Source: Microbacterium sp. CBA3102
GTDB lineage: Bacteria; Actinomycetota; Actinomycetes; Actinomycetales; Microbacteriaceae
Assembly (NCBI RefSeq): GCF_007954505.1
Contig: NZ_CP042412.1
Span: 434,001 to 498,000 of the forward strand
Reading direction: 5' to 3'
Length of the DNA: 64,000 nt
The notes under the pieces are model-generated. The model searched no databases. It saw nothing but the letters and a program-made list of their open reading frames with translations, and was not told where the DNA came from. A program made the translations under genes and the position numbers. Each line of letters opens with the position of its first letter. Positions within the stretch are counted from its first letter, which is position 1. Of this stretch, positions 1 through 64,000 are shown one piece after another.

Positions 1-750
1 CAGCGTCGTGACGTCGGTGAGTCCGGACCGGTTGCGGTACTCGTCGGCGAGCTTGTGCACGCTGCGGGGGCCGCCCACCGGGTCGTCGCGCCCGACCAGC
101 AGCAGCATCGGGATGTCGTGGCCGAGGTCTTTCGCGGGCCGGCCGTAGAGCTTCGCCGCCTCGATCGGACCGAAGAGCTTGAGGAGCGGAACGTCGGTGG
201 TCAGCGGATCCTCGTCGAAAGCGGCCCACACGGCCGGGTCACGGCTGAGCCATTCGAGGCCGGTGGCCCCCTCGCCGGCCCACCGCGCGTTCAGGGGCGC
301 TGCGTTGAGCGACCCCGGCATCCGCAGTGCGGACCCCGAGAGGATGACGGCGTCCCAGGCTTCGGGATGGTCGTTGACGAGCATCTGCGCCAGGAACGAG
401 CCCCAGGAATGCCCGAGCAGCACGAGCGGCAGATCGGGGTTCTCCGCACGGATGATGCCCGTCAGCTGCCAGACGGCCTCCTCGGCCGCGCGCAACCCGC
501 CCTTGCCCAGGCGTCCGAGCTTCTCGGGGCCGCCGTGCTGACGGATGCCGGTGCGGCCGTGGCCCCGGTGGTCATCGGCGTACACGTGGAAGCCGGCGGT
601 GGTGAGAGCCCCGATCAGGGCGCCGTATCTCCCGGCGTGCTCCCCGACGCCGTGCAGAAGCTGCACGACTCCGCGGGGCGTCCCGTCCGCAGGATGGACG
701 TCATAGACGATGTCGACGCCATAGGCATCGGTGAACTCGCGGGTATCCAT
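1..750 (-). CDS. alpha/beta hydrolase (monoacylglycerol-lipase-like), partial
   Basis: Probably a cytosolic serine esterase or lipase of the alpha/beta hydrolase fold (serine aminopeptidase S33/monoglyceride lipase type). The reading frame starts at the ATG at 748-750 and stays open to the window edge, so about 250 residues are visible and the C-terminus is missing. Seen: an oxyanion-hole motif LLHGVGEHAGRY at residues 31-42, the nucleophile elbow GHSWGS with Ser115, and an acid-loop motif VGRDDPVGG near residue 222. The catalytic His should lie past the edge. The substrate cannot be read from sequence. It stands alone, about 35 bp from the 3' end of cutC. Confidence 0.8.
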   Translation of the reverse strand, partial: MDTREFTDAYGVDIVYDVHPADGTPRGVVQLLHGVGEHAGRYGALIGALTTAGFHVYADDHRGHGRTGIRQHGGPEKLGRLGKGGLRAAEEAVWQLTGIIRAENPDLPLVLLGHSWGSFLAQMLVNDHPEAWDAVILSGSALRMPGSLNAAPLNARWAGEGATGLEWLSRDPAVWAAFDEDPLTTDVPLLKLFGPIEAAKLYGRPAKDLGHDIPMLLLVGRDDPVGGPRSVHKLADEYRNRSGLTDVTTL

Positions 751-785
751 CACGGTGCGAGCCTATCGAGAGCACGGAGGAGCGG

Positions 786-1523
786 CTACCGCGCGAGCGC
801 ATCCCGGATCGCGAACGCGGTGTCGCGGTCGGTCACCTCGTAGCCGCCGACCCCATCGGAGGCCGATCCCATCCGCACGCCGCCGTCTTCGAGCACGGCC
901 CGCTTGGCGGAGAAGTGGAGCGCGTCGACGCCGGCGCCCGCGAGCACGGGGGCGCTGTCGACGTCGACCCCGCTGCCTGCCATGACCTCGATCTCCCCCT
1001 CGGCTGCGGCGACGAGAGCACGCAGAGTGCCGATGCCGTCGATCGCGGCGGACGCGCCGCCCGAGGTGAGCACTCGGCGCAGACCGAGCTCGCGGGCGCT
1101 GCGCAGCGTCGCGACCGGGTCCGCGGTCATGTCGATGGCACGGTGCAGCGTGACGGGGGCTCCCCCGGCCGCGTCACGAAGCCGTGCCATGGCGAACAGG
1201 TCGAGGCGTCCCTCGGCGTCGAGCGCGCCGATGACCACCCCGCTCGCACCGGCGCTGATCGCGTGACGGACGTCGCGCTCGGAGACGGCGAGTTCATCCT
1301 CGGAGTAGTGGAAGCCGCCGGCGCGCGGCCGGATCAGCACATGCACCTCGGGGCCGGTCTGTCCGGCCGCCTCGACCGACAGCTCGACGGTCGCGGGCGA
1401 CGGGGTCAGCCCACCGAGGGCGAGGGCCGTCGCAAGCTCGACGCGGTCGGCGCCGACTTCTGCGGCGATGCGCACTCCTGCGGGGTCCTGCACGGCGATT
1501 TCGAGAGCGATCGTTCGGGTCAC
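786..1523 (-). CDS. cutC: copper homeostasis protein CutC
   Basis: CutC-family TIM-barrel protein, historically tied to copper tolerance; its enzymatic role remains unsettled. The 245-residue length is normal for the family. Seen: the N-terminal strand ALEIAVQDPAGVRIAAEVGADRVEL and the internal DVRHAISAGASGVVIGALDAEGRLD and VTLHRAIDM segments typical of CutC. It is transcribed divergently from the MarR gene, with a 64-bp gap holding a perfect palindrome at 1568-1584, so the MarR regulator might also affect it. The family assignment is firm; the physiological role is taken from the family only. Confidence 0.9.
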   Translation of the reverse strand: MTRTIALEIAVQDPAGVRIAAEVGADRVELATALALGGLTPSPATVELSVEAAGQTGPEVHVLIRPRAGGFHYSEDELAVSERDVRHAISAGASGVVIGALDAEGRLDLFAMARLRDAAGGAPVTLHRAIDMTADPVATLRSARELGLRRVLTSGGASAAIDGIGTLRALVAAAEGEIEVMAGSGVDVDSAPVLAGAGVDALHFSAKRAVLEDGGVRMGSASDGVGGYEVTDRDTAFAIRDALAR

Positions 1524-1567
1524 CCCTCCATTGTGCCCGGCCTCGGCCGCACCAGAGCGCCAGAAAA

Positions 1568-1584
1568 TTAGATAGGCTATCTAA
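1568..1584. promoter_or_regulatory. palindromic MarR-type operator
   Basis: A perfect 17-bp palindrome, TTAGATAG-G-CTATCTAA, ends three bases before the MarR start codon at 1588. MarR proteins typically bind 16-20 bp AT-rich palindromes over their own promoter, so autoregulation of the MarR/MFS operon is the natural reading. It also lies 45 bp upstream of the divergent cutC start. Confidence 0.7.
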
Positions 1585-1587
1585 GTA

Positions 1588-2028
1588 ATGTCTGCGTCCG
1601 ATGAATCCCTCCACCTCACCGCCACAGACCTGCGTATGGCCACCTTCCGCCTGGCTCGGCGCCTCCGGTGCGCACGGGCCGCGGACTCGATGGGCGACGC
1701 GCAGCTCGCGGTGCTCGCCGACCTGCGCATGAACGGTCGCCGCACGATCTCGACCCTCGCCGAGCGCGAGCGGGTGACGGCGCCCTCGATGACCAGCACG
1801 ATCAACGGCCTCGAGGAACAGGGCTTCGTCGTGCGCACCCCCGACGAAGACGACCGTCGACGCGTGCAGGTCGACATCACCGACGCCGGCATCGAGATCG
1901 TCGCCGAGACCATCCGGCGGCGCGACGAGCTGCTGGCCGACATGCTGCGCGAGGTGGACTACACCGAGGACGAACTCACCACGCTGCGCGAAGCGAGCGC
2001 GTTGATGCGACGGGTGGTGGAGCGATGA
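1588..2028 (+). CDS. MarR family transcriptional regulator
   Basis: A 146-residue winged-helix regulator of the MarR family, normal length. Seen: the helix-turn-helix region around TISTLAERERVTAPSMTSTINGLEEQ (roughly residues 53-78), followed by the wing GFVVRTPDEDDRRRVQVDITDAG, the hallmark DxRR motif. It overlaps the following MFS transporter gene by four bases (ATGA at 2025-2028), so the two are translationally coupled and the regulator very likely controls that exporter. The palindrome at 1568-1584 directly before the start is the likely operator. The inducing ligand is unknown. Confidence 0.9.
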   Translation: MSASDESLHLTATDLRMATFRLARRLRCARAADSMGDAQLAVLADLRMNGRRTISTLAERERVTAPSMTSTINGLEEQGFVVRTPDEDDRRRVQVDITDAGIEIVAETIRRRDELLADMLREVDYTEDELTTLREASALMRRVVER

Positions 2029-3368
2029 GCGCGATGTTCCGTTCCTTCGCGAACATCAACTACCGGATCTGGTTCGCCGGAGCCCTGGTCTCCAACGTCG
2101 GCGGCTGGATGCAGGCGACAGCCCAGGACTGGGTCGTGCTGACCGAGCTGACCGACAACGACGCGACCGCGATGGGCGTCACGATGGCCCTGCAGTTCGG
2201 GCCGCCGCTCGTGCTGGTGAGCCTCACCGGCTGGGTGGCCGACCGGTTCGACCGACGACACATCCTGTTCGCCACGCAGTCGGCGCTGCTCGCCCTGGCC
2301 GTCGCGGTCGGCGTGCTGCTGCTGAACGGCCTGATGACGCTGCCGATGATGTTCGGCTTCGCCCTCGGGTTCGGCATCGTGAACGCTTTCGACGCTCCCG
2401 CCCGACAGGCCTTCGTCTCCGACATGGTCTCGACCGGCGACACCTCCAACGCGGTCGCCCTGAACTCGGCGTCGTTCAACCTGGCGCGGATGATCGGCCC
2501 GGCGGTCGGCGGTCTGCTGATCGTCGCGATCGGTTCCGGCTGGGTCTTCATCGTGAACGCCGCGACCTTCCTCGCGATGATCCTCGCCCTGTCGATGCTG
2601 CGCACGGGCCTCCTCGCGCCCCGCCTCAAGAGCCGCAGTCGCGGCGGCCTCGCCGACGGCTTCCGATACGTATGGGGCCGCAGCGATCTGCGCGTGGTGT
2701 TCGTCACGGTGTTCCTGATCGGCGCGTTCGGCATGAACTTCCCGATCTTCGCCTCGACCATGGCGCTCGAGTTCGGCGCCGGGGCCGACGGCTACGGCGT
2801 CCTCAGTTCCGTTCTCGCGATCGGCTCCCTCATCGGCGCGCTGCTGGCGGCGCGCCGCGACAGGGCCAGGGTGCGGGTCGTCATCCTCGCGGCCGGAGGG
2901 TTCGGCATCGCCGCGTTCGTCTCCTCCGCGATGCCGACCTACGCGTCCTATGCCGTCACCTTGACGTTCACCGGGTTCATGATCGTGACCCTGCTGACGA
3001 CCGCGAACGGCTACGTGCAGATCACGACCGAACCGACCCTGCGCGGACGGGTGCTCGCCCTCTACATGGCTGTGATCATGGGATCGACGCCCGTGGGCGC
3101 GCCGATCGCCGGGTGGGTCGCCGACGTCTTCGGACCGCGCGCGGCCATCATGCTCGGTGGCACAGCCGGATTCGTCGCGTGCGCGATCGGCGTCATCTGG
3201 GTCGCGACCTCGGGGCGCCTGCGTCGCGCCGAGAACCGTCGATTCCTGCTCACCCTCGACGAGACCCGTCCGCTGCGGGTCGTCGAGGTGGACCCGATCG
3301 AGTTCAGCGACGAAGCCGCCGTGACCACGCCGATCCGCAGCCCGAAGAACCGCGACGACGATCGCTGA
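2025..3368 (+). CDS. MFS transporter, EntS/MFS_3-type exporter
   Basis: A 447-residue membrane protein of the major facilitator superfamily. The ATG at 2025 overlaps the MarR stop, which decides the start. Seen: N-terminal FRSFANINYRIWFAGALVSNVGGWMQATAQDWVV, the MFS_3 (enterobactin-exporter-like) pattern, then a loop motif GWVADRFDRRH between the first helices and GWVADVFGPRAAI in the second half. About 12 hydrophobic segments are followed by a hydrophilic tail of about 50 residues. With a MarR gene in the same operon, a role in efflux of a toxic or antibiotic compound is likely, but the substrate is unknown. Confidence 0.88.
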   Translation: MSAMFRSFANINYRIWFAGALVSNVGGWMQATAQDWVVLTELTDNDATAMGVTMALQFGPPLVLVSLTGWVADRFDRRHILFATQSALLALAVAVGVLLLNGLMTLPMMFGFALGFGIVNAFDAPARQAFVSDMVSTGDTSNAVALNSASFNLARMIGPAVGGLLIVAIGSGWVFIVNAATFLAMILALSMLRTGLLAPRLKSRSRGGLADGFRYVWGRSDLRVVFVTVFLIGAFGMNFPIFASTMALEFGAGADGYGVLSSVLAIGSLIGALLAARRDRARVRVVILAAGGFGIAAFVSSAMPTYASYAVTLTFTGFMIVTLLTTANGYVQITTEPTLRGRVLALYMAVIMGSTPVGAPIAGWVADVFGPRAAIMLGGTAGFVACAIGVIWVATSGRLRRAENRRFLLTLDETRPLRVVEVDPIEFSDEAAVTTPIRSPKNRDDDR

Positions 3369-3430
3369 CCCTCCGCGCCGGGTTTGTCAACGCCCTCCAC
3401 GGCTGCCCCGGCCGTACGTATCGTCGTCGC

Positions 3431-3718
3431 ATGGATGAGAACACGGAACGCACCCCCCACTCGACGGACCCGGCAGAGGGCGCACCGGAAACCGCCGTCC
3501 CGGACGAGGACTCGGGCCAGGGCGACGGCACCGGCGGAGCGATCCAGGGCGACAGCTCCCGGGGCGAGTCGACCGGTGGCGCCATCCAAGGCGACGCAGG
3601 TCAGGGCCATCGCTCGGCGCTCGGCGGTGACGAGAACACCGAGGAGCAGCTCGACGCGGACAACGAGGCCGAGGAGGACTCGCTGAAGACGCTCGACCCG
3701 GACTCCCCGCCCGCCTGA
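3431..3718 (+). CDS. small acidic low-complexity protein
   Basis: I do not recognise a family. The 95-residue product is very acidic, rich in Asp, Glu, Gly, Ser and Thr, has no hydrophobic segment and is predicted to be disordered. Two copies of a TGGAIQGD motif (GTGGAIQGDSSRG and STGGAIQGDAGQG) occupy residues 34-59, and the C-terminus carries an acidic LDADNEAEEDSLKTLDPDSP stretch. It lies 62 bp after the MFS gene and is convergent with rocD. The product looks like a cytosolic acidic protein; no function is assigned. It could be a non-expressed frame, but its biased composition and compact stop argue for a real gene. Confidence 0.6.
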   Translation: MDENTERTPHSTDPAEGAPETAVPDEDSGQGDGTGGAIQGDSSRGESTGGAIQGDAGQGHRSALGGDENTEEQLDADNEAEEDSLKTLDPDSPPA

Positions 3719-3731
3719 GCGTGGCAGGGGC

Positions 3732-4934
3732 TCAGGCCAGCACGAGCTTGAGCTGCTCCACCGCCCAGTCGAGCTCGGTCGCGCGGATCACGAGCGGCGG
3801 CGCGATGCGGATGGTCTGCCCGTGCGTGTCCTTGACGAGCACACCCCGCTCGAGCAGCTTCTCGGCGATCTCGCGTCCGGTACCCTTCGCCGGGTCGATG
3901 TCGACGCCTGCCCAGAGCCCCGCGATGCGCACGGCCGTCACACCGTGGCCGATCAGCGGCTGAAGCGCCTGATCCAGGTGAGCGCCGAGCGCACGCGCCC
4001 GCTCCTGGAACTCGCCGGTCTGCAGCATCTCGACCACGCGCAGGCCCACGGCCGCGGCGAGCGGATTCCCGCCGAAGGTCGAGCCGTGCTCGCCGGGCCG
4101 GATCACGCCGAGCACGTCGGCGTCGCCGACCACGGCCGAGACCGGAAGCAGGCCGCCGCCGAGGGCCTTGCCGAGCAGGTACAGGTCGGGGACGACACCT
4201 TCCCGGTCGCACGCGAAGGTCTCCCCCACCCGTCCCAGGCCCGCCTGGATCTCGTCGGCGATGAACAGCACGTTCTTCTCGTCGCAGATCTCACGGATGC
4301 GGCGCAGGTAGCCCTCCGGCGGGATCACGACACCCGCCTCGCCCTGGATCGGCTCCACGAGCACGGCCGCCGTCTCGTCGGTGATGGCCGCGGCGATCGC
4401 GTCCGCGTCCCCGTAGGGCACGACGTCGAAACCGGGCGTGTACGGACCGAAGTCGTCGCGAGCCGTCTCGTCGTCGCTGAAGCTGACGATGGTGGTCGTG
4501 CGACCGTGGAAGTTCCCGGCCGCGACGATGATGCGCGCCTTGCCCTCGGCGATGCCCTTGACGCGGTATCCCCAGGCGCGGGCGACCTTGATGCCGGTCT
4601 CCACGGCTTCGGCCCCGGTGTTCATCGGCAGCACGAGGTCTTTGCCCGCGAGTTCGGCGAGTGCCGCGGCGAACGGTTCGAGCCGGTCGCTCTGGAACGC
4701 GCGGCTGACGAGCGTGACGCGTCCGAGCTGTTCGGTGAGCGCCGCGACGAGGGCCGGATGCCGGTGGCCGAAGTTCACGGCGGAGTACGCAGCGAGCAGG
4801 TCGAGGTAGCGCTTGCCCTCCACATCCGTCACCCAGGCACCCTCGGCGCGGGCGATGTTCACGGGCAGCGGGTGATAGTTGTGCGCGACGTGCGGCTCGG
4901 TGCCCGCGGTGGTGGTCTCGTCGAGGGCGGTCAC
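3732..4934 (-). CDS. rocD: ornithine aminotransferase
   Basis: PLP-dependent class III aminotransferase that converts ornithine and 2-oxoglutarate into glutamate semialdehyde and glutamate in the cytosol. The 400-residue length fits. The GTG at 4932-4934 overlaps the stop of the dimethylargininase gene (GTGA), so I chose it over an ATG at 4964 lying inside that gene. Seen: the NTGAEAVETGIKVAR substrate/PLP motif (residues 105-119), NFHGRTTT, Asp227 in FIADEIQAGLGR, and the Schiff-base Lys256 in LLGKALGGG. Glutamate semialdehyde would feed the dehydrogenase half of the nearby putA product. Translational coupling to the upstream gene suggests arginine-derivative breakdown. Confidence 0.93.
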   Translation of the reverse strand: MTALDETTTAGTEPHVAHNYHPLPVNIARAEGAWVTDVEGKRYLDLLAAYSAVNFGHRHPALVAALTEQLGRVTLVSRAFQSDRLEPFAAALAELAGKDLVLPMNTGAEAVETGIKVARAWGYRVKGIAEGKARIIVAAGNFHGRTTTIVSFSDDETARDDFGPYTPGFDVVPYGDADAIAAAITDETAAVLVEPIQGEAGVVIPPEGYLRRIREICDEKNVLFIADEIQAGLGRVGETFACDREGVVPDLYLLGKALGGGLLPVSAVVGDADVLGVIRPGEHGSTFGGNPLAAAVGLRVVEMLQTGEFQERARALGAHLDQALQPLIGHGVTAVRIAGLWAGVDIDPAKGTGREIAEKLLERGVLVKDTHGQTIRIAPPLVIRATELDWAVEQLKLVLA

Positions 4935-5743
4935 TTCGCACCCCGCAGCTCGAGCGTGCAGCACTTGATCCCGCCACCGCCGAGGAGCAGCTCGGAGAGG
5001 TCGATCAGGATCGGGTTGTACCCGCGCTCACGCAGCTGCTTCTCGAAGCCCTTCGCACGCGGCGAGATGACCACGTTGTAGCCGTCGCTCGCCGAGTTGA
5101 GGCCGAACACCGAACCGTCCTCATCCGAGACGAGGATCGCGTCGGGGAATCGCTCTTCGAGGATCGCGCGGCTGGCGTCGTCGAAGGCACCGGGAAGGTA
5201 CGCGATGTTCGCGCGCTCGGGGCCGCCGTTCTCCGCGCCCTGCACCGGATCGAGCACGGCGATGGCGGTGTCGAGGTGGTAGAAGCGCGGGTCGACCAGG
5301 GTGAGCGAGACGACCTCGCGGCCGAAGACCTCGCCGACCTCACGGTGGCTGTCTCCCGTCGACCGGAAGCCGGTGCCGGCCAGGATCACGTCGCCGACGA
5401 GGAGGAAATCGCCCTCACCCTCGTTGACCTCCTTCGGCATCACGGTGTCGAAGCCCGCGGCACGGAACCAGTCGGCGAAGGCCGGGGACTCGCCCTGACG
5501 CTCGACGAAGCGGAACTCGGGCACGTAGGCGCGACCGTCGATGAGGAACCCGCCGTTGGCCGTGTAGACCATGTCGGGGTATCCGGGGAGCGGATCGATG
5601 AGCTCGACCTCGTGGCCCAGCTCGATGTACAGATCGTGGAGCTTCTGCCACTGCGCGACCGCGTTGGCGGTGTCGGTCGGCCTGGTCGGCTCCATCCACG
5701 GGTTGATCGAGTAGTTGACCGTGAAGTGCTCCGGCTTGCACAT
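4931..5743 (-). CDS. ddaH: dimethylarginine dimethylaminohydrolase-like amidinotransferase-fold enzyme
   Basis: A 270-residue guanidino-group hydrolase of the DDAH/arginine deiminase fold, expected to release citrulline from (methyl)arginine. Seen: NYSINPWM near the N-terminus, DMVYTANGGFL, a catalytic His in FYHLDTAIAVLD and the catalytic Cys261 in GGGGIKCCTLEL. The reading frame starts at the ATG at 5741-5743, which has no Shine-Dalgarno sequence. The bases just upstream encode RRYL, the first strand normally present in this family. A leader frame with a good ribosome site (5743-5808) ends on this start as TGATG, so either a frameshift or coupled reinitiation is involved. It is coupled to rocD downstream. 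Confidence 0.85.
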   Translation of the reverse strand: MCKPEHFTVNYSINPWMEPTRPTDTANAVAQWQKLHDLYIELGHEVELIDPLPGYPDMVYTANGGFLIDGRAYVPEFRFVERQGESPAFADWFRAAGFDTVMPKEVNEGEGDFLLVGDVILAGTGFRSTGDSHREVGEVFGREVVSLTLVDPRFYHLDTAIAVLDPVQGAENGGPERANIAYLPGAFDDASRAILEERFPDAILVSDEDGSVFGLNSASDGYNVVISPRAKGFEKQLRERGYNPILIDLSELLLGGGGIKCCTLELRGAK

Positions 5744-5808
5744 CAGGTAGCGGCGGTGGTGCGCGGTGCGGGCGGGGGCGGGGAGACGGCGGCTTCAGGC
5801 GTCGACAT
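5743..5808 (-). CDS. 21-residue leader frame, likely the displaced N-terminus of ddaH
   Basis: ATG at 5806-5808 with a strong GAGGAG ribosome site about eight bases upstream (5817-5824). It encodes 21 residues, MSTPEAAV then a Pro-rich stretch ending PRTTAAT, and stops at a TGA that overlaps the ddaH ATG (TGATG). Adding a single base near 5751 would join it in frame to RYLMCKPEHF, giving the normal N-terminus of DDAH-like proteins. This is therefore either a one-base deletion (real or a sequencing error) or a leader peptide that couples translation. Confidence 0.55.
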   Translation of the reverse strand: MSTPEAAVSPPPPAPRTTAAT

Positions 5809-5976
5809 GGGTGCTCTCCTCGGAGGACGGGCGCGGCGGACGCTGTCCAGGGGCCCGGCGGTCCTTCGACCCTTCGCTCGTTCAGAGCGGGCGTCGGGGA
5901 AGATGCGACTCGGGCACGCCGGGGTCCATTGTGTCACCCGCCGCCTGTATGCCGCCAGAGCACCGCGCGGGTCGGT

Positions 5977-6972
5977 TCAGGAGCCGGTGACGACAAGCTT
6001 GCCGACCGTATGACCGGCCGCGATGCGGGACAGGGCGGTGGCGGCCTCCGAGAAGGGGTACTCCTGTTCGACCACGGGAACCACACGTCCGTCGGCCACG
6101 AGTTCGAGGAGCTTCGCGAGCACTTCCGGACGCGGAGTCGCGGCGAGGGGACGGATGCTCCGCGATCCGATCGACAGGAACACCGCGCGCAGCATCCGGG
6201 GGATCGGGCCCAGCACGTGTCCGCCGTCTCCCGTGACCAGCACCACGGTGCCGCCGGGAGCGACGAGGCGCTTCAGCTCCCGCAGCGGCATCCCCCCGGC
6301 GATGTCGACGATCGCGTCGAACCGTCCGGCGGGGAGGTCGGCCAGCGGGGACTCCCGGTGATCGAAGGTGCGGACGGCGCCCAGCCGCTCGACCAGCGGT
6401 GCGTTGCGGGCACGGCAGGTCGCCCAGACCTCGGCGCCACGGAGCGCCGCGAGCTGCACGGCGAAGGTACCGACACCACCCGAGGCGCCGATGATGAGGA
6501 CGCGCGGCGTCCCGGCATGCGCGAGCCCCACCCCGGCGAGGTCGAGCGCCTGCCACGCAGTCCCCCCGGCCACCGGAAGGCACGCGGCGGACTCGGGCGC
6601 GATGTCGGGCGGGATCGGCACGAGCCGTGAGGCCGGCACGCTCACGTATTCGCCGAGGCCTCCGCCGCCGACGAGCTCTCCGACGACGTCCTCCCCCAGC
6701 TCCGCGCCCACGACATCGGGCCCGAGTGCGACCACGGTGCCGGCGACCTCCATACCGCGCACCGGATGCTTCGGACGGGTCAGGCCGTACACCGGCCGGA
6801 CGAGCAGCGGATCACCGAGGAGGAGACGCACATCGCCCGCGTTCAGGGCTGTGGCGCGCACCCGCAGCAGCACCTCCCCCCGACCGGGCGTCGGGACGGG
6901 GATGCTCTGCAGCGTCACGCCGTCGGCCGCCCCGTAGGTCTCCCGGGACCATGCCTGCATCGACCGGTTCAT
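5977..6972 (-). CDS. MDR-family NAD(P)-dependent alcohol dehydrogenase/quinone oxidoreductase
   Basis: A 331-residue medium-chain dehydrogenase/reductase of the quinone-oxidoreductase type. Seen: N-terminal GroES-like domain with VRATALNAGDVRLLLGD and HPVRGMEVAGTVVALG, then a Rossmann domain with GASGGVGTFAVQLAALRGAEVWATC around residues 152-176. The Cys-rich structural-zinc loop of classical alcohol dehydrogenases is absent. Its start overlaps the stop of the XRE regulator by four bases, so it is the last gene of a three-gene operon (membrane protein, regulator, dehydrogenase). The substrate is unknown. Confidence 0.85.
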   Translation of the reverse strand: MNRSMQAWSRETYGAADGVTLQSIPVPTPGRGEVLLRVRATALNAGDVRLLLGDPLLVRPVYGLTRPKHPVRGMEVAGTVVALGPDVVGAELGEDVVGELVGGGGLGEYVSVPASRLVPIPPDIAPESAACLPVAGGTAWQALDLAGVGLAHAGTPRVLIIGASGGVGTFAVQLAALRGAEVWATCRARNAPLVERLGAVRTFDHRESPLADLPAGRFDAIVDIAGGMPLRELKRLVAPGGTVVLVTGDGGHVLGPIPRMLRAVFLSIGSRSIRPLAATPRPEVLAKLLELVADGRVVPVVEQEYPFSEAATALSRIAAGHTVGKLVVTGS

Positions 6973-7199
6973 GCGGATGCTCCTGACGTGTCGGGATACT
7001 CGAAGATGTCGTCGAGGCCCACACCGAACGCGCGGGCGATCTGGAAGGCGAGCTCGAGCGTCGGCGAGTACTTCTGCTGCTCGATCGCGATGAGCGTCTG
7101 GCGCGTCACACCGACCGTGCGTGCGAGTTCGGCCTGGGTGAGTCCTGCCTGTTCGCGGTGCACACGGATGGTGTTCGAGACGCGGGTGGGCTTGACCAT
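6969..7199 (-). CDS. XRE-family small transcriptional regulator
   Basis: A 76-residue helix-turn-helix protein. Seen: RVHREQAGLTQAELARTVGVTRQTLIAIEQQKYSPTLELAFQIARAFGVGLDDIF covers almost the whole protein and matches the YozG/YgzD group of short XRE regulators. The start overlaps the stop of the preceding membrane-protein gene as TGATG, and the 3' end overlaps the dehydrogenase start. Such pairs of a short XRE regulator and a multi-pass membrane protein are common in actinobacteria and Firmicutes; the regulator probably controls its own operon through the inverted repeat at 7644-7709. Confidence 0.88.
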   Translation of the reverse strand: MVKPTRVSNTIRVHREQAGLTQAELARTVGVTRQTLIAIEQQKYSPTLELAFQIARAFGVGLDDIFEYPDTSGASA

Positions 7200-7633
7200 C
7201 AGACGAGTCCTCGCCGGTAGGCGATCACCCGCGCGATGCCGCCGACGAGCGCCGACACCGCGAAGCCCGCGAACATGGTGTTCGCGATCCAGAAGACGTC
7301 GGCTCCGACGGCGCACAGCGCGATGACTCCGAGTCCCGCGACCACGACGAAGGCCTGCTCGACCCGTCCGCCCATGCGGCTGATGTCGCGGTCGCGGATG
7401 TCCGAGCGACCCACCCCGTCCGGATCCGTCATCCCGGCGATGATCCCCCAGACGATGCTGAGGACGATGGTCGCGACGATGCCGCCACCGATCACCCACA
7501 GCATGAGCGGGAACCAGTCGACGTCGGTGAGCGGTCCTCCCCCGGCCTGCTGAAGCACCAGCACGACGTACACGACCATCACGATCGGGCTGACGATGAG
7601 CCCCGACCAGGCATTGCGTTCTTCGTAGACCAT
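7199..7633 (-). CDS. four-helix membrane protein paired with XRE regulator
   Basis: A 144-residue integral membrane protein with no assigned function. Seen: about four hydrophobic segments, GLIVSPIVMVVYVVLVL, LMLWVIGGGIVATIVLSIVWGIIAGM, AFVVVAGLGVIALCAVGADVFW and FAGFAVSALVGGIARVIAY, with a conserved-looking charged loop DIRDRDISRMGGRVEQ between helices 2 and 3, as in DUF2178-like proteins that sit next to short XRE regulators. It is the first gene of the operon, and an ATG 11 bp downstream of the 7644-7709 inverted repeat fixes its start. Confidence 0.75.
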   Translation of the reverse strand: MVYEERNAWSGLIVSPIVMVVYVVLVLQQAGGGPLTDVDWFPLMLWVIGGGIVATIVLSIVWGIIAGMTDPDGVGRSDIRDRDISRMGGRVEQAFVVVAGLGVIALCAVGADVFWIANTMFAGFAVSALVGGIARVIAYRRGLV

Positions 7634-7643
7634 GACGCCTCCG

Positions 7644-7709
7644 ATGTAAAAGATTCTTGACACACTCAGCGTACGTCCGCGGTATGCGTGTGTCAAGAAT
7701 TCTTTACAT
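7644..7709. promoter_or_regulatory. inverted-repeat operator/promoter of the XRE operon
   Basis: Two 22-bp arms match at 20 positions: 7644-7665 (ATGTAAAAGATTCTTGACAC plus AC) and the reverse complement at 7688-7709, with a 22-bp spacer. Each arm contains TTGACA, so a sigma-70-like -35 box for the operon lies at 7696-7691 (minus strand), with a weak -10 (TACGCT) near 7673-7668. The arrangement is what an autoregulating XRE dimer pair would bind. Confidence 0.6.
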
Positions 7710-7724
7710 CCGGAGTGTTCTCCC

Positions 7725-7788
7725 CCGTTCCGGTCGCGATATGGCGCCCTATTCGAGGGAAACGGGTGCCATATCGCGACCGGAACGG
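7725..7788. repeat. 64-bp palindromic element (family D)
   Basis: Two 25-bp arms (7725-7749 and 7764-7788) match at 24 of 25 positions, with a 14-bp loop. The arms carry CCGTTCCGGTCGCGATATGG. It lies in the gap after the putA stop. It has no T-tract, so it is not a classical terminator, though it could end transcription of putA. It resembles in layout the other palindromic elements of this window. Confidence 0.7.
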
Positions 7789-7857
7789 AGGAACGCCACC
7801 GGAACGGAGGGACGCCACGGGAACGGAGGGACGCCACGGGACCGGAGGGACGGATGG
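7782..7857. repeat. four tandem 19-bp repeats
   Basis: Four consecutive 19-bp units starting at 7782, 7801, 7820 and 7839, consensus GGAACGGAGGGACGCCACG. Units 2 and 3 are identical; units 1 and 4 are degenerate. The first unit overlaps the right arm of the palindrome at 7725-7788, so the array seems to have grown from its end. The array ends 14 bp before the putA stop codon. Confidence 0.75.
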
Positions 7858-7870
7858 GGCGTGAGACGCG

Positions 7871-10800
7871 TCAGATCACGTCGCTGCTCCACGGGTCGAG
7901 GTTGCCGTAGCGGTGTGCGGTGATCGAGATCGACTGCTCGTGCACGAACGGCAGCAGCTCGATGCGGGCCGCGCCCGTCACCTCGCCGTCGTACACCGCG
8001 AGGTCGGGATCGCCGGCGGAGGCAGTGGCGAGCTTCGCGCGCAGCGCGGCCACCCCTTCACGACCGCCGACCAGCCGCACGCGGTCGGCCACCGGAAGCG
8101 CGACGCCCTCGGGACCAGCGTCCTGCCGCTGCAGGCGCTGCAGCCACTCGTCGTCGCTCTCCAGGAACACGGGGGCGTCGAGATCGCCGAGCGCGCGACG
8201 CACATCGGCGGGCAGCCCGACCGGAGTCGAGAGGACGAACGCCGCTCCGGCGCGCACACCGGCGATGACGACGCGCAGCAGCTCCTGCAGTCCCGCATCC
8301 GCCGTCGCGCGGACCTCGACCGGCACCGGACGGTAGCGGAACAGGTTCCGCTCGACATCGAGGTGCGACACGTCGCGCACCTGCCCGAACTCGCGGTCCC
8401 AGGCCAGCGCATCGGACAGCGCCGATCGACGCAGCCACTCGAACGACTCGTAGGCGAGCGAGGACTGCGCCGACTCGATCAGAGCCGTGATGCGGGAGTC
8501 CAGTCCGCGCAGGTGCAGCGTGCTGGACGCCGGGCCGCCCGCCTGCGAGCGCCACGACCCCAGTCCGATCAGGTAGTTCGGCCCGCCCGCTTTCGCGCCG
8601 GGACCGACCGAAGACCGTTTCCACCCACCGAACGGCTGCCGTTGCACGATCGCGCCCGTGATGCCGCGGTTCACGTACAGGTTCCCCGCCTCGACCCGAT
8701 CGAGCCACAGGGCGAGATCGTCCGGGTCCTGCGTGTACAGCCCGGCGGTGAGGCCGTAGGCGACCGCGTTCTGCATCTCGATGGCCTTCGCGAGGGTGGG
8801 GGCATGCATGACCCCCAGCACCGGGCCGAAGAACTCCTCCGTGTGGAAGCGTGACCCCGGCTGCACTCCGACGCGGATACCGGGTCGCCACAGTCGTCCG
8901 CTGCCGTCATCGCCCTCGGCGAGCGCAGGCTCGATCAGCCACTGCTCCTCCCCCTCGAGCTCGCTCAGCGCCCAGGCGAGCTTGCCGTGGGGTCGCTCGA
9001 TCACCGGCCCGACCTCGGCCAGCGGATCGGTCGGCGGACCGATGTGCAGCGAGCGCACGGCATCCGCGAGCTGGCGCGCGAACCGCGGGGACCGGCCGAC
9101 CGGGCCCACCAGGATCGCCAGCGAGGCGGCGGAGCACTTCTGACCGGCGTGGCCGAAGGCACTCTTGACGAGATCGGCGACCGCGAGATCGAGGTCGGCG
9201 GACGGGGTGATGATCATCGCGTTCTTGCCACTGGTCTCCGCGAGCAGCGGGAGGTCCGGACGCCAGGAGCGGAACAGCGCCGCCGTGTCCCACGCCCCCG
9301 TGAGGATCACGCGATCGACCGCCTCGTGCGTGATGAGGTCGCGACCCAGATCGCCCTCTTCGACGTCGACCAGCGCGAGCAGATCACGAGGGATGCCGGC
9401 CTGCCACAGCGTCTCCGCGATGACGGCGGCGCAACGACGTGCCTGCGGGGCGGGCTTGAAGACCACGCCGGAACCGGCCGCGAGCGCGGCGAGCACCCCG
9501 CCCGCCGGGATCGCGAGGGGGAAGTTCCACGGCGGGGTGACCACGGTCACGGATGACGGCACGAAGACGGCCCCGGCGATCGCGTCGAGCTCGCGTGCCT
9601 TCGCGGCGTAGTAGCGGGCGAAGTCGACCGCCTCGCTCACCTCCACGTCGGCCTCCGCGAAGACCTTTCCGGTCTCCGAGGCAGCGACCTCGATGAGATC
9701 CGCCCGCCGCCCTTCGAGCGCTGCCGCCGCGCGGAGCAGCACCTCGGCCCGCTCCGCAGCGGGTCGTCCGCCCCAGGCGGGAGCGGCGCGGCGGACGCCC
9801 TGCACGATCCGGTCCAACGCCGCGGCATCGTCGACCCGCCCGGCAGCGACCGTCGCGGCGCCGAGATCGGACCCGGGGATGCGCTCGCGCACCTCGCGCG
9901 CCCAGTCGCGGTTCGCGGGGAGGGCGGGGTCGGTGTCGGCCGTGTTGACGAACCCCGGAGCGCCGCCCGCGTCGTGCTCCAGTTCGCGGGCGGAGTACAC
10001 GGCCGTCTCGAGGAAGGCCTCCCGTCCGCCGTCGTCGGATCCGCGGGAGATGCCGAGCACCGCCTTGGTGAGGTCGGTCTCCGGGGCGGGAGCCGACGGG
10101 ACGGGCCGCACGGACTCGTGCACGGGGGCGTGCCGGTCCTGGGTGCGACGCGGTCCGGTGCGGAGAGTCGGATCGGCGGCGCGATCGAGTGCATCGAGGA
10201 ACCGGTCCTGCTCGCGCACGAACAGCGACTCGTCCTCGCCGAGCCGGAGCGCCGCGGAGAGGAAGTTCTCCGCAGAGGCGTTCTCCTCCAGCCTCCGCAC
10301 CAGGTAGCTGATCGCGACGTCGAACTCGGCGGGCTCCACCACGGGCACGTAGAGCAGCACCGGACCGACTTCGCGGGAAACGGCCTGCACCTGCCCCTGC
10401 GCCATCCCGAGGAGCATCTCGAACTCGACGGCCTCCCGGACACCGCGCTCACCGGCGAGGAGCCAGGCGTAAGCGATGCCGAAGAGGTTGTGTCCGGCGA
10501 CGCCGATCTTCACCGCCGCCGTGTGCTCGGGTCGCAGTGCCCAGTCCAGACAGCGCAGGTGGTTCGCATCGGTGTCGAGCTTCGTGTCGTAGGTCGCGGG
10601 TTCCCATCCATGCATCCGCGCCTCGACCCGCTCCATCGCGAGGTTCGCACCCTTGACGAGCCGCACCTTGATGCGGGCCCCGCCGTGCGCGACGCGATCC
10701 TGCGCCCAGGCGGTGAGCTCCTGCAGGGCGGGCAGTGCATCGGGGAGGTAGGCCTGCAACACGATCCCGGCTTCGAGTCCGGCCAGACGCGGATCTTCCA

Positions 10801-11521
10801 GGAGGCGCGTGAACACCGCGATGGTCAGATCGAGGTCGCGGTACTCCTCCATGTCGAGGTTGATGAACGTGCCGTCCCCCGCGGCCGTGAGGTACAGCGG
10901 CAGAAGCCGTTCGACGACCTCGTCGACGACCTCGTCGAACGCCCACATCGACAGGTGGCTGACGATGGCGGACACCTTGACCGAGACATAGTCGACGTCC
11001 GGTCGCTGGATGAGCTCGTGGATGCCGTCGAGGCGACGCCGCGCCTCCGCTTCGCCCAGAACCGCCTCGCCGAGCAGGTTGAGGTTGAGCCGGGAACCGT
11101 CCGCGGCGATCCGCTCGATGGCGGCGCCGAGCTTCGCGGGGCGGGCGTCGACGACGAGGTGCCCGACCATGTCGCGCAGCACCCTGCGGGCGATCGGCAC
11201 GACGGGTGCGGGGAGGAGGGGGGCCACTCCTCCGCCGAGGCGCACCACGGAACGCAGGTACCACGGGAGGAACTCGGGCACGATCGGAGCGATCCGGCGC
11301 AACTGCGAGGCGGCAGCGGTCAGGCTTTCGGGGCGCATCACGCCGTCGACGAAGCCGAGCGTGAACGGGAGGCCGTTCGCGTCCTGCAACACCCCCGCGA
11401 GCCGGGCGGCCGCGGGGTCGGGTTCGACGGCCGCGGCCTCGATCGCCCACCGCCGAGCGAGCTCGACGGCGCGGTCTGCGAGGGGTGCGGATGCCACGGC
11501 ATCCGGCGGGGTGTCGGCCAT
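7871..11521 (-). CDS. putA: bifunctional proline dehydrogenase/glutamate semialdehyde dehydrogenase
   Basis: A 1216-residue enzyme that oxidises proline to glutamate in two steps: FAD-linked proline dehydrogenase, then NAD-linked L-glutamate gamma-semialdehyde dehydrogenase. Seen: the PRODH barrel in about the first 470 residues (RIKVRLVKGANLAMER, GVAGHNLFGIAYAW), then the aldehyde dehydrogenase domain with VTVVTPPWNFPLAIPAGG, active-site Glu near residue 759 (LLAETSGKNAM) and catalytic Cys near 793 (GHAGQKCSA). A C-terminal region of about 200 residues follows the ALDH fold. No N-terminal ribbon-helix-helix domain is present, so it should not be a DNA-binding PutA. It is monocistronic, flanked by palindromic elements on both sides. 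Confidence 0.95.
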   Translation of the reverse strand: MADTPPDAVASAPLADRAVELARRWAIEAAAVEPDPAAARLAGVLQDANGLPFTLGFVDGVMRPESLTAAASQLRRIAPIVPEFLPWYLRSVVRLGGGVAPLLPAPVVPIARRVLRDMVGHLVVDARPAKLGAAIERIAADGSRLNLNLLGEAVLGEAEARRRLDGIHELIQRPDVDYVSVKVSAIVSHLSMWAFDEVVDEVVERLLPLYLTAAGDGTFINLDMEEYRDLDLTIAVFTRLLEDPRLAGLEAGIVLQAYLPDALPALQELTAWAQDRVAHGGARIKVRLVKGANLAMERVEARMHGWEPATYDTKLDTDANHLRCLDWALRPEHTAAVKIGVAGHNLFGIAYAWLLAGERGVREAVEFEMLLGMAQGQVQAVSREVGPVLLYVPVVEPAEFDVAISYLVRRLEENASAENFLSAALRLGEDESLFVREQDRFLDALDRAADPTLRTGPRRTQDRHAPVHESVRPVPSAPAPETDLTKAVLGISRGSDDGGREAFLETAVYSARELEHDAGGAPGFVNTADTDPALPANRDWAREVRERIPGSDLGAATVAAGRVDDAAALDRIVQGVRRAAPAWGGRPAAERAEVLLRAAAALEGRRADLIEVAASETGKVFAEADVEVSEAVDFARYYAAKARELDAIAGAVFVPSSVTVVTPPWNFPLAIPAGGVLAALAAGSGVVFKPAPQARRCAAVIAETLWQAGIPRDLLALVDVEEGDLGRDLITHEAVDRVILTGAWDTAALFRSWRPDLPLLAETSGKNAMIITPSADLDLAVADLVKSAFGHAGQKCSAASLAILVGPVGRSPRFARQLADAVRSLHIGPPTDPLAEVGPVIERPHGKLAWALSELEGEEQWLIEPALAEGDDGSGRLWRPGIRVGVQPGSRFHTEEFFGPVLGVMHAPTLAKAIEMQNAVAYGLTAGLYTQDPDDLALWLDRVEAGNLYVNRGITGAIVQRQPFGGWKRSSVGPGAKAGGPNYLIGLGSWRSQAGGPASSTLHLRGLDSRITALIESAQSSLAYESFEWLRRSALSDALAWDREFGQVRDVSHLDVERNLFRYRPVPVEVRATADAGLQELLRVVIAGVRAGAAFVLSTPVGLPADVRRALGDLDAPVFLESDDEWLQRLQRQDAGPEGVALPVADRVRLVGGREGVAALRAKLATASAGDPDLAVYDGEVTGAARIELLPFVHEQSISITAHRYGNLDPWSSDVI

Positions 11522-11558
11522 GGATTTCAGCCTAGGTCGGGAGCAGGATCCCTCGGCC

Positions 11559-11621
11559 GTTCGAATCGCGCAATCGGTCGCTTTTTCCCTCTCGGATGGC
11601 GTCGATCGCGCGATTCGGAAC
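11559..11621. repeat. palindromic element, family B copy 1
   Basis: Starts GTTCGAATCGCGCAATCG and ends with the near reverse complement CGATCGCGCGATTCGGAAC; the right end has one extra base. It fills the gap between the putA start and the pntB stop, immediately after pntB. The same ends occur at 23746-23804 and 40139-40199. Confidence 0.75.
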
Positions 11622-11626
11622 CGAGG

Positions 11627-13024
11627 TCACAGCGCCGCGATGATGTCCTCCACCCGCTGCTTGGCATCACCGAACAGCATCGAGGCGTTGTCGCGGAAGA
11701 ACAGTGGATTCTGCACCCCCGCGTAGCCGGCGGCCATCGAGCGCTTGAACACGATGACGTTCTCGGCCTCCCACACCTTGAGCACCGGCATCCCGGCGAT
11801 GGGGCTGCCCGGGTCCTCGGCCGCAGCCGGGTTCACGGTGTCGTTCGCCCCGATCACCAGCACCACCGAGGTCGACGCGAGGTCGTCGTTGATCTCGTCC
11901 ATGCTGAGAACGATGTCGTACGGGACCTTGGCCTCGGCCAGCAGCACGTTCATGTGACCGGGAAGACGCCCGGCCACCGGGTGGATGCCGAACCGCACGT
12001 CCACCCCGCGTTCGCGGAGCCTGTGGACCAGATCGGCCACCGGGTACTGCGCCTGAGCGACGGCCATGCCGTAGCCGGGCGTGATCACGACGCTGCCTGC
12101 GGCGACGAGCATCTCGGCCGCCCCCTCGGCGGTGATCTCGCGGTGCTCACCGTACTCGGTGTCGTCCGCGGACGGCGCGGCGATCCCGAAACCGCCCGCG
12201 ATGACGGAGAGGAACGAGCGGTTCATGGCCTTGCACATCACGTACGACAGGTAGGCACCCGACGAGCCGACCAGCGCACCCGTGACGATCAGCAGGTCGT
12301 TGTTGAGGAGGAAACCCGCCGCGGCGGCCGCCCAACCCGAGTAGCTGTTGAGCATCGAGACGACGACCGGCATGTCGCCACCGCCGATCGAAGCGACCAG
12401 ATGCCAGCCGAGGGCGAACGCGAGCACGGTGACCGCGATCAGGAGCCAGAGCTGCTGGTCGTTCACGAACCACACGGTGAGCGCGACGAAGGCGACGAGC
12501 GCGCCGACGTTCAGGCCGTTCTTGCCGGGGAGCATGAGCGGCGCGGACGACATCCTGGCCGACAGCTTGAGGTAGGCGACGATCGATCCGGTGAAGGTGA
12601 CGCCGCCGATGAAGATCCCGATGAAGACCTCGGCGTTGTGGATGCCGACGAGCTCGGGGGCGAGCTCCGGGTGCGCGAGGTAACCGTTCCAGCCGACGAG
12701 CACGGCTGCCAGACCGACGAAGCTGTGCAAGAGCGCGATGAGCTCGGGCATCCCCGTCATCTCGACGACCCTGGCCCGCCAGAGCCCGATGGCTGCACCG
12801 ACCAGCACGGCGGCCACCAGCAGGCCGAGACCGAGGAACGCACCGGTGCTCCAGGCGTCGGCGACGGTGAGGGCGACGGTCGCGACGAGCGCGATGGTCA
12901 TGCCGGCGATGCCGTACACCACCCCCGCGCGTGCCGACTCGTGGCGGCTGAGGCTGGCGAGACTCAGGATGAACAGCAGGGCGGCGACGATGTACGCCGC
13001 TCCGACGAACGCGTCGATGGTCAT
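11627..13024 (-). CDS. pntB: NAD(P) transhydrogenase subunit beta
   Basis: Membrane subunit of the proton-translocating transhydrogenase, which drives hydride transfer from NADH to NADP+ using proton-motive force. The 465-residue length is typical. Seen: about eight or nine hydrophobic helices in the first 270 residues, then the NADP-binding domain with [42 protein letters not shown] and the C-terminal [11 protein letters not shown] and [19 protein letters not shown] signature. The ATG overlaps the pntA stop (ATGA). It should act with PntA to supply NADPH. Confidence 0.95.
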
Positions 13025-14574
13025 TTCCGGCCACCCTTCGCGGAGTTCCCGAGGGTGAACATCGCGAGCATCCGGCGGGTGACCGCGAATCCTCCGAAGA
13101 TGTTGATGGATGCCAGCAGCACGGCGATCGTCGCGAGCACCTGCACGACCGGGATCGGTGACGTGACCTGCAGCATCGCGCCGACGACGATGACGCCGGA
13201 GATCGCGTTCGTCACCGACATGAGCGGGGTGTGCAGCGCGTGGTGCACCTTGCCGATCACGGAGAAGCCGATCACGACCGAGAGCACGAGCACGGTGAAG
13301 TGCTGCGGAAGCGGCGCGGGTGCGAACGCGTTCACGGCGAAGAGGGCGGCGATGCCCAGCACGATCAGGGTCACCCGGCGCGCCGTCGACATCTTCTTCG
13401 GAGGGGCGACCTCGACGGGATCCGCGGCGGCTCTCGCAGCCGGCGCGGCGGCGACCTGCACGGCGGGCGGCGGCCAGGTGACCTCCCCGTCGCGGACGAC
13501 GGTGACCGAACGCTGCACCACGTCGTCGAAGTCGATCACGAGCCGTCCGTCCTTCGCGGGCGTCAGCAGGGCGACCAGGTTCGCCAGGTTCGTGCCGTAG
13601 AGCTGTGATGCCTGGGAGGCCAGGCGTGACGCCAGATCGGTGTACCCCAGGATGATCACGCCGTTGTCGGTGACGATGCGTTCGCCCGCGACGGACCCTT
13701 CGACGTTGCCGCCCTGCCCCGCGGCCATGTCGACGATCACGCTGCCGGGCTTCATCCGGGCGACATCGGACGCCGTGATCAGGCGCGGTGCCGCATGCCC
13801 GGGGATGAGGGCGGTCGTGATGATGATGTCGACGTCGGCCGCCTGCTCGGTGTAGATCTCGGCGGCCCGTCGGTCGTAGTCCGCGCTCGTCGCCTTCGCA
13901 TAGCCGTCGGTGGACGCGGCGACCTCGACGTCGACCGGGAGGTACGTCCCCCCGATCGAGGTCACCTGGTCGGCGACTTCGGGGCGCGGATCGGTGGCGC
14001 GGACGACGGCTCCGAGGCTCGACGCCGCACCGATGGCCGCGAGCCCCGCGACTCCGGCTCCCGCGACGAGCACCTTCGCCGGAGGCACCTTGCCGGCGGC
14101 GGTCACCTGGCCCGTGAAGAAGCGGCCGAACTCGTGGGCGGCTTCGACGACCGCCCGATAACCGGCGATGTTCGCCATCGAGCTGAGCACGTCCATGGAC
14201 TGCGCCCGTGAGATGCGGGGCACCGCATCGAGAGCGACCGCGGTGATCCTGCGCTGGGCGAGAGCCTCGACCAGGTCGGGACGCAGTGCCGGCGACAGCA
14301 GCGCGATGAGGGTCGCCCCGTCGGCGAGGAGGGCGATCTCCTCCGGTCCGGGCGCCGTGATCGCGAGCACGATCTCGCTCCCCCACGCCTCCGCCCTGTC
14401 CACGAGCACGGCACCGGCGGCTTCATAGTCCGCATCGGGGAACGACGCTGCCGCTCCTGCTCCTCGTTCGACCCTGACCGTGTGTCCCAGCCTGCCGAGC
14501 GACGCGATGGTCGCCGGGGTGGCCGAGACCCGTGCTTCGCCCGCGGGCTCCCGCACGATGCCGATGACTGCCAC
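13021..14574 (-). CDS. pntA: NAD(P) transhydrogenase subunit alpha
   Basis: A 517-residue alpha subunit with the NAD-binding domain and the short membrane part fused in one chain; some bacteria split these into two genes. Seen: alanine-dehydrogenase-like N-terminus [17 protein letters not shown], Rossmann motif [33 protein letters not shown], and, after a linker rich in Ala and Pro, several hydrophobic helices from about residue 405 on. A GTG at 14574, placed after a GGAGGAGG ribosome site, is preferred to the GTG at 14589, which would overlap that site. It is first in the pntAB operon. Confidence 0.93.
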
Positions 14575-14650
14575 TGCTTCCTCCTCCACCCGTCTGCGTC
14601 GACGGGATCACCGGGGCGTCCGCGCCCCTGACTTCCCGCTCAGAGTACTG

Positions 14651-14675
14651 AGAGGGCCGTCGGGAACAGCCCTCT
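14651..14675. terminator. hairpin between the thioesterase gene and pntA
   Basis: Seven-bp stem AGAGGGC/GCCCTCT (14651-14657 and 14669-14675) with an 11-base loop. It lies after the 3' end of the thioesterase gene and before pntA, both on the minus strand. On that strand the T-rich tail is weak, so it may be a poor terminator. Confidence 0.4.
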
Positions 14676-14746
14676 TTCGGCTCTGTGCCGGGGAAAGAAG
14701 CGAGGTTCTTACGGAAAGCAGAGGAGGAGATCGCGGCGAGAGCGGC

Positions 14747-15334
14747 TCAGCCCCAGACGCTCGGAGCCTTCACGCGCACGGGCGGGAGGGCGGATGCCGC
14801 GGCCCAGTCGTGCACCCAGGCGTCGATCTCCGGCACACCGTCGGGCTTGCCGACCGCGGCGAAGAGCTCTTCGTTGCTGACGGTGCCCCCGGTGCGACGC
14901 AGCATCCGGGCGCGCACGATCGCGCGGGCGTAGACCTCGCCGTCGACCACGGCCCGGTGCTCCAGGAAGAGGGCCTTGTCGTCGTGCCCGATGAAGCGCG
15001 ACTGCACCTCGAACCGCTGCCAGAGCTGCAGCGACTTGCGGAACGTGACCGTCTCGCTGGAGACGACCGCGTACCAGCCGCGGTCCTTCATGGCGTCGAA
15101 CAGTCCGGTGCGGATCAGCTGGTCCCAGCGCCCGAGGTCGAACAGCGACAGGTAGCGACCGTTGTTCATATGGCGCAGGATGTCGAGGTCGGTCGGCAGC
15201 GTCGTCAGGGTGATGCTGCCCACCGCCGTCGGGTCGAGGGTCTTCCCCCGTCGCACGCGGCGGCGAGCGCCGAGGATCACCAGGAGGGTCCGCCAGATCA
15301 CGTTCACGAGGATCGATCGTAGCCAGACGCGCAC
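14747..15334 (-). CDS. hotdog-fold thioesterase-like protein
   Basis: A 195-residue protein with an N-terminal hydrophobic segment (SILVNVIWRTLLVILGA) followed by a 4HBT-type hotdog domain. Seen: LPTDLDILRHMNNGRYLSLFDLGRWDQLIRTGLF, the typical Asp-centred thioesterase strand-helix, then VTFRKSLQLWQRFEVQSRFIGHDDKALFLEHR. It resembles THEM6/mesenchymal stem-cell-type acyl-CoA thioesterase relatives. GTG at 15334 is the start. It probably hydrolyses or handles acyl-CoA near the membrane; the substrate is unknown. It is divergent from the GNAT gene. Confidence 0.8.
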   Translation of the reverse strand: MRVWLRSILVNVIWRTLLVILGARRRVRRGKTLDPTAVGSITLTTLPTDLDILRHMNNGRYLSLFDLGRWDQLIRTGLFDAMKDRGWYAVVSSETVTFRKSLQLWQRFEVQSRFIGHDDKALFLEHRAVVDGEVYARAIVRARMLRRTGGTVSNEELFAAVGKPDGVPEIDAWVHDWAAASALPPVRVKAPSVWG

Positions 15335-15438
15335 GAATCACGAACATCGTTGTGCGAACCCTCCATCCCGTGACGCCCCGTCTCCGTGGGCCTCCGCTCG
15401 ATTTCCTGTTCGCGGACGCCGCGCGTAGAGTCACGAAC

Positions 15439-15948
15439 ATGAGCGCCGAAGCCCAGCCTGAAGTCATCGTCCGTCCGGTCCGTGATGTGGATGCGGAAGC
15501 CCTCGGTCGCGTGCACGCCCAGTGCTGGCACGAGACCTACGACCACCTGATCAGCAAGGCAGCGCTCGAGAAGGTCTCGCCGCGGCGGATGGCCGAGCTC
15601 TGGACGCACTGGGCCTCGCAAGGCCCCGACTTCAAGATGAACGCCGCGCTCGTCGACGGCGAGATCGTCGGCTTCGTCGGTTCGGGACCGGCCCGCGACA
15701 AGGATGCTCCGGCGTTCCGCGAGCTCTACTTCATCTACCTGCTCGACGCCTGGCACTCGACCGGTATCGGCCAGAAGCTGTTCGACGCCGCCGTCGAGAA
15801 GGACGAGCCGCTGTACCTGTGGGTCGCGGAGGACAACCCCCGCGCTCACCGCTTCTACACGCGCAACGGCTTCCACCTCGACGGCGCATCGCACACCGAG
15901 CCGTTCCTCGGTGAGACGCTGACCGAGGTCCGCTTCGTCCGACCCTGA
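15439..15948 (+). CDS. GNAT family N-acetyltransferase
   Basis: A 169-residue GNAT-fold acetyltransferase. Seen: VRPVRDVDAEALGRVHAQCWHETYDHLI at the N-terminus, and the acetyl-CoA-binding region LYFIYLLDAWHSTGIGQKLFDAAV (motif A, roughly residues 94-117), then LYLWVAEDNPRAHRFYTRNGFHLDG (motif B). The start was taken at the ATG at 15439; the open frame reaches back to 15352 but nothing there looks like protein. The substrate is unknown. It converges on the thiolase gene across palindrome family C copy 1. Confidence 0.88.
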   Translation: MSAEAQPEVIVRPVRDVDAEALGRVHAQCWHETYDHLISKAALEKVSPRRMAELWTHWASQGPDFKMNAALVDGEIVGFVGSGPARDKDAPAFRELYFIYLLDAWHSTGIGQKLFDAAVEKDEPLYLWVAEDNPRAHRFYTRNGFHLDGASHTEPFLGETLTEVRFVRP

Positions 15949-15960
15949 CGCGGCGCGCCC

Positions 15961-16018
15961 GTGCGGGATCGATTTCGCACCTCGCACATCCCTCGCAGGC
16001 ACGTTCTTGATCCCGCAT
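15961..16018. repeat. 58-bp palindromic element, family C copy 1
   Basis: Begins GTGCGGGATCGATTTCGCAC and ends with the near reverse complement, ...AACGTGCC-side arm closing in TTGATCCCGCAT. It fills the gap between two convergent genes (GNAT and thiolase). A second copy of exactly the same length is at 55437-55494. Confidence 0.75.
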
Positions 16019-16026
16019 GCACCACG

Positions 16027-17178
16027 TCAGAGGCGCTCGATGATGGTCACGTTGGCGACGCCACCGCCCTCGCACATCGCCTGCACGCCGTACCGCCCAC
16101 CGGTGCGCTCGAGCTCGTTCAGAAGTGTCGTCAACAGCCTCGTGCCGGTCGCCCCGATCGGATGACCGAGCGCGATGGCTCCCCCGTTGACGTTGACCCT
16201 CTCATGCGGAGCCTCCAGCTCACGCATCCAGGCGAGCACCACGGGGGCGAATGCCTCGTTCACCTCGAACAGGTCGATATCGGCGACGCCGAGGCCCGCA
16301 CGCTCCAGAGCTCTCCGGGTCGCCGGGATGGGCGCGGTGAGCATGAGCACGGGGCTCGCGCCCCGCACCGTCATCTGATGGATGCGCGCGCGAGGTGTGA
16401 GCCCGTGTTCGCGGACCGCACGCTCGCTCGCGATGAGTACGGCGCTGGAAGCATCGCTGATCTGTGATGAGACAGCAGCGGTGATCCGCCCGCCCTCCCG
16501 CAACGGAGCGAGTCCGGCCATCCGCTCCAGACTCGTGTCCCGGCGCACGCCCTCGTCGTGGTCGAGCCCGTTCAACGGCGTGATCTCATTCGCGAAGCGA
16601 CCCTCGTCCTGCGCGACGGCTGCGCGACGGTGGCTCTCGAGGGCGAACTGTTCCATCTCCTCGCGGGAGATGTCCCATTGCTCGGCGATCAGCTCCGCAC
16701 CGGCGAACTGCGAGATCTCCTGATCGCCGTAGCGCGCCCGCCACCCGGGGGACTCCGCGTACGGCGTCGTGAAGCCGTACGCCTCACCCACGGTCGCCGC
16801 GGCGGTCAGAGGCACCTGCGACATGTTCTGCAAGCCGCCGGCGACCACGAGGTCGCTCATCCCGCTCATCACGGCCTGCGCCGCGAAGTGCACAGCCTGC
16901 TGGCTCGAGCCGCACTGGCGATCGATCGTGACCCCGGGCACGTGCTCAGGGAATCCGGCGACCAGGGCGGCCGTGCGCGCCACGTTCCCCGACTGCCCGC
17001 CGATCGCATCGATCGCACCGAGCACGACGTCATCGATCGCGCCGGGGTCGATGCCCGTGCGTTCTACCAGCGCGGTCAGACTGTGTGCGCCCAGATCCGC
17101 CGGGTGGATTCCGGCGAGCGATCCCCCGCGCCGACCGACAGGCGAGCGGACCGCATCGACGATGAATGCCTCTGCCAT
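16027..17178 (-). CDS. acetyl-CoA C-acyltransferase (thiolase)
   Basis: A 383-residue thiolase family enzyme that either condenses or cleaves acyl-CoAs. Seen: the acyl-accepting Cys89 in TIDRQCGSSQQAVHF, the C-terminal GHPIGATGTRLLTTLLNELER with the catalytic His, and MCEGGGVANVTII with the second catalytic Cys. All catalytic residues are present and the length is slightly short of 390-400. It lies 3' of the cytochrome b-like gene on the same strand with a 48-bp gap, in a stretch rich in acyl-CoA metabolism (etfAB, enoyl-CoA hydratase, acyl-CoA dehydrogenase). Chain-length preference cannot be read. Confidence 0.92.
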   Translation of the reverse strand: MAEAFIVDAVRSPVGRRGGSLAGIHPADLGAHSLTALVERTGIDPGAIDDVVLGAIDAIGGQSGNVARTAALVAGFPEHVPGVTIDRQCGSSQQAVHFAAQAVMSGMSDLVVAGGLQNMSQVPLTAAATVGEAYGFTTPYAESPGWRARYGDQEISQFAGAELIAEQWDISREEMEQFALESHRRAAVAQDEGRFANEITPLNGLDHDEGVRRDTSLERMAGLAPLREGGRITAAVSSQISDASSAVLIASERAVREHGLTPRARIHQMTVRGASPVLMLTAPIPATRRALERAGLGVADIDLFEVNEAFAPVVLAWMRELEAPHERVNVNGGAIALGHPIGATGTRLLTTLLNELERTGGRYGVQAMCEGGGVANVTIIERL

Positions 17179-17226
17179 GGATCTCCTTCCGTCGTGCGGC
17201 GACGCCGCTGCGTCAACCTCGTCGTG

Positions 17227-18930
17227 TCAGCGCCCCGAGACCTTTCCGAAGACCTTCGCGATCGGAGCGAGCACCAGCGGACGAGCGGCCGCCCAGCCGA
17301 TGGCGATCACGACGATCGAGACGACGAAGACCCAGAATCCCGTCCAGGTGGCGGCATCCTGCGCGGCGAACATGTGGTTCAGGTTGCGCAGGAATCCGGT
17401 CAGCATCACCAGCGCCACGTGCGCGATGATGAACGCCACGAAGTACAGCATGATCGGGAAGTGCAGGGCACGAGCCCATTCGACCGGATATGCCTTCGAC
17501 AGCTTCTCGGCCTTCTTCGGCCACAGCCCCGACATCCGGAAACCGGTGATCGCCGCGAGGGGAGCCGCGATGAACACGGTCGCGAAGTACGCGAGCTGTT
17601 GCAGGCTGTTGTAGTTGTTCCAGCCGTTCTCATGCGGCCAGTCGAAGGAGACATACTGCAGGGCCGCCGACAGTGCGTTCGGGAAGACCTCCCAGCTCGT
17701 CGGCACGATGCGCACCCAGTGCCCGGTGACGAACAGCAGCACCACGAAGATGACGCCGTTCACGAGCCACAGGATGTCGAGCGCCTGGTGGAACCACAGG
17801 TTCAGGCTGATCTTGCCCTTCGCATTGCCGCGGGGCGTCCAGAAGACCGTCGGACGCTTCTCCGTGCGCACCTGCAGTCCGGAGCGGATGATGAGCACCA
17901 TCAGGAACATGTTGAAGAAGTGCGCCCAGTTCACCCACGGTGCGAATCCGGGCGCGACCTCGATAGCCGGCTCGTACTCACCGGGGAAGGCCGCGAGGAA
18001 GTCCTGCATGAACGGGAAGCTCAGGAGCGTGCGCACCAGCGCGATCGCGGCTCCGGCGAGCACTCCGAGCGCAGCGGCCCCGAACAGGACGGCGATCGCC
18101 TGGGTCCAGGTCGGACGACGACGTGCGGGCTCCGGGGCCGCAGCCACGTGCCGCGGTGCACGGCCGTCCCACACCGTGCGCTTCCACGCCAGCGGCGTAT
18201 CGACGGTGGCGACAGCAGTGGCCGGGACCGGCACGGCCGCGGAGGCAGGGGGCTCGGCAGCGACAGGACGCGCGGAAGCGGTGGCAGCAGCGTCGACAGG
18301 GGCCGCGGCTGCGGGGACGATCGGAGTGATGCCGGCGGGCGGCCAGGGCTCACCACCGACGACACGAGGCAGCCCACGTCGAACGCCGGTCGCAGAGGAG
18401 GCGTGCGTCTCCGGCCTCGCGGCGGGCGCGGGCGTCGACACCGAAGCAGCAGCGCCCACGGTGTCCGACACGACCGGGGCGGATGCCGCAGCCGAGGATG
18501 CCGCAGCCGAGGATGCCGCAGCCGAGGCGGATGCCGCAGGCGAGGATGCCGCGACCGAGGATGCCGGCGTGGGCACCGCCTCCGCGGCTGGTTCGTCCGC
18601 GACGGGAGCCTGCGCACCACTGACCGGCGGCCACGGCTCACCCCCGGGCACGCGCGGGAGCCCTCGCCGGATGCCCGCGGTGGAGGAGGCGACCACACCC
18701 GTCGTCGCCGCGACGGCTCCGTTCACGGACCCCGCACGCGGTGCGAGCGCGTCCGCCTCCGGCGCGACCTCGGCCGCGACGGGTTCAGCGACCGGCACGG
18801 CCGCCTCCGGCAGCGACCCGCCTGAAGGCCCGGAAGCATCGGCCGCTTCCACGACCGCAGCATCCGCAGGGGGCCAGGGGTCACCGCCCGGCACGCGCGG
18901 CAGACCGCGTCGCAGCATCCGCGTGGCCAT
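17227..18930 (-). CDS. cytochrome b561-like membrane protein with repeat-bearing disordered N-terminus
   Basis: A 567-residue protein in two parts. The first 240 residues are Ala/Pro/Ser-rich, with no hydrophobic helix, and carry three spaced copies of RRGLPRVPGGEPWPP (near residues 7, 88 and 183). The rest has about six membrane helices with His in NWAHFFNMFL, LWFHQALDI and ALHFPIMLYFVAFIIAHVAL, the pattern of haem-ligating b561/hydrogenase-cytochrome-b proteins. DNA around 18484-18566 holds a short tandem repeat (GAGGATGCCGCAGCC) encoding an Ala/Ser run. It lies two bases after the etfA stop and is probably co-transcribed with etfBA, suggesting an electron route from ETF into the membrane; that role is inference. 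Confidence 0.75.
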   Translation of the reverse strand: MATRMLRRGLPRVPGGDPWPPADAAVVEAADASGPSGGSLPEAAVPVAEPVAAEVAPEADALAPRAGSVNGAVAATTGVVASSTAGIRRGLPRVPGGEPWPPVSGAQAPVADEPAAEAVPTPASSVAASSPAASASAAASSAAASSAAASAPVVSDTVGAAASVSTPAPAARPETHASSATGVRRGLPRVVGGEPWPPAGITPIVPAAAAPVDAAATASARPVAAEPPASAAVPVPATAVATVDTPLAWKRTVWDGRAPRHVAAAPEPARRRPTWTQAIAVLFGAAALGVLAGAAIALVRTLLSFPFMQDFLAAFPGEYEPAIEVAPGFAPWVNWAHFFNMFLMVLIIRSGLQVRTEKRPTVFWTPRGNAKGKISLNLWFHQALDILWLVNGVIFVVLLFVTGHWVRIVPTSWEVFPNALSAALQYVSFDWPHENGWNNYNSLQQLAYFATVFIAAPLAAITGFRMSGLWPKKAEKLSKAYPVEWARALHFPIMLYFVAFIIAHVALVMLTGFLRNLNHMFAAQDAATWTGFWVFVVSIVVIAIGWAAARPLVLAPIAKVFGKVSGR

Positions 18931-18932
18931 GA

Positions 18933-19904
18933 CTAGTTCTTCCGCGCCTCGAGCGCCGCGATCACCTGGGGCACCACGGTGAACACGTCGCCGACGATGC
19001 CGAAGTCCGCGACCTCGAAGATCGGCGCCTCGGGGTCCTTGTTGATCGCGACGATGTTCTTCGACGTCTGCATGCCCGCACGGTGCTGGATCGCTCCGGA
19101 TATGCCGAGAGCGACATACAGCTGCGGAGAGACCGAGACGCCCGTCTGTCCGACCTGGTGCGACTGCGGGATGTATCCGGCGTCGACGGCGGCCCGGGAG
19201 GCACCGACCGCCGCTCCGAGCGCGTCGGCGAGCTCCTCGACGAGCACGAACTTCTCCTTGGAGGCGAGTCCGCGTCCGCCCGAGACGACACGGGTGGCAC
19301 CCCTCAGCTCAGGGCGGGAGGAGGCGACCTCGACCGCTTCGACCGGACCTGCCGTCGCGGCAACAACCCCGGACGGGGTGACATCGAGTACCTCGACCGA
19401 GTGCGACGGCACCGCCTCGGCACGCGCATCGACCGCGCCCTGACGCACCGTGATCACCGGGGTTCCGAATGTCGGAGCGGAGTCGACCAGATACGCGCCG
19501 CCGTAGACCGAGTGGTGCGCGACGACACCCTCCTCGTCGCGGGAGACACCGACCGCGTCGACCGACAGCGCGCTCTTCGTGCGCACCGCGAATCGTCCCG
19601 CCACGTCTCGACCGGAGATCGAGTTCGAGATGAGCACAGCATCGGGTCGCACCTGGGCTGCCGCAGCCTGCAACGCGTCCACGATCGGGACCGTCAGCGC
19701 GGTGGGGTCTCCGTCGGCCGTCAGCACCACGGATGCTCCGGCCGCGGCGGCCTGATCGACCGCCGCAGGGCTGCCGCCGACGATCAGGGCCACGGGCGTA
19801 CCGACCGTCGACGCGGCACCGATCAGCGCGGCTGTGCTGGTCGCGACGTAGCCGGAGGGGTCGACGTCGACGAGGACGAGGATCGGGTTCTCGGAAGAAG
19901 TCAT
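18933..19904 (-). CDS. etfA: electron transfer flavoprotein subunit alpha
   Basis: FAD-binding alpha subunit (323 residues) of the soluble ETF that accepts electrons from acyl-CoA dehydrogenases. Seen: the C-terminal FAD domain with [68 protein letters not shown] and [28 protein letters not shown], which is the family signature. The start at 19904 follows the etfB stop by one base. It forms an operon etfB-etfA-cytochrome. Its likely partner here is the acyl-CoA dehydrogenase at 24697-25905. Confidence 0.95.
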
Positions 19905-19905
19905 C

Positions 19906-20682
19906 TCACACCAACCTGTTCTGCACGAGATAGTCGACGAGCTTGTCGGCGGCATCGCCTTCATCGGTGATCTTCACGCCGGCCGCGCGCGGAGGCTTCT
20001 CCGACACCGCGGTCATGATGGTTCGCGGCGCTGCGGACGGATCCGCCGAGACCTCGAGGTCGGCGAGCGAGAGCACCTCCAGCGGCTTCTTCTTCGCCGC
20101 CATGATGCCCTTGAAGTTGGGGAAGCGCGCGTCGGGGAGCGCCTCGGTGATCGAGATCACTGCGGGCAGCGACGCCGTGATCGGCTGACTGCCGGCATCC
20201 GCACCGCGGACCCCGGAGACGCCGTCCTCGGTGATCTCGACCGACGTGAGAGCGGTGGCCTGCGCGAACCCGAGGTGCTCGGCGAGCATGGCCGGGATGA
20301 CACCGCCCGAGCCGTCGGTCGACAGGTTCCCGGTGATCACCAGGTCGGGGCTCCCGCGGCGGATCGCGGCGGCCAGCACTTCGGCGGTGAGGCCGAGATC
20401 GGCACCCACGAGTTCCTCATCGGCGATGTGCACTGCCGACGAGGCGCCGATCGCGAGCGCCCGACGCACGGAGGCGGTCGAGCCGGCCGGAGCCATCGAG
20501 AGGGCGACGACCTCGGTCCCGTCGTTCTTGTCGGCGTAACTGAGGGCGACCTCGAGAGCACGCTCGGTGATCTCGTCCAGGACGACATCTCCGGCGGCGC
20601 GATCAGCGAGCCCGGTCTCGAGATTCAGTTTGCGATCGCCATAGGTGTCGGGCACCTCTTTGACCAAGACGAAGATCTTCAT
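19906..20682 (-). CDS. etfB: electron transfer flavoprotein subunit beta
   Basis: AMP-binding beta subunit (258 residues) of ETF. Seen: MKIFVLVKEVPDTYGDRKLNLETGL at the N-terminus, LSYADKNDGTEVVALSMAPAGSTASVRRALAIGASSAVHI in the middle, and PDLVITGNLSTDGSGGVIPAMLAEHLGFAQATAL. The ATG at 20682 has a GAGGAG ribosome site ahead. First gene of the etfBA-cytochrome operon; the upstream gap carries a TGTATACAT palindrome (20781-20789) shared with the prp promoter region. Confidence 0.94.
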   Translation of the reverse strand: MKIFVLVKEVPDTYGDRKLNLETGLADRAAGDVVLDEITERALEVALSYADKNDGTEVVALSMAPAGSTASVRRALAIGASSAVHIADEELVGADLGLTAEVLAAAIRRGSPDLVITGNLSTDGSGGVIPAMLAEHLGFAQATALTSVEITEDGVSGVRGADAGSQPITASLPAVISITEALPDARFPNFKGIMAAKKKPLEVLSLADLEVSADPSAAPRTIMTAVSEKPPRAAGVKITDEGDAADKLVDYLVQNRLV

Positions 20683-20780
20683 CGATTGCTCCTCACGACA
20701 CGCTGAGTCTATCCGCATGGGTCTCTATGTAGCCAAAAGCGGAGGAAACCACGGCCAGGACCCCAGAATTGCCCCGACAA

Positions 20781-20789
20781 TGTATACAT
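20781..20789. promoter_or_regulatory. GTATAC-type palindrome in the etfB/MarR divergent gap
   Basis: TGTATACAT lies about 100 bp upstream of etfB and 70 bp upstream of the divergent MarR gene. The same nine bases occur at 39069-39077, just before the GntR gene of the prp operon. GTATAC centres are typical of FadR/FCD-group GntR operators. It may also simply be a -10 region. Confidence 0.35.
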
Positions 20790-20859
20790 ACCCCACACTC
20801 GGGCTGCGGTATCCCCCCACGCTCCGTCCGCCGCACGCCGCCGCCGGTACCGTAGAGAG

Positions 20860-21396
20860 GTGACCCGACCCCGCCCGCTCCCCGTTGACCCGCTCGCCGA
20901 GGCCAAGCGGCAGTGGATCGCGCACGGGTGGACGGATGCCGCCGACGGCATGGCTGTCGTCACCTCGGTCATGCGGGCCCAACAGCTCCTGCTCGCCCGC
21001 GTCGATGCGGCGCTCAAGCCGTTCGCACTCAGCTTCGCCCGGTTCGAGGTGCTGCGCCTGCTCGCGTTCAGCCGCGCCGGACGCCTCCCCCTGTCGAGTG
21101 TCGTCGCTCGCCTTCAGGTGCACCCGACCACGGTCACGAGCACGGCGGAGCGACTGGTCCGCGATGGGCTCGTGGTGCGGGAGCCGCACCCGCACGACGG
21201 TCGGGCCGCGCTCCTCGCCCTCACGGATGCCGGGCGGGAACTGGTCGAACGCGCCACCCGGTCCCTGAACTCCGAGGTCTTCGTCGATCCCGGCATGAGC
21301 GGAGACGACGCCGCGGAACTCGTCGCGATCGTCGCACGGCTCCGCAAAGCCGCAGGCGACTTCGCGGACCCTCGCCCGCATCCCGAGCCGCTCTGA
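20860..21396 (+). CDS. MarR family transcriptional regulator
   Basis: A 178-residue MarR-type regulator with an extended N-terminus. Seen: winged helix from LSFARFEVLRLLAFSRAGRLPLSSVVARLQVHPTTVTSTAERLVRDGLVVREPHPHDGRAALLALTDAG, with the recognition helix and the DxRA wing. The start is a GTG at 20860; no clear ribosome site precedes it, which suggests leaderless translation. One base separates it from the SRPBCC gene, and the two with the YdeI-like gene form an operon. Divergent from etfB. Confidence 0.88.
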   Translation: MTRPRPLPVDPLAEAKRQWIAHGWTDAADGMAVVTSVMRAQQLLLARVDAALKPFALSFARFEVLRLLAFSRAGRLPLSSVVARLQVHPTTVTSTAERLVRDGLVVREPHPHDGRAALLALTDAGRELVERATRSLNSEVFVDPGMSGDDAAELVAIVARLRKAAGDFADPRPHPEPL

Positions 21397-21397
21397 C

Positions 21398-21868
21398 ATG
21401 CCCCGGTTCGTCCTCGAGACGCTCATCGCCGCACCACCCGCTGCCGTGTTCGCCGCATCGCTGGACCCTGAGCTGCACGTCCGCTCGATGGCTCGACACG
21501 GCGAGTCGATGGTGGAGGCACCGGCGGGGGGATCGTTCACGGAGGAGTCGACCGTGACGTGGCGGGCACGTCATTTCGGCGTCCCGTTCCGGTTGCGTTC
21601 CGTCGTGTTCGACATCGATCCGCCCCACGGCTTCTCGGACCGGCAGATCGCCGGCCCGTTCGCGGCGTTCCTGCACGAGCACCGGTTCGTTGCGCATCCG
21701 TCCGGCACGCTCATGCGGGACACGGTGACGTTCCGGTCGCCCTTCGGTCCGCTCGGCCGGATCGTCGACGCCCTGTTCCTCGGCGCGTACATGCGCCGCC
21801 TGATCAGCGAACGCAACACGATTCTGGCCGCCGAGATCGAGGACCCGGGGCGTACCCTGTCGGCATGA
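21398..21868 (+). CDS. SRPBCC (START-like) domain protein
   Basis: A 156-residue protein of the SRPBCC/polyketide-cyclase-like ligand-binding fold. Seen: the N-terminal strand FVLETLIAAPPAAVFAASLDPELHVRSM typical of the family, then alternating strands to the C-terminal helix SPFGPLGRIVDALFLGAYMRRLISERNTILAAEI. Such proteins bind hydrophobic ligands; the ligand is unknown. Its ATGA overlap with the next gene and one-base gap from the MarR gene indicate a three-gene operon. Confidence 0.82.
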   Translation: MPRFVLETLIAAPPAAVFAASLDPELHVRSMARHGESMVEAPAGGSFTEESTVTWRARHFGVPFRLRSVVFDIDPPHGFSDRQIAGPFAAFLHEHRFVAHPSGTLMRDTVTFRSPFGPLGRIVDALFLGAYMRRLISERNTILAAEIEDPGRTLSA

Positions 21869-22308
21869 GCGAACTGCGTCTGCACACCGTCCTCACCGGC
21901 CGCGGCCCCGCCGCGGCGATCCTGCTCACGGACGAGCAGGTCGCGTCGTTCGGTGCCGGGAAGACCTTCCCGGTCGCCGTCACCATCGACGGACGCACCG
22001 CCCGCCTGCGACTGGCGCGGATGGGCGACGAGAACCTGATCGGGTTCAGCAAGGCCGTCCGCACCGAACTCGGGCTGGAGATCGGGCAGGAGATCGATGC
22101 CGTGATCCGGGTGGATTCAGCCGAGCGCACCGTCGACATCCCCACCGAACTCGCTGCAGCCCTGGACGCCGACCCTGCCGCGCGGGCACGCTTCGACGCA
22201 CTGTCGTACTCCGTACGCAAGGAGCACGCGCGGAGCGTGTCCGAGGCCAAACAGGACGCGACGCGCGAACGCCGGATCGCGAAGGTCCTCGACGCCCTCT
22301 CCGGCTGA
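21865..22308 (+). CDS. YdeI/OmdA and DUF1905 domain protein
   Basis: A 147-residue fusion of an N-terminal DUF1905 beta-barrel (LRLHTVLTGRGPAAAILLTDEQVASFGAGKTFPVAVTIDG) and a C-terminal YdeI-like 'bacteriocin-protection' helical domain (LAAALDADPAARARFDALSYSVRKEHARSVSEAKQDATRERRIAKVLDAL). Start ATG at 21865 overlaps the previous stop. The function of the family is poorly known; in E. coli, YdeI relatives are linked to stress tolerance. The last 36 bases of this gene are duplicated at 22795 as part of a 124-bp direct repeat. Confidence 0.82.
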   Translation: MSELRLHTVLTGRGPAAAILLTDEQVASFGAGKTFPVAVTIDGRTARLRLARMGDENLIGFSKAVRTELGLEIGQEIDAVIRVDSAERTVDIPTELAAALDADPAARARFDALSYSVRKEHARSVSEAKQDATRERRIAKVLDALSG

Positions 22309-22396
22309 GGGCGTTCACAACTCCTCAGGAATCTCCGACGAGCACCGCGCGAAGCGGCGTTTCCCGCGCGACGCACTCCTTTCTGAGGAGTTGCGA
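22273..22396. repeat. 124-bp direct repeat, copy 1
   Basis: Identical to 22795-22918 over all 124 bases. It holds the last 36 bases of the YdeI-like gene and nearly all of an 86-bp palindromic element. The two copies are 522 bp apart and flank a 398-bp segment with a small membrane protein gene. Perfect identity implies a recent duplication or integration event. Confidence 0.9.
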
Positions 22397-22398
22397 TC
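22313..22398. repeat. 86-bp palindromic element, family A copy 1
   Basis: Begins GTTCACAACTCCTCAG and ends CTGAGGAGTTGCGATC. It starts five bases after the YdeI-like stop. A short CG-rich hairpin (22398-22418) follows directly. The right end differs from copy 2 only in its last two bases (ATC versus AAC). Confidence 0.8.
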
Positions 22399-22458
22399 CC
22401 CGCCGTCCCGGGGCGGGGCAACGCGAGTCGGTGACGGTCGGCCGACCGTGACCGAGCG

Positions 22459-22695
22459 CTACGGGCGGATGCTCATGGAGCGATGGTTGAGCATGATGGC
22501 GCCGAGGACGCTACCGATGCTTCCGATCACGATCAGCACGGTCGCGAGGGTTGTCAGGGAGTTTGCGTCCCCCGGCCCGACGATGATGGTGGTGATCGCG
22601 AGCACCACTCCGAGGAATGTGAGCGCCGAGGAAGCAAGTGTGCCGAGTGTGAGCCAACGGGTACGAGTATCGCGGATGTTCTGTTTCAATCCCAT
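22459..22695 (-). CDS. small two-helix membrane protein
   Basis: A 78-residue protein I do not recognise. Seen: a charged N-terminus MGLKQNIRDTRTRW, then two hydrophobic helices, LTLGTLASSALTFLGVVLAITTIIVG and LTTLATVLIVIGSIGSVLGAIML, split by a short loop GPGDANS, and a charged tail. The ATG at 22693-22695 with GGGGGT upstream is preferred over an upstream ATG at 22761. It is the only gene between the two 124-bp direct repeats, so it may be cargo or a recent insertion. Probably located in the cytoplasmic membrane. Confidence 0.6.
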   Translation of the reverse strand: MGLKQNIRDTRTRWLTLGTLASSALTFLGVVLAITTIIVGPGDANSLTTLATVLIVIGSIGSVLGAIMLNHRSMSIRP

Positions 22696-22794
22696 GTCAT
22701 TACCCCCAGCATGCGACTCCGCCGACGACGAAGATACTGATGCAGATCGCGTCATTTCCACTTGCAGCCTTGCACACGTCCAACAGCCAAGGGT

Positions 22795-22918
22795 CGGATC
22801 GCGAAGGTCCTCGACGCCCTCTCCGGCTGAGGGCGTTCACAACTCCTCAGGAATCTCCGACGAGCACCGCGCGAAGCGGCGTTTCCCGCGCGACGCACTC
22901 CTTTCTGAGGAGTTGCGA
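22795..22918. repeat. 124-bp direct repeat, copy 2
   Basis: Second copy of the repeat at 22273-22396. Here the 36 bases of coding sequence have no gene attached, so this copy is the displaced one: a gene end plus its palindromic element, carried to the far side of the small membrane protein gene. Confidence 0.9.
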
Positions 22919-22920
22919 AC
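22835..22920. repeat. 86-bp palindromic element, family A copy 2
   Basis: Begins GTTCACAACTCCTCAG and ends CTGAGGAGTTGCGAAC. It ends six bases before the stop of the enoyl-CoA hydratase gene, which lies on the minus strand. Same length as the copies at 22313, 36755 and 51318. Confidence 0.8.
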
Positions 22921-22926
22921 GAGCAC

Positions 22927-23703
22927 CTAGCGGTTCTGGAAGTCCGGCGAGCGCTTCTCCCGGAACGCCGACATCCCTTCCTTCTGGTCGGCGGTGTCGA
23001 ACAGCGCGGCGAAGGCCTGCTTCTCGTGCGCGAGGCCGTCGGCGAGGGTCGTCTCCATCGCCGCATCCAGCGCGGCCTTCGCCGCATAGACGGACGGCAG
23101 CGACTTCGCGGCGATGGAGTCGGCGAGCGTCGCCGCCTCGGCGAGGAGCTCGGATGCCGGAACGACGCGCGACACGAGACCTGCGCGCTCGGCTTCCTCC
23201 GCCCCCATGAAACGTCCGGAAAGCACCAGCTCGGCCGCCTTGTAGTAGCCGACCGCACGGATCAGGCGCTGCGTACCGCCCATCCCGGGGATGACGCCGA
23301 GGTTGATCTCCGGTTGGCCGAACTTCGCGTTGTCCGCGGCGAGAATGATGTCGCACATCATCGCGAGCTCGCAGCCACCGCCCAGGGCGAAGCCGGAGAC
23401 CGCCGCGATCACGGGGGTGCGCACCGCGGCGAAGTCATGCCAGGCGCCGAAGTGGTCGGTCTCGAGCATCTCCGCCGCGGACATGCTCTCCATCTCCTTG
23501 ATGTCGGCGCCGGCCGCGAACGCCTTCTCGGACCCGGTCACCACGATGGCGCCGACAGCGTCGTCCGTGTCGAAGGCGACGGCGGCCGCGGTGACCTCCT
23601 CCGCGAGTCGGCTGTTCAACGCGTTCAGCGCGCCGGGTCGGTTCAGGGTGATCCACCCCACTCGTCCGCGCTGCTCGACCAGGATCGTCTCGTATTCGGT
23701 CAT
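22927..23703 (-). CDS. enoyl-CoA hydratase/isomerase
   Basis: A 258-residue crotonase-superfamily enzyme, normal length, hydrating 2-enoyl-CoA. Seen: AAGADIKEM (oxyanion strand), [19 protein letters not shown] with the first catalytic Glu, and [20 protein letters not shown] with the second. Both Glu residues are present, which supports hydratase rather than isomerase activity. It is separated from mmsB by palindromic element family B copy 2, but lies on the same strand, and in the valine pathway it would hydrate methacrylyl-CoA; that assignment rests on context. Confidence 0.92.
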
Positions 23704-23745
23704 GTCGCCCTCTCCGTCGGATCTCTTTCAGCATTCACCCTGGCC

Positions 23746-23804
23746 TTCGAATCACGCAAATGACTCCGTGCGCACCGCGACTGGAACCAGTTGCGCGATT
23801 CGAA
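23746..23804. repeat. palindromic element, family B copy 2
   Basis: Begins TTCGAATCACGCAAATGACT and ends GTTGCGCGATTCGAA, 59 bp. It fills the space between the mmsB stop and the enoyl-CoA hydratase start. Its ends match copies at 11559 and 40139. Confidence 0.75.
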
Positions 23805-23812
23805 CGCAGTGC

Positions 23813-24700
23813 TCACACGCGATCGTCGCGAATATCCGTGATGATGCCCGAGAAGTCCCGCGTCGCACCGTCACCGGCGGCGAAGGCGGCATAGAGCTCC
23901 TGCGCCAGACGGCCCATCTTGGCGTCGGTCGATGTCTGTTCGATCGCCTGCAGCGCGAGGCCGAGGTCCTTCGCCATCAGCGCCCCGGCGAAGCCCGGCT
24001 GATAGTCCCGGTTGGCCGGACTCGTGGGAACCGGGCCGGGAACGGGGCAGTTCGTCGTGATCGACCAGCACTGGCCGGATGCCTGCGACACGACGTCGAA
24101 CAGCGCTTGGTGCTCGAGGCCCAGTCGCTCCCCCAGCACGAACGCCTCGGCCACCGCGATCTGCGAGACCGCGAGCACCATGTTGTTGCAGACCTTCGCC
24201 GCCTGGCCCAGCCCGGGCCCGCCGCAGTGCACGATGCGCTTGCCCATGACCTCCAGCAGCGGCAGCGCTGCGGCGAAGTCCTCGTCCGAGCCACCGACCA
24301 TGAAGGCGAGCGTGCCGTTCTCGGCACCCACCACACCTCCCGAGACCGGGGCATCGATGTTGCGGTGCCCCGCGGCGAGCGCGAGCGCGTGGGCCGCTCT
24401 CGCCTCATCGACGGCGATCGTGGACGACTCGATGAAGAGAGTACCCGGACGCGCAGCGGCGAGCAGTTCGGTGCGATACGCCTCGATCACGTGCTTTCCG
24501 GCAGGGAACATCGTGATGACGACGTCCGCTTCGGCCACCGCATCCGCTCCACTCGCCGCAACCGGGATCCCCGCCGCCTGCGCCGTCTCGACGGCGGCGG
24601 GCACCAGGTCGAAGCCGTGCACCTCATGACCGGCGGCGACGAGGTTCCTGGCCATGGGGAGGCCCATGTGCCCGAGACCGAGGAAGGCTACGCGAGTCAT
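23813..24700 (-). CDS. mmsB: 3-hydroxyisobutyrate dehydrogenase
   Basis: A 295-residue beta-hydroxyacid dehydrogenase that oxidises 3-hydroxyisobutyrate to methylmalonate semialdehyde with NAD+. Seen: Rossmann start VAFLGLGHMGLPMARNLVAAGHEV, FIESSTIAVDEAR, substrate motif DAPVSGGVVGAENGTLAFMVGG, and the catalytic-Lys motif GPGLGQAAKVCNNMVLA. The start overlaps the acyl-CoA dehydrogenase stop by four bases, so the operon order is mmsA, acyl-CoA dehydrogenase, mmsB. Confidence 0.93.
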   Translation of the reverse strand: MTRVAFLGLGHMGLPMARNLVAAGHEVHGFDLVPAAVETAQAAGIPVAASGADAVAEADVVITMFPAGKHVIEAYRTELLAAARPGTLFIESSTIAVDEARAAHALALAAGHRNIDAPVSGGVVGAENGTLAFMVGGSDEDFAAALPLLEVMGKRIVHCGGPGLGQAAKVCNNMVLAVSQIAVAEAFVLGERLGLEHQALFDVVSQASGQCWSITTNCPVPGPVPTSPANRDYQPGFAGALMAKDLGLALQAIEQTSTDAKMGRLAQELYAAFAAGDGATRDFSGIITDIRDDRV

Positions 24701-25905
24701 GACCCGCTCCGCATCTGGTCTCCGCCGCCGCGCTGGAGGGAGGCGGAACCCGCAGGTCGCAGCATCTCGCGACCGACGATGAGCCGCATGATCTCGTTGG
24801 TCCCTTCCAGGATCTGATGCACGCGCAGGTCACGGACCACCTTCTCGATGCCGTAGTCCTGCAGATACCCGTAGCCGCCGTGGAGCTGCAGTGCCCGGTT
24901 CGCGACGTCGAATCCTGCATCGGTCGCGAAGCGCTTGGCCATCGCACAGCGCATCGTCGCGTCGGGTGCATGCTCATCGACCGCCTGCGCGCCGTCGCGC
25001 ACCATGAGGCGTGCGGCGTGCAGGTCGGTGCGCATGTCGGCGATCGCGAACAGGATCGCCTGCTTCTCGGCGAGCGGCTCTCCGAAGGCCATCCGCTCGT
25101 GCACGTACTGCACGGCCTTGTCGAGCGCCCATTGCGCGCCGCCCAGCGAACAGGCCGCGATGTTGAGCCGACCTCCGTTGAGGGCCGACATCGCGATGGC
25201 GAACCCACGCCCTTCGTCGCCGAGCATGGCGGAGGCCGGAACCCGCACGCCGTCGAGGATCACCTGGCGGGTCGGCTGCGCATGCCAGCCCATCTTCTTC
25301 TCCGGCGCCCCGAAGCTCAACGCCTCGGCGTCGCCCGGCACCAGGAACGCGCTGATCCCCCGCGCGCCCGGCTCTCCGGTACGTGCCATGACGACGTAGA
25401 CGGCGGCCTCGCCCGCGCCCGAGATGAACTGCTTGACGCCGGTGAGTACGAAGTCGTCGCCGTCTCGGACCGCGCTCGTCGCGATGTTCGCGGCGTCCGA
25501 TCCCGCACCCGGCTCCGTCAGGCAGTACCCGCCGAACTCGGCCATAGAGGTGAGCGCCGGCAGCCACTGCCCACGCTGCGCATCGTCGCCGTACGTGTCG
25601 ATCATCCACACGACCATGTTGTGGATGGAGATGTAGGCCGCGACCGCAGGATCGCCCTTCGCGAGCTCCTCGAAGATCGCGACGGTGTCGAGGCGGCTGA
25701 GGCCGGTGCCGCCGAACTCCTCGTCCACGTAGATGCCGCCGAGGCCGAGCTCACCGGCACGGTTCAGCGATTCGCGGGGGAACAGGTGCTTCTCGTCGCG
25801 CTCCGCGGCGTGCGGGGCGAGCTCGGTCTCCGCGAACTCGCGGACGGCGCCGATGATCGCCTCGCGCTCTTCGGCTGTGGTGGTGACGGTGGTCATGGTC
25901 ATCAT
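24697..25905 (-). CDS. acyl-CoA dehydrogenase, probably isobutyryl-CoA dehydrogenase
   Basis: A 402-residue FAD enzyme that oxidises acyl-CoA and passes electrons to ETF. Seen: CLTEPGAGSDAANIATSAVRDGDDFVLTGVKQFISGA (FAD/substrate region), GRLNIAACSLGGAQWALDKAVQYVHERMAFGEPL, and the C-terminal QILEGTNEIMRLIVGREM with the catalytic-base Glu. Position between mmsA and mmsB points to isobutyryl-CoA, the valine intermediate. The exact initiator among the two close Met codons is uncertain. EtfAB at 18.9-20.7 kb is the expected electron acceptor. Confidence 0.9.
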   Translation of the reverse strand: MMTMTTVTTTAEEREAIIGAVREFAETELAPHAAERDEKHLFPRESLNRAGELGLGGIYVDEEFGGTGLSRLDTVAIFEELAKGDPAVAAYISIHNMVVWMIDTYGDDAQRGQWLPALTSMAEFGGYCLTEPGAGSDAANIATSAVRDGDDFVLTGVKQFISGAGEAAVYVVMARTGEPGARGISAFLVPGDAEALSFGAPEKKMGWHAQPTRQVILDGVRVPASAMLGDEGRGFAIAMSALNGGRLNIAACSLGGAQWALDKAVQYVHERMAFGEPLAEKQAILFAIADMRTDLHAARLMVRDGAQAVDEHAPDATMRCAMAKRFATDAGFDVANRALQLHGGYGYLQDYGIEKVVRDLRVHQILEGTNEIMRLIVGREMLRPAGSASLQRGGGDQMRSGS

Positions 25906-25941
25906 GGTTCCTTGTGGGAGTTTCGTGCCGGACGGTACGGA

Positions 25942-27444
25942 TCAGTGCATGGTGGGGATGACGAAGCTGGCGCCGTCACGGATGCCCGCCGCAGGCCAGC
26001 GGCTCGTCACCGTCTTGGTCTTCGTGTAGAACCGGAAGGCGTCGGTGCCGTGCTGGTTGAGGTCGCCGAACCCGCTGCGCTTCCAGCCGCCGAACGTGTA
26101 GTACGCGATCGGCACCGGGATCGGCACGTTCACGCCGACCATCCCGACCTCGACGCGGGCGGCGAAGTCGCGTGCGGCGTCACCGTCGCGCGTGAAGATC
26201 GCGACGCCGTTGCCGTACTCGTGCTCCGAGGCCATGCGCAGCGCCTCTTCGTAGTCGGCAGCACGGGCGATCACGAGCACCGGGCCGAAGATCTCTTCCC
26301 GATAGATCGCCATCTCGGTCGTGACGTGGTCGAACAGGGTCGGTCCGAGGTAGAACCCCTCTTCGTGACCGGGAACGGTGAAGCCGCGGCCGTCGGCGAG
26401 GAGGGTCGCTCCTTCGTCGACGCCCTGCTGGATGTACCCCTCGACCCGTTCCACCGCTGCGCGGGTGACCAGCGGCCCGTAGTCGACGTCCGCCGCGAGA
26501 GAGGGCCCGACCCGCAGCTGGGCGACCCGTTCGGTGAGTTTGGCGGCGAGGGCGTCGGCCGTCTCCTGTCCGACCGGAACGGCCACCGAGATCGCCATGC
26601 AGCGCTCTCCGGCCGAACCGTAGCCCGCACCGATGAGCGCATCCACCGCCTGGTCGAGGTCGGCGTCCGGCATCACGATCATGTGGTTCTTGGCTCCGCC
26701 GAAGCACTGCGCCCGCTTGCCGTGAGCCGTCGCGGTGCCATAGATGTACTCGGCGATCGGTGTGGACCCGACGAACCCGACGGCCCGGATGCGGTCATCG
26801 GTGAGCAGCGCGTCGACCGCCTCCTTGTCACCGTGCACGACGTTGAGCACCCCGGCGGGAAGTCCCGCTTCGAGGAAGAGCTCGGCGAGGCGCACCGGCA
26901 CCGAGGGATCGCGCTCGCTGGGCTTGAGCACGACGGCGTTCCCCGCCGCGAGCGCGGGCCCCGCTTTCCACAGGGGGATCATGGCGGGGAAGTTGAAAGG
27001 GGTGATCGCGGCGACCACGCCCAGGGGCTGCCGCATCGAGTAGACGTCGATTCCGGTCCCCGCGCCCGTGGAGTACTCACCCTTGAGCAGGTGCGGAGCC
27101 CCGGCGGAGAACTCGATGACTTCGAGACCGCGCTGGATGTCGCCCTTGGCATCGTCGACCGTCTTGCCGTGTTCGCTCGCGAGGAGCTCGGCGAGCGGCG
27201 TCATCTCGCGCTGCACCAGGTCGAGGAAGCGCAGCAGCACCCGCGCACGCTTCTGCGGGTTGGTCGCGGCCCAGGCGACCTGGGCCTCCTCGGCGTTGGC
27301 GATCACCCGGCGGACCTCCTCGGCCGACGCCAGCGGCACCCGCGCCTGCACGGCACCGGTGCTCGGATCGAACACATCGGCGAAGCGACCGGAGTCGGGA
27401 GTGAGAAGCGATCCGCCTACGAAGTGGGCGATGGTACGAGTCAT
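25942..27444 (-). CDS. mmsA: CoA-acylating methylmalonate-semialdehyde dehydrogenase
   Basis: A 500-residue aldehyde dehydrogenase that turns methylmalonate semialdehyde into propionyl-CoA with NAD+ and CoA. Seen: FNFPAMIPLWKAGPALAAGNAVVLKPSERDPSVP, VGFVGSTPIAEYIYGTATAHGKRAQCFGGAKNHMIVMPDAD, and the catalytic Cys in GYGSAGERCMAISVAVP, followed by GWKRSGFGDLNQHGTDAFRFYTKTKTVTSRW near the C-terminus, a signature of MmsA. First gene of the valine operon. Propionyl-CoA could be consumed by the prpDBC genes at 34.7-38.4 kb. Confidence 0.95.
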   Translation of the reverse strand: MTRTIAHFVGGSLLTPDSGRFADVFDPSTGAVQARVPLASAEEVRRVIANAEEAQVAWAATNPQKRARVLLRFLDLVQREMTPLAELLASEHGKTVDDAKGDIQRGLEVIEFSAGAPHLLKGEYSTGAGTGIDVYSMRQPLGVVAAITPFNFPAMIPLWKAGPALAAGNAVVLKPSERDPSVPVRLAELFLEAGLPAGVLNVVHGDKEAVDALLTDDRIRAVGFVGSTPIAEYIYGTATAHGKRAQCFGGAKNHMIVMPDADLDQAVDALIGAGYGSAGERCMAISVAVPVGQETADALAAKLTERVAQLRVGPSLAADVDYGPLVTRAAVERVEGYIQQGVDEGATLLADGRGFTVPGHEEGFYLGPTLFDHVTTEMAIYREEIFGPVLVIARAADYEEALRMASEHEYGNGVAIFTRDGDAARDFAARVEVGMVGVNVPIPVPIAYYTFGGWKRSGFGDLNQHGTDAFRFYTKTKTVTSRWPAAGIRDGASFVIPTMH

Positions 27445-27460
27445 TGTGTGACATCCCTCC

Positions 27461-27523
27461 GTGCCGACATTGGCACATTGAGGAGTTTACTCTGGCCTCC
27501 GGAGATTTACTAGGACATCCTAG
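27461..27523. promoter_or_regulatory. two palindromes upstream of mmsA
   Basis: GTGCCGACATTGGCAC (27461-27476, five-bp arms) lies 17 bp before the mmsA start, and the perfect 14-bp palindrome CTAGGACATCCTAG (27510-27523) about 65 bp before it. The second would sit over a promoter and looks like an operator for a TetR- or GntR-type regulator of the valine operon. No matching regulator gene is adjacent. Confidence 0.5.
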
Positions 27524-27850
27524 CATTTTCTCCCGCGTGGGTCTTCTCATCCGTCGGGGTTGTTCGCACCGCGTTCACCGGCCGGCCATCTCCCCCGGGT
27601 ACAACTGCAGATGCGCGGACAGAGACTCAGACCGGATCGGGTGTCACGTCTACCGCGCGCACGGTGAGCACTCTCGCTCCCGTCGCGGCTCCCACGCCGC
27701 GAGACCCCCGCCGAATCGGGTCGGCGGGGGTCCTCTTCGTGGAGGCGGCATCCCTGGGGCGTTCGACCTAGAATCGACCGTGCGCTGCCACCCCTTGCGC
27801 ATCCGCTTCGACGCCCCGACCCCGGGCGTCCGTTCTCCGAGGACCGCATC
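27524..27850. other. intergenic region with hairpin and possible small RNA
   Basis: No convincing gene in these 327 bases, which separate divergent mmsA and the monooxygenase gene. The region holds an 18-codon Arg-rich frame (27611-27667) without a ribosome site, a CGCGGC/GCCGCG hairpin near 27690, and the strong terminator at 27703-27732. A TAGAAT -10 box at 27769-27774 downstream of that terminator could start the monooxygenase mRNA. What is transcribed before the terminator is unclear. Confidence 0.4.
27703..27732 (+). terminator. Rho-independent-type terminator
   Basis: Perfect 12-bp GC-rich stem, GACCCCCGCCGA and its complement, with a six-base loop, followed by CCTCTTCG on the plus strand. 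It precedes the monooxygenase promoter, so it must end some upstream plus-strand transcript, possibly a short RNA. Confidence 0.65.
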
Positions 27851-28435
27851 ATGTCCGAGCCCGTCACCGTGTCCATCCGCCGCGAGGTCGACCCCGGCCG
27901 CATCACCGAGGCGACCGCCTGGGTGCAGACGGGGGTGAACCTCGCGACGAAGTATCCGGGCTTCCTCGGCTCCGGCTGGGTGCGCGCCGGCGAGGACTCG
28001 CAGGTGTGGCACATGCTCTACCGCTTCGCGAGCGAGGAGTCGCTGGTCGCGTGGGAGCAGTCGGCCGAACGCACCTGGTGGCTGTCGATGGGCGAGGGCT
28101 TCGTGCGGAGCGAGCGTTCGAAACGGCGTACCGGCATCGAGGGCTGGTTCGACGAGCCGACCACCGGGACCATCACGCTCCCGTCCTCCGAGGGCGGCAC
28201 CGCCACGGTCACCGTCGCGCCCGCGCCTCCGCGGTGGAAGCAGGCGACCTCGATCTGGCTGGGCTTCTTCCCGGTCAACCTGGCCTTCACCTACGCCCTG
28301 AGTCCCGTTCCCGGCTGGGACGGTCTCCCGATCTGGCTGAGGGTGCTCGTCACGACTCTCGTCCTCACCCCGATCATGGCGTACTGGGTGCTGCCCTTCG
28401 TGACGCGGTCCCTGCGGAGCTGGCTCACACGCTGA
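27851..28435 (+). CDS. antibiotic biosynthesis monooxygenase-like (ABM) membrane protein
   Basis: A 194-residue protein with an ABM-type dimeric alpha-beta barrel domain in the first half (VSIRREVDPGRITEATAWVQTGVNLATKYPGFLGSGWVRAG, VWHMLYRFASEESLVAWEQS) and two C-terminal membrane helices (ATSIWLGFFPVNLAFTYALSPVPGW and LRVLVTTLVLTPIMAYWVLPFVT). This is the known ABM-2TM architecture. The ATG at 27851 has a GAGGA site upstream. The domain can bind or oxidise aromatic or haem-like ligands, but no function is established for the membrane-bound version. Confidence 0.82.
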   Translation: MSEPVTVSIRREVDPGRITEATAWVQTGVNLATKYPGFLGSGWVRAGEDSQVWHMLYRFASEESLVAWEQSAERTWWLSMGEGFVRSERSKRRTGIEGWFDEPTTGTITLPSSEGGTATVTVAPAPPRWKQATSIWLGFFPVNLAFTYALSPVPGWDGLPIWLRVLVTTLVLTPIMAYWVLPFVTRSLRSWLTR

Positions 28436-28493
28436 CGAGACCCCTGCGCACTCGGAACGCGATCACCCCGTCTCGGACGTCGGGCCGGCGAGC

Positions 28494-30005
28494 TCAGCCC
28501 AGAGCGATGGCGGACCAGGACACGGGCGGCAGAGTCACCGTGAGCAGTCCTCCTTCGAGGGCGACCGTGTCGTTGTCGCGGACGGTGACGCGCTCCGGGT
28601 CGGCGAGCGTGTTCACGGCGTACACGTCGTCATCGCTCAGGGTGTGGGCCTCGCACACCCCGACGTCGCCGAGTCCAGCGATGTCCACGGTGACCGTGAT
28701 CGCCTCCGTCGTGCTCCGATTCACCAGGAAGACGGCAGAGCGCCCGGTCTCGGACTCGTGCGTCGCCACCGCGTCGACGAGTGGCACTTCGCCATACAGC
28801 GCGGTGCGGTAGGAGGGCGCGTCGAGCTTGAGCTCGAGCGCGTCCCCCTGGGCCAGGCGCGACGTGATCGAGAAGGGGTAGAACGTGGTCTGCCTCCACG
28901 CGGGCCCGCCCGGCTCGGTCATGATGGGCGCGATCACATTCACCAACTGCGCCAGCGATGCGCTCGTGACCCGATCGGCATGCTTGATCAGCGAGATGAG
29001 GAGGTTGCCGAAGACGACCGCGTCGACGACCGAGTACACGTTCTCCAGCAGACGCGGAGCGATCGGCCAGTTGTCGATGCCGGAGATCTTGTCCACGTCG
29101 CGGAACCGGTCGAGGTACCAGACGTTCCACTCGTCGAAGGAGAGATCGATCTTCTTCGTGCTGCCCCGTACGGCCCCGACGTGATCAGCCGTCGCCACCA
29201 CCGACTCGATGAAGCGATCCATATCGACGGCGGACGCGAGGAACGAGTCGAGGTCTCCGTCCTTCTCCTCGTAGTAGGCGTGGCAGGAGATGTAGTCGAC
29301 GTCGTCGTAGGTGTGCCCGAGCACGACGCGCTCCCATTCACCGAACGTGGGCATGTGCCGGCTCGATGACCCGCAGACGACGAGCGTGACATCGGGGTCC
29401 ATCTGTCGCATGGCCTTGGCCGCCTGCGAGGCGACCTTGCCGTAGTCGTCCGCAGAGCGATGGCCGAGCTGCCACGGACCGTCCATCTCGTTGCCCAGGC
29501 ACCACATCTCGACACCGAACGGCTCGTCACGCCCGTTCTCTCGACGCCGCTCACTCAACGCCGTCCCTCCTCGGATGTTCGCGTACTCGAGAAGATCCAG
29601 TGCCTCCAGCGTCCCCCGGGTGCCGAGGTTGACCGCCATCATGAGGTCGCTGCCCACCTTGTCGAGCCACGAGGCGAACTCATGGAGCCCGACCTCGTTC
29701 GTCTCGGTCGAGTGCCAGGCGAGGTCGAGGCGCCGGGGCCGCTGTTCACGAGGGCCGACCGAGTCTTCCCATCGGAACCCCGAAACGAAGTTGCCGCCGG
29801 GATAGCGGATGGTCGAGACGCCGAGTTCTCGGACGAGGTCGATGACATCACGGCGGAACCCCTCCGCATCCGCGGCCTCATGACCGGGTTCATAGATTCC
29901 GTCGTAGACGTGGCGGCCGAGATGTTCGACGAAGCCGCCGAACAGTCGACGCTGAATGCGCCCGGTCACGAAGTGCGGGTCGATGGTCAGATGGGCCGAT
30001 GGCAT
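28494..30005 (-). CDS. alpha-N-arabinofuranosidase, GH51
   Basis: A 503-residue intracellular glycosidase removing L-arabinofuranose from arabinan or arabinoxylan oligosaccharides by a retaining mechanism. Seen: RRLFGGFVEHLGRHVYDGIYEPG at the N-terminus, acid/base Glu173 in MWCLGNEMDGPWQLG and nucleophile Glu292 in DLSFDEWNVWYLDRF. The 23-residue extension upstream of the ATG at 30005 was dropped because GGAAGAG lies just before that ATG. No signal peptide, so the substrate must be imported, presumably by the divergent ABC operon. It shares LacI-type operators with that operon. Confidence 0.95.
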   Translation of the reverse strand: MPSAHLTIDPHFVTGRIQRRLFGGFVEHLGRHVYDGIYEPGHEAADAEGFRRDVIDLVRELGVSTIRYPGGNFVSGFRWEDSVGPREQRPRRLDLAWHSTETNEVGLHEFASWLDKVGSDLMMAVNLGTRGTLEALDLLEYANIRGGTALSERRRENGRDEPFGVEMWCLGNEMDGPWQLGHRSADDYGKVASQAAKAMRQMDPDVTLVVCGSSSRHMPTFGEWERVVLGHTYDDVDYISCHAYYEEKDGDLDSFLASAVDMDRFIESVVATADHVGAVRGSTKKIDLSFDEWNVWYLDRFRDVDKISGIDNWPIAPRLLENVYSVVDAVVFGNLLISLIKHADRVTSASLAQLVNVIAPIMTEPGGPAWRQTTFYPFSITSRLAQGDALELKLDAPSYRTALYGEVPLVDAVATHESETGRSAVFLVNRSTTEAITVTVDIAGLGDVGVCEAHTLSDDDVYAVNTLADPERVTVRDNDTVALEGGLLTVTLPPVSWSAIALG

Positions 30006-30333
30006 GGGTGCTCTTCCGAGTGAGGACGTGTGCGTCACCAATATACAACGTTGTAAATCTGTCGGCAGGAGCATAACCTGTTCAGCGAAGACAGGTGGAG
30101 GCGGAGCAAACGACCCCGTTCATGGAGCGTCGACATCTCCGCGCCACCCGAAGCTCCGGCGAGAAACGCCACCCAGGCATGAGTTCGAGGAAGAAAGCTG
30201 CCATGACTGATCGAGAACCAGCGCGACGCCCCCACGGCCTCACGAGGACGCATCACCGACATGGTGACGCGGCGCACTGTCAGCCTGTTTACATCGTTGT
30301 GAATTCTGGAACGCTGAGAAGGGGTCGCGGCGC
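30006..30333. promoter_or_regulatory. divergent promoter region with two LacI-type operators
   Basis: The 328-base gap between the arabinofuranosidase and the ABC permease carries two versions of one operator. ATACAACGTTGTAAAT at 30043-30058 has a perfect ACAACGTTGT core 38 bp before the arabinofuranosidase start. TTTACATCGTTGTGAA at 30288-30303 lies 31 bp before the permease start. In the same orientation they share TTTACA-N-CGTTGT. The LacI gene at 33610 is the likely regulator. I see no gene in the middle of the gap. Confidence 0.7.
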
Positions 30334-31233
30334 ATGAAGAAACTGCTCGACAACCAGCGTCTCGCTCCCTACCTGTTCATCCTGCCCTTCGTGCTCACGG
30401 TGCTCGTGTTCTGGCTGGTTCCCGTCGGCCGATCGGTGACGATGAGCTTCCAGGAGGTGCTCTACGGTCAGGCCACGTTCATCGGTACGGAGAACTACGA
30501 GCGGCTCTGGCGCGACCAGGTGTTCTGGAAGGCCATGTTCAACAGCATCCGCTACATGCTCCTCACCCTGGTCATCCTCGTCCCGATCCCGATGGTGCTG
30601 GCGGCGATCATCAACTCCCGACTGGGCAGCAGCCGCATCAAGGACTTCTTCAAGTCCTCGCTCTTCATCCCCGCGCTGACGTCCGTCGTGGTCGCCGGCA
30701 TCATCTTCCGACTGATGTTCTCCGAGACCGACTCGGGTCTGATGAACCAGGTCGTCGAGTTCTTCGGCTTCGGGCCCGTCCGCTGGCTGCGCGAAGACCT
30801 CACCGGTCTCGCGGCACTGCTCCTCCTGGCGCTGTGGAGATGGGCCGGCGTGAACACGATGTACTTCCTCGCCGGCATGCAGGCGATCCCGACCGAGTAC
30901 TACGAGGCGGCGTCGATCGACGGTGCGAGCAAGGTCCAGCAGTTCTTCAACGTCACCCTGCCGGGGCTGAAGCCCACCATCGTCTACGTCACCACGATCA
31001 GCGTGTACGGCGGTCTGGCCATGTTCCTCGAGAGCTTCATGCTCTACGCCGGCAACAACTCACCGAACAACCAGGGCCTGACGATCGTCGGCTACCTCTA
31101 TCGCAAGGGCATCCAGGACAATGACCTCGGCTTCGCCTCCGCCGTGGGCGTCGTGCTCCTCGTGCTGGTCCTCGCGATCAATCTCACTCAGCTCATCGCC
31201 ACGGGCACGTTGAAGAAGGAGTCGGCTCGATGA
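30334..31233 (+). CDS. sugar ABC transporter permease (MalF/UgpA type)
   Basis: A 299-residue inner-membrane permease for a CUT1-family carbohydrate importer. Seen: about six helices, LAPYLFILPFVLTVLVFWLVPVGRSVTMSFQEV at the N-terminus and the EAA loop EYYEAASIDGASKVQQFFNVTLPGLKPTI that docks the ATPase. First gene of the three-gene importer operon; no ATPase gene is encoded nearby, so a shared MsiK-type ATPase probably energises it, as known in Streptomyces. Likely cargo is arabino-oligosaccharides, from the divergent GH51 enzyme. Confidence 0.93.
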   Translation: MKKLLDNQRLAPYLFILPFVLTVLVFWLVPVGRSVTMSFQEVLYGQATFIGTENYERLWRDQVFWKAMFNSIRYMLLTLVILVPIPMVLAAIINSRLGSSRIKDFFKSSLFIPALTSVVVAGIIFRLMFSETDSGLMNQVVEFFGFGPVRWLREDLTGLAALLLLALWRWAGVNTMYFLAGMQAIPTEYYEAASIDGASKVQQFFNVTLPGLKPTIVYVTTISVYGGLAMFLESFMLYAGNNSPNNQGLTIVGYLYRKGIQDNDLGFASAVGVVLLVLVLAINLTQLIATGTLKKESAR

Positions 31234-32111
31234 TGTACCAGACCTCCGCGACGCCGCCTGCCGCCCGCACACGACCACGGATGTCGCGTCGCACGGCGGG
31301 GCTGATACAGAGCGGCTTCCTGATCCTCATCGCTCTCGTCTCGCTCGTCCCGGTGCTCGCGATCGTCTTCGGAACCTTTCAGGACGGCAACGACGTCATC
31401 CGCAACGGGATCTCGTTCTCGACCGACTGGTCGACACTGAGCTTCGACAACTACGTGATGCTCTTCACCGATTCCGGCCTGTACTTCCAATGGTTCTGGA
31501 ACAGTCTCGTGCTCACGGTCGTGCAATTGGTGGGCACTCTCCTCGTGAGCTCGTTCGTCGCCTACGGGTTCGCGATGTACGAGTTCCGCGGCAAGAGCCT
31601 CGGCTTCATCCTCGTGATCATCCTCATGACGATCCCGTTCGAGATGCTCATGCTGCCGCTGTACGTCCAGGTGAACGACATGCGCGCCACGGACCAGTAC
31701 TGGATCGTCGTCCTCCCGTTCCTCGCCCAGGCGGTCACGATCTTCTTCTTCCGGCAGTACTTCCTCGGCATCCCGAAGGAGATCCTCGAGGCCGGTCGCA
31801 TGGACGGAGTGTCGGAGTTCGGCATCTTCTTCCGTCTGGTGGCACCGATCGCCAAACCGGCGTTCGCGGCGATGGCGATCCTCAACAGCATGATCATCTG
31901 GAACAACTTCCTCTGGCCGCTGCTGGTTCTGCGCTCGCCGGACAAGTTCATCCTGCCCATCGGCCTGAACACGCTGCTCACGCCGTACGGCAACAACTAC
32001 GAGCTGCTGATCATCGGCTCGTTCTTCTCCCTGATCCCCCTCCTCATCCTCTTCCTCGCGTTCCAACGGTTCTTCGTGCAGGGCATGACCGCCGGTGCGG
32101 TCAAGGGCTGA
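31230..32111 (+). CDS. sugar ABC transporter permease (MalG type)
   Basis: A 293-residue second permease of the CUT1 importer. Seen: six hydrophobic helices, with the EAA loop KEILEAGRMDGVSEFGIFFRLVAPIAKPAFAAMAI near residues 183-217. The ATG at 31230 overlaps the stop of the first permease by four bases. It would pair with the preceding permease to form the channel. Confidence 0.93.
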   Translation: MMYQTSATPPAARTRPRMSRRTAGLIQSGFLILIALVSLVPVLAIVFGTFQDGNDVIRNGISFSTDWSTLSFDNYVMLFTDSGLYFQWFWNSLVLTVVQLVGTLLVSSFVAYGFAMYEFRGKSLGFILVIILMTIPFEMLMLPLYVQVNDMRATDQYWIVVLPFLAQAVTIFFFRQYFLGIPKEILEAGRMDGVSEFGIFFRLVAPIAKPAFAAMAILNSMIIWNNFLWPLLVLRSPDKFILPIGLNTLLTPYGNNYELLIIGSFFSLIPLLILFLAFQRFFVQGMTAGAVKG

Positions 32112-32154
32112 CACCGAACCTTCCTCTCCCCGTATCCCCCACACAGTCAGGAGT

Positions 32155-33495
32155 ATGACCATGCGATTCCGAAGGATTCTGACCGCGGCGACCGTGGCAG
32201 CAGTGACGGTCGGCGCTCTGTCCGCCTGCGCGAGCGGCACCCCGCAGGACGACGGCGCGAACGCCGACGGCACCACCACACTGGACATGTGGGTCTTCGC
32301 CGAGCTCCACGGCCAGGTCTACGAGCAGATGGCCGAGAGCTGGAACAAGGAGAACCCCGACAAGGCCATCGACCTGAACATCACCGTCTACCCCTACCAG
32401 GACATGCACGACAAGCTCCTGCTCGCCGTGAACTCCGGGGAGGGCCTCCCCGACCTGGCCGACATCGAGGTCGGTAAATTCGCGAATTTCGTCAAGGGCG
32501 ACAACCCGCCGTTGGCGGATCTGACGGAGGTCGCCGCGCCCTACACCGACGACATCGTGCAGGCCCGGCTCGACCTCTACAGCAGGAACGGCAAGATCTA
32601 CGGCTTCCCGACCCACGTCGGCGCCTTCGTGAGCTTCTACAACACCGAACTCCTCGAGAGCGCCGGGATCGACTACACGACGATCGAGACCTGGGACGAC
32701 TTCGCCGCCGCCGGCACCGAGTACTCCGCGGCGACCGGGAAGGCGTTCGGCGTCGCCAGCACGAGCATCTTCTTCACCGAGCCGCTCGCGATCGCACAGA
32801 ACGGCGGTCAGCTCTTCACCGAGGACGGGCGGGGGGACGTCGACGTGAACAGCCCCGAGGTCGTCGACACGATGGAGATGTTCCAGGACATGAAGGAGTC
32901 GGGAGCGATCTCGACGATCCCCGGTGGCAGCCCGGACAGCGAGGAGGCCTTCGGCGCCATCAACGACGGCGACTACGCCGCCGTCGTCTACCCCGCGTGG
33001 TACACCTCGCGTTTCGTCGACTACATGCCGGATCTCGCGGGGAAGATCGCGATCGCTCCCGCTCCGCAGATCGAGGGCTCCGAGGTGCTGACCATCGGCG
33101 GCGGTGGCACCGGCACCGCCGTGATGGCCGGCAGCGGGAAGAAGGAGATCGCCAGCGAGTTCGCGGCCTACAGCAAGCTGTCGCTGGAAGCGAACGTGAA
33201 GGTGTGGGAGGAGCTGGGCTTTGATCCCGTGAACATGTCGGTCTGGGAAGACGAGAAGGTCACGAAGAACCCGGACAACAAGTTCAACCAGTACTTCCAG
33301 ACGAACCTGTTCGACGTGCTGAACTCGGTGAAGGACGGGATCGGTCACTTCGAGTCGTTCTCCAACCCGTCCCTCCCCACGGTCGACAACCAGTTCCGCA
33401 CGGTCACGCTCAACGAGATCTACGAGAACGGCACGCCCGCGGAGGAGGCTCTCGATCAGGCGCAGACCGACCTTCAGAACGAGCTCGGTCAGTAG
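32155..33495 (+). CDS. extracellular sugar-binding lipoprotein
   Basis: A 446-residue solute-binding protein of the CUT1 type, anchored on the outer face of the membrane. Seen: a lipoprotein signal with basic start MTMRFRR, a hydrophobic stretch and lipobox LSAC (Cys25), then TLDMWVFAELHGQVYEQMAESWNKENPDKAIDLNITVYPYQDMHDKLLLAVNSGEGLPDLADIEVG, the family's ligand-binding N-lobe. Tryptophans and aspartates common in oligosaccharide binders are frequent. It is the last gene of the operon, followed by a strong terminator at 33511-33545. Confidence 0.93.
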   Translation: MTMRFRRILTAATVAAVTVGALSACASGTPQDDGANADGTTTLDMWVFAELHGQVYEQMAESWNKENPDKAIDLNITVYPYQDMHDKLLLAVNSGEGLPDLADIEVGKFANFVKGDNPPLADLTEVAAPYTDDIVQARLDLYSRNGKIYGFPTHVGAFVSFYNTELLESAGIDYTTIETWDDFAAAGTEYSAATGKAFGVASTSIFFTEPLAIAQNGGQLFTEDGRGDVDVNSPEVVDTMEMFQDMKESGAISTIPGGSPDSEEAFGAINDGDYAAVVYPAWYTSRFVDYMPDLAGKIAIAPAPQIEGSEVLTIGGGGTGTAVMAGSGKKEIASEFAAYSKLSLEANVKVWEELGFDPVNMSVWEDEKVTKNPDNKFNQYFQTNLFDVLNSVKDGIGHFESFSNPSLPTVDNQFRTVTLNEIYENGTPAEEALDQAQTDLQNELGQ

Positions 33496-33510
33496 CAGCC
33501 GACGATTCGG

Positions 33511-33545
33511 GTGCGGGCGGGAGAGCATTCCTCTCCCGCCCGCAC
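33511..33545 (+). terminator. strong hairpin terminator
   Basis: Perfect 15-bp stem (GTGCGGGCGGGAGAG with its complement) and a five-base loop CATTC, 15 bp after the binding-protein stop. The stem is very GC-rich; a clear T-tract is lacking, as is common in actinobacteria. It separates the importer operon from the LacI gene. Confidence 0.75.
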
Positions 33546-33609
33546 TCTGCGCACGACGTTAGAGTGAGGGGAGCGCGCTGGCGTGACACACGGCGATTGG
33601 TGAGGCCCG

Positions 33610-34659
33610 ATGGATCCGACGATGCACGACGTCGCGCGCCTCGCCGGAGTCTCCATCAAGACCGTCTCGAACGTCATCAACGACTATCCGCATGTGAGCG
33701 CGCAGACCCGCGAACGTGTGCAGACGGCCATCGATGAACTGGGCTACCGGCCGAATCTGTCGGCACGCGGCCTTCGCTCCGGCCGCACGGGTGTCATCGG
33801 CCTCGCCGTTCCCGCTCTGAGCGAGAACTACTTCGCCGAGCTGGCGGATGCGGTCATCCGTGCCGCCGACGACCGGGGGCTCGGTGTCGTCGTCGAGCAG
33901 ACCAGCGGCGACAGGGACCGCGAACTGCAGGTGATCACCGGAGGGCGTCTGCGTCTCACCGACGGACTGCTGTTCAGCCCCGTGGCACTGGGCCAGCCCG
34001 ATGCCGATGCTCTGGACACGGGCTTCCCCCTCGTCCTCCTCGGTGAGCGCATCTTCGACGGCCCGACAGACCACGTCGCCATGCACAACACCTCCGCAGC
34101 CAGAGCTGCGGTGGAGCATCTCCTCGACATCGGGCGCCGGCGCATCGCCCTCGTCGGCGCAGAAGAGGAAGAGACGCCTGGCACCAGCTCGGCGAAGCTG
34201 CGACTCGCCGGCTATCGGGAGGCGTTCCTCGAGGCCGGCTTCGAGGTCGACCCACGGCTCATCCGCACGAGCGCGCACTGGAGTCGCAGCGGAGGTCTCC
34301 TGGCGATCCGCGAGCTGATCAGCGAAGGGGTGGCGTTCGACGGGGTCTTCGCCCTCAACGACGCCCTCGGTCTGGGGGCGCTCCGCGCGCTGGGCGAGGC
34401 GGGGTTGCGCGTCCCCGAGGACGTCGCGGTGATCGGGTTCGACGACATCGACGAGGCCAAGTTCTCGATCCCCTCCATGTCCAGCGTCGACGCCGGGCGC
34501 ACACAGATCGCGGTGGCAGCCGTGGACCTGCTCATCGAGCGCATCGAGGAGAAGGGCGGTCGTCGCTCGCCGCGCACGGTGAAGCCGGGGTTCCGCATCG
34601 TCAGACGCGAGTCGACGGGCTTCCCCGGGCGCACCGCTCACCCCGATCCCGCCCTGTGA
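33610..34659 (+). CDS. LacI family transcriptional regulator of the arabinoside locus
   Basis: A 349-residue LacI/GalR-type repressor. Seen: N-terminal helix-turn-helix MHDVARLAGVSIKTVSNVINDYPHVSAQTRERVQTAIDELGYRPN, then a periplasmic-binding-protein-like sensor domain with RSGRTGVIGLAVPALSENYFAELADAVI and GFDDIDEAKFSIPSMSSVD. Its position after the importer and the repeated ACAACGTTGT-type operators in front of the GH51 and importer genes support a role as their repressor. The inducer is probably arabinose or an arabinoside. Confidence 0.92.
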   Translation: MDPTMHDVARLAGVSIKTVSNVINDYPHVSAQTRERVQTAIDELGYRPNLSARGLRSGRTGVIGLAVPALSENYFAELADAVIRAADDRGLGVVVEQTSGDRDRELQVITGGRLRLTDGLLFSPVALGQPDADALDTGFPLVLLGERIFDGPTDHVAMHNTSAARAAVEHLLDIGRRRIALVGAEEEETPGTSSAKLRLAGYREAFLEAGFEVDPRLIRTSAHWSRSGGLLAIRELISEGVAFDGVFALNDALGLGALRALGEAGLRVPEDVAVIGFDDIDEAKFSIPSMSSVDAGRTQIAVAAVDLLIERIEEKGGRRSPRTVKPGFRIVRRESTGFPGRTAHPDPAL

Positions 34660-34696
34660 CCGTCGCCCTCTGAGCTCGAATCGCGGGCGGGGGCTC

Positions 34697-35836
34697 TCAG
34701 CCCTCGACGTGGCGCTCGTCCGGGCCGTCGTAGTGCGACAGCGGACGGATCAGCGCGTTCGATCCCGCCTGCTCGATCACGTGCGCGGTCCAGCCCGTCA
34801 CTCGCGCCGCGACGAACAGCGGCGTGAAGGTGAGCGTGTCGAAACCGATCAGGTTGTAGGCAGGGCCCGACGGATAGTCGAGGTTCGGATAGATGCCCTT
34901 GCGCGCCACGAACTCCGACTCGAGGGTGTCGTACAGCTCGGCCACGTCGGCGCGATCGTAGTGCTCCACGAGGGTGTCGAGCGCCGCCTTCATGGTCGGC
35001 ACCCGGGAATCACCCTTCTTGTAGACCCGATGCCCGAAGCCCATGATCTTGCGCTTCTCGGCGAGTGCCTTGTCGAGCCACGGCACGACATTGTCTGCGG
35101 TGCCGATGTCGTCGAAGATGTGCAGGACCGCTTCGTTGGCGCCACCGTGCAGCGGGCCCTTGAGCGCGCCGATGGCTCCGACGACCGCGGAGTAGATGTC
35201 GCTCAGGGTCGAGGTGATCACGCGTGCGGTGAACGTCGAGGCGTTGAAGGAGTGCTCCGCGTACAGGATCATCGAGCGATTGAACGCATCCACGACGACG
35301 TCATCCGCTTCCTCGCCGAACGTCATCCAGAGGAAGTTCGCGGAGTAGTCGAGGTCGTCTCGGGGGGCGATGAGCTCCTGGCCACGACGACGACGCTGCC
35401 CGTAGGCGACGATCGCCGGGAGCGCGGCGAAGAGGCGGATGCTGCGCTCGAGGTTCTGCTCCGGGCTGCCCCCGGCGTCGAGCACCGAGCCGCCGGCGCC
35501 CGGGTCGGAAGCACCGATCAGGCTCACCGCGGTGCGCACCTCGTCCATCGGGTGCGCGTCGAGCGGGACCAGGTCGATCGCGGCCTTGACGTTGTCGGCG
35601 AGCGCGCGGTGTCTGCGCTCCTCCACGCGGAACGCCGCCAGCTCCTCGGGCGTCGGCAGTTCGCCGTTCCAGAGCAGGTATGCGACCGCTTCGAACGGCT
35701 GCGTGTCCGCGAGCTCCTGCACCGGATAGCCGCGGTACAGCAGACTGTTCGTCTCGGGGTTGACCTTCGAGATCGCGGTCGTGTCGACGACGACCCCCGC
35801 GAGGCCCTTCTTGATGTCCGGCTCGGTCATGGTCAC
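34697..35836 (-). CDS. prpC: 2-methylcitrate synthase
   Basis: A 379-residue citrate-synthase-family enzyme joining propionyl-CoA with oxaloacetate. Seen: LYRGYPVQELADTQPFEAVAYLLWNGELPTPEEL, the histidine motif GPLHGGANEAV, GFGHRVYKKGDSRVP and LDYPSGPAYNLIGFDTLTFTPLFVAARVTGW with the catalytic Asp. Length and the setting beside prpB and prpD favour methylcitrate synthase over a housekeeping citrate synthase; both activities may overlap. Start at 35836 or the next Met two codons in. It overlaps prpB by four bases and converges on the LacI gene. Confidence 0.92.
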   Translation of the reverse strand: MTMTEPDIKKGLAGVVVDTTAISKVNPETNSLLYRGYPVQELADTQPFEAVAYLLWNGELPTPEELAAFRVEERRHRALADNVKAAIDLVPLDAHPMDEVRTAVSLIGASDPGAGGSVLDAGGSPEQNLERSIRLFAALPAIVAYGQRRRRGQELIAPRDDLDYSANFLWMTFGEEADDVVVDAFNRSMILYAEHSFNASTFTARVITSTLSDIYSAVVGAIGALKGPLHGGANEAVLHIFDDIGTADNVVPWLDKALAEKRKIMGFGHRVYKKGDSRVPTMKAALDTLVEHYDRADVAELYDTLESEFVARKGIYPNLDYPSGPAYNLIGFDTLTFTPLFVAARVTGWTAHVIEQAGSNALIRPLSHYDGPDERHVEG

Positions 35837-36735
35837 TCCTTCGTGATGGTGAAGTTGAAGACACCGGAGTCGAAATGGTTGTACGACTCGTAGTCGATCA
35901 GGTCGTAGAGATCGGCGCGGTGCTGCATCTCGCCGATCTTCGAGGTCAGGTGCCCCTCTTCGTTCAGCGTATCGAGCGCACGGCCCGCGGCCCCCATCGA
36001 GATGCGCAGCAGCGACACCGGCCAGATGACGAGGTTGACCCCGGCGTCGCGCAGCTGATCCACGGAGAACAGCTCGCTCTTGCCGAACTCGGTCATGTTC
36101 GCGAGGATCGGCACGTCGAGTGCCTCGGCCATCGCCTCGAACTCCGCGAGCGTGCGCATCGCCTCCGGGAACACCGCGTCGGCGCCCGCATCCACCAGTG
36201 CCTTGGCGCGGTCGATCGCCGCGTCCAGCCCTTCCACCGCCCGGATGTCGGTGCGCGCCATGAGGAGGAAGTTCTCGTCGCGACGGGCGTCGGCGGCGGC
36301 ACGGATGCGCTTGATCGCCGTGTCCTCGTCGACCACGGATTTGCCGTCGAGGTGACCGCAGCGCTTCGGGTTGATCTGGTCCTCGATGTGCGTGCCCGCG
36401 AGGCCCGCATCCTCGAGCTCCTGGATCGTGCGGGCGACGTTCATCGGTTCGCCGAAGCCGGTGTCGGCATCGACGATCGCGGGGAGGTCGGTCATGCGGG
36501 CGATCTGCTTCGCCCGACCGGCGACCTCGGTGAGCGTGGTGAGGCCGATGTCGGGGAGACCCAGATCGGCCGAGAGCACGGCGCCGGAGATGTAGACGCC
36601 GTCGAAGCCCTTCTGCTCGATCAGGCGTGCGCTCAGCGGGTTGAACGCACCGGGGAAGCGGAGCAGCTCCCCGCTCGCGAGCCGCTCGCGGAACAGGCGC
36701 CGCTTCTCCGACGGGGTGACGGTCGAGTACAGCAT
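35833..36735 (-). CDS. prpB: methylisocitrate lyase
   Basis: A 300-residue PEP-mutase/isocitrate-lyase-superfamily enzyme splitting 2-methylisocitrate into pyruvate and succinate. Seen: GVYISGAVLSADLGLPDIGLTTLTEV, the Mg-binding PAIVDADTGFGEPMNVARTI, and the KRCGH active-site loop within EDQINPKRCGHLDGK. The ATG at 36735 was selected since upstream sequence lies in palindromic element A3. prpB and prpC form an overlapping pair. Confidence 0.95.
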   Translation of the reverse strand: MLYSTVTPSEKRRLFRERLASGELLRFPGAFNPLSARLIEQKGFDGVYISGAVLSADLGLPDIGLTTLTEVAGRAKQIARMTDLPAIVDADTGFGEPMNVARTIQELEDAGLAGTHIEDQINPKRCGHLDGKSVVDEDTAIKRIRAAADARRDENFLLMARTDIRAVEGLDAAIDRAKALVDAGADAVFPEAMRTLAEFEAMAEALDVPILANMTEFGKSELFSVDQLRDAGVNLVIWPVSLLRISMGAAGRALDTLNEEGHLTSKIGEMQHRADLYDLIDYESYNHFDSGVFNFTITKE

Positions 36736-36754
36736 CAGCGCTCCTCGGTGAGGT

Positions 36755-36840
36755 GTTCGCAACTCAGGAAGGATGTGCGTGAACGGGCCGAGCGGGCGGG
36801 CGTGCATGCCATTCGCCCCCCATTCTCCTGAGTTGTGAAC
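36755..36840. repeat. 86-bp palindromic element, family A copy 3
   Basis: Begins GTTCGCAACTCAGGAAGG and ends CTCCTGAGTTGTGAAC. It lies between the prpD stop and the prpB start. It has diverged from copies 1 and 2 (it lacks two bases of the left arm's CTCCTCAG), yet it keeps the total length of 86 bp and an inner AAGGA-GTGCGT motif seen in copy 2. Confidence 0.75.
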
Positions 36841-36850
36841 GGCGTGGACA

Positions 36851-38377
36851 TCAGAACAGCCCCTTCGGGGCGCCGGCGTTCTCGAGCACTCCCGGCTTCG
36901 CGACGATCGACAGCTCGCCGACCTCCGCTGCGGTCAGCTCGGGCAGACGCTGGACGAGGTCAAGGAACCGCTCGATCTCGGCCGGCTCGAGCACGGGTTC
37001 CGCCAGCAGACGGAACTTGGCGATGTAGTTCTCCCGGGCGAACGGACGCGCTCCGAGGGGGTGGGCGTCCGCCACGGCGATCTCGTCCACCACGGTCGAC
37101 CCGTCGGTGAGGCGGATCTCGACGCGACCGCCGAACGCCTTCTCATCCGGGTCCTCGGAGTGATAGCGGCGCGTCCACTCGGCGTCCTCGGCGGTGGTGA
37201 TCTTGTGCCAGAGCGCGACCGTGTCGGCGCGGCCCGCGCGCTCGGGGGCGTAGGAGTCGACGTGGTGCCAGCCACCGTCCTGCAGCGCCACCGCGAAGAT
37301 GTAGGGCACCGAGTGGTCGAGCGTCTCGCGCGAGGCGGTCGGGTCGTACTTCTGCGGGTCGTTGGCGCCGGAGCCGATCACGTGGTGGGTGTGGTGGCTC
37401 GTGTGGATGACGATCTGATCGATGTTGGCGGGGTCACGCAGCGCCGGGTTCTCGATCCCGAGCTTGCGGGCGAGGTCGATGAGCGCCTGCGCCTGGTACT
37501 CGGCCGAGTGCTCCTTCGTGTACGAGTCGAGGATCGCGCGCTTGGGCTCACCCGCGGCAGGCAGCGGCACGTCGTACGCGGCATCCTTGCCGTCGAGCAT
37601 CCAGGCGATCACACCGTCCTCACCTTCGTAGATCGGGGCGGGGCTGGTCTGCCCCCGCATCGCCCGGTCGACCGCTTCGACGGCCAACTTGCCCGCGAAG
37701 GCCGGGGCGTGCGCCTTCCAGGTCGAGATCTCGCCCTTGCGGCTCTGGCGGGTGGCGGTCGTGGTGTGCAGTCCCTGCCCGACGGCCTGATAGATGGTCT
37801 CGACGTCAAGGCCGAGCAGGGTTCCGATGCCGGCGGCGGCGGACGGGCCGAGGTGGGCGACGTGGTCGATCTTGTGCTTGTGCAGGCAGATCGCTCGTAC
37901 CAGATCCATCTGGATCTCATACCCGGTGGCGATACCGCGCACGAGGGCGCGGCCGTCCTTGCCGGTGTGCTGGGCGACCGCGAGGATCGGCGGGATGTTG
38001 TCGCCGGGGTGCGAGTACTCCGCCGCGAGGAACGTGTCGTGGTAGTCCAGCTCGCGCACGGCCACGCCGTTCGCCCAGGCGGCCCACTCGGGGCTGGTGC
38101 GGTGGTCGAGGGCGGCACCGAAGAGGTTCGCACCGACGCCGCCCGTCGAGACGGGATGGCTGAACGCCTGCGCCCTGGCCGCGTTGATCGGCGCGCGGGT
38201 CAGGGAGGCCGCGGCGACGGAGGCGTTGTCGATGATGCGGTTGATGATCATGTCGACGACATCCTGCTCGACCTCGACCGGGTCGGCGGCGACCTCGGCG
38301 ATCCTCCAGGCGAGCTGATCCTCACGGGCGAGGTTCTCGTCGCTGCGGTGCACACGGACGTGGTGGGTGACGGTCAT
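36851..38377 (-). CDS. prpD: 2-methylcitrate dehydratase
   Basis: A 508-residue MmgE/PrpD-family enzyme that dehydrates 2-methylcitrate to 2-methyl-aconitate. Seen: [76 protein letters not shown], and [22 protein letters not shown] plus [17 protein letters not shown] near the C-terminus. The ATG overlaps the stop of the GntR gene (ATGA). An aconitase able to finish the isomerisation is not in the window, so a housekeeping aconitase must serve. Confidence 0.94.
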
Positions 38378-39060
38378 GAGAGTCCTTCGGTCGTGGGAGG
38401 GGACGAGACGTCTTCGGGGAGGGAGTCGAGGATGCCGGTGAGCGCGTTGTGCAGGTGCACGTGCGTCGCGTGGGCCGCGAGGTCTCCGTCGCGGGCGGCG
38501 AGCGCCGCGGCGATGGTGCGGTGCTCCCCCGCGGAGGCGGCGAGCCGGGCGGGGTTGTCCCGCGCCATCCGACGAACCCGCACGAGGTGGGTGCGCACCG
38601 TGCGCAGCGCCGACGCGATGTAGTCGTTCGCCACAGCGGCGTCGAGGGCGGCGTCGAAGCGGGCTATCAGCGCATAGTAGGCGTCGCGGCCGGCGACGGC
38701 GTCGAGGTCGACGTGGGCGAACTCGTCGGCGAGCGCGGCGAACAGGGAGGCATCGCCCCGGGTGGCGGCGAGGCGTGCCGAGCTCTCCTCGAGCGCACGG
38801 CGGATCTCGAAGAGCGAGCGGATGTCGTCGGCGTCGAGATCGGCGACGACCGTGACCCGCGGTGACTGCTGGACGACGAGGCCGTCGGCGGCGAGCCTGC
38901 GCAGCGCTTCGCGCATGGGCGTGCGACTCACGCCCAGGCGCTCCGCCTGCTCGACCTCGCCGAGCACGAAACCTGCCGCGAGCGCGCCGGACTGGATGTC
39001 ATCGAGCAGCGCCGCATACGCACGGTCACCGGCCGAGGTGCGCTCCACGGGAAGGGTCAT
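38374..39060 (-). CDS. GntR/FCD regulator of the prp operon
   Basis: A 228-residue GntR regulator. Seen: N-terminal winged helix [60 protein letters not shown], then the helical FCD sensor domain ([22 protein letters not shown]...). Start at the ATG at 39060 rather than upstream, because two GTATAC sites lie just before it. Its coupling to prpD shows that it regulates propionate breakdown; a methylcitrate-type metabolite is a plausible effector. Confidence 0.9.
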
Positions 39061-39068
39061 GCCCTCAG

Positions 39069-39127
39069 TGTATACATAAAGCGGCTCTGGCGGGCCGATG
39101 ATCTCGCTGGACTCGTTTCCGGTATAC
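39069..39127. promoter_or_regulatory. paired GTATAC operators of the prp operon
   Basis: TGTATACAT at 39069-39077 and GTATACAT starting at 39122 lie nine and 62 bp before the GntR start. GTATAC-centred palindromes are typical for FCD-type GntR proteins, so these are the likely autoregulatory sites for the prp operon. The second also lies just past the stop of the DMT transporter gene's 3' end. Confidence 0.6.
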
Positions 39128-39141
39128 ATTCCCCGCGAGGG

Positions 39142-40107
39142 CTACGGCACCGGTTCGACGAACTCCTGGGCGACCGGCTCCCCCAACTTGACCACGACGA
39201 CGCCGGCGAGCACGAGCACCCCACCCAGCGCCTGCAGCAGATCGGGGAGCTGCCCGAGGAGCAGCCAGCCGAACAGAAGAGCCGCCACGACCTCGGCGAG
39301 CGCGACGAAGGACGCGAGCCGCGACCCCAGCATCCGCGTCGACGCGATCCCGAGCAGGTACGCGAGGGCGGTCGCGACGACACCCATCGCCAGCACCGGG
39401 ACGAACCACGGCACACTGCCGAACCGGTACGCGATGTCGTCGGTGGTCCACCGGATCGGCAGCACGCCGATGGCCCCGGCGGCGGTGAGCCCGAGCGCAC
39501 CGAGCAGCAGACCGCTGCCGGCGAGCGCGATCGGCGGCAGCCCCGTGTCCGCCTTGGCGGACAGCACGAAGTACGTCGCCGCCCCCACCATCGCCCCGAG
39601 CGCCCAGAGGATCCCGGCCACGTTCACGTCGGCACCGGTGAGGATGTCGAGCATCAGCACGAGCCCGACGAAGGCGATGGCCGCGCCGATGATGCTCCGA
39701 CGCGTCGGACGCTCCCCCCTGCGCAGCCAGAGCCACAGCAGCACCGCGACCGGAGCGGTGTACTCGATGAGCAGGGCGATCCCGACATCCATGACGGCGA
39801 CGGCCTGGAAGTAGAAGAGTTGCGTCGCCGCGACCGCGAGCAGACCGTAGGCGAGGATCATCCCCGCATTGCGCCGCAGCAGCCCCCACCGCCCACGCAG
39901 GGAGAGGATCGCGGGGAGGAGCAGCACGAGGGCGGCCACCCAGATGCGAGCGGTGACCGCGGCCCCGGGCGTCCACCCCGCATCGATGAGCCCGCGTGCC
40001 CATGCTCCCGACATGCCGAACGCGAAGGCCGCGGCGATCGCGAGTGGCAGCCCGAGGCGCACGTCGCGCGCGGGTGCGACCACCGTATCCGTCCTCACCG
40101 TGCCCAT
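39142..40107 (-). CDS. EamA/DMT-family transporter
   Basis: A 321-residue membrane protein of the drug/metabolite transporter superfamily. Seen: two EamA repeats and about ten hydrophobic helices, for example LPLAIAAAFAFGMSGAWARGLIDAGWTPGAAVTARIW and ILWALGAMVGAATYFVLSAKADTGLPPIALAGSGLLLGALGLT. The ATG at 40107 is supported by the change to hydrophilic upstream sequence. Substrate unknown; these proteins usually export amino acids or small metabolites. It is divergent from the sugar operon, across palindromic element B3. Confidence 0.88.
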   Translation of the reverse strand: MGTVRTDTVVAPARDVRLGLPLAIAAAFAFGMSGAWARGLIDAGWTPGAAVTARIWVAALVLLLPAILSLRGRWGLLRRNAGMILAYGLLAVAATQLFYFQAVAVMDVGIALLIEYTAPVAVLLWLWLRRGERPTRRSIIGAAIAFVGLVLMLDILTGADVNVAGILWALGAMVGAATYFVLSAKADTGLPPIALAGSGLLLGALGLTAAGAIGVLPIRWTTDDIAYRFGSVPWFVPVLAMGVVATALAYLLGIASTRMLGSRLASFVALAEVVAALLFGWLLLGQLPDLLQALGGVLVLAGVVVVKLGEPVAQEFVEPVP

Positions 40108-40138
40108 GGTCGTTGACGCTACTCGCGACAGCCCCGGG

Positions 40139-40199
40139 TTTCGAATCGCGTGAACGGTCGCTTCTCCGCCCCGAATCCGACCATTCACGCGATTCGAAA
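40139..40199. repeat. palindromic element, family B copy 3
   Basis: Begins TTTCGAATCGCGTGAACGG and ends CATTCACGCGATTCGAAA; arms match at 21 of 22 positions. Unlike the others it is in a divergent gap, between the EamA gene start and the sugar operon operators, so it cannot simply be a terminator of an adjacent gene. Confidence 0.75.
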
Positions 40200-40219
40200 G
40201 AAGAGCGACTCTGGACGCG

Positions 40220-40258
40220 ACCTGTCATAACAGGTACAGTGAACCTGTCATTACAGGT
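40220..40258. promoter_or_regulatory. two ACCTGT-N4-ACAGGT operators
   Basis: ACCTGTCATAACAGGT (40220-40235) and ACCTGTCATTACAGGT (40243-40258), with starts 23 bp apart (about two helical turns), lie directly before the isomerase gene. The same palindrome recurs at 57830-57845, and its core at 49189-49198 and 57860-57869. GntR/HutC proteins bind TGT-N4-ACA palindromes, so the GntR/UTRA protein at 59333 is the leading candidate. Confidence 0.8.
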
Positions 40259-40293
40259 TGCGCAACGACGCAGCGCCCGCACGAGGAGCACCG

Positions 40294-40869
40294 ATGCCCG
40301 AGTTCCACACCCCGCCGATCTCTCCGATGGCGATCGCGTTCGACGCCGAGAAGCTGACTCTCTCGCCCGAAGGGCCGACCCTCACCCGGCGGATGTCCGA
40401 CCTCGAGGGGCTTTTCCTCGACGCCGAGGCCTGGGCCGACGCATCCGCCGGCGAGAACCCCGTGGTCTACACGGTGGTGAGCTCCCCCGTTCCCGAGGTC
40501 GACCGCGAGCTGCCGCAGTCGATCACGACGATCATGCCCGGCGACACGTCCGGTGAGCTCTGGATGACCAAGGGTCACCAGCACCCGAACCACCAGGGCG
40601 AGATCTACCTGGCATTGAAGGGCCGCGGCGGACTGCTCATGTTCGACGGCGAGCGCACCGAGTGGCTGGACATGCTCCCCGGAACGATCGGCTACATCCC
40701 GCCGGGCTGGGCACATCGCTCGGTCAACACCGGCGACGAGCCCTACGCCTTCCTCGCGGTCTACCCGGGAGGAGCGGGGCACGACTACGGCTGGGTGCTG
40801 GAGCACGGCATGGGCGCACGCGCCTATCGCGCAGCCTCCGGCGTCGACCTGCGCCCCTACGCGGAATAG
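40294..40869 (+). CDS. cupin-type sugar-phosphate isomerase (GPI-like)
   Basis: A 191-residue protein of the cupin glucose-6-phosphate isomerase family (archaeal-type PGI). Seen: the metal-binding cupin motif TKGHQHPNHQGEIYLALKGRGGLLMFDG with its His and Glu ligands, then GTIGYIPPGWAHRSVNTGDEPYAFLAVYPG with the fourth ligand His. Isomerisation of a sugar 6- or 5-phosphate is expected, but in this operon the substrate may not be glucose 6-phosphate. Start at 40294; the frame further upstream overlaps an operator. First gene of the five-gene operon. Confidence 0.82.
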   Translation: MPEFHTPPISPMAIAFDAEKLTLSPEGPTLTRRMSDLEGLFLDAEAWADASAGENPVVYTVVSSPVPEVDRELPQSITTIMPGDTSGELWMTKGHQHPNHQGEIYLALKGRGGLLMFDGERTEWLDMLPGTIGYIPPGWAHRSVNTGDEPYAFLAVYPGGAGHDYGWVLEHGMGARAYRAASGVDLRPYAE

Positions 40870-40878
40870 GCTCCGGCC

Positions 40879-42369
40879 ATGATCATCGCGCACGATCTGG
40901 GCACCACCGGCAACAAGGCGTCCCTGCACCACGACGACGGCCGTCTCGTCGCCTCGGTCACCGTCCCCTACCCCGCGCACTTCGCCGCGGGCGGTATCGC
41001 CGAGCAGAACCCCTCCGACTGGTGGAACGCGGTCGTCGAGGCGACGCGCGACCTGATCGCCCGCACCGGAACGGCCGCGACCGACATCGCCGGACTCGTG
41101 GTGAGCGGCCAGATGATGGGGGCGGTGCTGCTCGACGCCGACGGCGAACCCGCACGCCCGGCGATCATCTGGGCCGACACCAGGTCGGGCGCCCAGCAGC
41201 GCGAGCTCGAGGCCGCGATCGGCGCCGAACACGCCTACGGCATCCTGGGCCATCGCCTCAACCCCACCTACTCGGTCGAGAAGATCATGTGGGTGCGCGA
41301 CAACGAGCCCGACGTGTGGGCGCGCGTGCGCCGGGTGTGCGTCGCGAAGGACTTCATCGTCCTGCGCCTGACCGGGCGCCTGGCCACCGACCGCTCCGAC
41401 GCCTCCGGCACCAACGCCTACGACCAGGCCGCCGGAACCTGGTCGGACGAGGTCGTGCGCGCCGCACGCCTCGACCCGGCCCTGTTCCCCGAGATCCTCG
41501 ACTCGACCAGGATCGCCGGCACGCTGACGGATGCAGCCGCGGACGCCCTCGGGCTCCCCGCGAGCGTCCGTGTGGTGATGGGGGGCGGCGATGGTCCGAT
41601 GGCCGCCGTCGGCTCCGGCGTCGTCGCTCCCGAGGACGGCGCGTACGTGTGCCTGGGCACCTCGTCGTGGATCTCGTTCGCGGCCGATGCCCCGCTGCAC
41701 GACCCCGCGATGCGCACTTTCACGTTCGACAACGTGGTCCCCGGCTCGTTCGTGCCGACCGCCACCATGCAGGCCGGCGGGGCCTCGGTGCAATGGATCT
41801 CGGAGGCCCTCTCCCCCGACCCCGCCCACCCCGAGACCGGGCGGCTGACGGCCGAAGCGTCCGCCGACATCGACACCGACGACCTCTACTTCCTCCCCTA
41901 CCTCCTCGGCGAGCGCTCCCCGATGTGGGACCCGGACGCCCGCGGCGCCTTCGTCGGCCTCGCCCGCCACCACGGCAGAGCCCACCTCGTGCGGGCGGTG
42001 CTGGAGGGTACGGCGTTCAACCTGCTCAGCTGCATCCAGGCCTTCCGTGAGTCCGGGGCCGTGATCGACCGCATCGACGCGGTCGGCGGCGGAGCCCAGA
42101 GCGACGTGTACCTCTCGGTGCTGGCGGATGTGTGGGGCGTGCCGGTGCGCCGCCGGACGATCGTGGAGGAGGCGAACAGTCTCGGAGCAGCGGTCACCGC
42201 CGCAGTCGGGCTCGGGCTCACGGACTTCTCGGCCGCCCGCGCCCTGAGCGAGGTCACCGCCGAGTTCACGCCGGATGCCGGGCGCCATGCCGTCTACGCC
42301 GAGCGGCACGCCCGCTTCGCCGACGCCTACACGGCCCTGGCGCCGTGGTTCGCCGGACGGCCGCGCTGA
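40879..42369 (+). CDS. FGGY-family carbohydrate kinase (xylulokinase-like)
   Basis: A 496-residue kinase of the FGGY family that phosphorylates a ketose or polyol with ATP. Seen: phosphate-1 motif IIAHDLGTTGNKASLHHDDGR at the N-terminus, the middle VVSGQMMGAVLLDADGEPARPAIIWADTRSG, and ATP-site VGGGAQSDVYLSVLADVWGVPVRR. Overall it is closest to xylulokinase, but FGGY substrate preference cannot be read from motifs. Its stop overlaps the next start (TGATG), so the operon is translationally coupled. Confidence 0.88.
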   Translation: MIIAHDLGTTGNKASLHHDDGRLVASVTVPYPAHFAAGGIAEQNPSDWWNAVVEATRDLIARTGTAATDIAGLVVSGQMMGAVLLDADGEPARPAIIWADTRSGAQQRELEAAIGAEHAYGILGHRLNPTYSVEKIMWVRDNEPDVWARVRRVCVAKDFIVLRLTGRLATDRSDASGTNAYDQAAGTWSDEVVRAARLDPALFPEILDSTRIAGTLTDAAADALGLPASVRVVMGGGDGPMAAVGSGVVAPEDGAYVCLGTSSWISFAADAPLHDPAMRTFTFDNVVPGSFVPTATMQAGGASVQWISEALSPDPAHPETGRLTAEASADIDTDDLYFLPYLLGERSPMWDPDARGAFVGLARHHGRAHLVRAVLEGTAFNLLSCIQAFRESGAVIDRIDAVGGGAQSDVYLSVLADVWGVPVRRRTIVEEANSLGAAVTAAVGLGLTDFSAARALSEVTAEFTPDAGRHAVYAERHARFADAYTALAPWFAGRPR

Positions 42370-43340
42370 TGGGCGTGATCCTCGTCACCAGCCGCTCCTT
42401 CTCGGACGGCGACCTCGACCTGGTGGAACGCGCCGCCCAGGCGGGGCATCGCATCCTCCGCGGTCCGGCGCATCATGACCTCGAGGACTTGCGATCACTC
42501 CTGCACGGCGCTGATGCCTGGATCGCGGGCACCGGGGCGATCACGGACGCGCATTTCGCCGCGGCTCCGAAGCTCAAGGTGGTCGCCCGGTACGGCGTCG
42601 GCACCGAGTCGGTCGATCTGGGCGCGGCGCGCGATCGCGGCATCCCGGTGACCAACACCCCCGGCGCCAACGCCGACGCGGTCGCGGACCACGCGATCGG
42701 GCTCATGCTCGCCGCGCTGCGGTTCATCCCGGACGGCGATCGCCGCGTGCGCACGGGCGATTGGGGCGTGCGGCGCGGACGTGAGCTCGGCGCCGCCACG
42801 GTCGGCATCGTCGGCTTCGGGCGCATCGGCCAGGGTGTGGCCGCGCGGCTGAGCGGCTTCGGGCCGCGCGTGCTGGCCGCCGATCCGTTCCTTCCCGACG
42901 AGGTCGTGCGGGCCCGGGGTGCAGAACCCGTCTCGCTCGACGACCTGTTCCGCACCGCCGACGTCATCACGCTGCACGCTCCGGGCGGGCAACAGCTCGT
43001 CGACGCCGACCGTCTCACCGGCATGCGGCCGGGAACCGTGCTGATCAACACCGCCCGCGGTGACCTGATCGACGAGGCAGCCGTCGCGCAGGCGCTCCGC
43101 GACGGAACCCTCGCCGGCTACGCGGCCGACACCCTCGACGGTGACACGGCCGCGCACCACAGCCCTCTGCTCGCCCCGGACCTCGCCGACCGCGTGATCG
43201 TCACCCCGCACCTCGGCGCGCAGACCACCCAGGCCGTCGACAACATGGGCGCTCTCTCGCTGGCCGACGTGATCGCGATCCTCGCCGGTGGCGATCCCGC
43301 CCATCCCGTCCCCGTCCCGCTCGCCGAGGAGAACCGATGA
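42369..43340 (+). CDS. D-isomer-specific 2-hydroxyacid dehydrogenase
   Basis: A 323-residue NAD-dependent 2-hydroxyacid dehydrogenase of the SerA/phosphoglycerate-dehydrogenase type. Seen: LKVVARYGVGTESVDLGAARDRGIPVTNTPGANADAVADHAIGLMLA, Rossmann VGIVGFGRIGQGVAARL, catalytic Arg in INTARGDLIDEAAV and catalytic His in VTPHLGAQTTQAVDNMG. Between Arg and His the usual Glu sits in a changed loop (AADTLDGDTAAHHSPLL), so the substrate is not assured. Start ATG at 42369 overlaps the kinase stop. It may oxidise or reduce an intermediate of the operon's sugar. Confidence 0.85.
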   Translation: MGVILVTSRSFSDGDLDLVERAAQAGHRILRGPAHHDLEDLRSLLHGADAWIAGTGAITDAHFAAAPKLKVVARYGVGTESVDLGAARDRGIPVTNTPGANADAVADHAIGLMLAALRFIPDGDRRVRTGDWGVRRGRELGAATVGIVGFGRIGQGVAARLSGFGPRVLAADPFLPDEVVRARGAEPVSLDDLFRTADVITLHAPGGQQLVDADRLTGMRPGTVLINTARGDLIDEAAVAQALRDGTLAGYAADTLDGDTAAHHSPLLAPDLADRVIVTPHLGAQTTQAVDNMGALSLADVIAILAGGDPAHPVPVPLAEENR

Positions 43341-44302
43341 CCACCACCGCCGACACCGTCCACGCCGACGGGGCCTCCACTGCTGCATCCGCCGACTACA
43401 TGGGTTTCGTCGGGGTGACCACGGCGTCGTCGTCGATCATGAAGGTGTTCCCGCTGTGGGCCGACATCCTGGGTCTCCCGACGCGCACCCTGCTCGGCCA
43501 CGATCTGCCGATGGACGCCGAGCCGGCACAGTACCGCGCGATGGTCGAGCAGATCCGCGATGACCCGCACCACCGTGGAGCCCTCGTGACCACGCACAAG
43601 ATGAACGTGTACGCCGCGGCCTCCGACCTGTTCAACGAGTTGGATCCCTTCGCGGTGTCCTGCTCCGAGATCTCCAGCATCTCGAAGCGCGGCCGGGTCC
43701 TTTCCGGACGGGCCAAGGATCCGATCACGGTCGACCTCGCGCTGAACGACTTCCTCCCGGCCGATCACTTCACACGTACGGGTGCGGCGGTCGTGATCCT
43801 GGGCGCCGGCGGTTCGGGCACCGCACTGAGCTGGGCGCTGGCCGAGCGTGAGGACGCCCCCTCGAAGATCACGGTGACGGCCCGCACACAGGACAAGCTC
43901 GACCACCTGCGCGAGGTGCACCGCCAGCACGGCACGCGGGAGGGACTGATCGAGTACGTGGTGACTGCGTCCCCTGCAGAGGCCGATGCCCTGGTGACCG
44001 CCGCACCCCCGGGATCCGTCATCGCCAACGCCACCGGGCTCGGCAAGGACCGCCCGGGCTCGCCCCTGAGCGACACGGCGGTGTTCCCCGAAGGCGCGTA
44101 CGCGTGGGAGTTCAACTACCGCGGCTCGCTCGAGTTCCTGCATCAGGCGCAGGCGCAGGCGGCCGCGCACGGGCTCCACGTCATCGACGGCTGGCGCTAC
44201 TTCATCCACGGCTGGTCGCAGGTGGTGGCCGACGTGTTCGAGCTCGACCTGACCCCCGAGGTCGTCGAGCGACTCGCCGAGGCCGCGGAGTCGGTGCGCT
44301 GA
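43337..44302 (+). CDS. shikimate dehydrogenase-like oxidoreductase
   Basis: A 321-residue AroE-like protein. Seen: GFVGVTTASSSIMKVFPLWADILGLPTRTLLGHDLP, then GALVTTHKMNVYAAA with the Lys of the AroE active site, GRAKDPITVDLALNDF with the paired Asp, and the Rossmann motif VVILGAGGSGTALSWALAERE. The shikimate-binding SxS motif found in true AroE (GxPxxxSxSP) is replaced by TTASSSIMKVFP. Together with its place inside a sugar operon this suggests a hydroxy-acid or sugar-acid dehydrogenase rather than aromatic amino-acid synthesis. Coupled by ATGA and TGATG overlaps on both sides. Confidence 0.8.
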   Translation: MTTTADTVHADGASTAASADYMGFVGVTTASSSIMKVFPLWADILGLPTRTLLGHDLPMDAEPAQYRAMVEQIRDDPHHRGALVTTHKMNVYAAASDLFNELDPFAVSCSEISSISKRGRVLSGRAKDPITVDLALNDFLPADHFTRTGAAVVILGAGGSGTALSWALAEREDAPSKITVTARTQDKLDHLREVHRQHGTREGLIEYVVTASPAEADALVTAAPPGSVIANATGLGKDRPGSPLSDTAVFPEGAYAWEFNYRGSLEFLHQAQAQAAAHGLHVIDGWRYFIHGWSQVVADVFELDLTPEVVERLAEAAESVR

Positions 44303-45273
44303 TGTCCGTCGTCGTCCGCACGGTGCTCGGTGACATCGCGCCGACGGCGCTCGGACGAGTGAACTACCACGAGCACCTGTTCCAGGTGTCGCCGCTGCTG
44401 CCGGGCGATGAGCTCGACGATGAGACCGCGTCGGGCAAAGAAGCGGCACTGCTGCGGGCGAGCGGGTTCGACACGATGGTGGATGCCACACCGTTCGGAC
44501 TCGCCCGGGACCCGGAGGCTTTGGCACGGATCAGCGCGACGACCGGACTGCACATCGTGGCGACGACCGGCCGTCACCGTGAAGCCCATTACGGCGCGGA
44601 CCATCCGATGCAGGTGTGGACCGCCGACCGCCTGGCCGCTCTCTTCCTCGCCGACCTCACACGCGGCATGCCCGTGGACGACAGCGAGATCTTCGAGACG
44701 CCCGACATCTCCGTCGCACGCACACCGGGCGGTGCTCCCGTGCGCGCAGGGCTGCTCAAAGGGGGCGCCGACTACTGGCGCATCAGTCCGTTCGAGCGCA
44801 CGACGCTGATCGCCGTGGCCGCAGCGCACCGCGCGACAGGGGCTCCCGTCATGGTGCATCTGGAGTTCGGCACGGCGGCCCATGAGGTGCTCGACCTGCT
44901 CTCCGCCGAGGGGGTGCCTGCCCACCGGGTCGTGCTCGCGCACGCCGACCGCGACCCCGACCCCGGGCTGCACGTGTCCCTCGCCGAACGCGGAGCCCAC
45001 CTCGGCTACGACGGCTTCGCGCGTCCGCGCACCCGCTCCGATGCCGAGCTCCTCGCCCTGACCGTCGCCGTGGTCGAGCGCGGCGCCGGCGACCGGATCG
45101 TGCTCGGCGGCGATGTCGCCCGGCGCACTCGGTACATCGCGTACGGCGGCATGCCCGGACTCGCCTACCTCGGCGACCGTTACCTCCCCCGCCTCCGCGA
45201 GGCTGTGGGCGAGGACGCCGTGCACCGGATGCTCGTGACCACACCGGCGCAGCTGTTGACCTTCTCCGTCTGA
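44302..45273 (+). CDS. phosphotriesterase-family metal hydrolase
   Basis: A 323-residue amidohydrolase-superfamily protein of the phosphotriesterase/lactonase group. Seen metal ligands: His23 and His25 in VNYHEHLF, a Lys153 in AGLLKGGADYW that is probably carboxylated, His186 in MVHLEFG, His214 in LAHADRDPD and Asp270 in LGGDVARR. All ligands are present, so the enzyme should be active, most likely as a lactonase opening a sugar-acid lactone. It is the last gene of the operon (TGATG with the preceding gene) and converges on the ABC binding-protein gene. Confidence 0.85.
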   Translation: MSVVVRTVLGDIAPTALGRVNYHEHLFQVSPLLPGDELDDETASGKEAALLRASGFDTMVDATPFGLARDPEALARISATTGLHIVATTGRHREAHYGADHPMQVWTADRLAALFLADLTRGMPVDDSEIFETPDISVARTPGGAPVRAGLLKGGADYWRISPFERTTLIAVAAAHRATGAPVMVHLEFGTAAHEVLDLLSAEGVPAHRVVLAHADRDPDPGLHVSLAERGAHLGYDGFARPRTRSDAELLALTVAVVERGAGDRIVLGGDVARRTRYIAYGGMPGLAYLGDRYLPRLREAVGEDAVHRMLVTTPAQLLTFSV

Positions 45274-45287
45274 CTCCCCTGCTCACC

Positions 45288-45357
45288 TGTCGGGAGACTG
45301 CACGCATGTCGGAAGAATCGCCGGCATCCGCTCCTGCACCCGCGCAACCTCCCGACA
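45288..45357. repeat. palindromic element with TGTCGGGAG ends (family E)
   Basis: A 70-bp stretch starting TGTCGGGAG and ending CTCCCGACA, with further matching inner bases (RYTGCRCG). It follows the hydrolase stop by 14 bp and is followed by two direct CCGTCCCGACAC copies. One copy only in the window. Confidence 0.5.
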
Positions 45358-45397
45358 TCCGTCCCGACACATCTCCGCGGACACGCCGTCCCGACAC

Positions 45398-45433
45398 GAA
45401 GAAGCCCCCCGCCCGAAGGCGAGGGGCTTCTTC
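45398..45433. terminator. bidirectional terminator hairpin
   Basis: Stem GAAGAAGCCCC/GGGGCTTCTTC with an inner GCC-CGAA-GGC stem-loop, so nearly the whole element is paired. It lies between the convergent hydrolase and ABC binding-protein genes; the A/T-rich base of the stem gives T-runs on both strands. Confidence 0.8.
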
Positions 45434-45445
45434 ATGGATGCGGTG

Positions 45446-46447
45446 TCACTCGTAGAGGACGGCCGCGATCTTCGGGTCTTCGATGTTCGTGCTGTCGTAC
45501 CAGTACGAACCCGTGTCGTAGAACTTCTCGACCGACTCACCGTTGGCGGCGTCGTACGCGGCCTGCACGACCTGCGCGCCGATGCCGATCGGGTCCTGCG
45601 TGATCGCGCCGGCCATGGTGCCGTCCTTGATGGCGTTGATCTGGGCCGCACCGGAGTCGAAGCCGACGATGGTGATCTTGCCCTTCTCGAGGCCGAGCTC
45701 GTTCACGGCGTTCACCACACCGATGGCGGAGCCCTCGTTGGTGCCGTAGATGCCCTTGAGGTCGGGGTGGGCCGCGATCAGGGTCTTGGCGATGTCGGCC
45801 GACTTGAGGTGGTCGCCGTCACCGTACTGGATGTCGACGATCTCGATGTCGGGGTAGTCCGCCTCGATCTTGTCGACGAAGCCGTCGCGACGCTCGACAC
45901 CGGTCGAGTTGATCTGCGAGTGGCCGACGATCGCGACCTGTCCTTCGCCGCCGATCAGCTCGGCCATGTGCTCGGCAGCGAGCGCACCGGCGACCTTGCT
46001 GTCGGTGGCGGACAGGCTCAGGCCCACGTCGCCGTTGCAGGGGGCGTCGAAGTAGACGACCGGGATGTCCTTCGACTTGGCCTGCTCGAGCGGGGCGACG
46101 CACGCCTCGGGGTCGAGGGCGGCGTAGGCGATGGCGTCCGGGTTCTTGTCGATCGCGGCGGTCAGCATCTCGAGCTGCTGCGCGATCTCGGTCTCGGCCG
46201 CGGGGCCCTCGAACGTGATCTTCACGCCGAGCTCGTCGGCCTTCTCCTCGGCGCCCTTCTTGACGGCCTGCCAGAACTGGTGCTGGAAGCCCTTCGAGAC
46301 CATGGCGATGTACATCTCGCCGTCGCCGCTGCCGCCGTCTCCGCCGGAGCCCTCCTCGATCACGTCGCCGCCGCCGGCACAGCCGGCGAACACCAGGGCG
46401 GATGCGGCGACCAGCGCTGCGAATGCGGTCTTCTTCCCGAATTTCAT
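45446..46447 (-). CDS. ribose-type sugar-binding lipoprotein
   Basis: A 333-residue periplasmic-binding-protein-like lipoprotein (RbsB/CUT2 family). Seen: signal peptide MKFGKKTAFAALVAAS with lipobox FAGC (Cys23), an acidic and Gly/Ser linker, then IAMVSKGFQHQFWQAVKKGAEEKADELGVKITFEGPAAE and GFDSGAAQINAIKDGTMAGAITQDP, typical of RbsB-like proteins. The sugar is not evident. Last gene of the importer operon (ATPase, permease, binding protein); the upstream 18-bp tandem repeats at 46471-46506 lie between it and the permease. Confidence 0.92.
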   Translation of the reverse strand: MKFGKKTAFAALVAASALVFAGCAGGGDVIEEGSGGDGGSGDGEMYIAMVSKGFQHQFWQAVKKGAEEKADELGVKITFEGPAAETEIAQQLEMLTAAIDKNPDAIAYAALDPEACVAPLEQAKSKDIPVVYFDAPCNGDVGLSLSATDSKVAGALAAEHMAELIGGEGQVAIVGHSQINSTGVERRDGFVDKIEADYPDIEIVDIQYGDGDHLKSADIAKTLIAAHPDLKGIYGTNEGSAIGVVNAVNELGLEKGKITIVGFDSGAAQINAIKDGTMAGAITQDPIGIGAQVVQAAYDAANGESVEKFYDTGSYWYDSTNIEDPKIAAVLYE

Positions 46448-46470
46448 GAAAACTCCATTGTTCGTGGGTG

Positions 46471-46506
46471 GGTGGGTGGTGCAGGGATGGTGGGTGGTGC
46501 AGGGAT
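46471..46506. repeat. 18-bp tandem duplication
   Basis: Two identical adjacent 18-bp units, GGTGGGTGGTGCAGGGAT, in the gap between the permease stop and the binding-protein start. It is a recent slippage product and may modulate the relative expression of binding protein and permease. Confidence 0.85.
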
Positions 46507-46509
46507 GGG

Positions 46510-47544
46510 TCAGGTGCGCTGCCGGTTGCGGAGCGAGTCGAGGAAGACCGCGAGCAGCACGACCACACCGACGACGATGTTCTGCCACTCGGTCTGGATC
46601 GACATGATGCGCAGTCCGTTCACGAGCACGCTCATGATCAGGGCGCCGATCACGGTGCCGAGGATGGATCCGCGTCCGCCCAGCAGCGAGGTGCCGCCGA
46701 TGATGACCGCGGCGATCGCCTGCAGCTCGTACCCCATGCCGATCTGCGGCTGGGCGGAGTCGAGGCGCGAGGCGATGACGATGCCGGCGACGCCGGTGAA
46801 CGCACCCGCGAACATGTAGATGAGGATGGTCCAGCGACGCGTGTTGACGCCCGACAGCCGGGTGGCCTCCTCGTTCGAGCCGATCGCGAAGGTGTAGCGG
46901 CCGAGCAGGGTCTTCGACAGCACGAGCCAGGCGACGATCGCCAGCGCGGCGGTGATGAGCACCGCGTTCGGGATGCCGGGGATGATCACGCCGAGGGCGA
47001 TCTTCTTGAAGTCCGGTGCCGAGGTCGAGAAGTAGATCGGTGCGACGTTCGAGATCACGAGGGCGAGACCACCCGCGATCATCATCATCGCGAGCGTGGC
47101 GATGAACGGGGGCAGTCGCAGGAACGTGATGTTCACGCCGTTGACGAGTCCCATCAGCACACCTGTCGCGACGCCGCCGATCACGCCGACCCAGACGGGA
47201 AGGCCCATGTTCGTGACGATGACCCCGGTCATCACGGCGCACAGCGCCATGCCGGTGCCGATCGACAGGTCGATGCCGCCGGTGATGATGACGAAGGTCG
47301 TACCGAGGGCGAGGATGCCGATCACCGCGGTCGACAGCAGCACCGTGGCGATGTTGCTGAAAGTGAAGAAGTTGGGGCTGGCGATCGAGAAGAAGATGAC
47401 CAGCACGATCAAGGTGCCGAAGGCCAGCGACTGCTGGAACTGCCGCTTGATGAACCCGACGACATCCCTCTTGTCGGTGTCCTCGTTCACGGCGGTCTGG
47501 ATGATCGTCGTCGTCGACGATCCGGGCTGCTGCGGAGCGCTCAT
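46510..47544 (-). CDS. ribose-type ABC transporter permease
   Basis: A 344-residue permease of the CUT2 (RbsC) family, with eight to ten hydrophobic helices. Seen: FFSIASPNFFTFSNIATVLLSTAVIGILALGTTFVIITGGIDLSIGTGMALCAVMTGVI, a hallmark of RbsC-like proteins, and GRYTFAIGSNEEATRLSGVNTRRWTILIYMFAGAFTGVAGIVIASRL. It likely acts as a homodimeric channel with the adjacent double ATPase. Confidence 0.94.
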   Translation of the reverse strand: MSAPQQPGSSTTTIIQTAVNEDTDKRDVVGFIKRQFQQSLAFGTLIVLVIFFSIASPNFFTFSNIATVLLSTAVIGILALGTTFVIITGGIDLSIGTGMALCAVMTGVIVTNMGLPVWVGVIGGVATGVLMGLVNGVNITFLRLPPFIATLAMMMIAGGLALVISNVAPIYFSTSAPDFKKIALGVIIPGIPNAVLITAALAIVAWLVLSKTLLGRYTFAIGSNEEATRLSGVNTRRWTILIYMFAGAFTGVAGIVIASRLDSAQPQIGMGYELQAIAAVIIGGTSLLGGRGSILGTVIGALIMSVLVNGLRIMSIQTEWQNIVVGVVVLLAVFLDSLRNRQRT

Positions 47545-49046
47545 CAGTCTTCCTCCCCGTGGGCTGCGAGTTGCATGATCTTCTCCTGGCTTGCTTCCTC
47601 GTTGCGGAGCGTCCCGGTGATGCGACCGTTGGCGAAGACCGCGATGCGGTTCGCCACGCGGAGGATCTCCGGGAGCTCGGATGAGATGACGATGATGGAC
47701 TTGCCTGCGTCAGCGAGCTGCTGCATGAGGCGGTAGATCTCCTCTTTCGCGCCGACGTCGATCCCTCGGGTCGGCTCGTCGAAGATGAGGATGTCGCAGT
47801 CGCGCATCAGCCAGCGGGCGATGACGACCTTCTGCTGGTTCCCTCCGGAGAGGAGCTTGACGACCTGGTTGACCGAGGGCGTCTTCACGCGCAGCTGCTG
47901 CACGTATTCCTTGGTGCGGTTCTTCGCCTTGCTGTCGCCCATCCAACCGATCGCGTTGGCGTAGGAGCCGAGCGAGGCGAGCACGGTGTTGAACGTCACA
48001 TCCTGCTCGAGCATGAGGCCGAGGAGCTTCCGGTCCTCGGACAGGTACCCGAGGCCGTGATGCACCGCGTCCGCGGGCTGGGAGATCCGCGCCGGGCGAC
48101 CATCAATGGTGATCGTGCCGCTGTCGCGGTGGTCGGCGCCGATCACGGCTCGGGCGGTCTCGGTGCGCCCCGCCCCCATGAGGCCGGCGAAGCCGAGGAT
48201 CTCGCCCCGGTGCAACCGGAACGAGACGTCTTTCAGAAGGCTCTTGGTCGACAGCCCCTGCACCTCGAGGACCACGGGGTCGTTCGCGTGCTCACGGGCC
48301 TGGGGACGGGTTCCCTCGTCGATCACGCGGCCGACCATCATCTCGATGATCGTCGGGATGGTGATCTCGGACTTGTCGAGTGATCCGATGTATGTGCCGT
48401 CCCGCAGGACGGTCACCCGATCAGCCAGGCGGCGCAGTTCGTCCATGCGGTGCGAGATGTAGACGATCCCGGTGCCGCGCGCCTTGAGCTGCTCGATCAG
48501 CACGAAGAGCGTCTCGACCTCGGTGTCGGTGAGGGCCGAGGTCGGCTCGTCCATGATGAGCACCTTGGCATTGAAGGACAGCGCCTTGGCGATCTCGACC
48601 ATCTGCTGCTCGGCCACCGTGAGCTCGCCGACGAGCTGACGCGGGTTCAGGTGGATGTCGAGGCGCTGCAGCAGCTCGGCGGTCTGCGCGTTCAGCTTGC
48701 GCTCCGACAGGAACGGGCCCGTGGTGGGTTCCCGCCCCACGTAGATGTTCTGCGCCACGGTCAGATCGGGCATCAGGTTGAGCTCCTGATGGATGATCGT
48801 GATGCCGAGCTCCTGCGCCTGGAGGGGGCTCGTGAGCTCGACCTCCCGGCCCTCGAACGTGATCGTGCCCTCGTCCTTGGTGTAGATCCCGGAGAGGATC
48901 TTCATCAGGGTCGACTTGCCGGCACCGTTCTCACCCACGAGCACGAGCACCTCGCCGGCGTGCACCTCGAGGTGCACGTCTTTCAGCGCCTGCACGCCGG
49001 GGAATCCTTTGCTGATCCCCTCGACCCGGAGGATGGGTCCACTCAT
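47544..49046 (-). CDS. ribose-type ABC transporter ATPase (double domain)
   Basis: A 500-residue RbsA-like protein with two ABC domains. Seen in domain 1: Walker A VGENGAGKSTLMKILSG, signature ELTVAEQQMVEIAKAL and Walker B VLIMDEPTSAL; in domain 2: degenerate Walker A GLMGAGRTETARAV, signature LLSGGNQQKVVIARWL and Walker B ILIFDEPTRGID. The degenerate second site is normal for the family. The ATG at 49046 replaces an upstream start because the extra 16 residues are basic and unlike the family. First gene of the importer operon. Confidence 0.94.
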   Translation of the reverse strand: MSGPILRVEGISKGFPGVQALKDVHLEVHAGEVLVLVGENGAGKSTLMKILSGIYTKDEGTITFEGREVELTSPLQAQELGITIIHQELNLMPDLTVAQNIYVGREPTTGPFLSERKLNAQTAELLQRLDIHLNPRQLVGELTVAEQQMVEIAKALSFNAKVLIMDEPTSALTDTEVETLFVLIEQLKARGTGIVYISHRMDELRRLADRVTVLRDGTYIGSLDKSEITIPTIIEMMVGRVIDEGTRPQAREHANDPVVLEVQGLSTKSLLKDVSFRLHRGEILGFAGLMGAGRTETARAVIGADHRDSGTITIDGRPARISQPADAVHHGLGYLSEDRKLLGLMLEQDVTFNTVLASLGSYANAIGWMGDSKAKNRTKEYVQQLRVKTPSVNQVVKLLSGGNQQKVVIARWLMRDCDILIFDEPTRGIDVGAKEEIYRLMQQLADAGKSIIVISSELPEILRVANRIAVFANGRITGTLRNEEASQEKIMQLAAHGEED

Positions 49047-49104
49047 GCGCTCACCTGCTTCCTTGAAGGTTCTGCTTCGACGTCGACGGATCATTCCGTC
49101 GCAA

Positions 49105-49117
49105 ACATCGGATCAAT
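49105..49117. promoter_or_regulatory. ACATCGGATCAAT motif in the ABC importer promoter
   Basis: ACATCGGATCAAT, 59 bp before the ATPase start, differs by one base from ACATCCGATCAAT in front of the fucose GntR gene (56422-56434) and resembles the ACATCCGATGT palindrome of the fuconate promoter. It may let the fucose regulator act on this importer. Confidence 0.4.
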
Positions 49118-49188
49118 TCTGCGTCCTACGCTACGGGCAGCGCAAGTTGTATCTAAATGTATCTAATGACGGCCGGATGCGGAAGACC

Positions 49189-49198
49189 TGTAATGACA
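49189..49198. promoter_or_regulatory. TGTAATGACA motif upstream of the ABC importer
   Basis: The ten bases TGTAATGACA are identical to the core of the palindrome at 40243-40258 (reverse strand) and to the motif at 57860-57869. It is preceded by ACC, extending the match to the outer arm. Two copies of TGTATCTAA (49148 and 49158) lie nearer the gene and could be promoter elements. Confidence 0.5.
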
Positions 49199-49235
49199 TC
49201 TTGATCTTCCAATCGTCTCGCCGGTGGATTCCGGC

Positions 49236-50105
49236 TCAGTGGAGGCGGATCGAGTCGACCGCCACGAGCTTGTCGCGGATGTACGCGTTGGCGTGGGTGC
49301 CGAGTTCGTCGTTGTCGCTCCAGAGGTTCCGCCAGATGCCGAGCATGCGGCTGAGGTCGGGAGCGACGACCGCCGAGGAGAACGACTCGAAGACGATCGG
49401 ACCGTCGTAGCCGATGCGGCCGAGCGCCTTGAAGAACGTGTCGAAGTCGACCGTGCCGGTGCCGAGGTACCCGCGGTGACTCTCTCCGATGTGCACGTAG
49501 CGCAGGGCGGGAGCCGCGTCGAGGACCGGCGCGAACATATCCGACTCCTCGATGTTCATGTGGTACGTGTCGAGGTGGATTCCGAGGTTCGGCCGATCGA
49601 CCTCGGCGACGTACCCCAGAGCCTGTCGCGCCGTGTTCAGCACGTTGGTCTCGTAGCGGTTCACGACCTCGAGCGAGACCGAGACGCCGCGCTCGGCGGC
49701 GTGGTCGGCGACGCGTGCGATCACGGCGCGGCTGCTCGCGAGCCCCGCAGTGGTCACCGGCTCCATGTACTTCTTCATGGCGCTGTAGATCACCCCGCAG
49801 AAGTGCTGGCCCCCGAGGTCCGCCAGCACATCCACGGCCTTGATCAGCAAGGCTTCGCCGGCCGCGACGATCGCAGGGTCGGAGCTCGTGACATCGGTGG
49901 CCTCGGAGAGCCCGAGGGAGGCGCTGACGGCGAGGTCGTACTCCTCCAGCGCATCCTTCGCGACGGCGACGTCGAACGAGAACGGATCCATCAACGGGAA
50001 CTCGATGAGGTCGAAACCCGCACCCTTGGTCTTGCGCACCGCCAGACGGATGCCCTCGGCATCGAAGTTCCCCGTCCAGACGAGCCCGTGGCATCCGATG
50101 TTCAT
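49236..50105 (-). CDS. ketose 3-epimerase-like TIM barrel enzyme
   Basis: A 289-residue sugar-phosphate isomerase/epimerase-family barrel, closest to D-psicose/D-tagatose 3-epimerases. Seen: metal ligands Glu146 (SLEVVNRYETNVLNTA), Asp179 (GIHLDTYHMNIEESD), His205 (YVHIGESHRGYLGTG) and Glu240 (IVFESFSS), the full catalytic set. It would interconvert ketose epimers, feeding the FGGY kinase at 40879. Start at 50105; the frame upstream runs into the operator. It is divergent from a LacI gene with a 26-bp palindrome between them. Confidence 0.85.
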   Translation of the reverse strand: MNIGCHGLVWTGNFDAEGIRLAVRKTKGAGFDLIEFPLMDPFSFDVAVAKDALEEYDLAVSASLGLSEATDVTSSDPAIVAAGEALLIKAVDVLADLGGQHFCGVIYSAMKKYMEPVTTAGLASSRAVIARVADHAAERGVSVSLEVVNRYETNVLNTARQALGYVAEVDRPNLGIHLDTYHMNIEESDMFAPVLDAAPALRYVHIGESHRGYLGTGTVDFDTFFKALGRIGYDGPIVFESFSSAVVAPDLSRMLGIWRNLWSDNDELGTHANAYIRDKLVAVDSIRLH

Positions 50106-50143
50106 GAGACCTCTCACAGCGGGTGTGCGGCACCGTCGCCGTC

Positions 50144-50230
50144 CCGGAATTGGCACGTGCCAATTCCGGTGTGCGTGTCACGCTACGTCGCCCGCCAGAC
50201 GCTGTCAAGAACTTTCTTGGCACGTTGCAA
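50144..50230. promoter_or_regulatory. two LacI-type operators between epimerase and LacI genes
   Basis: A perfect 26-bp palindrome at 50144-50169, centred on TTGGCACGTGCCAA, lies 39 bp upstream of the epimerase start. A second, imperfect TTGGCACGTTGCAA is at 50217-50230, 70 bp upstream of the LacI start. The pair suggests looping or dual repression of the divergent genes by the LacI product. Confidence 0.75.
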
Positions 50231-50300
50231 GTCCTCCGCTATCCTGAGGCGACCGACGTGGTCGCCGTTCCCGATCGACGCGGTCCGACGAAGGAGTTCC

Positions 50301-51302
50301 ATGCCCGCGAGCGTCAAGGACGTCGCCGCCCTCGCCGGAGTCTCCTCCTCCACCGTCTCGAACTACCTCAACCACCCGCATGTGCTCGGATCCGCGAGTC
50401 GGGAACGGGTGCGGGCGGCGATCGAACAGCTCGGCTACGTGCCCAACGAGTCCGCACGACAGCTGCGCGCCGGGTCGAGCAAGGCCCTCGCGCTGATCCT
50501 GCTCGACGCCTGGCTGCCCTATTTCCACGACCTCTCGCGCGGGGTCGAAGACGTGGCGCGCGAGGGGGGATGGTCGCTGTTCTTCAGCAACAGCGACCGC
50601 GACGATGCGCAGGAACGGCGCAACCTCGACATGTTCGAGGCGCACCGGGTGCAGGGCATCGTCATCTATCCGCTCGGCGACGTGGTGCCGCGCCTGGAGG
50701 GACTGGCCGACCGCGGTATCCGCTCGGTCGTGGTGGGTCCGATCCGGGAATCATCGAAGGTCGCGTCCGTGCTGTTCGACGACCGCGGCGGTGGGCGACT
50801 CGCGGGCGAACACCTCCTGGACCTCGGCCGCCGACGCCTCCTCTTCCTCGGCAATCCGGCGGTGAGTCAGTCGAACGACCGCCTCGCCGGGCTGCGTGAG
50901 GCCGTCTCGGGGTCCGACGCGAACCTGTCGATCATCGACGTGTCGCACCTGGCGATCGAGGACGGACTGCGTGCGGGTGAGCAGATCATCGCGATGCCGG
51001 TCACCGAGCGCCCGGACGCGGTGTTCGCTGCGAACGACATGGTGGCACTCGGGGTGCTCACGCAGCTGCTGCGTCATGGCATCCGGGTCCCGGAGGAGAT
51101 CGCCCTCATCGGCTTCGACGACGTCGCCCAGGCACACCAGGGCGTCGTGCCGCTCACGAGCGTGCGGCAGCCCGGCTACGAGATCGGCCGCGCCGCCGGA
51201 GCCGCTCTCCTGCAGCAGCTCGCCGACCCCACGGCACCGCCGCCCGCGACCACCCCCTTCCCCGCTGAACTCATCGTGCGGGAGTCCACGGTCGGACGGT
51301 GA
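50301..51302 (+). CDS. LacI family transcriptional regulator
   Basis: A 333-residue LacI/GalR repressor. Seen: VKDVAALAGVSSSTVSNYLNHPHVLGSASRERVRAAIEQLGYVPNESARQLRAGSSKALALIL, then the sensor domain with HLLDLGRRRLLFLGNPAVSQSNDRLAGLREAV and GFDDVAQAHQGVVPLTSVRQP. The AAGGAG site before ATG at 50301 fixes the start. It is divergent from the epimerase and is probably autoregulated through the operators at 50144-50230. It likely senses the sugar of this locus. Confidence 0.9.
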   Translation: MPASVKDVAALAGVSSSTVSNYLNHPHVLGSASRERVRAAIEQLGYVPNESARQLRAGSSKALALILLDAWLPYFHDLSRGVEDVAREGGWSLFFSNSDRDDAQERRNLDMFEAHRVQGIVIYPLGDVVPRLEGLADRGIRSVVVGPIRESSKVASVLFDDRGGGRLAGEHLLDLGRRRLLFLGNPAVSQSNDRLAGLREAVSGSDANLSIIDVSHLAIEDGLRAGEQIIAMPVTERPDAVFAANDMVALGVLTQLLRHGIRVPEEIALIGFDDVAQAHQGVVPLTSVRQPGYEIGRAAGAALLQQLADPTAPPPATTPFPAELIVRESTVGR

Positions 51303-51317
51303 GCACGGCCCTGCGTC

Positions 51318-51403
51318 GTTCACAACTCCTCAGATATTGCCCGCACACCGGGCTGCGACGGCCGCAAACGCTCGATCTGGGCAATCGTTGAGGAGTTATG
51401 AAC
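51318..51403. repeat. 86-bp palindromic element, family A copy 4
   Basis: Begins GTTCACAACTCCTCAGATAT and ends TTGAGGAGTTATGAAC, again exactly 86 bp, with an inner ATTGCCC/GGGCAAT pair. It fills the gap between the convergent LacI and aldo/keto reductase genes. Confidence 0.8.
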
Positions 51404-51420
51404 GCGGCACAGGCGTCGGG

Positions 51421-52413
51421 TCAGACCGTGGGGATGAGCCCCTCCTCCGCGAGGCTCGCCCACAGCGCCGTCGGGATGTCGAGTGCGGCGTACTCCGCGT
51501 TCTGTCGCAGCTGCGCCGGGCGACTGCCGCCCACCACGACCGAGCGCACGACGTCGGACTGCAGCGGGAACTGGATCGCCGCGGCGGGCAGCGGCACCCC
51601 GTGGTCGGCGCACACGGCGGCGATGCGGACCAGCCGATCCCACAGCTCGTCCGGAAGCTGCCCGTACTCGTAACGCCCGTCGCGGCGCGGCTCGTTCGAC
51701 GCGAGCAGCCCGGAGTTGAACACGGAGGCCGCCACGATCCCGGTCGAGGTCTCCCGGCACGCGGGCAGCACGTCGACCGCGGCGGGCTGTTCGAGCAGCG
51801 TGTACCGGCCGGCCACCATGATCAGGTCGAGGTCGGCGGCACGGACGGCTGCGGCGAGAGCATCCGACACCATCGAGCCGATGCCGATCGCGGAGACCTC
51901 GCCGTCGGCCCGCAGCTGCTCCATCGCGGGGAGGGCTTCCGCGAGTGCGAGGTCGAGGTCGTGCCGCTCGGGGTCGTGCAGGTACAGCAGGTCGATGCGC
52001 TCGATGCCGAGACGCTCCCGGGACTCGTCGACGCTCGCACGGATCCCCGCCTCCGAGAAGTCCCACACCCGCTGCAGCTCGTCGGGCACGTGGAAGTCGT
52101 TGGCGGTGTCGAGGCCACCGGCGTGGTCGGGGTTCGGTCGCAGCAGACGCCCCGCCTTCGTCGAGAGCACGAACTCGTCCCGCGGCTTGGTCTGCAGGAA
52201 GGCTCCGAGCCGGCGCTCTGAGAGCCCCAGACCGTAATGCGGCGCGGTGTCGTAGAAGCGGATGCCGCTCTCCCACGCCGCATCGAGCACGGCCCAGGCC
52301 TCTTCGTCGCTGAGCGGTCGGAACAGGTTGCCCACGTTCGCGGCCCCGTACCCGAGGGCGGGAACGGGCAGGCGGTCAGGCCTCGCCAGAGGATCAGGCA
52401 CCGACATGCGCAC
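51421..52413 (-). CDS. aldo/keto reductase, probable L-fucose dehydrogenase
   Basis: A 330-residue aldo/keto reductase barrel. Seen: [52 protein letters not shown] with the catalytic Asp and Tyr, then [20 protein letters not shown] with the catalytic His region. The first part matches D-threo-aldose/L-fucose dehydrogenases, which oxidise L-fucose at C1 to the lactone. Position downstream of fuconate dehydratase and near fuconolactonase fits. Start 52413 or the next Met at 52407; either overlaps the 3' end of the dehydratase gene by 14-20 bp. Confidence 0.87.
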
Positions 52414-53689
52414 CCGTCCAAGAGTAAGCCGCGATGCTGTCGGCCTTCATCTCCATGCCTGTTCCCGGCGCGGTCGGCGCCATGTACGAGCCGCCGCGGA
52501 TGTCGGTGGGCACGACGAAGTGCTCGTGCAGGTGGTCGACGAACTCGATCATGCGGCCCTCGCGGGTCCCGGTGACCGCGACGAAGTCGAACATCGACAG
52601 GTGCTGGACGGCCTCGCACAGGCCGACTCCGCCGGCGTGCGGACAGACCGGCACGCCGAACTTCGCGGCGAGCAGGAGGTTCGCGATGTTCTCGTTCACC
52701 CCTGCCACGCGCACGGCGTCGATCTGCATGACCGAGATGGCCTCGGCCTGCAGGAGCTGCTTGAAGATCACGCGGTTCTGGGCGTGCTCGCCGGTGGCGA
52801 CCCGGATGGGTGCGATGCCCCGGGCGATCTCGGCGTGACCGAGCACGTCGTCGGGGCTGGTGGGCTCCTCGATCCAGGCGGGGTGGAACTCGGCGAGCGC
52901 GTTCACCCATTCGATGGCCTCCGACACCTCCCAGCGCTGGTTGGCGTCGATCGCGATGGGGAAGTCGGGCCCGCACACCTCGCGTGCTTTGCGGAAGCGG
53001 CGGATGTCGTCGTCGAGGTCGGCGCCGACCTTGAGCTTGATCTGGGTGAAGCCGTCGGCCATGGCCTCGCGGGCGAGGCGTTCGAGCTTCTCGTCGGAGT
53101 ATCCGAGCCATCCGGGGCTCGTGGTGTAGCCCGGGTACCCGCTGGCGAGGAGCTGCTGCTCCCGCTCGGCGCGGCCGGGTTCGGCGGCGCGCAGGATCTC
53201 GAGGGCGTCCTCGCGGGTGAGCGCGTTGGTGAGGTAGCGGAAGTCGACGAGATCGACGAGTTCCTCCGGCGTCATGCGGGCGAGCAGCTGCCAGAGCGGA
53301 AGCCCGGCGCGCTTGGCCTTGATGTCCCACAGCGCGTTGATGACCGCGCCGATCGCCATGTGCATGACGCCCTTCTCGGGCCCGAGCCAGCGCAGCTGCG
53401 AGTCGCCGATGATCTCGCGGAAGGTGCCGCCCATGTCATCGAGCAGCGGCTCGATCTCGCGCCCGACGAGGTGCCCGGCGAGCGCATCGATCGCCGCGAC
53501 CTGCACGTCGTTGCCACGGCCGATCGTGAAGACGAAGGCATGACCGTCGATGTCATCATCGGCATCGGTGCGCACGATGACGTACGCCGCCGAGTAGTCC
53601 GGGTCGGGGTTCATCGCATCCGACCCGTCCAGGCTCAGGGACGTGGGGAAGCGGATGTCGGTGGTGTCGAGGGCGACGATACGGCTCAC
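52394..53689 (-). CDS. L-fuconate dehydratase
   Basis: A 431-residue enolase-superfamily dehydratase converting L-fuconate to 2-keto-3-deoxy-L-fuconate. Seen: [28 protein letters not shown], the catalytic KxK motif QIKLKVG (Lys218 and Lys220), metal ligands Asp248 (AIDANQRW), Glu274 (WIEEPT) and Glu301 (TGEHAQNR), and His350 (VCPHAGG). The GTG at 53689 sits after GAGAGGAA and is preferred over the ATG at 53704, which would cover that site. First gene on the minus strand of the fucose cluster. Confidence 0.95.
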
Positions 53690-53744
53690 GGGATTCCTCT
53701 CCATGCGCGGCTGATTTCTTCCGCGCGGATCTCTTGGAGTGTAA

Positions 53745-53755
53745 ACATCCGATGT
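53745..53755. promoter_or_regulatory. ACATCCGATGT operator between divergent fucose genes
   Basis: Perfect 11-bp palindrome ACATC-C-GATGT in the gap between fuconate dehydratase and the FAH-family gene. An identical copy lies inside the FAH gene at 53898-53908, and near-copies precede the GntR gene (56422) and the ABC importer (49105). It is the likely site of the fucose-cluster GntR regulator. Confidence 0.65.
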
Positions 53756-53813
53756 CTATACTGTCAACGAGACCAGCCGCGTTGTCGCGGCTTCCCGACC
53801 GATCAGGAGAAAC

Positions 53814-54674
53814 ATGAAGTTCGCGCGGCTCGGCACCCCTGGCACTGAGATCCCCGTCCTGGTGGAGGGTGACCGATACCTCGACCTCCGCCCCGTAACA
53901 TCCGATGTGGATGGAGCGTTCCTCGAGAGCGACTTCGCCTCCCGCGTCGCGGCCGCTCGCGATGCCGGTGAGCTCCCCGAACTCGCGGACGCCGCGTCGA
54001 TGCGCATCGGCGCCCCGATCGCCCGTCCGAGCGCCGTGATCTGCATCGGCATGAACTACGCCGCCCACGCGGCGGAGTCGGGGTCGGAGCCGCCCACCAT
54101 CCCGATCCTCTTCCTCAAGACCCCGAACACCGTCGTCGGTCCGAACGACACGGTCACGATCCCCCGCGGCAGCGTCAAGACCGACTGGGAGGTCGAGCTC
54201 GGCATCGTGATCGGCACCCGCGCCGCCTACCTCGACAGCCCCGAGGAGTCCATGACGCACGTCGCCGGCTTCGTCGCAGCGAATGACGTGTCCGAGCGCG
54301 ACTTCCAGATGACCGTCTCCGGAGGACAGTGGTCCAAGGGCAAGATCGCGGCGGGCTTCAACCCCACCGGGCCCTGGCTGGTCACTCCCGACGAGGTCGA
54401 CCATCAGGCGCTCGGCCTACGCAGCTTCGTGAACGGCGAGCCGCGGCAGGACTCGAACACGAGCGACATGATCTTCACGGTCGAGCACATCGTGCACCAC
54501 CTGTCGCAGTACGTGACGCTCGAGCCCGGCGACCTCATCCTCACCGGCACCCCGCAGGGCGTGGCCCTCTCGGGGAAGTACCCCTACCTCGCCGCGGGCG
54601 ACGTGGTCGAGATCGAGATCGACGGCCTCGGCCGCCAACGGCAGGAGTTCGTGGCATGGGAGGCCCGGGGATGA
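53814..54674 (+). CDS. fumarylacetoacetate hydrolase-family enzyme
   Basis: A 286-residue FAH-fold enzyme. Seen: CIGMNYAAHAAESGSEPPTIPILFLKTPNTVVGPNDTVTIPRGSVKTDWEVELGIVIGT with acidic metal ligands, then AANDVSERDFQMTVSGGQWSKGKIAAGFNPTGPWLVTPDEV and the C-terminal LTGTPQGVALSGKYPYLAAGDVVEIEIDGLGRQ. In the L-fucose pathway this protein would cleave 2,4-diketo-3-deoxy-L-fuconate into pyruvate and lactate. Start at 53814 has an AGGAG site. It is the first gene of a two-gene plus-strand operon with the SDR (ATGA overlap). Confidence 0.93.
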   Translation: MKFARLGTPGTEIPVLVEGDRYLDLRPVTSDVDGAFLESDFASRVAAARDAGELPELADAASMRIGAPIARPSAVICIGMNYAAHAAESGSEPPTIPILFLKTPNTVVGPNDTVTIPRGSVKTDWEVELGIVIGTRAAYLDSPEESMTHVAGFVAANDVSERDFQMTVSGGQWSKGKIAAGFNPTGPWLVTPDEVDHQALGLRSFVNGEPRQDSNTSDMIFTVEHIVHHLSQYVTLEPGDLILTGTPQGVALSGKYPYLAAGDVVEIEIDGLGRQRQEFVAWEARG

Positions 54675-55420
54675 GTGCACTGAACGGACTGGTGGCGATC
54701 GTCACCGGTGGAGCATCCGGCATCGGCGCGGCGATCGCGCAGCGCCTGCACGCCGACGGCGCGACCATCGCGGTCCTCGACCGGGACACCGCGGCGGCTG
54801 ACCCCGCCTTCGCCGCCTTCACGGCCGATGTCTCGGATCGAGCGAGTGTCGACGCGGCGGTGGCCGCCGTCGCCGAAGAGTTCGGACGCATCGACATCGT
54901 CGTCAACAACGCCGGGATCGGCGCGCAGGGCGACATCGCCGCGAACGACGACGACGAGTGGGCCCGCGTGCTCTCGGTCAACGTCACCGGCATCGCCCGC
55001 GTCACCGCGGCGGCACTCCCCTGGCTGCGGAAGTCCCCGTCGGCCTCGGTGTGCAACACGGCATCCATCGCCTCGACCACCGGACTGCCGCAGCGCGCCC
55101 TGTACAGCGCCTCGAAGGGTGCCGTCTCCGCCCTCACCCGCGCGATGGCCGCCGACCACCTGCGCGAGGGCATCCGCGTGAACGCGGTCAACCCGGGCAC
55201 CGCCGACACCCCGTGGGTCGGACGCCTGCTCGACTCGGCGGTCGATCCCGCGGCCGAGCGCGCGGCACTGGAAGCCCGCCAACCCCACGGACGTCTGGTG
55301 AGCCCCGAGGAAGTCGCCGCCGCCGTCGCATACCTCGTGAGCCCTGCCGCGGGTTCGACCACCGGCACCTTCATCGAGGTCGACGGCGGCATGGCCCAGC
55401 TGCGCCTCCGCGCGGAGTAG
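54671..55420 (+). CDS. SDR oxidoreductase, probable 2-keto-3-deoxy-L-fuconate dehydrogenase
   Basis: A 249-residue short-chain dehydrogenase. Seen: VAIVTGGASGIGAAIAQRL (nucleotide-binding), IVVNNAGIG, and the catalytic YSASKGAVSALTRAMAADHL (Tyr-x-x-x-Lys), then NAVNPGTADTPWVGRLL. It would oxidise 2-keto-3-deoxy-L-fuconate at C4 before cleavage by the adjacent FAH enzyme. Start overlaps the FAH stop by four bases. Function rests on neighbours; SDR substrate specificity cannot be read from motifs. Confidence 0.88.
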   Translation: MSALNGLVAIVTGGASGIGAAIAQRLHADGATIAVLDRDTAAADPAFAAFTADVSDRASVDAAVAAVAEEFGRIDIVVNNAGIGAQGDIAANDDDEWARVLSVNVTGIARVTAAALPWLRKSPSASVCNTASIASTTGLPQRALYSASKGAVSALTRAMAADHLREGIRVNAVNPGTADTPWVGRLLDSAVDPAAERAALEARQPHGRLVSPEEVAAAVAYLVSPAAGSTTGTFIEVDGGMAQLRLRAE

Positions 55421-55436
55421 CCCCCCCTTCGTTCCC

Positions 55437-55494
55437 GTGCGGGATCAAAAACGCACCTGAACACGCCCACGGAGGTGCGATTTCGATCCCGCAC
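55437..55494. repeat. 58-bp palindromic element, family C copy 2
   Basis: Begins GTGCGGGATCAAAAACGCAC and ends GATTTCGATCCCGCAC; arms match at 20 of 22 positions. It lies between convergent genes (SDR and fuconolactonase) and has exactly the same length as the copy at 15961-16018. Confidence 0.8.
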
Positions 55495-55542
55495 CCGCCC
55501 CGCGCGGGACGGGGGCGGGACGGCGGGGCGGGCGGGGCGGGG

Positions 55543-56403
55543 TCAGAGGGAGTAGAAGGCGGCGGCGGTGTCGTGGAAGAGGGCGGTCTGGTCGAGGCCG
55601 CGCGAGTGCGCCCACGCGGCGACCGTGTCGAACCACCGGGCACGCGACGATGATCCGTAACCCGCGCCGCTGACGGCGGAGACCGGCCAGTCGCTTCCCC
55701 ACATCATCCGCTCCGGCCCGAACAGGTCGGCCGCAACGTCCAGGAACGGGATCAGCTGCTCAGCGCTCCACTCGCCGCCGGCCTCGGCGGGCAGACCGGA
55801 GATCTTGCAGAAGGTGAGGGGATGCCGGGCGAGTTCGGCCAGATCCCGCTCCCACTCCGACGGCGGCGCGAGCGGAGCCGATGCCGTTCCGACCGCGGGC
55901 TTGCCGAGGTGGTCGAGCACGATCCGCAGTTCCGGGATCGCTCCGGCCAGGCGTGCCACATCCGGGAGCTGCGAGTGCCGCACGCATGCATCGAAGGTCC
56001 AGCCCCTGGCGGCGACCTCGCGCGCGCCCGTCACGAACGCGGTGGACAGGGCCGTGCCGTCGGGCTCATCCTGCAGGAGGTGTCGCACGCCGACCACGAG
56101 AGGCTCGGACGAGAGTTCCTCCAGGTGCACGGTCGTGTCCGTGCCGCCGTCCAGTCGCACGCCCGCCACGATCCCGACCACCCCGAGCTCCCCCGCCTGG
56201 CCCGCGACCCAGCGCACCTCGTCGAGGGACTCGTCCTCCCGCGCCCCGGCCTGCACGAACACGGCCGTCTCCTCGGAGGCATCCTCGATCCGAGCTCGCT
56301 CGAGCTCGCCGCCGCCGAACCTTCCGGCGAGAGGGCCTTCGAGCCAGGCGTAGGTCAGAACCTCGGGATCCCAGAGGTGCAGATGTGAATCGAGAACGCG
56401 CAT
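55543..56403 (-). CDS. amidohydrolase, probable L-fuconolactonase
   Basis: A 286-residue metal-dependent hydrolase of the amidohydrolase-2 family. Seen: VLDSHLHLWDPEVLTYAWLEGPLAG (His-x-His), IVLDHLGKPAVG (third His) and MMWGSDWPVSAV (catalytic Asp), plus YGSSSRARWFDTVAAW. The pattern matches L-fuconolactonase/L-rhamnono-lactonase of the lactone-hydrolysing group. It opens L-fucono-lactone to L-fuconate for the dehydratase. Start at ATG 56403; no ribosome site decides this, but upstream is the operator. Divergent from the GntR gene. Confidence 0.9.
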   Translation of the reverse strand: MRVLDSHLHLWDPEVLTYAWLEGPLAGRFGGGELERARIEDASEETAVFVQAGAREDESLDEVRWVAGQAGELGVVGIVAGVRLDGGTDTTVHLEELSSEPLVVGVRHLLQDEPDGTALSTAFVTGAREVAARGWTFDACVRHSQLPDVARLAGAIPELRIVLDHLGKPAVGTASAPLAPPSEWERDLAELARHPLTFCKISGLPAEAGGEWSAEQLIPFLDVAADLFGPERMMWGSDWPVSAVSGAGYGSSSRARWFDTVAAWAHSRGLDQTALFHDTAAAFYSL

Positions 56404-56421
56404 GCCTCCATCCTGCCGGAG

Positions 56422-56434
56422 ACATCCGATCAAT
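56422..56434. promoter_or_regulatory. ACATCCGATCAAT motif between lactonase and GntR genes
   Basis: Half-conserved copy of the ACATCCGATGT palindrome, 17 bp before the GntR start at 56451 and 19 bp before the lactonase start on the other strand. A candidate autoregulatory site. Confidence 0.5.
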
Positions 56435-56450
56435 CGCTAGGATGACGCTC

Positions 56451-57128
56451 ATGGCAGTCACCGACGAGGCGATCGAGAAGATCAAGGCGATGATCGTGGC
56501 AGGCGAGCTCGCCCCCGGCGACCGGCTTCCCCCCGAGAAAGAGCTCTCCGAGCGGCTGGGACTCTCCCGCAACTCCATGCGCGAAGCGGTCAAGGCGCTC
56601 GAGGTCATCCGCGTCCTCGATGTGCGTCGGGGGGACGGCACCTACGTCACGAGCCTCGAACCCCACCTGCTGCTGGAGGCCATCTCGTTCGTCGTCGACA
56701 TGCACGATGACGACTCGATGCTCGAGATCTTCGCGGTGCGCCGGATGCTGGAGTCACAGGCGACCGGACTCGCGGCGACCCTGGGCACCGACGAGAAGAT
56801 CTCCGAGCTGCAGGCCGAGGTCGATTCGGTCGATGCGGCGGTCACGATCGAGGCGCTCGTCGATCACGACATCCGGTTCCATCGGGAGATCGTCGCGATG
56901 TCCGGCAACGCGTACCTCGCGAGCCTCATCGAGCACCTGAGCAGCCAGACCGTGCGCGCGCGCGTGTGGCGAGGCCTCACCGAGGGGGGCGCCGTCGAGC
57001 GCACCCTGTCGGAGCACCGGGCCATCGCCGATGCGATCGCCCAGCACGACTCGGCTCTCGCGACCTCGCTGGCCACCGCGCACATCGCAGGCGTCGAGCG
57101 CTGGCTGCGTCAGGCCGCGGCGAGCTGA
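56451..57128 (+). CDS. GntR/FCD regulator of the L-fucose cluster
   Basis: A 225-residue GntR regulator. Seen: MIVAGELAPGDRLPPEKELSERLGLSRNSMREAVKALEVIRVLDVRRGDGTYVT (winged helix), then an FCD sensor domain with IFAVRRMLESQATGLAA and HDIRFHREIVAMSGNAYLASLIEHLSSQ, where His and Asp residues typically bind metal and ligand. ATG at 56451 with AGGA eight bases upstream is favoured over the one at 56442. It probably represses the fucose genes, induced by a fuconate-type metabolite. Confidence 0.9.
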   Translation: MAVTDEAIEKIKAMIVAGELAPGDRLPPEKELSERLGLSRNSMREAVKALEVIRVLDVRRGDGTYVTSLEPHLLLEAISFVVDMHDDDSMLEIFAVRRMLESQATGLAATLGTDEKISELQAEVDSVDAAVTIEALVDHDIRFHREIVAMSGNAYLASLIEHLSSQTVRARVWRGLTEGGAVERTLSEHRAIADAIAQHDSALATSLATAHIAGVERWLRQAAAS

Positions 57129-57147
57129 CAGCAGCGGCGGGCGCCGC

Positions 57148-57810
57148 TCATGCCCCCAGACGCACCATCGCGGCGTCGAACTCCGCCGCGGAGCTGTCGC
57201 TCACCTCATGGAAGAGCACGCGGTCGAGCACGTCGGGGGCGGCGGTGAAGTACGGGACGCCGGCCAGGCGCAAGCCCGTGATGTCATCCGGCGAGCGCAG
57301 CGACGCGGCGAGGACGTTCGAGTCGCTGCCCGCGCACACCTCCTGCATCCGCGCGATCGTCGCATCGCCGTCGAGCCCGGCATCGCGCATCCGTCCGAGG
57401 TACGGAGCGATGTACTGCACCCCGGTCGACGCGCACGCGAGCGCCTGCGCGACCGAATACACGGCGGTCACCAGAACGGTCGCGCCGTCGCGCACGAGCG
57501 CGGATGCCGCGGCGAACCCCGCAGACGTCGCGGGCACCTTCACGGCGACCCGGTCCCCCAGCGCGCGGATACCCTCGGCGTTGCGGAGGAAGGACGCGGT
57601 GTCGCCGCCCCAGGTCTGGAAGAAGATCTCCTTCGCCCCCTCCGACTCCCAGCGGGCGTAGAGCTCGGGGATCTCGGCGGCGGTGCGGCCTCCCCGTTCC
57701 AGGATGGTCGGGTTCGTGGTCACGCCGTGCACCACGCCCGCGGCGAGCAGCCGGGAGACGCGGTCGACATCGGCACTGTCGACGTACAGGCGTGGCGCGA
57801 TCGGGGTCAT
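57148..57810 (-). CDS. transaldolase-like aldolase (FSA type)
   Basis: A 220-residue protein of the small transaldolase/fructose-6-phosphate aldolase group. Seen: LYVDSADVDRVSRLLAAGVVHGVTTNPTILERGG, the Schiff-base Lys91 in VAVKVPATSAG, and AVYSVAQALACASTGVQYIAPYLGRM. The 220-residue length matches FSA/TalC rather than full transaldolases. It would split a ketose phosphate, such as a six-carbon phosphate, into a dihydroxyacetone or glycolaldehyde unit plus an aldose phosphate. It is divergent from ribokinase across the shared operators at 57830-57872. Confidence 0.88.
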   Translation of the reverse strand: MTPIAPRLYVDSADVDRVSRLLAAGVVHGVTTNPTILERGGRTAAEIPELYARWESEGAKEIFFQTWGGDTASFLRNAEGIRALGDRVAVKVPATSAGFAAASALVRDGATVLVTAVYSVAQALACASTGVQYIAPYLGRMRDAGLDGDATIARMQEVCAGSDSNVLAASLRSPDDITGLRLAGVPYFTAAPDVLDRVLFHEVSDSSAAEFDAAMVRLGA

Positions 57811-57829
57811 CGGGGTCTCCTCGCGGACA

Positions 57830-57872
57830 ACCTGTCGTTACAGGTACGGATTCGGCTAATGTAATGACAGCC
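57830..57872. promoter_or_regulatory. operators between the aldolase and ribokinase genes
   Basis: ACCTGTCGTTACAGGT (57830-57845), a near-perfect match to the two sites at 40220-40258, lies 20 bp before the aldolase start. TGTAATGACAG (57860-57870), the same core in the other orientation, lies 59 bp before ribokinase. They place this divergon in the same regulon as the 40-45 kb operon. Confidence 0.8.
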
Positions 57873-57928
57873 ACCGCGATCTGTCAAAGCGTCGGCTACA
57901 CCTGCCGTCGAGGAAGATCAGGAGCAAG

Positions 57929-58891
57929 ATGACCCCCGCACACTCCGAAGACCGCTCCGGTGTCGTCATCGTCGGCAGCGTCACGGCCGACGTCACCACG
58001 TTCTCCGGGCGCTTGCCCGCACGGGGCGAGACGATCCTGGGAGACGAGTTCACCCTCATGCTGGGTGGCAAGGGAGCGAACCAGGCCGTCGCGGCCGGAC
58101 GCTCGGGTGCGCGCACGAGCTTCGTCGGCTGTGTCGGAGACGACCTGTTCCACGACCTCGTGGTCGACGGGCTCACCGCGGCCGGGGTCGACCTCACGCA
58201 TCTGCGCACGGTTCCCGGCCCCACCGGCATCGCGCACATCCGTGTCGACTCCTCCGCGCAGAACGACATCGTGATGGTGCCGCTCGCCAACGCCGCCCTC
58301 AGCGCCCCGCAGATCGACGAGGCCCTCACGGCTCTCGCCCCCACGACCTCGGTGCTGCTCACCCAGCTCGAGACCCCTTCCGCGCTCACCGCGCACATCA
58401 CCGCGCGGGGACGTGAACTCGGCATGACCGTCATCCTCGATCCGGCCCCGGCCGCCGAGCTGGACGCCGAGATCTGGCGGAGCATCGACATCGTGACCCC
58501 CAACGAGACCGAGGCGACGCTGATCAGCGGCATCGAGGTGACGGATGCCGCATCGGCCGAACGCGCCGGACGCTGGTTCCTCGCGCAGGGAGTCGGCGCG
58601 GCGGTGATCACCCTCGCGGGCCAGGGATCGTGCGTCGTCACCGCGGAAGGCGCGTCCGTGATCCCGCCGTTCCCGGTGGAGGCGGTCGACACGACCGCGG
58701 CGGGAGATGCGTACGCGGGGTACCTCGGTGCCGCGCTCGCCAACGGCAGCACCCTGGCGGACGCCGTGCGCCTGGCCACGGCCGCCGGTGCGCTGACGGT
58801 CACGAAGCAGGGCGCATCGCCCAGCCTTCCGCACCGTGCCGAGGTCGACGCGTTCCTGACCGCACGCCTGGCCGCGCCCGTCGCGAACTGA
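57929..58891 (+). CDS. rbsK: ribokinase-like PfkB-family kinase
   Basis: A 320-residue PfkB kinase. Seen: VVIVGSVTADVTTFSGRLPARGETILGDEFTLMLGGKGANQAVAAGRSG with the ribokinase GGKGANQA motif, then IVTPNETEATLISG and the catalytic VDTTAAGDAYAGYLGAALANG. Most similar in motif to ribokinase. It stands next to rbsD and an FSA-like aldolase, so ribose or a related pentose is the most probable substrate. ATG at 57929 follows AGGAG. Confidence 0.9.
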   Translation: MTPAHSEDRSGVVIVGSVTADVTTFSGRLPARGETILGDEFTLMLGGKGANQAVAAGRSGARTSFVGCVGDDLFHDLVVDGLTAAGVDLTHLRTVPGPTGIAHIRVDSSAQNDIVMVPLANAALSAPQIDEALTALAPTTSVLLTQLETPSALTAHITARGRELGMTVILDPAPAAELDAEIWRSIDIVTPNETEATLISGIEVTDAASAERAGRWFLAQGVGAAVITLAGQGSCVVTAEGASVIPPFPVEAVDTTAAGDAYAGYLGAALANGSTLADAVRLATAAGALTVTKQGASPSLPHRAEVDAFLTARLAAPVAN

Positions 58892-58928
58892 CTTCCTGTA
58901 CCGGACCTGCGGAGAACCGAGGACACAC

Positions 58929-59333
58929 ATGCGCAAGACGGCCACCACCATCAATCCCGCGCTCTCCCGCGTGATCAGCGAGACCGGGCACACGGACCTC
59001 GTCGTGGTCACCGACGCCGGGCTGCCCATCCCTCCCGGCTCCGAGCGCATCGACCTGGCGTACCGCCCGGGCGCTCCGGAGTTCCTCGATGTGCTCGACA
59101 CCGTGCTCGCCGAGATGGTGGTCGAGGGGGCGACGGTCTCGGCCGAGGTCGCCGAGAAGAGCCCGGAGGTGCTGGCCGCACTGCGGGAGCGGTTCGCCGG
59201 CATGGGGTTCGAGATCGAGCTCATCCCCCACGTCGAGTTCAAGAAGCTCAGCCAGGGCGCTCGCGCGTTCGTGCGCTCCGGGGAGTTCACCCCCTACGCC
59301 AACGTGATCCTGCACGCGGGGGTGGCGTACTGA
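58929..59333 (+). CDS. rbsD: D-ribose pyranase
   Basis: A 134-residue RbsD/FucU-family mutarotase interconverting pyranose and furanose forms of ribose. Seen: INPALSRVISETGHTDLVVVTDAGLPIPPGSERIDLAYRPG, with the catalytic His in GHTD, and the C-terminal FKKLSQGARAFVRSGEFTPYANVILHAGVAY. Length is normal. It lies 37 bp after ribokinase and shares one base with the GntR start, so it is in the same operon. It would give ribokinase its furanose substrate. Confidence 0.93.
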   Translation: MRKTATTINPALSRVISETGHTDLVVVTDAGLPIPPGSERIDLAYRPGAPEFLDVLDTVLAEMVVEGATVSAEVAEKSPEVLAALRERFAGMGFEIELIPHVEFKKLSQGARAFVRSGEFTPYANVILHAGVAY

Positions 59334-60145
59334 TGGTCACCGTCGACGACGCGATCGACCGCCACTCCGCCGCCCCAATGTATGACCAGCTGCGCCAGCT
59401 GATCATCGACGGCATCGCCCGCGACGGCCTGCAGCCCGGCGACCCGCTGCCGGGAGAGCACCGCCTCTGCGAGCGGTACGGCATCTCGCGCACCGTCGTC
59501 CGCCAAGCGCTCGCCCAGCTGGAGCACGAAGGGCTCGTGGAGCGCGTGAAGGGCAAGGGCACGTTCGTCTCCCGCCCTCGCACGAGCGAGAGTCTCGTGC
59601 ACACACTGGTGGGCCTGTACGACGACGTCGAGCGCCGCGGCGGACACGTGCACAGCGACGTCCTGCGACACGAACGGACGACAGCCGACGAGGAGGTCGC
59701 GCTCGCGCTCGAGCTCCCCGTCGACTCCCCCGTCGTCGTCTTGGAGCGCCTGCGGCACGTCGACGGCGAGCCGTGGTCGCTGTCGACGACGTGGATGCCG
59801 GAGGCCACGGGCTCCGTGACGCTCGGCGCCGACCTGACCGAGGGGTCGCTGTACCGGCTCCTCGCCGAACACGACATCGTCGCGACGCACGGCGTGCGCT
59901 CGGCGGAGGCGACGGTGGCGACGCACGAACAGGCGCAGTTCCTGGGCGTCAGCGCCGGCTCGGCCCTGCTGCGTCTGCGCAGCATCAGCCGCAGCGCCGA
60001 CGGTGCACCGATCGAGTACTTCGTCGCCTATCACCGCGGTGATCGGTCGCGCTTCGAGTTCCAACTCCAGCAAGAGCAGTCGCAGGCCTCCCTGCTGCAC
60101 GTCGACGGCGATGGCGGGGCCTCGCGCGCCGGGACGGTGGGCTGA
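59333..60145 (+). CDS. GntR/HutC-type regulator with UTRA domain
   Basis: A 270-residue regulator. Seen: N-terminal winged helix [69 protein letters not shown], then a UTRA ligand-binding domain (from [25 protein letters not shown] to [16 protein letters not shown]). It is the most likely protein for the ACCTGT-N4-ACAGGT sites, since it lies in one of the operons carrying them. The ligand should be a phosphorylated sugar of the pathway. Confidence 0.9.
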
Positions 60146-60167
60146 GTCGCCCGGTAGTGTCGAGGGC

Positions 60168-61226
60168 ATGAGCGACTGGACCAGCACCGCGATCGCCCTG
60201 CTGGAAGCCGATGCCAACCGCAGCGCCGACACGCATCTGCACCTCTTCCCGCTCCCGCCCGAATGGGGCATCGACCTGTATCTCAAGGATGAGTCCGTGC
60301 ACCCCACCGGCTCCCTCAAGCACCGCCTCGCGCGCTCGCTCATCCTCTACGGCCTGGTCAACGGACGCATCCGCGAAGACACCACGCTCGTGGAGTCCTC
60401 GAGCGGATCGACCGCCGTCTCCGAGGCCTACTTCGCTCGGATGCTCGGGCTGAAGTTCATCACGGTCGTGCCGCGCTCGACGGTGCAGGAGAAGATCGAC
60501 CTCATCGAGTTCTACGGCGGCACCTGCCACTTCGTCGACCGCGCCGAGGACATGTCTTCCGAGGCGCAGCGCCTCGCGTCCGACTGCACCGGCCACTACC
60601 TCGACCAGTTCACGTTCGCCGAGCGCGCGACCGACTGGCGCGGCAACAACAACATCGCCGAGAGCGTGTTCAGCCAGCTCGCCCAGGAGCGGCATCCGAT
60701 CCCCACGTGGATCGTCACGGGTGCAGGCACCGGCGGCACGAGCGCGACCTTCGGACGCTACGTGAAGTACCGTCGGCATGACACCAAGGTCGCGGTCGTG
60801 GACCCCGAGGGTTCCGCCTTCTACGACGGATGGGCCGGCACCGTGGATCCGCCCGCCGGCCGCCCGAGCCGCATCGAGGGGATCGGTCGCCCGCGGGTAG
60901 AGGCCTCGTTCGTGCCCACCGTGATCGACGAGATGATCCGTGTCCCCGATGCCGGCTCGATCGCCGCGATCCGCCTGTTGCGCGAGCGCACCCTGCACTG
61001 GGCGGGCGGGTCGACCGGCACGAACCTCTACGGCGCGTTCCAGCTGATCGCCCGGATGCGCGCCGCGGGTGAGACCGGCAGCGTCGTGACCCTGATCTGC
61101 GACAGCGGCATCCGCTACGCCGGCACCTACTATTCGGACGAGTGGGTGGCGCAGCAGGGGTGGGACCTCGCCCCGCACCGCGCACGGCTGGAAGGCTTCC
61201 TGGAGACCGGCGACTGGGCAGAGTGA
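60168..61226 (+). CDS. cds1: PLP-dependent cysteine desulfhydrase (Cds1-like)
   Basis: A 352-residue fold-type II PLP protein of the cysteine synthase group. Seen: [31 protein letters not shown] with the Schiff-base Lys51, [28 protein letters not shown] for cofactor binding, and [19 protein letters not shown], a glycine-rich phosphate loop. The long C-terminus ([20 protein letters not shown]) matches the actinobacterial Cds1 L-cysteine desulfhydrase. It releases sulfide from cysteine. It follows the GntR gene by 22 bp, but its metabolic link to the sugar operon is unclear. Confidence 0.85.
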
Positions 61227-61230
61227 CGGT

Positions 61231-61755
61231 TCAGCTCGACGAGCGGCGCCACCACCGCCGCCGAGGGGCCGCTGGAGTCGACGGCGTCGGCGCGGTCGCG
61301 CCATCGGGCTTCCGCCGCCGACGGCGCCACTCGTCGACCTCCGCATCCACGTCTCGGAGCGGCGTGACGACCGGGGGCCCGCCCGTCAACTGCATCCGCG
61401 CCACACGGATGCGGGAGTTGAAGTCCTCCACGTGCCGACGCACGTCTTCTTCCTGAGAGTAGGTGTCGAGGACGGCTCGAAGGTTCGCGTCCTCCGTGCG
61501 CAGCTGGAACACCGGCGGCGCCAGACCCGTGAGGTTCTCCCGCTCGATCTTCTGCCGGATCCACCAGTCGGGGTCGTGCGTGCGGCCGAGATTCTCGATG
61601 GGCTTTCCCGCACCGGGCAGATCGTCGAACTCGCCGCGACGGATCGCCATCTGGATGTTCAGCTCGACCGCGGCCCAGCGTTCCTCGGTCGTCGACCATC
61701 GCGGCGGGCCCCCGGCACCGGCGGTGTCACCCTCGTCTTCCTCGGCGTCATGCAT
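61231..61755 (-). CDS. DnaJ-related DUF1992 protein
   Basis: A 174-residue protein of the DUF1992 (DnaJ homologue subfamily C member 28-like) family. Seen: the conserved core AVELNIQMAIRRGEFDDLPGAGKPIENLGRTHDPDWWIRQKIERENLTGLAPPVFQLR, with a helical C-terminal part EEDVRRHVEDFNSRIRVARMQLTGGPP and an Arg-rich tail. No J-domain is present. The ATG at 61755 with AAGGGGG ahead was used; upstream sequence looks non-coding. The role is not established. Converges on cds1. Confidence 0.85.
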   Translation of the reverse strand: MHDAEEDEGDTAGAGGPPRWSTTEERWAAVELNIQMAIRRGEFDDLPGAGKPIENLGRTHDPDWWIRQKIERENLTGLAPPVFQLRTEDANLRAVLDTYSQEEDVRRHVEDFNSRIRVARMQLTGGPPVVTPLRDVDAEVDEWRRRRRKPDGATAPTPSTPAAPRRRWWRRSSS

Positions 61756-61864
61756 CAGCAGCCCCCTTCGATGGCGTGCTCGATTCACTGTGGAGGCTAC
61801 CCGAATCACGGGGGCACTCGGTAAGTTCGCCGACCATCCCCGGACTCCCCCGTACGCTGGCCGC

Positions 61865-62380
61865 ATGACTACTCTGATCCTCACCGTCGCGGGTGCAGAC
61901 CGTCCGGGCCTCGTCGCCGCCGTCGCCGATGTCGTGGACGCGTACGGCGGAAACTGGGAGAACAGCTCGCTGGCCGAACTCGCCGGCACGTTCGCCGGTG
62001 TCATCGAGGTCTCGGTCGCCGACGACAAGGAGGCCGAGCTGACCTCCGCCCTGCGCGGCCTGCAGGGTCAGGGGCTGCTGACCCTGGCCGTGCTCACCGG
62101 CACCCCGGAGACCGTCGCCGCGGACGATCGGCTGCTCGAGATCCAGGTGCTCGGCAACGACCGCCCCGGCATCGTGCGGGAGATCTCGACCGTGTTGAGC
62201 ACGCACGCACTGAGCATCGAGGAGCTGGCCACCGAGACCCGGGATGCCGCGATGGCGGGCGGCCGTCTGTTCGAAGCCTCGGTGGTCGCGAAGGTCCCCG
62301 CGACCGTCGACCTCGACGTCCTGCGCGCCGACCTCGAGCGCCTGGCCACCGAGATCCAGGTCGACATCACCGTCAGCTGA
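61865..62380 (+). CDS. two-ACT-domain protein (GcvR-like)
   Basis: A 171-residue protein with two tandem ACT domains: LILTVAGADRPGLVAAVADVVDAYGGNWENSSLAELAGTFAGVIEVSVADD (residues 3-53) and LLEIQVLGNDRPGIVREISTVLSTHALSIEELATETRDAAMAGGRLFEASVVAKVPA (residues 90-146). It resembles the GcvR family, in which ACT domains bind glycine or other amino acids. No DNA-binding domain is present. ATG at 61865 was selected by the match of the first strand to the domain. It stands alone between divergent DUF1992 and an FCD regulator. Confidence 0.86.
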   Translation: MTTLILTVAGADRPGLVAAVADVVDAYGGNWENSSLAELAGTFAGVIEVSVADDKEAELTSALRGLQGQGLLTLAVLTGTPETVAADDRLLEIQVLGNDRPGIVREISTVLSTHALSIEELATETRDAAMAGGRLFEASVVAKVPATVDLDVLRADLERLATEIQVDITVS

Positions 62381-62430
62381 CCCGAGACCCCCGCACCTCG
62401 CCGACGCCCCCGCCAGCACACGTCACTCCG

Positions 62431-62510
62431 CGGGGGTGTCGACGCGCAGAGGGGGTGTCGGCCTCCCGAGACGGGGTCTCGACGCGCAGAGGGGGTGTCG
62501 ACGCGCAGAC
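62431..62510. repeat. 22-bp direct repeat with 40-bp period
   Basis: TCGACGCGCAGAGGGGGTGT plus CG occurs at 62439-62460 and 62479-62500, exactly 40 bp apart, with a third partial copy (TCGACGCGCAGA) at 62498-62509. It lies between the ACT-domain gene and the FCD regulator gene, both of which end here. No gene is seen in it. Confidence 0.7.
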
Positions 62511-63194
62511 TCAGTCCTCGAGGCCGGAGTAGCGCCGGACCCAGTACTCCGTGTACGCGACATGCGCCGAGGCCGCGGCGCTCGCGGCGACAGGATCCGC
62601 CGCCGCCAGGCCGCGCAGGATCGCGCGGTGCCCCGCATCCGAGTGGATCTTGAGCTCGGCCGCATCCTCGGGATCGGAGATGCGATACGCCCGCGAACGC
62701 GAACGCAACACGTCGATCAGGCTGGTCAGCGCCTCGTTCCCCGCCACCCCGGAGATCGCCATGTGGAACTCATGGTCGAGGCGCGACTGCACCTCGAAGT
62801 CGGTGGTCGCCTCGATCTCGTCGAGCACGCGGTCCAGGGACTCCACGGTCTCGTCGTCGATGCGGGCGGCGGCGAGCGCGGCGGCATGCGGTTCGAGCAC
62901 CCGGCGCAGCTCGGTGAGTTCGAGCACCCCCGCCATCGGCAGCAGTCCGACCGTGAGTGACAGGCTGCCGATCAGGTCGGCCGCGCGCAGTTCGCTGACA
63001 TAGCTCCCCGATCCGTGCCGGGTGTCGAGCACACCGAGTGCGGCCAGCATCCGGATCGCCTCGCGGAGAGAGCCGCGGGAGACACCGAGCCGTTCACACA
63101 GTTCCCCTTCACTCGGCAGCCGGTCCCCCGGCCGCAGCGCACCGTCGGCGATCAGCGCCCGCAACCCGTGCAGCGCCGTGTCGAGTGCGCTCAT
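62511..63194 (-). CDS. GntR/FCD family regulator
   Basis: A 227-residue regulator. Seen: RALIADGALRPGDRLPSEGELCERLGVSRGSLREAIRMLAALGVLDTRHGSGSYVSELRA (winged helix), then an FCD domain with LTELRRVLEPHAAALAA and LDHEFHMAISGVAGNEALTSLIDVLRS. ATG at 63194 is preceded by an AGAGGAT ribosome site. It is divergent from the aminotransferase gene at the window edge and probably controls it through the palindrome at 63321. Confidence 0.88.
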   Translation of the reverse strand: MSALDTALHGLRALIADGALRPGDRLPSEGELCERLGVSRGSLREAIRMLAALGVLDTRHGSGSYVSELRAADLIGSLSLTVGLLPMAGVLELTELRRVLEPHAAALAAARIDDETVESLDRVLDEIEATTDFEVQSRLDHEFHMAISGVAGNEALTSLIDVLRSRSRAYRISDPEDAAELKIHSDAGHRAILRGLAAADPVAASAAASAHVAYTEYWVRRYSGLED

Positions 63195-63320
63195 CGTGAT
63201 CCTCTCTGACACTCCCCACCCCTCGTGAAGTCTGGCGGAACTCCCCTTCGCAGGGAACTCGTATGACAACTATGTTTCATCCTTCCTGTTTTCGTGGCAG
63301 TTTTCGCGCTCGTGTGGCAA

Positions 63321-63335
63321 AGTTGTGCAACAACT
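63321..63335. promoter_or_regulatory. AGTTGT-GCA-ACAACT operator
   Basis: Perfect 15-bp palindrome with six-bp arms, 24 bp before the aminotransferase start. Palindromes with a TTGT...ACAA core suit FCD-type GntR regulators, so the divergent GntR protein is the candidate binder. Confidence 0.65.
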
Positions 63336-63359
63336 CGCCCCACTCATCGATGAGGACTG

Positions 63360-64000
63360 ATGCCCGCACCGTTGTTCCCCGCACCGCTCACGCTGAACTC
63401 CGGCGTGCGCGCCCGTGACGCCTGGCCCCTCGACCCGTCGGTGATCCACCTCAACCACGGATCCTTCGGCGCGGTCCCCTCCGCCGTCGTCGCGCATCAG
63501 GACGCTCTTCGCCGCCGCGCGGATCTCAGCCCGGTCGAGTGGTTCCCCCGCATCGCGGAGCGTGTGCAGGATGCCCGCGAACGCACCGCGCCCTTCGTGG
63601 GTGCCCGGACGGAGGACAGTGTCTTCGTCCCCAACGCCTCCGCCGCTGCCACCGTGGTCTACAACGCGCTGCAGTTGGAAGCCGGGGACGAGATCCTCGT
63701 CACCGACCAGGGCTACGGTGCCATCACCATGGGGGCCGAGCGCCTCGCCCGCCGGTTCGGCGCCCGCGTCCGCACGGTCGCCCTCCCGCTGCTCTCCTCC
63801 GACGACGAGATCGTGCAGCTCTTCGCCGATCATCTCTCCCCCCGCACCCGTCTGATCGTGGTCGACCAGATCACGTCGCCGACCGCACGGATGCTGCCCA
63901 CACGCCGCATCGCCGAGGCGGCGGCCGAGCGCGGGGTGCGCACGCTCGTCGACGGCGCTCACGCCCCCGGCCTCGTCCCGGACGCGGCTGCCGTCGCGGG
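63360..64000 (+). CDS. class V aminotransferase/isopenicillin N epimerase-like protein, partial
   Basis: PLP-dependent class V aminotransferase-fold enzyme, cut by the window edge after about 213 codons. Seen: VIHLNHGSFGAVPSAVVAHQDALRRRADLSPVEWFPR near the N-terminus, a PLP-binding segment VFVPNASAAATVVYNAL, and the acidic PLP-ring contact in TLVDGAHAPG. The Schiff-base Lys should lie beyond the edge. An AGGA ribosome site precedes the ATG at 63360. The class includes epimerases, desulfurases and aminotransferases; function unknown. Probably regulated by the divergent GntR. Confidence 0.82.
   Translation, partial: MPAPLFPAPLTLNSGVRARDAWPLDPSVIHLNHGSFGAVPSAVVAHQDALRRRADLSPVEWFPRIAERVQDARERTAPFVGARTEDSVFVPNASAAATVVYNALQLEAGDEILVTDQGYGAITMGAERLARRFGARVRTVALPLLSSDDEIVQLFADHLSPRTRLIVVDQITSPTARMLPTRRIAEAAAERGVRTLVDGAHAPGLVPDAAAVA

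What the first reader, a model, noticed from the sequence alone, without database searches (positions are those of the whole stretch)
22273..22918. Perfect 124-bp direct repeats flanking a small membrane gene
The end of the YdeI-like gene and its palindromic element are duplicated with no mismatch on both sides of a 398-bp segment carrying one gene of unknown function. This is the footprint of a recent insertion with target duplication, or of a Campbell-type recombination through the palindrome. Such an element may move small cargo genes into palindrome sites.
Basis: partly seen in the sequence, partly recalled or inferred. Interest (0 to 1): 0.55.

Follow-up and report, generated by a model that had tools for sequence, protein, structure and literature searches.

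The report
Captured gene beside DNA-wrapping palindrome
A bacterium of the genus Microbacterium seems to have picked up a scrap of foreign DNA carrying one small membrane gene, with 124 bases of its own DNA copied beside it; the copied piece holds a palindrome of a kind that looks built to be bent into one tight loop and lies mostly in the half of the chromosome near the replication origin.

Summary
In detail: a perfect 124-bp direct repeat (22273-22396, 22795-22918) flanks 398 bp. A same-species genome (G186) and six further relatives aligned carry one copy and no cargo, so 522 bp were gained in this lineage. The cargo is no clean cassette: it is the 3' stub of a secreted-protein gene plus the small membrane gene that follows that gene in relatives (toxin/immunity-like, inferred). 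Of 159 elements tested, no other has a cargo between duplicated copies. I read it as a one-off capture with local duplication.

The palindrome is the surprise. It belongs to a Microbacterium/Plantibacter family: two inverted 14-bp half-sites, 83-84 bp end to end, with rarer versions near 72, 95, 106 and 127 bp (whole helical turns). The apparently random interior carries a 10-bp AT/GC rhythm in one phase (90 of 90 non-redundant 84-bp elements), as in wrapped DNA. In six genomes 91 of 100 sites lie in the origin-proximal half, none in the last two deciles. Half-site 'dialects' differ between lineages at the same locus, though some genomes, this one included, are mixed. This fits sites wrapped by an unknown protein that helps organise the chromosome. 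Protein and function are not shown.

The parts
22273..22396 (.). Direct repeat copy 1 (124 bp): last 36 nt of ydeI-like gene, spacer, and all but the last base of the 84-bp palindrome
22795..22918 (.). Direct repeat copy 2, identical
22314..22397 (.). 84-bp palindromic element, copy 1 (left arm TTCACAACTCCTCA; its last base differs from copy 2)
22836..22919 (.). 84-bp palindromic element, copy 2
22397..22794 (.). 398-bp captured segment, absent from G186 and six other relatives aligned at this site
22459..22695 (-). 78-aa membrane protein (P0001; hydrophobic stretches judged by eye), immunity-like by position; relatives in G256 (47%) and G169 (40%)
22700..22792 (-). 3' stub (30 codons and stop) of a secreted-protein gene, cut off at repeat copy 2
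22398..22418 (-). GC-rich hairpin downstream of the membrane gene, possible terminator without T tract (read by eye; not reported by the terminator scan)
   Evidence: sequence; scan
21868..22308 (+). ydeI-like gene (OmdA, DUF1905), open; its last 36 nt are duplicated
22927..23703 (-). enoyl-CoA hydratase gene, convergent neighbour
36756..36839 (.). third 84-bp element, between two genes; absent from G186
51319..51402 (.). fourth 84-bp element, between convergent genes; present in G186

Best explanation
Two things are laid over each other. (1) The insertion is a one-off event in this lineage: a foreign scrap (stub of a secreted-protein gene, its membrane-protein partner, a hairpin) was joined in at the far foot of the palindrome, and the adjoining 124 bp of host DNA was copied to its other side. 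The likeliest route is repair of a break, or a stalled fork that switched template, at the palindrome (inferred). (2) The palindrome is not a cargo mover. It is one of 9-25 sites per genome (solitary half-sites included) in the six genomes counted: two inverted half-sites held a whole number of helical turns apart, with DNA between them phased to bend one way, so that the 84 bp could close into one tight wrap or loop on an unknown sequence-specific protein. The sites lie around the replication origin and avoid the terminus, so a chromosome-organising or division-timing role is the leading guess. Shown: empty sites, cargo make-up, length steps, phasing, origin bias, half-site dialects in some lineages. 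Inferred: the protein, the wrap, the function, the insertion route.
For: Empty site in G186 and six others. Cargo homology to a two-gene pair. Both repeat copies share a base that G186 and G252 lack, which suggests that the copy was made from this strain's own sequence. Length steps: 50 of 59 convergent half-site pairs within 400 nt measure 82-85, then 94-96 (4), 105-106 (2), 127 (1), plus 215 and 267; strict genus scan of 86-116: 48 places, 37 at 94-96, 10 at 105-106, 1 at 114. Phasing: AT power at period 10 is 0.845 against at most 0.017 in 400 shuffles (n 89); 90 of 90 within 60 degrees of one phase; best period 10.0; random windows coherence 0.086. Origin bias: 91 of 100 sites, 0 in the last two deciles. 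Dialects.
Against: No binding protein was identified. 298 of 361 genomes of the genus have no strict match, so the system is not universal. In G308 alone the origin bias is not significant (7 of 9 sites, p 0.09). Sites are shared by descent between genomes, so the 100 are not independent, and no matched control class was mapped. 20 of 71 elements have unlike four-base arm ends. The own genome and G117 are mixed in dialect. The 94-96 class is less coherent (0.505), flanks show a weak coherence (0.205), and one of four Plantibacter elements is off phase. Elements come and go (prpDB site). G211 and G023 carry the same letter as the window at the shared base, in a poorly aligned stretch. The insertion route leaves no decisive trace.
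Confidence: 0.6

Rival explanations
1. Two-step history by homology-assisted illegitimate recombination: the whole two-gene operon once sat between the palindrome and the hydratase gene; an incoming fragment that began inside ydeI then joined at random in the secreted-protein gene and by homology in the hydratase gene, deleting the rest and leaving a second 124-bp copy.
For: Explains why the secreted-protein gene is cut and why the repeat's left edge lies at no special sequence. The left flank 18.5-22.4 kb is a more divergent patch against G186 (97.6% against 99.1% on both sides), so recombination probably acted here. Short variable segments attributed to illegitimate recombination are a main kind of strain diversity in three other species (PMC2884548, passages seen).
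Against: Both copies share a base absent from G186 and G252, so the donor would have to be a near strain. No filled allele was found, but only one other genome of the species was at hand.
Confidence: 0.27
2. A mobile cassette or site-specific system uses the palindrome as attachment site and moves small genes.
For: The insertion lies at a palindrome, and the palindrome family is dispersed.
Against: Repeat boundaries do not match the palindrome; the cargo edge cuts a gene; no other cargo between duplicated copies among 159 elements tested.
Confidence: 0.05
3. The 84-bp elements are tiny non-autonomous transposons whose ends must meet, which would also select for whole-turn length and a bendable interior.
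For: Inverted ends; presence/absence at the prpDB site, where the window has CATCAG at both edges of the extra 110 bp; dispersal.
Against: The CATCAG copies lie 17 and 9 bp away from the element ends; interiors differ within a genome, while listed G000 and G186 copies at matching places keep theirs (by eye); origin-centred placement and dialect change at a fixed locus are not expected of decaying transposons. No transposase was searched for.
Confidence: 0.15
4. The elements are bidirectional transcription terminators.
For: Of 30 loci 11 lie between convergent genes, 14 between genes of one direction, 1 between divergent genes and 4 inside a called gene (crude caller). Some interiors hold terminator-like hairpins (by eye).
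Against: No T tract after the arms; whole-turn length steps and a fixed bending phase have no evident role in an RNA hairpin; 20 of 71 have unlike arm ends.
Confidence: 0.08

Closest known systems
Noc-binding sites of Bacillus and SlmA-binding sites of E. coli
   Same: Dispersed palindromic sites absent from the terminus region (about 70 for Noc, a similar spread for SlmA; PMC4331003, passages seen)
   Different: Those are short single sites (motifs recalled); here two half-sites 84 bp apart with phased DNA between. A 2014 review says that Actinobacteria lack recognisable Min and Noc homologues (PMC3989709, abstract and passages seen)
DNA gyrase motif (Topo-Seq; Mu strong gyrase site)
   Same: Helically phased GC content that may favour wrapping
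   Different: The gyrase motif is 130 bp: 47 bp periodic, 36 bp central, 47 bp periodic (PMC12393610, passages seen); here the phase runs unbroken through the dyad and the element ends in specific arms
REP/BIME elements and REPINs
   Same: Intergenic, palindromic, paired inverted units, lineage-specific sequence
   Different: REPs contain a palindrome each, many begin with GTAG, and usually exceed 100 copies (PMC2817692, passages seen); here a single arm is no hairpin and the six genomes have 9-25 sites
Looping operators (lac, gal, ara; recalled)
   Same: Two sites at whole helical turns
   Different: Not at one promoter but dispersed, mostly behind genes, over half a chromosome
Short variable segments within species (PMC2884548, passages seen)
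   Same: A sub-kilobase segment present in one strain and not another, probably by illegitimate recombination
   Different: Here the flanking repeat is 124 bp; most repeats in that study were below 30 bp

Membership tests
Transposon insertion with target-site duplication | Transposase and inverted ends in the inserted DNA; short target duplication | tested here: not met
   398 bp hold one accepted small gene and a stub; duplication is 124 bp
Integron gene cassette (attC) | Duplication limited to the attC site, RYYYAAC/GTTRRRY cores (recalled) | tested here: not met
   Repeat includes 41 bp outside the palindrome; arm GTTRTGA does not fit GTTRRRY
Campbell-type integration of a circle | A circular donor carrying the same 124 bp | tested here: inconclusive
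   No second full place in own genome; no hit in the plasmid or phage collections; donor may be extinct or unsampled
REP/BIME | Each unit an imperfect palindrome | tested here: not met
   Single arms are not self-palindromic (read)
REP/BIME | A RAYT transposase gene in the genome | not tested
Noc/SlmA-type sites | Dispersed sites lacking near the terminus | tested here: met
   0 of 100 sites in the last two deciles, terminus taken as opposite dnaA
Noc/SlmA-type sites | Single short palindrome read by a ParB-like or TetR-like protein (recalled) | tested here: not met
   Two half-sites 83-84 bp apart in most cases; the protein is unknown
Gyrase strong site | Two 47-bp periodic regions around a 36-bp central region | tested here: not met
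   AT peaks run at even spacing across the dyad; flanks barely phased, coherence 0.205
Mini-transposon (MITE) | Target-site duplication abutting both ends; near-identical copies | tested here: inconclusive
   Edge repeat CATCAG at one site does not abut the ends; copies are not alike
Intrinsic terminator | GC-rich hairpin followed by a T tract | tested here: not met
   In the two copies here the scan hits only a 5-pair inner stem; the 14-bp arms are followed by no T tract
Bacteriocin/immunity pair | Secreted peptide gene followed by small membrane gene | tested here: inconclusive
   Order seen in all six loci read: G169, G294, G165, G189, G070, G267 (by eye); no hit over a curated cut-off and no activity known

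The most novel reading that the evidence does not exclude
The 84-bp elements are a bacterial counterpart of a single nucleosome turn: sequence-coded wrapping sites, with AT steps at 5, 15 and 25 bp from the dyad, closed by a pair of specific half-sites and read by a still unknown protein that marks the origin half of the chromosome in Microbacterium and perhaps Plantibacter. It would be a nucleoid-occlusion or chromosome-folding system in a group where none is recognised, with half-site dialects that in some lineages change together across a genome.
Probability: 0.35. Interest if true: 0.9.

Novelty: new variant of a known kind. Interest (0 to 1): 0.7.

Why it matters
The insertion alone is an ordinary case of strain-level microdiversity, of use as a clean example of how an orphan immunity-like gene can be picked up. 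The palindrome matters more: a DNA element whose length, bending phase, half-sites and map position all point to one wrapped nucleoprotein complex, in actinobacteria, where the proteins that place division and fold the chromosome are poorly known. It can be tested with one 84-bp oligonucleotide and a cell extract.

Tried and rejected
Searches of plasmids and phages with the segment found nothing; with the wider 1001-bp query 36 plasmid records matched, and the 20 listed did so only in the ydeI or hydratase part. Cargo protein in plasmids: none. Cargo protein in genome contigs: 333 pattern stretches, none confirmed. Rfam on 21868-23200: one match, far below its gathering score. Pfam, NCBIfam and PADLOC: no hit over a curated cut-off for the cargo protein, its two relatives or the partner protein, as far as each was scanned; the sub-threshold hits include the G169 membrane protein to Phage_holin_3_6 (18.9 bits, cut-off 28.4). 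The single viral-contig pattern hit L314 is AT-rich and looks like chance. Paper searches: none of the papers held had all four of Microbacterium, palindromic, repeat element, intergenic, nor all of REPIN, RAYT, palindromic, Actinobacteria; the arm letters gave 103 papers, the 15 listed being unrelated by title; the 8 and 10 papers listed show nothing on these elements in title or opening of abstract. An RNA-hairpin reading was dropped when the lengths proved to step by helical turns. I looked by eye for microhomology at the two insertion junctions and saw none that decides the route, since the donor is unknown.

Full report
What was claimed and what is there. They are there: 22273-22396 and 22795-22918, identical, 522 bp apart start to start. 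Each copy holds the last 36 nucleotides (stop included) of a ydeI-like gene (21868-22308) and all but the last base of an 84-bp palindrome. Between them lie 398 bp with one minus-strand gene of 78 aa that I accept. The window is bases 434001-498000 of a single-contig genome of 3,886,003 bases.

It is an insertion in this lineage. Of 295 genomes of the genus searched with the locus, 267 gave a match. In the same-species genome G186 the two query halves overlap by exactly the 124 bp: one copy, no cargo. The relatives G252, G002, G211, G253, G023 and G040 also have the region once, without cargo, in 145-146 bp between the same anchors. G186 is 97.6-99.1% identical to the window in the four aligned blocks of about 40 kb. 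Both copies in the window share a base that G186 and G252 lack (G211 and G023 have the window's letter, in a poorly aligned stretch). This suggests that the second copy was made from this strain's own sequence after the split from G186.

What the cargo is. The gene at 22695-22459 codes for a small, mostly hydrophobic protein. Of 366 genomes of the genus, 16 gave E <= 0.01 and I count three as clear: the own genome, G256 and G169. In G169 the homologue follows a 254-aa protein with a signal-peptide-like start (by eye) that ends ...VCKTASYGVHAIYLNAYVTGGVGCWGQ. The window has, just before its gene, 30 codons and a stop, PWLLDVCKAASGNDAICISIFVVGGVACWG, which align to that end and run into repeat copy 2. 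Relatives of the secreted protein were found in 14 of 361 genomes at E <= 0.001, G169 included, several of them weak and partial. In all six loci that I read (G169, G294, G165, G189 with a broken frame, G070, G267) a small hydrophobic ORF follows it (by eye). So the cargo is a fragment of a two-gene unit; toxin and immunity are my inference from layout. In G256 I saw the membrane gene without the partner.

How the insertion arose. The repeat does not match the palindrome: it starts 41 bp outside the 84-bp form and ends 1 bp short of its other foot. The cargo edge cuts a gene. Of 159 distinct elements with at least 1 kb on both sides in the loci fetched, the finding's own locus and one in G121 have an exact repeat of 30 nt or more touching the element; the G121 case is a tandem copy of the element without cargo. 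I therefore favour a single capture event at a fragile palindrome with copying of 124 bp (break repair or template switching), with a two-step route by homology-assisted illegitimate recombination as the main rival. Neither is proved. Short variable segments, largely put down to illegitimate recombination, are a main kind of diversity in E. coli, S. aureus and S. pyogenes (PMC2884548, passages seen).

The palindrome belongs to a family. The strict pattern TTCAYAACTC-N60-66-GAGTTRTGAA occurs in 63 of 361 genomes of the genus, the reversed control giving 0 in the rows shown. In genome contigs (84,980 species by the tool's description) a stricter 83-84 bp pattern gave 77 stretches, all Microbacterium or Plantibacter by title. 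Of 71 distinct elements in the loci then at hand 50 are 84 bp and 18 are 83 bp, with one each of 81, 82 and 85. The four bases after the fixed ten are mostly CTCA, CGGA, AGGA, AGCA or CGCA and alike in both arms in 51 of 71; 20 have unlike arms. Some genomes keep one kind: in G308 17 of 17 half-sites are CGGA, in G280 22 of 23 AGGA, in G149 20 of 24 AGGA and 4 CGGA, in G310 21 of 26 CTCA and 5 CGCA (my count). Others are mixed: G117, and the own genome with 12 AGGA, 10 CGCA, 9 CTCA, 3 CGGA, 1 AGCA and 1 ATCA of 36 (my count). At the same ydeI-hydratase locus G238 and G117 have CTCA, G280, G149 and G230 AGGA, and G284 and G001 AGCA. In G002, G253 and G040, which have no strict element, the arms at this locus are eroded. 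A site can thus persist while its half-sites change, as if tracking a protein.

Length comes in whole helical turns. Half-sites were listed without regard to spacing in six genomes. Of 59 convergent pairs within 400 nt, 50 measure 82-85 bp, 4 measure 94-96, 2 measure 105-106, 1 measures 127, and 2 (215, 267) look like pairings across neighbouring elements. A separate strict scan of lengths 86-116 in 361 genomes found 27 genomes with 48 places: 94-96 bp (37), 105-106 bp (10) and 114 bp (1). With looser arms the fetched loci also gave one of 72 bp (G087, one turn fewer), one of 114 and one of 117; the last two enclose an element of 84 and of 95 bp plus a third arm.

The interior is phased. Interiors look unrelated, yet in non-redundant 84-bp elements AT content peaks every 10 bp: 53-57% at positions 27-28, 37-38, 47-48 and 57-58 against 7-20% in the troughs. 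Power at period 10 is 0.845 against at most 0.017 in 400 shuffles of the interiors (n 89). All 90 elements of a slightly differently drawn set lie within 60 degrees of one phase, coherence 0.956. The best period is 10.0; 394 random windows from the same loci give coherence 0.086. AT-AT steps peak at 5, 15 and 25 bp from the dyad, the places where the minor groove faces in on a nucleosome (recalled). Against this: the 19 elements of 94-96 bp are less coherent (0.505), flanks show a weak coherence (0.205), and one of four Plantibacter elements is off phase. Position-by-position consensus in the interior was modest.

The sites surround the origin. DnaA was located in seven genomes. Merging half-sites within 2 kb gives 100 sites in six of them: 91 in the origin-proximal half, deciles 17, 21, 35, 12, 6, 5, 1, 3, 0, 0 from dnaA to the opposite point. 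By genome: G000 22 of 23, G117 23 of 25, G280 15 of 16, G149 13 of 14, G310 11 of 13, G308 7 of 9 (p 0.09). G117 was treated as one circle of its main contig. Sites shared by descent make the genomes non-independent, and no matched control class of intergenic sites was mapped. Context of 30 loci, one per genome, by a crude gene caller: 11 convergent, 14 same direction, 1 divergent, 4 inside a called gene.

Gain and loss. The element at 36756-36839 is absent from G186, where the two genes overlap as TGATG; the window has CATCAG at each edge of 110 bp that hold the element. Of 15 relatives searched, G149, G280 and G238 (a 95-bp version) have an element or a near-element there, eleven (G186 included) show the bare junction, and G230 matched over the query but was not oriented properly in my alignment, so I leave it uncounted. 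The right flank matches G149 and G280 closely, so I take this as shared ancestry or transfer, not a new hit.

Reading. The best model for the element is a single-turn DNA wrap or loop closed by two half-sites on an unknown protein. Noc and SlmA sites share the terminus gap (PMC4331003, passages) but not the anatomy; a 2014 review says Actinobacteria lack recognisable Min and Noc homologues (PMC3989709, passages). The gyrase motif shares phased GC content but has another layout (PMC12393610, passages). REP/BIMEs differ in unit and copy number (PMC2817692, passages). I saw no paper on these elements among those listed; the library lacks most subscription papers.

Noticed in passing
window 36739-36848: An 84-bp element sits between two genes whose stop and start overlap (TGATG) in G186 and ten other relatives; CATCAG stands at both edges of the extra 110 bp.
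   Followed up: partly
window 18504-18543: Window has about 63 bp more than G186 in a short-repeat stretch (GAGGATGCCGCAGCC units).
   Followed up: no
window 18544-22396: Patch of higher divergence against G186 (97.6%) than on either side (99.1%), a sign of past recombination ending at or near the insertion.
   Followed up: partly
L296 (G121), about 1347-1596: Two elements of similar sequence in tandem share a 43-bp exact stretch: a duplicated element without cargo.
   Followed up: partly
G000:C1:1224965-1225138 (L101): Two elements with different interiors and arm types lie side by side.
   Followed up: no
L038 and L022 (G001, G282), ydeI-hydratase gap: A second kind of paired arm (ACTCCGGAG..., right end TTGTGGAGC) stands next to or in place of the usual element.
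   Followed up: no
window 7721-7792: Near-perfect 72-bp inverted repeat of another kind (CCGTTCCGGTCGCGATATGGC arms).
   Followed up: no
L085-L090: Family of secreted-looking proteins, most ending CWGQ, each followed by a small hydrophobic ORF, with no assignment over a curated cut-off for the G169 pair: a candidate unknown bacteriocin/immunity family.
   Followed up: partly
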